Assembly (NCBI GenBank): GCA_023428515.1 | Contig: JAEYXI010000021.1 | Span: forward strand, 1-14,218 | Source: Pseudomonadota bacterium | Lineage (GTDB): Bacteria > Pseudomonadota > Alphaproteobacteria > Rhizobiales > Rhizobiaceae | Direction of reading: 5' to 3' | DNA length: 14,218 bases | Shown here: positions 1 to 14,218 of the stretch, one piece after another | Layout: the number at the start of each line of letters is the position of its first letter | Position numbering within the stretch: position 1 is the stretch's first letter | Notes under the pieces: model-generated | Told to the model about the DNA's origin: nothing | What the model saw: only the letters and a program-made list of their open reading frames with translations | The model's database searches: none | Made by a program: the position numbers and the translations under genes

Positions 1-44
1 GCCCCCCGACCTCATGACGAATACGACAAGCTGCAGGCAGGCCC

Positions 45-1127
45 TCAGCGCAGCCCGCTCATTTCGCTCCACATGCGGACGAATTCCTTGCGACGGGTGA
101 GCAACTCGGGAGATTCCTTGAGAAACATGAGCTTGAGTTCGGAGATGGGCAGGCCGCCGGGCGGCGGCGCGACATCGGTGCGAGGGGAATGCAGAAAGAC
201 GTTCTCAGCCTGCACTTTCTGTCCCAAAGGGGAGAGGAACCAGTCCAGGAACAATCGCCCGGCTTCCGGGTTTGGCGCCTGTGTGGTTACGCCCCAGATC
301 TCCGGCCCGGCCGGCAAACCATCGCTGGGCGCGATGAATTCCATGGGAGCGCCCTTTTGCCGATACAAAAGGTATCCTGAATACTGCGCGGTGACCGCAA
401 GCTTGTCGTCACCATTGACGATGCGATCGTATTGCTGGACGTAGGAATCGAAGGCTTTCGGTTTCAGCTCGGCGAATTTTCTCCAGAACTCGTCACCGCC
501 ATTGGCTCTTCCGACCAACTCCCAGGTCAGGAATTGCAGACCGGAATTGCTCGATTTGACGCTCACCGCGCCACTCCACAACGGGTTGTTGATTTCGGCC
601 CAGGTCTTCGGCAATTCCTCTGGTTTGAGCACCGCAGGGTTATAGGCGAAGCCAGCCATGATGACTGCGCCCCAGGTCCACAGCCCTTCCGGATCGCTCT
701 TGTACACGTCGGAAAATTTACTCAGTTGCGGCGAAGCATATTGCGCGAAGCCGTCCTTGCTCTGGAAGTCGTAGACCAAGGTCTGATCCGACATATGAAG
801 AACGTCGGCGAGATAGCTGCCGGCCTGCCGTTCAGCCATGAGGCGGGCATAAAGCGCGCCGGTCTGAAGCCGGACATAGCTCGTCTTGATGTTTGGGAAG
901 AGCTTATTGAATTCTTCGAGAATCTTGACCGTTCCCATCTCGGGAGCAGGCGAATAAAGGACTAGGGCACCTTCCGCCTCGGCCTTGGCGACATCCGCGC
1001 ATGTGGTGAACCCCTTCACCTCCGTCGGAGCGGGACAGGCAGTGGCGCGCGGGTCGTCCTGTGCCCATGAGGGAGCGGCCAATCCCACTCCAATCAGCAT
1101 CAATCCAGCTCTGATGAGTTGTTGCAT
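45..1127 (-). CDS. ABC importer periplasmic substrate-binding protein, second copy (FbpA/AfuA-like)
   Basis: Predicted periplasmic binding protein of 360 aa for the importer encoded just upstream. The N-terminus (MQQLIRAGLMLIGVGL..APSWA) is a Sec signal peptide with a likely cut after Ala22. The mature part has an early Cys pair (C31 and C43 in the CPAPT..KGFTTC segment), a block with SYVRLQTGALYARLMAERQ, and a C-terminal LFLDWFLSPLGQ segment typical of the Fe(III)/thiamine/phosphonate-type binding-protein superfamily. It is a clear paralogue of the binding protein at 4058-5155, sharing most of these blocks. The ATG at 1127 is preferred over the upstream in-frame ATG at 1154 because GGGAGG lies six bases before it and the signal peptide then starts cleanly. 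It is the last gene of the operon, 27 nt after the ATPase. No adjacent Tyr-Tyr pair like that used by FbpA to bind ferric iron was found, so iron is not assured. The substrate is unknown. Confidence 0.88.
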   Translation of the reverse strand: MQQLIRAGLMLIGVGLAAPSWAQDDPRATACPAPTEVKGFTTCADVAKAEAEGALVLYSPAPEMGTVKILEEFNKLFPNIKTSYVRLQTGALYARLMAERQAGSYLADVLHMSDQTLVYDFQSKDGFAQYASPQLSKFSDVYKSDPEGLWTWGAVIMAGFAYNPAVLKPEELPKTWAEINNPLWSGAVSVKSSNSGLQFLTWELVGRANGGDEFWRKFAELKPKAFDSYVQQYDRIVNGDDKLAVTAQYSGYLLYRQKGAPMEFIAPSDGLPAGPEIWGVTTQAPNPEAGRLFLDWFLSPLGQKVQAENVFLHSPRTDVAPPPGGLPISELKLMFLKESPELLTRRKEFVRMWSEMSGLR

Positions 1128-1133
1128 TCTGAT

Positions 1134-1139
1134 CCTCCC
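1134..1139 (-). promoter_or_regulatory. Shine-Dalgarno GGGAGG fixing the start of the second binding protein
   Basis: Minus-strand GGGAGG lies six bases before the ATG at 1127. The two in-frame ATGs further upstream (1154 and 1145) have no comparable site, so this site sets the start. Confidence 0.7.
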
Positions 1140-1154
1140 GATCATTCCAATCAC

Positions 1155-2318
1155 TCAGCGTTCAGTTTCTTCGAGCAAGACGCAGTGTTCGGGTCCAAAA
1201 GCGATTGTGACCCTGTCCCCCTCGCCGATCAGTTCGGCAGGAGGCCGCCGTACGACGAGTTGACCTGGCGGCCAGTCGATGAGGTACTGCACGAAATCGC
1301 CATGAAACATTCGCCGCGCGACACGGCCTTCGATACGGTTCTCGCGGCTCGTGGCTGTCGGACCGATCCCGATATAGGCCGTGCGGATCGCGACCTGCGT
1401 TTCGTTGCCCTTCAACTCGCGCGGCGATATGGCCTTGAGCGTCAGGCCCGACTCCGTCTGGAAGTCAATAAGTCCGGTAGTCGTGTCGACCTGTACTACC
1501 CGCCCGCGAACCAGATTGGCCGAGCCGACGAAATCGGCGATGAAGCTGTTGCGGGGACGGTCGTAGATGTCTTCCGGGCCGCCAATCTGCTCGATGCGAC
1601 CATCGTTCATCACCACGACGCGGTCTGAAATGGCAAAGGCCTCTTCCTGATCGTGAGTCACATAGACGGAGCTGATGCCGAGCGTGCGTTGGAGATCCTT
1701 GAGTTCAACCCGCATCTCGCCACGCAGCTTTGCGTCAAGGTTCGAAAGAGGCTCATCGAAAAGGACAACCGTCGGCTCGAACGCGATCGCCCGCGCCAAC
1801 GCCACGCGTTGTTGCTGCCCTCCGGAAAGCTGCGAAGCCGGCCTGTCGGCGTAGCGTCGCATCTGCACGAGATCGAGCGCCTTCTCGACCGCGGCGCGTA
1901 AAGCGTCGCTCGAAATTTTTCGCACGCGCAAGCCGTAGGCGACATTGTTGAAGACAGTCATGTGCGGCCAGATCGCATATGACTGGAAGACCATCGACAC
2001 CCCCCTCTTTTCGGTGGGAACGTTGATGTGCTGGCTGGATGAGTAAACCGGCCGCCCGTCAATTCGAATCTCGCCACTGAACGGCTCTTCCAGCCCCGCA
2101 ATAGAGCGAAGCGTGGTGGTCTTGCCGCATCCCGAGGGACCAAGAAGCGTGAGGTGCTCTCCTTTGGGAATGTCGAAGCTGACGCCTCGGACCGCGGTGT
2201 GGGCGCCATATTTGATAACGAGATCCGAAATCGAAATGTGCTTGTCTTGCGGCGAAACCGCATCATCCGTCTCGGTTCGGGCCGGTTTCAGTGCTTCTTT
2301 CAACTGGACCTGGCTCAT
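1155..2318 (-). CDS. ABC importer ATP-binding subunit (FbpC/PotA-like, with TOBE domain)
   Basis: Cytoplasmic ATPase of 387 aa that powers the importer. The nucleotide-binding domain has Walker A GPSGCGKT at residues 60-67, Q-loop Gln112, signature LSGGQQQR at 164-171, Walker B VVLFDEP near 184-190, D-loop SNLDAKLR and switch His222 in VTHDQEEA. The last ~110 residues form a TOBE-like substrate/regulatory domain, as in FbpC, PotA and PhnT type ATPases. The start at 2318 is set by AGGGAG six bases upstream and by the ATGA overlap with the permease stop; the open frame extends further upstream but there it only shadows the permease. Length and all motifs are intact. The subunit pairs with the permease directly upstream; the family does not settle the substrate. 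Confidence 0.93.
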   Translation of the reverse strand: MSQVQLKEALKPARTETDDAVSPQDKHISISDLVIKYGAHTAVRGVSFDIPKGEHLTLLGPSGCGKTTTLRSIAGLEEPFSGEIRIDGRPVYSSSQHINVPTEKRGVSMVFQSYAIWPHMTVFNNVAYGLRVRKISSDALRAAVEKALDLVQMRRYADRPASQLSGGQQQRVALARAIAFEPTVVLFDEPLSNLDAKLRGEMRVELKDLQRTLGISSVYVTHDQEEAFAISDRVVVMNDGRIEQIGGPEDIYDRPRNSFIADFVGSANLVRGRVVQVDTTTGLIDFQTESGLTLKAISPRELKGNETQVAIRTAYIGIGPTATSRENRIEGRVARRMFHGDFVQYLIDWPPGQLVVRRPPAELIGEGDRVTIAFGPEHCVLLEETER

Positions 2319-4042
2319 GTTTCGCTCCCTTGCTTTGACAGTCGCGACGTCACCCAGAACATGAGCATGACAGCGATGAAGATCGTCAGGGTCTGGATCA
2401 CGGCCATGGCTGCCGTGAGCTCGGTTCCGGCGCTGGACCATGAGCTGACGATAGCGGGCGCAATCACCTTCGAGTTCGGTCCCATGAGATAGATCGAGAC
2501 ACCGAGTTCGCGGACGCTGGCGATGAAGAGAAGCAGCCATGCCGCCAGGATGCCTGGCCTCAGAAGCGGCAGCGTTATGGTGCGCAACTGATACGTCCAG
2601 GACGCACCGCAGACCCGAGCACATTCCTCCAGACTCTTGTCGACCTGCAGCACGACGCCCGCCAAAGTCCGCACACCGAGCGGCAATAGAACGGTGAAAT
2701 AGCCGATGCCGAGCAGCCAAAGCGTCCCGTAGAGCGAAACAGGCATGTTGAGCCACGCCCAGAGGATCGCAAGGCCGAACACCATGCGCGGAACGGCCTG
2801 CGGGAACATGACGATGTACTCGATGAGGCCGGCTCCCGGCATCCGCGAGCGGTAAATGATCCAGACGAGAAGGACCATGACGAAGACGCCGACCGTCGCG
2901 GTGCCAACGCCCAGGATGAGGCTGTTGACGATCGCGTCACGCACCGACGCGAGGCTGAATGCGGTGACATAGTTCTGCAGCGTGAACTGGGCCTGATGCA
3001 TCAGGACCGTCGCGAACCGCTGGAAGGATGTGAGCAGCAATGCGCCGAGGGGCAACGCAACGGCCACCAGCACATAGAGCCAGCAGAAACCGGCCAGTAC
3101 CCATGTCCAGCGCCCCATTTGCATCCGGCGGGGCCTGAAGGCCTTTCCGGAAATGGTCGAGTAGGCTCCCCTCCTGACCAGCCAGCGATAAAGCGCCAGC
3201 GTGGCGAACATGATCACAAACAGCGAAATCCCAAGAGCCGAAGCTCGGCCATAGTCTGGAGGATAGGACAGCGTGAGTTCCCAGATCGCGGTCGTGATGA
3301 CGTAGAAATGGCCGGGGATTCCAAGCACAAGCGCGGCGGCGAACGAACCGAGCATTTCGGCGAAAACGAAGATAGCGGCGCCGAGGACGCCGGGCGCAAC
3401 CAGGGGCAGCGTCACGGTGATCATCGTGCGGAGCTTGCTGGCGCCCATTACGCGAGCGCCTTCCTCCAACGCGGGATCCATTGATTTCATCGCCGCCGAT
3501 ATCATGACGAAGGCGACGCTTCCCTCGAAGAGGGCCATGACCCAGGCGACTCCCATGGGAGTGTAGACGTCGAAGATGCTGCCCGTACCGCCCAAATAAA
3601 CCCAGGCTTGATTCAGGAACCCGCTTTGCGGCGCTGCCAGAATGCTCCAGGACAGTGCGCCGACGAGCGGCGTCACGTAGAACGGCACTTCCATCAGGCG
3701 CTCCAGGACGGCGCGGCCTGGAATTTCGGTCCGGGTCAATATCCAGGCGAGGATAAAGCCGATTGCGATGGCTATTCCCGTCGAGAACAAAGCCACTTTC
3801 AGGGTGTTGGCGATAATGCGCCAGTCGAAGAGCATGTTCACGTAGTTGCCGAAGCCGACGCGCTCGGGCGGGAAAACTTGCGGGTCGCCGACGTTTAGCG
3901 ATTCCGCAAACAGGAAGAACAGCGGATAGATGACCAGGGCACCGCAGATCAGCAGGATCAGGAACGTGATCACGCCCTGCGAAGTGAAGCCGAGGCCGCG
4001 CGTCGAAAACGCGGCTTCGCCGTCCATCGATTGAAGAGCCAA
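2315..4042 (-). CDS. ABC importer permease, double-length FbpB-like fusion
   Basis: Inner-membrane permease of 575 aa in which two transmembrane units are fused in one chain, as in FbpB-type iron and related importers. Two EAA loops that dock on the ATPase are visible: EEGARVMGASKLR...TLPLVAPG at about 193-218 and EECARVCGASWTY...TLPLLRPG at about 472-497. Hydrophobic segments fill both halves, with a basic linker near 300-312. The predicted start is a TTG at 4042 with AGAGGA seven bases upstream; an in-frame ATG at 4027 has no site at a usable distance, so TTG is preferred, which would remove or add only five residues. It begins 15 nt after the upstream binding protein and its stop overlaps the ATPase start in ATGA, so the genes are likely translationally coupled. 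Confidence 0.92.
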   Translation of the reverse strand: MALQSMDGEAAFSTRGLGFTSQGVITFLILLICGALVIYPLFFLFAESLNVGDPQVFPPERVGFGNYVNMLFDWRIIANTLKVALFSTGIAIAIGFILAWILTRTEIPGRAVLERLMEVPFYVTPLVGALSWSILAAPQSGFLNQAWVYLGGTGSIFDVYTPMGVAWVMALFEGSVAFVMISAAMKSMDPALEEGARVMGASKLRTMITVTLPLVAPGVLGAAIFVFAEMLGSFAAALVLGIPGHFYVITTAIWELTLSYPPDYGRASALGISLFVIMFATLALYRWLVRRGAYSTISGKAFRPRRMQMGRWTWVLAGFCWLYVLVAVALPLGALLLTSFQRFATVLMHQAQFTLQNYVTAFSLASVRDAIVNSLILGVGTATVGVFVMVLLVWIIYRSRMPGAGLIEYIVMFPQAVPRMVFGLAILWAWLNMPVSLYGTLWLLGIGYFTVLLPLGVRTLAGVVLQVDKSLEECARVCGASWTYQLRTITLPLLRPGILAAWLLLFIASVRELGVSIYLMGPNSKVIAPAIVSSWSSAGTELTAAMAVIQTLTIFIAVMLMFWVTSRLSKQGSET

Positions 4043-4049
4043 TGTCTCT

Positions 4050-4055
4050 TCCTCT
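4050..4055 (-). promoter_or_regulatory. Shine-Dalgarno AGAGGA supporting a TTG start for the permease
   Basis: Minus-strand AGAGGA ends seven bases before TTG at 4042 and is about 22 bases from the in-frame ATG at 4027, too far to serve it. This argues for the rare TTG start. Confidence 0.5.
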
Positions 4056-4057
4056 GC

Positions 4058-5155
4058 TTACTGGAGTCCGGACATGGAGCGCATCTGGCGCAGGAAGTCG
4101 GGCCTGGTCGCCGCATAGGCCTGCCAGTCTGCAGGGAACAGCAGCTTCATCTCGCTGAGCGGAAGCGCACCGTCCGGCGGCGCCACATCCTCCCGCGGCG
4201 AATGGAAATACCAATGCGCGACCGACGCCTTCTGGCCTTCGGTGGAGAGGTACCAATCGAGGAAGAGGCGAGCCGCATTGGGATGCGGCGCCTCCTTGAC
4301 CACGCCGGCAACCTCGGGTCCCGACGGCAGACCCGAAGCGGGAGCGACGAAGGCGATGGGTGCGCCTTTGGCGCGGTATTCCAGATAGGCTGCATATTGT
4401 GCAGTCATTGCGACTTTGTCCTCGCCGTTCACGAGACGGTCGAACTGCTGGACCATCGAATCGAAGGCGCGCGGCTTCAGCTCGGCAAACTTCTCCCAGT
4501 ACTGCGGATCCACATGCTCCTTGATCTGATACCAGGTGACGTGCTGCATCCCCGAATTGGCGGACTTCATGCTGACGACGCCCTGCCATTTCTGGTCAAG
4601 GAGGTCATTCCAGTCCTTTGGAACTTCCGCTTCCGGAGTAACCTGGGGATTGTAGGCAAGTCCCGCGGGCATCAGCACGGCCCAGGTCCAGTAGCCCTCG
4701 GGGTGGCTCTTGTATTCCGCCTTGTAGGCTTTCATCTCCGGCGAAACGTAGCGCGAATATCCGCCGCGTTTCTGGAAATCCATCACAAGCCCGACATCGC
4801 CAATCTGGAAGACGTCGGCCAGGTAGGATTGTCCTTGTCGCTCGGCAAGAAGCCGTGCGTAGAGCGCACCCGCCTGGAGACGCACGTAGCTGGTCTTGAT
4901 CTTGGGATATAATTTCTCGAAACCCTGAAGCACCTTTACGGTGCCGCTCTCGATGTCGGTGGCATAGAAAACGAGTTCGCCCTCCGCCTCCGCCTTGTCG
5001 ATGTCGGCGCAAGTCATGAAGCCTTTCGCCTGGGTTGGGCTCGGACAAACGGCATCGGCGTCCGGGATTCCTTCCTGCGCGGCCGCAGGAGCAAGGAAGG
5101 AGGCCGCGACCAGCAATGTGGCCAATCCAACGTTCAGATAATTGCAGGTACGCAT
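4058..5155 (-). CDS. ABC importer periplasmic substrate-binding protein, first copy (FbpA/AfuA-like)
   Basis: First gene of the importer operon, 365 aa. A signal peptide (MRTCNYLNVGLATLLVAASF..APAAA) is probably cut after Ala26. Mature landmarks are the Cys pair C37 and C49 in CPSPTQAKGFMTC, the SYVRLQAGALYARLLAERQ block and LFLDWYLSTEGQ near the C-terminus. The same landmarks occur in the copy at 45-1127, with the same 11-residue Cys spacing, so the two arose by duplication. The ATG at 5155 has GGGAGG six bases upstream; an in-frame GTG at 5173 lies before that site and is rejected. Family members capture ferric ions, phosphonates, thiamine or polyamines in the periplasm; the substrate here is not readable from sequence. 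A palindromic candidate operator lies about 50 bases upstream. Confidence 0.9.
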   Translation of the reverse strand: MRTCNYLNVGLATLLVAASFLAPAAAQEGIPDADAVCPSPTQAKGFMTCADIDKAEAEGELVFYATDIESGTVKVLQGFEKLYPKIKTSYVRLQAGALYARLLAERQGQSYLADVFQIGDVGLVMDFQKRGGYSRYVSPEMKAYKAEYKSHPEGYWTWAVLMPAGLAYNPQVTPEAEVPKDWNDLLDQKWQGVVSMKSANSGMQHVTWYQIKEHVDPQYWEKFAELKPRAFDSMVQQFDRLVNGEDKVAMTAQYAAYLEYRAKGAPIAFVAPASGLPSGPEVAGVVKEAPHPNAARLFLDWYLSTEGQKASVAHWYFHSPREDVAPPDGALPLSEMKLLFPADWQAYAATRPDFLRQMRSMSGLQ

Positions 5156-5161
5156 CTTTCT

Positions 5162-5167
5162 CCTCCC
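5162..5167 (-). promoter_or_regulatory. Shine-Dalgarno GGGAGG fixing the start of the first binding protein
   Basis: Minus-strand GGGAGG lies six bases before ATG 5155. It falls inside any reading that starts at GTG 5173, which makes ATG 5155 the better start. Confidence 0.7.
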
Positions 5168-5206
5168 ATTCACGTCAAAATCTTATCGTTTCTGGATCGA
5201 TAATTA

Positions 5207-5221
5207 GTGATCTGAGATCAC
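5207..5221. promoter_or_regulatory. Perfect palindrome GTGATCT-G-AGATCAC, candidate operator of the ABC importer operon
   Basis: Seven-base arms match perfectly around a single central G, in an AT-richer patch about 52 bases upstream of the ATG of the first binding protein. Position and symmetry fit a dimeric repressor site near a promoter. No regulator gene is present in the window, so the regulator family is unknown. Confidence 0.45.
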
Positions 5222-5425
5222 AGTATTCGAAGCCACCCTGTGTGACAAGGGCTTCCTTGTTAACGAGCAGCCGGGATCGAAATGCACCGGGCATGCCGGC
5301 TCGATGCGCCTCGTCTTGCGCGAAGTCGTCGTCCGAGACTCCTGTCCGGAAGAGGTCAGGGGGCGGCGCGCTTCCTCACAACGCGAGAGCTCGGCCGCGA
5401 GCCGCTGCAGGCCAGTTACATCACA

Positions 5426-5440
5426 GCCGCAAATTGCGGC
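5426..5440. repeat. Perfect palindrome GCCGCAA-A-TTGCGGC downstream of the quinoprotein accessory genes
   Basis: Seven-base arms with a one-base centre lie about 57 bases past the stop of the CxxxCW gene. As RNA it could form a five-bp GC stem with a five-base loop. No U-run follows on the minus strand, so it is not a classical terminator; it could be an RNA-stabilising hairpin or a protein site. Confidence 0.3.
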
Positions 5441-5496
5441 GCGCTCTCAACCGCCCACATGGCGTGGATCATCGCAGGAAAGAAGAATGAGCCCGT

Positions 5497-6051
5497 TCAG
5501 TCGCCGGCGGGATAAGGCCGGTTTTCCTGCAGTGGCAGGCCCGTGCTTTGCCAGCCGTCTGCTCCGGGCGGATACCAGATGACGGAAGTGTAGCCCCACT
5601 CGATAGCCCGTTTGGCGGCGTTCCAGGACATCCAGCAATTCGTCATGCAGTAGAACAGGATCGGCTTCGAATTGTCTGAAGCGGTATGCGTTTCAAGGCC
5701 CTCGCGGAAATACGCAGCCGTCTCATCGGGGATTGCACCGTAGCCCACATTGGCAAGCCAGATGCTATCGGGAATATCCTCTCTGACCTTGTCCTTCCAT
5801 ATCGTTCCGGCCGGCAGGTTCGCGGGCTTCGGCGTGTTGGGCATAACGTCGAAGAAGACGGCTTTCTTCTCCCGCCAGAGCGCTTCGGCTTCCTTCGTGC
5901 CGATCACCTTCGCCCCTTTCAGGGTGTCCGGCACCGGCGCCTTGTATTCGTCCATGCGATAGCCGGTCGGCTCTTCGATGCCACCTGCCTGCGCTGGCGC
6001 GGCGAAAGCCAGGCTCGCCACCGCGAACAACAGCACCATCTGCGTTCGCAT
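5497..6051 (-). CDS. Periplasmic rhodanese-like CxxxCW-motif protein of PQQ-dependent catabolism
   Basis: 184-aa exported protein. The signal peptide MRTQMVLLFAVASLAFAAPA is probably cut after Ala22. The mature part is a rhodanese-like fold: AEALWREKKAVFFDVMP early, then ILFYC135MTNC139W, followed by an SWNAAKRAIEWGY helix. The C-x3-C-W signature and length fit the TIGRFAM-type family 'PQQ-dependent catabolism-associated CXXCW motif protein', found beside quinoprotein alcohol dehydrogenase genes. A second Cys in the active loop departs from a simple rhodanese, which uses one Cys, and suggests a redox or persulfide role; this is inference. The ATG at 6051 begins five bases after the upstream stop and has only a weak ribosome site, so coupling to the SoxYZ-like gene is likely. 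A GTG at 6084 is rejected because the signal peptide would start late. Confidence 0.85.
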   Translation of the reverse strand: MRTQMVLLFAVASLAFAAPAQAGGIEEPTGYRMDEYKAPVPDTLKGAKVIGTKEAEALWREKKAVFFDVMPNTPKPANLPAGTIWKDKVREDIPDSIWLANVGYGAIPDETAAYFREGLETHTASDNSKPILFYCMTNCWMSWNAAKRAIEWGYTSVIWYPPGADGWQSTGLPLQENRPYPAGD

Positions 6052-6056
6052 ACTGG

Positions 6057-6908
6057 TCAAAGGCCCGTGGGATCGAGAGGCCACTTGTCGGTAAAAACCT
6101 TGCCGTCGGTGTCGATGGCTTCGACACGGATGTCGTCGTTGCCGTGCACGGCGAAATCGAAGCGGAAGTTGGGGTCTTCCGAGATCGAGATGCCACCCTC
6201 CATGGCGAGGATCAGCCGGTCGCCCTGCGAGATCGAGAGGTTCTGGACGAAATGCGCCGGGATGAAATACTGGGTCAGCGGGTCGCGCTGCAGGCCGGAA
6301 TTGTTCGGATGCCGGATCATCAGTTGCAGTTCCTGCGCCTTGGTCATCGATTCCTTCGGCGGCGCGAACTGGCGCAGCTTCATCTGCCCCATTGAGGCCA
6401 GCGCCTCCTTCGAGTTCTTGACTGCAGGCGCCGAGCAGCCGCCAGACGCCTTGACGAAGGTCTGCGACATATGGAGTTCGCCGCTGTCAGTCTCGGCGAT
6501 CACGCGCAGCCAGGAGTAGTCGTTGACGCGCACGCGCGTCGCCAGATGCGTGACGCCAGCATCCTTGCCGAGCTGGAACGTCGCTGCCACCGGCGCCGGG
6601 TTGACGTCGATGACCATCGTCACCTTCTTGACGCCGCCTGCCTTGGCCGGATCGATGTAGATATCCACGGGCACGAGCGCGGCATCCTGCGCGCGCTTAG
6701 GCGCTTCGATGCGGATGAGGCCGGTGTCGAGGAGGATCGGCCGGTCGCCGAGCACGTCGCCTTTCAGCGCGTTCCAGATCTTCTCTGACCCCGCCATGGA
6801 CTGTTGAGCAGACGCCGGTCCGGCGAACACCAGCGCGCCGCCTGTCGCAGCCACAAGGAGAAGCGTGGCCACGGAGCGCCGCAGCTTACAGAAAATGTTG
6901 GATCGCAT
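6057..6908 (-). CDS. Quinoprotein dehydrogenase-associated SoxYZ-like fused carrier protein
   Basis: 283-aa exported protein. A signal peptide with a long hydrophobic core is probably cut after Ala34 (GPASA/QQ). The mature chain joins a SoxY-like half (about 40-160) and a SoxZ-like half (about 170-283; MIRHPNNSGLQRDP and PAHFVQNLSISQGD are SoxZ-like). At the junction is FVKASGGC158SAP, the equivalent of the C-terminal GGC arm on which SoxY carries sulfur intermediates. C158 is the only Cys of the mature protein. The family occurs in methylotrophs beside PQQ dehydrogenases and not with full thiosulfate-oxidising sox operons; what it carries is unknown. GGAGG six bases before ATG 6908 supports the start. 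It lies 98 bases after the metallo-hydrolase gene and five before the CxxxCW gene. Confidence 0.88.
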   Translation of the reverse strand: MRSNIFCKLRRSVATLLLVAATGGALVFAGPASAQQSMAGSEKIWNALKGDVLGDRPILLDTGLIRIEAPKRAQDAALVPVDIYIDPAKAGGVKKVTMVIDVNPAPVAATFQLGKDAGVTHLATRVRVNDYSWLRVIAETDSGELHMSQTFVKASGGCSAPAVKNSKEALASMGQMKLRQFAPPKESMTKAQELQLMIRHPNNSGLQRDPLTQYFIPAHFVQNLSISQGDRLILAMEGGISISEDPNFRFDFAVHGNDDIRVEAIDTDGKVFTDKWPLDPTGL

Positions 6909-7006
6909 CGGTGCCTCCACCGGTTCGAAGGTGGTGCCCTGGCACATGCCAAGGATACTACCGGTCCCGCGCGATGGCAAATCGTCCGGCGGGTACCGTC
7001 TGGCCG

Positions 7007-7969
7007 CTACTCCCATTCCAGCTCGGCATAGGCAGCCGTCGCGTTGCGCTCGTTGTATTCGTCGAACAGCGCCCAGTTTGCCGCCTCGCTGCGCCCGGCG
7101 GTCTTGACCGCCTCGGCGAGAGGGACTCCTTCCTTGATCGCCTGGCGAAGATCGGCGGCAAGAACCTCGAAATAGCGCCGTTCCGGCTCCAGCGCGTCCG
7201 GCCATGCGCTTGATACCGGTCCGTGGCCGGGCACGACACGCTGGGCATCGATGCCGGCGAGCGTATCCATCTGCTTGAGCCAGCCGAGGAGCGAGCCGTC
7301 GATCGTCGGCAGGTGCCCCATGAAGACCAGATCGCCCGAAAAAAACGTGCCGCTCGCGGCGTCGAGAACGGTCAGGTCGTTGTCTGTGTGGGCGGCCTCC
7401 CAGGCCTTGAGTTGGAGCTTGCGCCCGCCAAGGTCGAGTTCCAGCACGTCGTCGACCAGGAGCGTCGGCGGCACGATCTCGATGCCTTCCATCAGCTTGT
7501 CACCGAGTTGTTCGCGATAGCTGTGCAGGTAATATTCGCCGCGCGCCTCCAGCGCCGCCGGCAGGTTCTGGTGGCCGACGATATCAGGACCAAGCGAGCG
7601 GAACGCCGCGTTGCCGAAGATGTGGTCGGGGTGGACGTGGGTGTTGATCAGATAACGAACCGGCTTGGCTGTGATCTTCTTGATCGCAGCGATAAATGCC
7701 TGCCCCTCGGCGAGGCTGCCGCCGCTATCGATGACCGCGACTACATCCGAACCGACAACGACGCCCAGATTGCAGATCGCGCCCTCATTCTCCGGATGCA
7801 TCAACTCGTTGACGCCCTGAAAGGCGAAAACGCCGTCGGCTATCTCGCGAAGCGCTAAATCGGGGTCGGTCGCAGCGAAGGCTCGATGAGAAAGACAGCA
7901 GGGCAATATCGCGACGCCGAAGGAGGCGAGCCCCTTCATCATTCCGCGTCGGACCGGATCGATCGGCAT
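7007..7969 (-). CDS. Quinoprotein relay system zinc metallo-hydrolase (SoxH-like MBL fold, exported)
   Basis: 320-aa metallo-beta-lactamase-fold hydrolase with an intact two-metal site: H111-V-H113-P-D115-H116, H194 in AAHTDND, D213 in SGDLVF and H249 in PGHGP. It resembles SoxH and glyoxalase II-like enzymes and best fits the family named quinoprotein relay system zinc metallohydrolase 2. The N-terminus has VRRGMMKGLASFGVAIL followed by a likely cut near residue 32 (RAFA), which resembles a twin-arginine signal, so export of a folded metalloenzyme is plausible. ATG 7969 has GAGGT about eight bases upstream, which itself overlaps the region just after the fhcC stop; the gap to fhcC is only nine bases. 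It is therefore probably transcribed with the fhc genes. The substrate is unknown; thioester or persulfide hydrolysis would fit the fold. Confidence 0.88.
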   Translation of the reverse strand: MPIDPVRRGMMKGLASFGVAILPCCLSHRAFAATDPDLALREIADGVFAFQGVNELMHPENEGAICNLGVVVGSDVVAVIDSGGSLAEGQAFIAAIKKITAKPVRYLINTHVHPDHIFGNAAFRSLGPDIVGHQNLPAALEARGEYYLHSYREQLGDKLMEGIEIVPPTLLVDDVLELDLGGRKLQLKAWEAAHTDNDLTVLDAASGTFFSGDLVFMGHLPTIDGSLLGWLKQMDTLAGIDAQRVVPGHGPVSSAWPDALEPERRYFEVLAADLRQAIKEGVPLAEAVKTAGRSEAANWALFDEYNERNATAAYAELEWE

Positions 7970-7978
7970 CTTTCGACC

Positions 7979-8788
7979 TCAGGCCGGCAACAATATCTCA
8001 CCAAGGCCGAGGACGGCATTGTCCCCGCCGAACTTGCGCGGCGCCTTGCCGAGAAGCGGCCGCTTGAGGATGCCGTCGGCGACGAGATGGCGGTCGGTGA
8101 GCGCGGCAAACACGCTGTCCGGGGCACCGCTTTCGACGAAGCTCGGCGACAGGCTTTTCGGCGCGCGGTCGAGCAGGATCGAGCCGCGCCGCATCAGGTA
8201 GCCCGGCATCTCGCCGGCGCCCCCGGTCACCACCAGCGTGCCGGCGATCATGCGGCTGCCGGCATGGTCGCCGCAGCCTTTCAGCACCGCGATCAGCCCG
8301 CGCCGCATGCGGTCGGCGGCGAAGGCGCCTGCCCTGCCTCGCACGATCAGTACGCCGCCATTCATGCCGGCGAGCTCACCGGCCAAGGGCGCGCCGAGAT
8401 GGTCGCCGGCGTTGCCGAGAATTTCCAGCCTGCCGCCGCGCATGCCGGACCCAGCATGCGGCCCTGCATCGCCTTCGATCGTGAGCCGTCCGCCACGCAT
8501 GGCGCGCCCGGCCTGCGCGCCGACATCGCCGACGACGCGCACCGCGCCTTCCGCCATCCCTGTCGCCACGCCGTCGAAGCGGCTGCTGCCGCCTTCGAAC
8601 ACGAGGTTCCCGGCGTCGCTACCGGACACGCGAAAGATGTCGCCGACTGTCGATGCAAGCTTGGACTGGCCGAGCCTGATCGCCTGGACGGCGCGCTTGT
8701 CCAAACCCGCCAGGCCCTGCGGCGTCAGGGGCGAAAGGTCGAGGCGCTCGGGCGGCTCCCCGCGAAGCGTGAAGGTCAGCGCTTTCAT
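7979..8788 (-). CDS. fhcC: Formyltransferase/hydrolase complex subunit C
   Basis: 269-aa cytoplasmic subunit of the Fhc complex, homologous to FwdC/FmdC of archaeal formylmethanofuran dehydrogenase and to the C-terminal domain of glutamate synthase. About residues 55-205 are Gly-rich repeats of roughly 18-20 residues such as AGRAMRGGRLTIEGDAG and AGSGMRGGRLEILGNAG, which build a right-handed beta-helix. In methylotrophs FhcC is a structural partner of FhcA, FhcB and FhcD. The start ATG 8788 overlaps the fhcD stop in ATGA, with AAGGA upstream. Length is normal and the frame is intact. The next gene, the metallo-hydrolase, follows nine bases after the stop. Confidence 0.95.
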   Translation of the reverse strand: MKALTFTLRGEPPERLDLSPLTPQGLAGLDKRAVQAIRLGQSKLASTVGDIFRVSGSDAGNLVFEGGSSRFDGVATGMAEGAVRVVGDVGAQAGRAMRGGRLTIEGDAGPHAGSGMRGGRLEILGNAGDHLGAPLAGELAGMNGGVLIVRGRAGAFAADRMRRGLIAVLKGCGDHAGSRMIAGTLVVTGGAGEMPGYLMRRGSILLDRAPKSLSPSFVESGAPDSVFAALTDRHLVADGILKRPLLGKAPRKFGGDNAVLGLGEILLPA

Positions 8789-9693
8789 GGCAGCAGATCC
8801 TTCAGGTGATAGTGGAACTTGCCGAGCTTGCCGCCGTAATTGCCGGCGCTGATGCGCGATGCGCCCTTCCCCGGCCCGAGCTCGGTGACGGCCTTGATGC
8901 CGGCCCGCATGGCGGCGGCGACAGCGTCGCTGGTCTCGCCGTCGATGACGATTTCGAGCACGGCGTTGACGTCAGGACCAAGCTCGCTCTTCGTCACGCC
9001 GCGCAGCGTCGGCGAAAAGGCGTCGTTGGTCGACGCCGTCATGCCCTTGTATTTGCCTCCGACCTTCGAGCCCGAGCGCACGATGCCGCCCGGGAACGGC
9101 ATGATGGCGCCCCGCACCTCGTTGATCGCCGCCACGGCTGCCTCAGCTGCCGCAAGCGCCTTGGCGTTGCTGCCGGCGAGCAGCAGCAAATTGCCACCGC
9201 CGACCGCTTCCTTGGTCATGCCGACCGTCGCCTCGCAGACGAATTCGCCATCCATTACCGGCACGCGCCAGAAATGCCTGCCGCCCAGTTTTTTCGAGAT
9301 CTGCCAGCCGTCGCCCAAATAGCGCAGGGCCGCGCCGAGCTTCAGCTCATTCGGGCCGTCGAGGCCGGCGAAGCAGGCGCTGCCCGGCGAGGTCAGCACG
9401 CACTGGCCGACGCGGTTCTGCAACTGCTTCTGCAACTCGTCCGTACTGACCGCGAAGATCATGACGCGGCAGCCAGGACGGCCATCAGGGGTTTCCGATG
9501 GCGGCAGTTCGACATCGATCGCCGCCTCGCAGCCGCAGCCGATGACAGAGGTGGCAAAGCCGGTCATCGTGACGGCTGCCTGCCGCGCCCATTTGCGGTT
9601 CGGCCCGGTGATGACGAGCGCGGTGGCGCGCATGCCGAAAGCCTCGGCAAAGGTATCGTCGATCTGGACACCATTGACCTTCAGGCGCGGCAT
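8785..9693 (-). CDS. fhcD: Formylmethanofuran--H4MPT formyltransferase, Fhc complex subunit D
   Basis: 302-aa cytoplasmic enzyme, bacterial counterpart of archaeal Ftr and of similar length. It moves the formyl group from N5-formyl-H4MPT to methylofuran within the Fhc complex. Recognisable blocks are MPRLKVNGVQIDDTFAEAFG at the N-terminus, TSVIGCGCEAAID near 48-60, PDGRPGCRVMIF, and KYKGMTASTNDAFSPTLRG. The start ATG 9693 has AGGGAA about six bases upstream and lies 13 bases inside the end of fhcA; its stop overlaps fhcC by four bases. Such overlap suits a complex needing balanced subunits. No sign of truncation. Confidence 0.96.
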   Translation of the reverse strand: MPRLKVNGVQIDDTFAEAFGMRATALVITGPNRKWARQAAVTMTGFATSVIGCGCEAAIDVELPPSETPDGRPGCRVMIFAVSTDELQKQLQNRVGQCVLTSPGSACFAGLDGPNELKLGAALRYLGDGWQISKKLGGRHFWRVPVMDGEFVCEATVGMTKEAVGGGNLLLLAGSNAKALAAAEAAVAAINEVRGAIMPFPGGIVRSGSKVGGKYKGMTASTNDAFSPTLRGVTKSELGPDVNAVLEIVIDGETSDAVAAAMRAGIKAVTELGPGKGASRISAGNYGGKLGKFHYHLKDLLP

Positions 9694-11312
9694 GACACTT
9701 CCCTGAACGGCTCGTCGCGCGCTATGGCGGAATCGGGGAACGTAAACTTGCCGAGCGACAGTCCGTAACGGCGCTCGTGATAGTCGGTGAGCCGCTTGAC
9801 GATCGCGCGATCCGGCGGCGGGTTGAGCCGGAGCGCCCTGCCCCAGCGGTAGTGTGTGATCTCGCCGTCCTTGACGACGAGGTCGCCGTTCTTGAAGACC
9901 AGCGCTGCCCGGCCGAGCATTTTCGCGATGTCCTTGCCACGCCGATAGACGGCGACGTCGGCGAGGGCGCCGGCACCGAGATGGCCGCGATCCGCCAGCC
10001 CGAGCAGCTTGGCGGGGGCGGCGCGCGTCATGATGGCGATCTCCTCAAACGTGTATTCACGGTCGATAGAGGCGAGCGTCGAATGCGAGAGCGCAGCCTT
10101 GGACAGGGTCGACGCCATTTCATTGCGGGCGTCACGGTTCATCAGCAGTTCGAAAAGCTCAGGATAGACGGTGAAAGGCGCACCGTTCGGATGGTCGGTG
10201 GTGAAGAAGACACGCCACGGGTCGGTGATCAGCAGGAAAAGCTCGAGCCCGGCGGCCCATTGCACCGTGCCGTAATAATCCGGCCGATAGCGATAGGGCA
10301 CGATGCCGCCGCCATTGCCGTCGCCGTCATGGATGACGAACTTTTTTGGATGCGCCGTGCCACGCGCCGAGAACTGACGCATCACGTCAGACGATATGGT
10401 GACGGTCTGGCCGAACATGACCTGGCCGATGTCGATGGTAACTTCCGGCGTCGCGTTGACCAGTTCGGCCAGCCGCGCAGCGGCGGAGGAGAATTTTCGC
10501 TTCCCCTCCGTGCCGTAACCGTAGAATTGGAGATGCGCCAGGTGCAACGGCACACCTTCGGCCGCGGCGATCGTCGCAGCCGCCGTGTCCGCCGCGCCGG
10601 GCGCGCCGAGATTGTTGCAGTGGACATGCAGCGGATGCGGGATGCCAAGCTTGTCCACGGCCGCCTGCAGCGTCTTGACGATCTTGCGCGAGCTGACGCC
10701 GTAAGACGGCACGACGTCGTCGAGCGAGAAGATCCGCACATTCTCCTTGAAGGCGGCGGCGGCTCCGGCGTTGATTACCTTGACGCCGAGCGCCCGCGTC
10801 GAGGCGACCGTCCAGGCGACGTAGTCTTCGATCATGCGCGGCGAGGCGTTGTCGCGGATCATCGAGAGCAGGAAATCGTCATTGCCGAGAATGGCGAGCG
10901 TCGCCTTGTCGATGATCGGGATGTCGGCGAGTTCGAGATGGGTGTGAAGCGCGGCATTCGGCGACATGGCCGGCTCGACGACGGTGGTGAAGCCCATCCT
11001 CGCGTAGAGGCAGCCGGTCTCGAAGGTCGACCAGCCGGCATTGGAGAGCGGCGTCGCGGCGGGCCTTGCCTGATGCGCCTTGTGCTCTTCCGGCAGGAGG
11101 AGCCGCGCCGTGTTCACATTGCCGCCGCCGATATGGGAGTGGATATCTATGGCGCCGGCCATGACGATGCAGCCCGACGCATCGAAGGTCCGGTCGGCGC
11201 GCCCGCCGCGCGGCGCTTCGACGATCTGCTCGTCCTTGATCCAGAGGTCGCCCTTGCCGGTGCGGCCGCTCACCGGATCGACGATCTCGCCGCCCTTGAT
11301 CCTGGTCAGCAT
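9681..11312 (-). CDS. fhcA: Formyltransferase/hydrolase complex subunit A (formyl-methylofuran hydrolase)
   Basis: 543-aa amidohydrolase-family subunit that hydrolyses formyl-methylofuran to formate, the last step of H4MPT-linked formaldehyde oxidation. It is homologous to FwdA/FmdA. Metal-site candidates are H58 and H60 in DIHSHIGGGN, K178 in LGVKVINAG (position of the carboxylated lysine in FwdA), H231 in HVHCNN, and D373 in FFTTDHPNG. The open frame continues 200 codons upstream, but that part merely shadows fhcB; ATG 11312 gives the expected MLTRIKGGEIVDPVSG start and overlaps the fhcB stop by seven bases. The C-terminal tail overlaps fhcD by 13 bases. The residue roles are assigned by family homology, not shown here. 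Confidence 0.96.
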   Translation of the reverse strand: MLTRIKGGEIVDPVSGRTGKGDLWIKDEQIVEAPRGGRADRTFDASGCIVMAGAIDIHSHIGGGNVNTARLLLPEEHKAHQARPAATPLSNAGWSTFETGCLYARMGFTTVVEPAMSPNAALHTHLELADIPIIDKATLAILGNDDFLLSMIRDNASPRMIEDYVAWTVASTRALGVKVINAGAAAAFKENVRIFSLDDVVPSYGVSSRKIVKTLQAAVDKLGIPHPLHVHCNNLGAPGAADTAAATIAAAEGVPLHLAHLQFYGYGTEGKRKFSSAAARLAELVNATPEVTIDIGQVMFGQTVTISSDVMRQFSARGTAHPKKFVIHDGDGNGGGIVPYRYRPDYYGTVQWAAGLELFLLITDPWRVFFTTDHPNGAPFTVYPELFELLMNRDARNEMASTLSKAALSHSTLASIDREYTFEEIAIMTRAAPAKLLGLADRGHLGAGALADVAVYRRGKDIAKMLGRAALVFKNGDLVVKDGEITHYRWGRALRLNPPPDRAIVKRLTDYHERRYGLSLGKFTFPDSAIARDEPFREVSCRA

Positions 11313-12397
11313 GGCAGTTCCGCTCCCGCCGGGATGCGCTCGGCGATCGAGCGGAGGATCGACGCAGCCGAAGGAAGCTCCAAAGCCGCCTCCGCCGAAA
11401 CGGAGACCAGACTGCCGGTCCGGGCCGAATAGGTGACAGTGTCGTGGTCGACGCCGGATATGCCGATAGCGAAGGTGACCTCGGCGCCGGCGACCGGCCG
11501 TGATGCCTTGGTCATTGCGACCAGCTTTGCGCCGCCCCCGTTTGCGGGTGAGGTTTTCGCTTCGGCCGAAATCCAGAGGTGGAAGTCCGCCTCGCCTTCT
11601 GCGATCTGCCGCGCCGTTTCGAAGCGCCAGGGGTCGTATTCCGGAAAGCCGCGGGCGAAGCTGGTGCGCACGGGAAATCCGGTCATCCAGGTCGAGGCAA
11701 GCGTGCTGCCCCAGCCGCTTTCGCTTGCCGGCAGGTGCAGGGCGGAGGCGCGCGACTTGCGGTTGATGTCGGCGAGAAGCCCTTGCAGCATTTCGAGCGC
11801 CAGCGCGTCGGCGGAGTGGCCGGAAACCAGGAAGACCGGAAACTTGGCGTCCGCCAGCGTCTTCTGGAAGCGGGCGAAATTCGACACCGGGGCTGAAACC
11901 TGCCGCCCGGCGCACTGGGCGCGCAGCGCCGCAATTGTGGCGCCGAGGCCAGTTTTTCCGAGGGCAAGCCGGGTCGCCTTGCGGCCGCCGTTGAGCGGCA
12001 GTGCGGGTATTTTCCCGTTGCCGATGAAGAAGAATTCGCGTGTGTTGCGGGCGGTGAGATCGGGAACGGTCTCGGCGAGTTCCGCCACGTAGCCGTGATG
12101 GATGTCCGGCACTTCGCCGACGATCGCCACGACATCAGCACGCCGGCGCACCTCTCCGGGCGCGACGAACATGCCGCCTCTATCGGTAAGGAGCGCCGTT
12201 TCGTGAGCGAGCCCGGCACCGTTCAGGTGGTCGTACGAAGCTCCCACCCGCTCGGCGAGCGCGATCGCCGCGCGTGTGCCATGTATATCCGTGTCGAAGC
12301 TGAAAACCGGGCACCGGCTCGAATGCAACAGCGCGGCGGCATGCCGGACCGCGCGCTCCAACAGAGTCTCCCGGTTGCCGATCCAAGCAACCGCCAT
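11306..12397 (-). CDS. fhcB: Formyltransferase/hydrolase complex subunit B
   Basis: 363-aa subunit homologous to FwdB/FmdB, the molybdopterin subunit of archaeal formylmethanofuran dehydrogenase. As known for methylotroph FhcB, no Cys cluster motif for an iron-sulfur centre is visible; only isolated Cys residues occur (C29, one near the middle, and the last residue), so it should be a non-redox scaffold in a complex that hydrolyses rather than reduces. Landmarks are CPVFSFDTDIHGTRAAIALA near the N-terminus and VSGHSADALALEMLQGLLAD in the middle. ATG 12397 has a poor ribosome site, and translation may depend on an unusually short leader. It is the first fhc gene, 99 bases after the dehydratase gene, and overlaps fhcA by seven bases. 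Confidence 0.93.
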   Translation of the reverse strand: MAVAWIGNRETLLERAVRHAAALLHSSRCPVFSFDTDIHGTRAAIALAERVGASYDHLNGAGLAHETALLTDRGGMFVAPGEVRRRADVVAIVGEVPDIHHGYVAELAETVPDLTARNTREFFFIGNGKIPALPLNGGRKATRLALGKTGLGATIAALRAQCAGRQVSAPVSNFARFQKTLADAKFPVFLVSGHSADALALEMLQGLLADINRKSRASALHLPASESGWGSTLASTWMTGFPVRTSFARGFPEYDPWRFETARQIAEGEADFHLWISAEAKTSPANGGGAKLVAMTKASRPVAGAEVTFAIGISGVDHDTVTYSARTGSLVSVSAEAALELPSAASILRSIAERIPAGAELPC

Positions 12398-12427
12398 CCA
12401 CTATACTACTTTCTGGTGCCGGCCCTA

Positions 12428-12456
12428 ATGTTAGACGAAACCCGATTGGCCGTGAA
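12428..12456 (-). promoter_or_regulatory. Candidate sigma-70-like promoter before fhcB
   Basis: On the minus strand TTCACG and TAACAT are separated by exactly 17 bases, each matching the consensus at four of six positions. Transcription would start near 12421, giving a leader of about 24 bases for fhcB. This is a weak match; the fhc genes may instead be read from the dehydratase promoter. Confidence 0.3.
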
Positions 12457-12496
12457 CCCCCGCGTTTTCCAGATTAGCTAAAGTTGTACGGATCGA

Positions 12497-12877
12497 TCAA
12501 TCGTATTTGACATAGGCGAAACGCTGGTCGCCCTGGGGCGTGCCCTCAAGCGCGCCGCCTTCGCTGCCCGGCTGCCACTGGACGACGTCCTCGATCTTCT
12601 TCGCCAACTGGAAATCCTTGTCGGTGATGCCTTTTGCCGCATGATTCATCAGCCGCACTTCGACCCAGGCATAGGACGCCGTGATGTCGGGATGATGCCA
12701 GGCAGCTTCCGCCAGATGGCCGACCGTGTTGATGACCATCAGCGTCGATTTCCAGCTGTGCGTCTTGTATTTCCTGCGTATCCAGCCGTTTTCGTAGCGC
12801 CAGTTCGGCAGTTCCTTCTGCAGCCTCTCGGCGATTTCCGTCTCCGAATAGACCTTCTCCTTGACCTTCTCGTTCAT
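12497..12877 (-). CDS. pcd: Pterin-4a-carbinolamine dehydratase in an H4MPT gene cluster
   Basis: 126-aa cytoplasmic protein of the PhhB/DCoH family. The signature E-x3-H-H-P-x5-Y-x9-H-x8-D is complete: H61, H62, P63, Y69, H79 and D88 counted from the chosen start, within AEAAWHHPDITASYAWVEV and NHAAKGITDKD. Ordinary family members dehydrate 4a-hydroxy-tetrahydrobiopterin after aromatic hydroxylation; in methylotrophs such genes sit among H4MPT genes and a role in making or repairing that pterin is inferred. After the core there is a tail of ~25 residues (QWQPGSEGGALEGTPQGDQR) not seen in the minimal ~100-residue fold. ATG 12877 has GGAGG five bases upstream; GTG 12889 is rejected because the ribosome site would lie inside the gene. 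It is divergent from the beta-RFAP synthase gene. Confidence 0.9.
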   Translation of the reverse strand: MNEKVKEKVYSETEIAERLQKELPNWRYENGWIRRKYKTHSWKSTLMVINTVGHLAEAAWHHPDITASYAWVEVRLMNHAAKGITDKDFQLAKKIEDVVQWQPGSEGGALEGTPQGDQRFAYVKYD

Positions 12878-12882
12878 CTCGA

Positions 12883-12887
12883 CCTCC
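12883..12887 (-). promoter_or_regulatory. Shine-Dalgarno GGAGG fixing the dehydratase start
   Basis: Minus-strand GGAGG lies five bases before ATG 12877 and would be inside the coding region if GTG 12889 were used, so the ATG is favoured. Confidence 0.65.
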
Positions 12888-12943
12888 ACGCCTCATCCAG
12901 CCATCGTCGGCCGCGGCATTTGCATTGAAGAAGCCCGGGCGGC

Positions 12944-12971
12944 TTGCCCTGAAGGTGAAAGCGGCTATCAT
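12944..12971 (+). promoter_or_regulatory. Candidate sigma-70-like promoter for beta-RFAP synthase and mtdB
   Basis: TTGCCC at 12944-12949 and TATCAT at 12966-12971 are 16 bases apart; the -10 matches TATAAT at five of six positions and the -35 at four of six. A start near 12978 would give a leader of about 50 bases that contains the tandem repeat at 12996-13012. Confidence 0.35.
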
Positions 12972-12995
12972 GGCGCCGGGCACCTAAAACTTCCG

Positions 12996-13012
12996 TGATG
13001 CACATGATGCAC
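12996..13012. repeat. Tandem TGATGCAC-A-TGATGCAC in the divergent intergenic region
   Basis: Two identical 8-base copies separated by one base, just upstream of the beta-RFAP synthase ATG and downstream of the candidate promoter. Tandem copies of this kind may bind a regulator, but nothing in the window names it, and chance is possible. Confidence 0.4.
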
Positions 13013-13026
13013 CCACCGGGGGGCAG

Positions 13027-13995
13027 ATGTCGAATTCTGTTACCATAAGAGTGCCCGCTCGCCTTCATCTCGGCTTTCTCGACCCAAGCGGCGGCAGCGG
13101 ACGTCGCTTCGGCAGCCTCGGCCTGCCGCTGTGCGAGCCCGAAACGGTGCTGACGCTGTCGCGGTCGGGCGAAACGGTTGTCACGGGACCGGAAAGTGAC
13201 CGCGCAGCGGCGCACCTCACCACCATGGCGAGGCGTCTCGGTATTCGCGCGCAGCACCGGCTTGTCGTCGAAGAAGCAATCCCGCGCCATGCCGGCCTCG
13301 GCTCCGGCACGCAGATCGCTCTTGCGGTCGCAGCGGCGCTGCGCACGCTCCATGGCCTGCCCCTCGACACTGATGGCGACGCCACGCTACTGGCACGCGG
13401 CAACCGGTCCGGCATCGGCATAGCGAGCTTCGCGGAAGGGGGCGTCATCGTCGACGCCGGCAATGACGGCAGCGGCCGCCCGCCGCCGGTCGTGGCGCGG
13501 CTTCCATTTCCCGACGAATGGCGCGCCATCCTGATCCTCGACCACGCACGGGACGGGCTGCACGGCGAACAGGAAATCGAGGCATTTCGTGCCCTGCCAC
13601 CCTTCCCCGCCAGCGGCGTCGGCGACATCTGCAGGCATGTGCTGACGGGTGTCATGCCGGGGCTTGTCGAGCAGGACATAGAGGCCTTCGGCGCGGCGAT
13701 CGCGGCTATCCAGATGCTCGTCGGCGAACATTTCGCGCCGGCCCAGGGCGGTGTCTTCACCTCGAAGCGGGTCGAGGCGGTGACACGCAGGCTTGCGGCG
13801 GCAGGCGCCGTCGGCATCGGCCAGAGTTCCTGGGGTCCGACCGGCTTCGCCTTCGCGGCGTCTGAAGCCGCAGCGGCGACGATGGCTGCCGCTGCCAAGA
13901 AAGTCGCCGAGGACGGCATCGAGATAAGGATCGTCCAGGGCAGGAATTCCGGCGCCGAGATCAGCACGACCGGCCTCAACCTCGTCGGAAGTTGA
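13027..13995 (+). CDS. Beta-ribofuranosylaminobenzene 5'-phosphate synthase
   Basis: 322-aa cytoplasmic enzyme of the GHMP-kinase-like fold that joins 4-hydroxybenzoate or 4-aminobenzoate with phosphoribosyl pyrophosphate, releasing CO2 or its equivalent, to make beta-RFAP, the committed precursor of the arylamine part of (tetrahydro)methanopterin. Motifs: the N-terminal VPARLHLGFLD strand with RFGSLGLPL, the phosphate-binding PRHAGLGSGTQIALAVAAAL at about 86-105, and GIGQSSWGPTGFAF near the end. The homologue in Methylorubrum (orf4) is needed for H4MPT. ATG 13027 follows a G-rich GGGGGG that serves poorly as a ribosome site; the VTIRVPARLHLGF start fits the family. mtdB follows 68 bases downstream on the same strand. 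Length is normal. Confidence 0.93.
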   Translation: MSNSVTIRVPARLHLGFLDPSGGSGRRFGSLGLPLCEPETVLTLSRSGETVVTGPESDRAAAHLTTMARRLGIRAQHRLVVEEAIPRHAGLGSGTQIALAVAAALRTLHGLPLDTDGDATLLARGNRSGIGIASFAEGGVIVDAGNDGSGRPPPVVARLPFPDEWRAILILDHARDGLHGEQEIEAFRALPPFPASGVGDICRHVLTGVMPGLVEQDIEAFGAAIAAIQMLVGEHFAPAQGGVFTSKRVEAVTRRLAAAGAVGIGQSSWGPTGFAFAASEAAAATMAAAAKKVAEDGIEIRIVQGRNSGAEISTTGLNLVGS

Positions 13996-14063
13996 TTGCC
14001 AGGAACCGAACCGTAGCGATCACGCAGAAACCTGGCGGGGCGCCACCCAAGGCGGAGAAAAGA

Positions 14064-14218
14064 ATGAGCCGTAAGCACATCCTCCACATGCTGACACCGT
14101 TGGCACATATGAGTCCGTTCGACGTGAACATGGCCGTCGACGCCGGGTTCGACGCCGTCGTGCCCTATGTCGGCGTCGGTCCCGGCGAGGTGACCGGGCT
14201 CGGCCAGGACGCCATCTT
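14064..14218 (+). CDS. mtdB: Methylene-H4MPT dehydrogenase, 5' part (runs off the window)
   Basis: The first 51 codons are present. The start MSRKHILHMLTPLAHMSPFD followed by VNMAVDAGFDAVVPY and EVTGLGQDAIF is characteristic of MtdB, the NAD(P)-dependent cytoplasmic dehydrogenase that oxidises methylene-H4MPT to methenyl-H4MPT; MtdA starts quite differently. GGAG lies six bases before ATG 14064. It follows beta-RFAP synthase by 68 bases and is probably co-transcribed with it. MtdB acts upstream of the Fhc complex in the same pathway, with methenyl-H4MPT cyclohydrolase (not in the window) between them. Truncation is by the window edge only. Confidence 0.93.
   Translation, partial: MSRKHILHMLTPLAHMSPFDVNMAVDAGFDAVVPYVGVGPGEVTGLGQDAI

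Follow-up and report, generated by a model that had tools for sequence, protein, structure and literature searches.

The three genes that follow the fhc operon in the window (the whole 14,218-nucleotide stretch of contig JAEYXI010000021.1, from a member of the Rhizobiaceae, that was analyzed) belong to families already described as quinoprotein-associated, and their placement at the fhc tail is what differs here. We posit that they are a relocated quinoprotein trio that acts as a reductively recharged, one-cysteine thiol/sulfur cycle servicing XoxF and takes no C1 step coupled to Fhc, a reading to which we give an even chance of being right. The features concerned are as follows.

12497..12874, minus strand: pterin-4a-carbinolamine dehydratase-like gene (PCD), operon head; NF002017 over cut-off and Pfam Pterin_4a
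11306..12397, minus strand: fhcB (short form); operon position and a TIGR03129 match below cut-off (103 vs 328 bits)
9681..11309, minus strand: fhcA, with a TTG start; TIGR03121 over cut-off
8785..9693, minus strand: fhcD; TIGR03119 over cut-off
7979..8788, minus strand: fhcC; TIGR03122 over cut-off
7007..7969, minus strand: SoxH-like zinc metallo-hydrolase ("quinoprotein relay system zinc metallohydrolase 2"); TIGR04559
6906..6980, minus strand: conserved soxYZ leader, with a promoter-like pair and an inverted repeat
6057..6908, minus strand: fused SoxYZ-like carrier; TIGR04557
5497..6051, minus strand: CxxxCW rhodanese-like protein; TIGR03865

Coordinates and NCBIfam matches bear out the layout given in the initial annotation, in which the hydrolase, carrier and rhodanese-like genes follow fhcC on the same strand with spacers of 9 (7970-7978), 98 (6909-7006) and 5 (6052-6056) bases. 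The fhcB-A-D-C operon, comprising the genes of the bacterial Fhc complex, is present; FhcB, which in bacteria has a shorter form, falls under the TIGR03129 cut-off, and the PCD gene occupies the same position in most relatives compared. No PQQ dehydrogenase gene adjoins the trio among the window's genes or in the 20.8 kb of a sister locus, L001, and no SoxXA-like oxidase to load the carrier cysteine was seen within the cluster. All three trio proteins are apparently exported, each having a hydrophobic N-terminal stretch that looks signal-like by eye.

The hydrolase matches TIGR04559 at 414 bits (NCBIfam cut-off 280) as well as Pfam Lactamase_B, and its H111, H113, D115, H116, H194, D213 and H249, which we take to be the zinc ligands of the metallo-beta-lactamase-fold superfamily, are kept in 78 of 78 alignment rows; 8d2z and the chlorothalonil dehalogenase 6uxu are the solved folds nearest to its AlphaFold2 model (pLDDT 91.5). 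The carrier (TIGR04557, 281 bits against a cut-off of 140) joins a SoxY domain (Pfam, residues 51-158) and a SoxZ domain (190-275) in one chain, with the GGC cysteine, C158, between the two halves in 83 of 83 rows. Matches of its model (pLDDT 82) in the PDB include SoxY and SoxZ chains; the many immunoglobulin folds among the Foldseek matches were ignored. The third protein belongs to TIGR03865, the CXXCW proteins of PQQ catabolism (219 bits, cut-off 128), passes the Pfam Rhodanese cut-off (24.4 vs 22.2 bits) and has C135, C139 and W140 in 64 of 64 rows.

All eight genes (PCD, fhcB-A-D-C and the trio) recur in the sister locus, 79-95% identical and in unchanged order, so the layout is no assembly accident; NG86 dN/dS between window and L001 is 0.06-0.19 for the last seven of the eight. 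In Mesorhizobium kin the trio brackets xoxFGJ in the same methylotrophy island: soxH2-soxYZ has an ssuABC-like transporter on one side and xoxF on the other, and the rhodanese gene separates xoxJ from pqq. One contig of M. mediterraneum reads xoxF...SoxYZ-SoxH2-ssuBCA...cbb...ped...fae-mch...PCD-fhcBADC within 48 kb, fhcC being last and the rhodanese gene lying between xoxJ and pqqB, and the genes surrounding the PQQ dehydrogenase on an annotated plasmid of Phyllobacterium zundukense follow this cluster order as well. Of the 11 named relatives whose sequence was followed past fhcC, 10 lack the trio there; the eleventh (L061) has it past fhcC but convergent and beside xoxF. L001's genome has a single gene each for PQQ dehydrogenase, carrier and CXXCW protein, and its ssuBCA-orf117-xoxF-G-J-pqqBCDE cluster (xoxF, xoxG, xoxJ, pqqB and pqqE confirmed by NCBIfam), on a different contig from the trio, has no trio genes in it; tblastn for remnants at the old sites gave chance-level matches only (best E 0.57). 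Because these sites hold neither the genes nor detectable remnants, the three genes left two sites and came together behind fhcC, a move out of both xox-side places that we observe in L001's genome and infer for the window. Trees of SoxYZ (flagged for long outgroup branches) and of FhcD put the window's and L001's proteins together within one Mesorhizobium group, which argues for a move, and horizontal import of the block is rejected on this ground; plasmid records contained no place covering 80% of it. Neighborhood labels derive from blastp against the proteins of the window and of L001's genome, with names assigned by us and genes from our own codon-usage caller; NCBIfam or Pfam checks cover the window's genes, the thioredoxin and DsbD/CcdA-like neighbors and the xox and pqq genes of L001's genome named above, and DUF2380, pedX, pedA1-like and ORF117 are labels without family support.

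The thiol-carrier module had been proposed to be co-expressed with fhc. Its position behind fhcC upholds this in part, and at least the hydrolase, at a distance of 9 bases, is very likely to be read together with fhc. The leader preceding soxYZ holds a promoter-like TTGCCA-17-TATCCT at 6980-6952 and an inverted repeat, GGGCACCACC...GGTGGAGG, that extends to the soxYZ start codon. The repeat block is present in 34 of the 36 sequences compared, L013 and L033 being the exceptions, and a loose pattern picks up the promoter-like pair in 29 of 35 loci besides the window. Taken alone the promoter-like site is weak evidence, because the 8.1 kb scanned yielded 3 such sites against a mean of 1.0 in shuffles; conservation is stronger evidence than the scan match, and with site and leader in place the genes from fhcB to the rhodanese gene need not be read as a single transcript. 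The leader does not qualify as a proven RNA structure: four folds gave z-scores of -0.2 to -0.7, no compensatory double changes occur in the repeat (one pair shows A-U replaced by G-U, and a single row breaks another), and Rfam had no match up to E 0.1 in the window, L004 or L019.

It is possible, though in our estimate unlikely, that the placement reflects a neutral rearrangement without regulatory tie to fhc, an explanation compatible with any function of the trio. The retention of a promoter-like soxYZ leader common to kin would fit this, as would the variation in trio order and place between genomes and the sharing of the present place by one sister genome only, but neutrality would have to account for three genes from two sites that ended up adjacent, tightly spaced and on one strand, kept in two genomes at low dN/dS, and for a hydrolase gene whose spacer from fhcC is too short to hold a promoter.

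Across the order, the carrier follows PQQ dehydrogenase rather than fhc. PQQ dehydrogenase is found in 111 of the 112 carrier-positive genomes tested and in 2 of 21 carrier-negative ones, counts that come from related and thus not independent genomes and that leave out the 99 of 397 with only sub-cut-off carrier matches. Among carrier-positive genomes it exceeds the cut-off in 75 of 76 with fhcD and in all 36 tested without it (those listed among 51); the corresponding carrier-negative figures are 0 of 2 and 2 of 19. The three fhcD-bearing genomes below the dehydrogenase cut-off, as read from E-values, are G056, G093 and G387, the last of which (1.9 Mb) has a carrier. Of the 56 loci with both flanks complete, 49 have a dehydrogenase gene within 10 kb of the carrier gene; the other seven include L001.

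The trio invites comparison with the canonical Sox system (SoxXA, SoxB, SoxYZ, SoxV/W, SoxS), to which it is linked by the carrier fold with its GGC cysteine and, in some relatives only, by thioredoxin and CcdA genes beside the block. It departs from that system in the fusion of the carrier, in the SoxH-like hydrolase within the operon, and in the position of the cysteine, which canonical SoxY bears on a C-terminal swinging arm and which here lies between the SoxY and SoxZ domains. A part in thiosulfate oxidation is unlikely, since SoxB reaches its cut-off in 5 of 33 carrier-bearing relatives and stays short of it in 28, including L001's genome, whose match scores 110 bits against a cut-off of 550. 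Among five fetched compact blocks, thioredoxin genes adjoin four (L143, L144, L146 and L147; Pfam) and DsbD/CcdA-like genes three (L144, L146 and L147; Pfam), L145 having neither; overall, such neighbors accompany 4 of 98 fetched SoxYZ sequences (with some overlap), none of them in Mesorhizobium. These neighbors may be described as resembling SoxV and SoxW; according to the available text of PMC10451225, SoxV, a CcdA orthologue, reduces the thioredoxin SoxW, and SoxS acts on SoxYZ.

Closer counterparts exist. The available portion of PMC12997753 connects PQQ alcohol dehydrogenases with the same three families, which in the ped cluster of P. putida are PP_2666, PP_2677 and PP_2678, genes with minimal RB-TnSeq phenotypes without rare earths. 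Those of M. extorquens AM1 (META1p1703-1705) lie near xoxFGJ and reportedly share an operon with a thioredoxin-like gene; the present block differs from both in lying behind fhcC, and in L001 apart from the xoxFGJ contig. SoxYZ-S4 of lucinid symbionts, of which H. denitrificans has a clade-4 homologue, is a fused SoxYZ near soxH and xoxF with a proposed role in protecting methanol dehydrogenase from thiosulfate, and the excerpted text of PMC11237559 makes no mention of the fhc linkage seen here. The initial annotation's remark that no named pathway covers the trio thus holds for the chemistry, but the trio itself has been described, with hypotheses, in the accessible parts of both papers.

PMC12997753 reports that thiosulfate inhibits growth of H. 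denitrificans on methanol but not on formate, and proposes PQQ-sulfur adducts. In the cycle that we favor, the three proteins would work in the periplasm around the single invariant carrier cysteine and serve the PQQ methanol dehydrogenase: (i) the cysteine would take up thiol adducts or reactive sulfur before these block PQQ or the enzyme's vicinal disulfide, (ii) the SoxH-like zinc hydrolase would then cleave off an oxo-sulfur group, and (iii) leftover sulfur or disulfide would pass over the CxxxCW protein and be cleared by reduction, a step suggested by the thioredoxin and CcdA genes that in some relatives adjoin the trio or two of its genes. The place behind fhc would tie trio supply to formaldehyde oxidation, i.e., to growth on methanol, and would not denote a pathway step.

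Alternatively, the trio may mature the quinoprotein: by way of the CxxxCW protein and the carrier it would make or isomerize XoxF's vicinal disulfide, or else supply sulfur or metal, and the hydrolase would free the carrier. The tracking of PQQ dehydrogenases by the carrier and the thioredoxin/CcdA neighbors in some genomes fit this; the available text of PMC12997753 proposes maturation or redox control, as such dehydrogenases have adjacent cysteines. We nonetheless regard this as rather doubtful: the same text notes a P. aeruginosa enzyme that has the vicinal disulfide while the trio is absent, two of the 21 carrier-negative genomes have a PQQ dehydrogenase, and a zinc hydrolase with a SoxYZ carrier would, in our judgment, be unusual disulfide tools.

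The fhc linkage had been read as possibly pointing to a C1 adduct as the trio's substrate or to a part for it in the Fhc pathway, and here the genome counts speak against the proposal: within the order, fhcD is missing from 51 of the 127 genomes that have the carrier, and the carrier nearly always occurs in a genome with a PQQ dehydrogenase. A carrier cysteine that binds S-hydroxymethyl or S-formyl groups from periplasmic formaldehyde, with the hydrolase releasing formate alongside cytoplasmic Fhc, is hence quite improbable, even though the 9-base spacing to fhcC is kept in L001, the metallo-beta-lactamase fold could cleave a thioester, and the carrier is present in 76 of 78 fhcD genomes. The two fhcD genomes without a carrier also lack a PQQ dehydrogenase over the cut-off, and on pSymB of Sinorhizobium medicae the trio lies with xoxF and no fhc gene in the 18 kb fetched. 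A loose linkage does recur, with carrier and fhcD at most 10 kb apart in 15 of the 78, but a xoxF-type gene stands beside the carrier in 14 of these 15 (at least 11 from the listed PQQ dehydrogenases and three from the fetched G002, G304 and G318), leaving L001's genome as the only one with the trio at fhc and no adjoining xoxF-type gene; trio-fhc coupling as a general rule is rejected on the same counts. Least probable of all is a true periplasmic C1 relay, wired with Fhc in one operon, that passes formaldehyde from XoxF through a carrier adduct to formate with recharging by the CxxxCW protein.

For lanthanide-dependent methanol oxidation, the genome counts and the thioredoxin/CcdA neighbors narrow the search for the chemistry of the trio to a reductively recharged thiol/sulfur cycle serving the quinoprotein. 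That all three genes moved away from xoxFGJ yet were kept together argues for their action as one unit, and the arrangement at fhc is a natural construct from which this unit could be removed without touching the dehydrogenase.

On sequence grounds, the window comes from a Mesorhizobium-like genome: its 120 best SoxYZ matches share 73-95% identity with it, and those with a named source are mostly from Mesorhizobium. The fhc operon and the three genes that follow fhcC lie where the initial annotation placed them, with the spacers of 9, 98, and 5 bases that it gave. The hydrolase (a "type 2" relay hydrolase), the carrier, and the rhodanese-like protein exceed the curated NCBIfam cut-offs of TIGR04559, TIGR04557, and TIGR03865, respectively. 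When the window is aligned with genes called in 80 genome loci (77 hydrolase, 82 carrier, and 63 rhodanese-like), the hydrolase zinc-ligand positions are intact in 78/78 rows, carrier C158 in 83/83, and rhodanese-like C135, C139, and W140 in 64/64. Between the window and L001, the sister locus from Mesorhizobium sp. YM1C-6-2, gene order is identical and NG86 dN/dS is 0.06-0.19 across the seven genes from fhcB to the rhodanese gene. Behind the trio, window positions 45-5173 hold ABC importer genes with two SBP_bac_6-type substrate-binding proteins; these have no match in the 20.8 kb of L001, so the far side of the trio is a synteny break.

Among the 80 carrier loci (the best 80 of 559), fhc genes fall inside the fetched flanks at two: L001, with the gene order of the window, and L061, where fhc is convergent and xoxF is present. 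Genes other than the trio come after fhcC in nine relatives with at least 12 kb past that gene (L124 and L128-L135) and in the roughly 6 kb covered on a Rhizobium gallicum plasmid (L139); the sequence of another relative, L127, stops 0.6 kb past fhcC. fhcD itself was found in 33/33 relatives searched. We surveyed 397 genomes from the order to which L001's genome, G001, belongs (Hyphomicrobiales, by inferred name). fhcD is present in 78 (76 over the cut-off); the carrier accompanies it in 76 of the 78 and the CXXCW protein in 65. Carrier and fhcD are on one contig in 49 of the 78, lying within 10 kb in 15 and within 20 kb in 19. Ten of those 15 have the carrier upstream on the strand of fhcD; in the other five it is downstream, three times on the opposite strand and twice (G001 and G121) on the same one. 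A xoxF-type gene adjoins the carrier in every one of these 15 except G001. The carrier was matched in only one of four genomes of L001's genus.

Which partner does the trio follow? The carrier is over the cut-off in 127 of the 397 genomes, 76 with and 51 without fhcD; a further 99 with sub-cut-off matches were set aside. A PQQ dehydrogenase is over the cut-off in 75/78 fhcD genomes, the exceptions, identified from E-values, being G056, G093, and G387 (1.9 Mb); the first two are also the only fhcD genomes that lack the carrier. Among fhcD-negative genomes, the dehydrogenase is over the cut-off in 36/36 carrier-positive genomes (those listed, of 51) versus 2/19 carrier-negative ones (those listed without a match, minus the fhcD-positive G056). 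Overall, it is found in 111/112 carrier-positive versus 2/21 carrier-negative genomes tested, counts that are not independent because the genomes are related, and fhcD and the dehydrogenase themselves co-occur. The genomes that separate fhcD from the dehydrogenase all side with the dehydrogenase, except G387. A PQQ dehydrogenase lies near the carrier in 49/56 loci with full 10-kb flanks and is absent within 10 kb from seven (L001, L038, L043, L045, L064, L069, and L075). In L038 (a Hyphomicrobiales MAG) and L045 (Bradyrhizobium jicamae), the trio occurs with xoxJ.

A 48-kb island running from xoxF to fhcC on one contig of M. mediterraneum allows the move to be traced. Its order is xoxF, a 117-residue orf, soxYZ, soxH2, an ssuABC-like transporter, the cbb operon, ped-like genes, fae, mch, mtdB, and PCD-fhcB-A-D-C, with fhcC last; at L004, from the same species, the rhodanese gene is flanked by xoxJ and pqqB. 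A Phyllobacterium zundukense plasmid is annotated in the same order: hydrolase, SoxYZ-like carrier, hypothetical protein, PQQ dehydrogenase, cytochrome, substrate-binding protein, CXXCW protein, and pqqA-E. G001 keeps ssuBCA, orf, xoxF-G-J, pqqB-E, and folP in unchanged order, and its xoxF, xoxG, xoxJ, pqqB, pqqE, and PQQ-type ABC genes exceed NCBIfam cut-offs. Missing are soxH2-soxYZ between ssuB and orf, where 64 bases are left, and the rhodanese gene between xoxJ and pqqB; no trio remnants are detectable at either former site. In G001, the PQQ dehydrogenase, carrier, and CXXCW genes are each present once. Contig C5 of G001, with fhc and the trio, ends in the first 69 residues of a gene whose M. 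mediterraneum counterpart is near pedB/pedC, and contig C50, with xoxF, ends in pedB/pedC-like genes. The two contigs probably abut, in which case about 40 kb would separate xoxF from the trio. SoxYZ and FhcD trees both put the window and L001 within one Mesorhizobium group and, following the island comparison, indicate that the trio moved within one island.

The 9-base spacer between fhcC and the hydrolase gene cannot accommodate a promoter. In the 98-base gap before soxYZ, a promoter scan found a promoter-like site, followed by a conserved inverted repeat that may form a structure and extends to the ribosome-binding site and start codon:

Window 6906-6980, minus strand: soxYZ leader, TTTGCCA-N-TATnnT then GGGCACCRCC-N-GGTGGAGGC to ATG; conserved in L001-L034 and L137.

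The repeat block is present in 34/36 sequences (the window and those loci), and a loose pattern finds the promoter box pair in the window and 29/35 loci. Since the leader is conserved in the window and its kin, the carrier retained its own leader on moving. No Rfam match was found in the three sequences searched (the window, L004, and L019); the leader is a possible translational control element.

Other genes accompany SoxYZ elsewhere. A small protein whose N-terminus resembles a signal sequence and which carries a CSCSIDVIAS motif (L004:10829-11182, L061:10929-11282, L084:366-668, and others), with no Pfam domain, occurs in 75/98 SoxYZ-bearing sequences (some overlapping), usually adjoining SoxYZ; in G001 its gene remained with xoxF. 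At four loci (L143, L144, L146, and L147), a compact SoxYZ-rhodanese block precedes a thioredoxin gene, with a CcdA-like gene also following in the last three; a Crp-type regulator gene adjoins the block in L146 and a TetR-type one in L144.

PMC12997753 and PMC11237559 already describe the trio, together with the two leading hypotheses, maturation and protection from sulfur; a remark in PMC11582611 touches on them, and PMC12423496, PMC12628762, and PMC10451225 were also consulted. Search listings from a largely open-access literature showed no account of the trio placed after fhc. Within that coverage, the relocation of the trio as a unit, the retained carrier leader, the counts, and the CcdA and thioredoxin genes beside some compact blocks are new.
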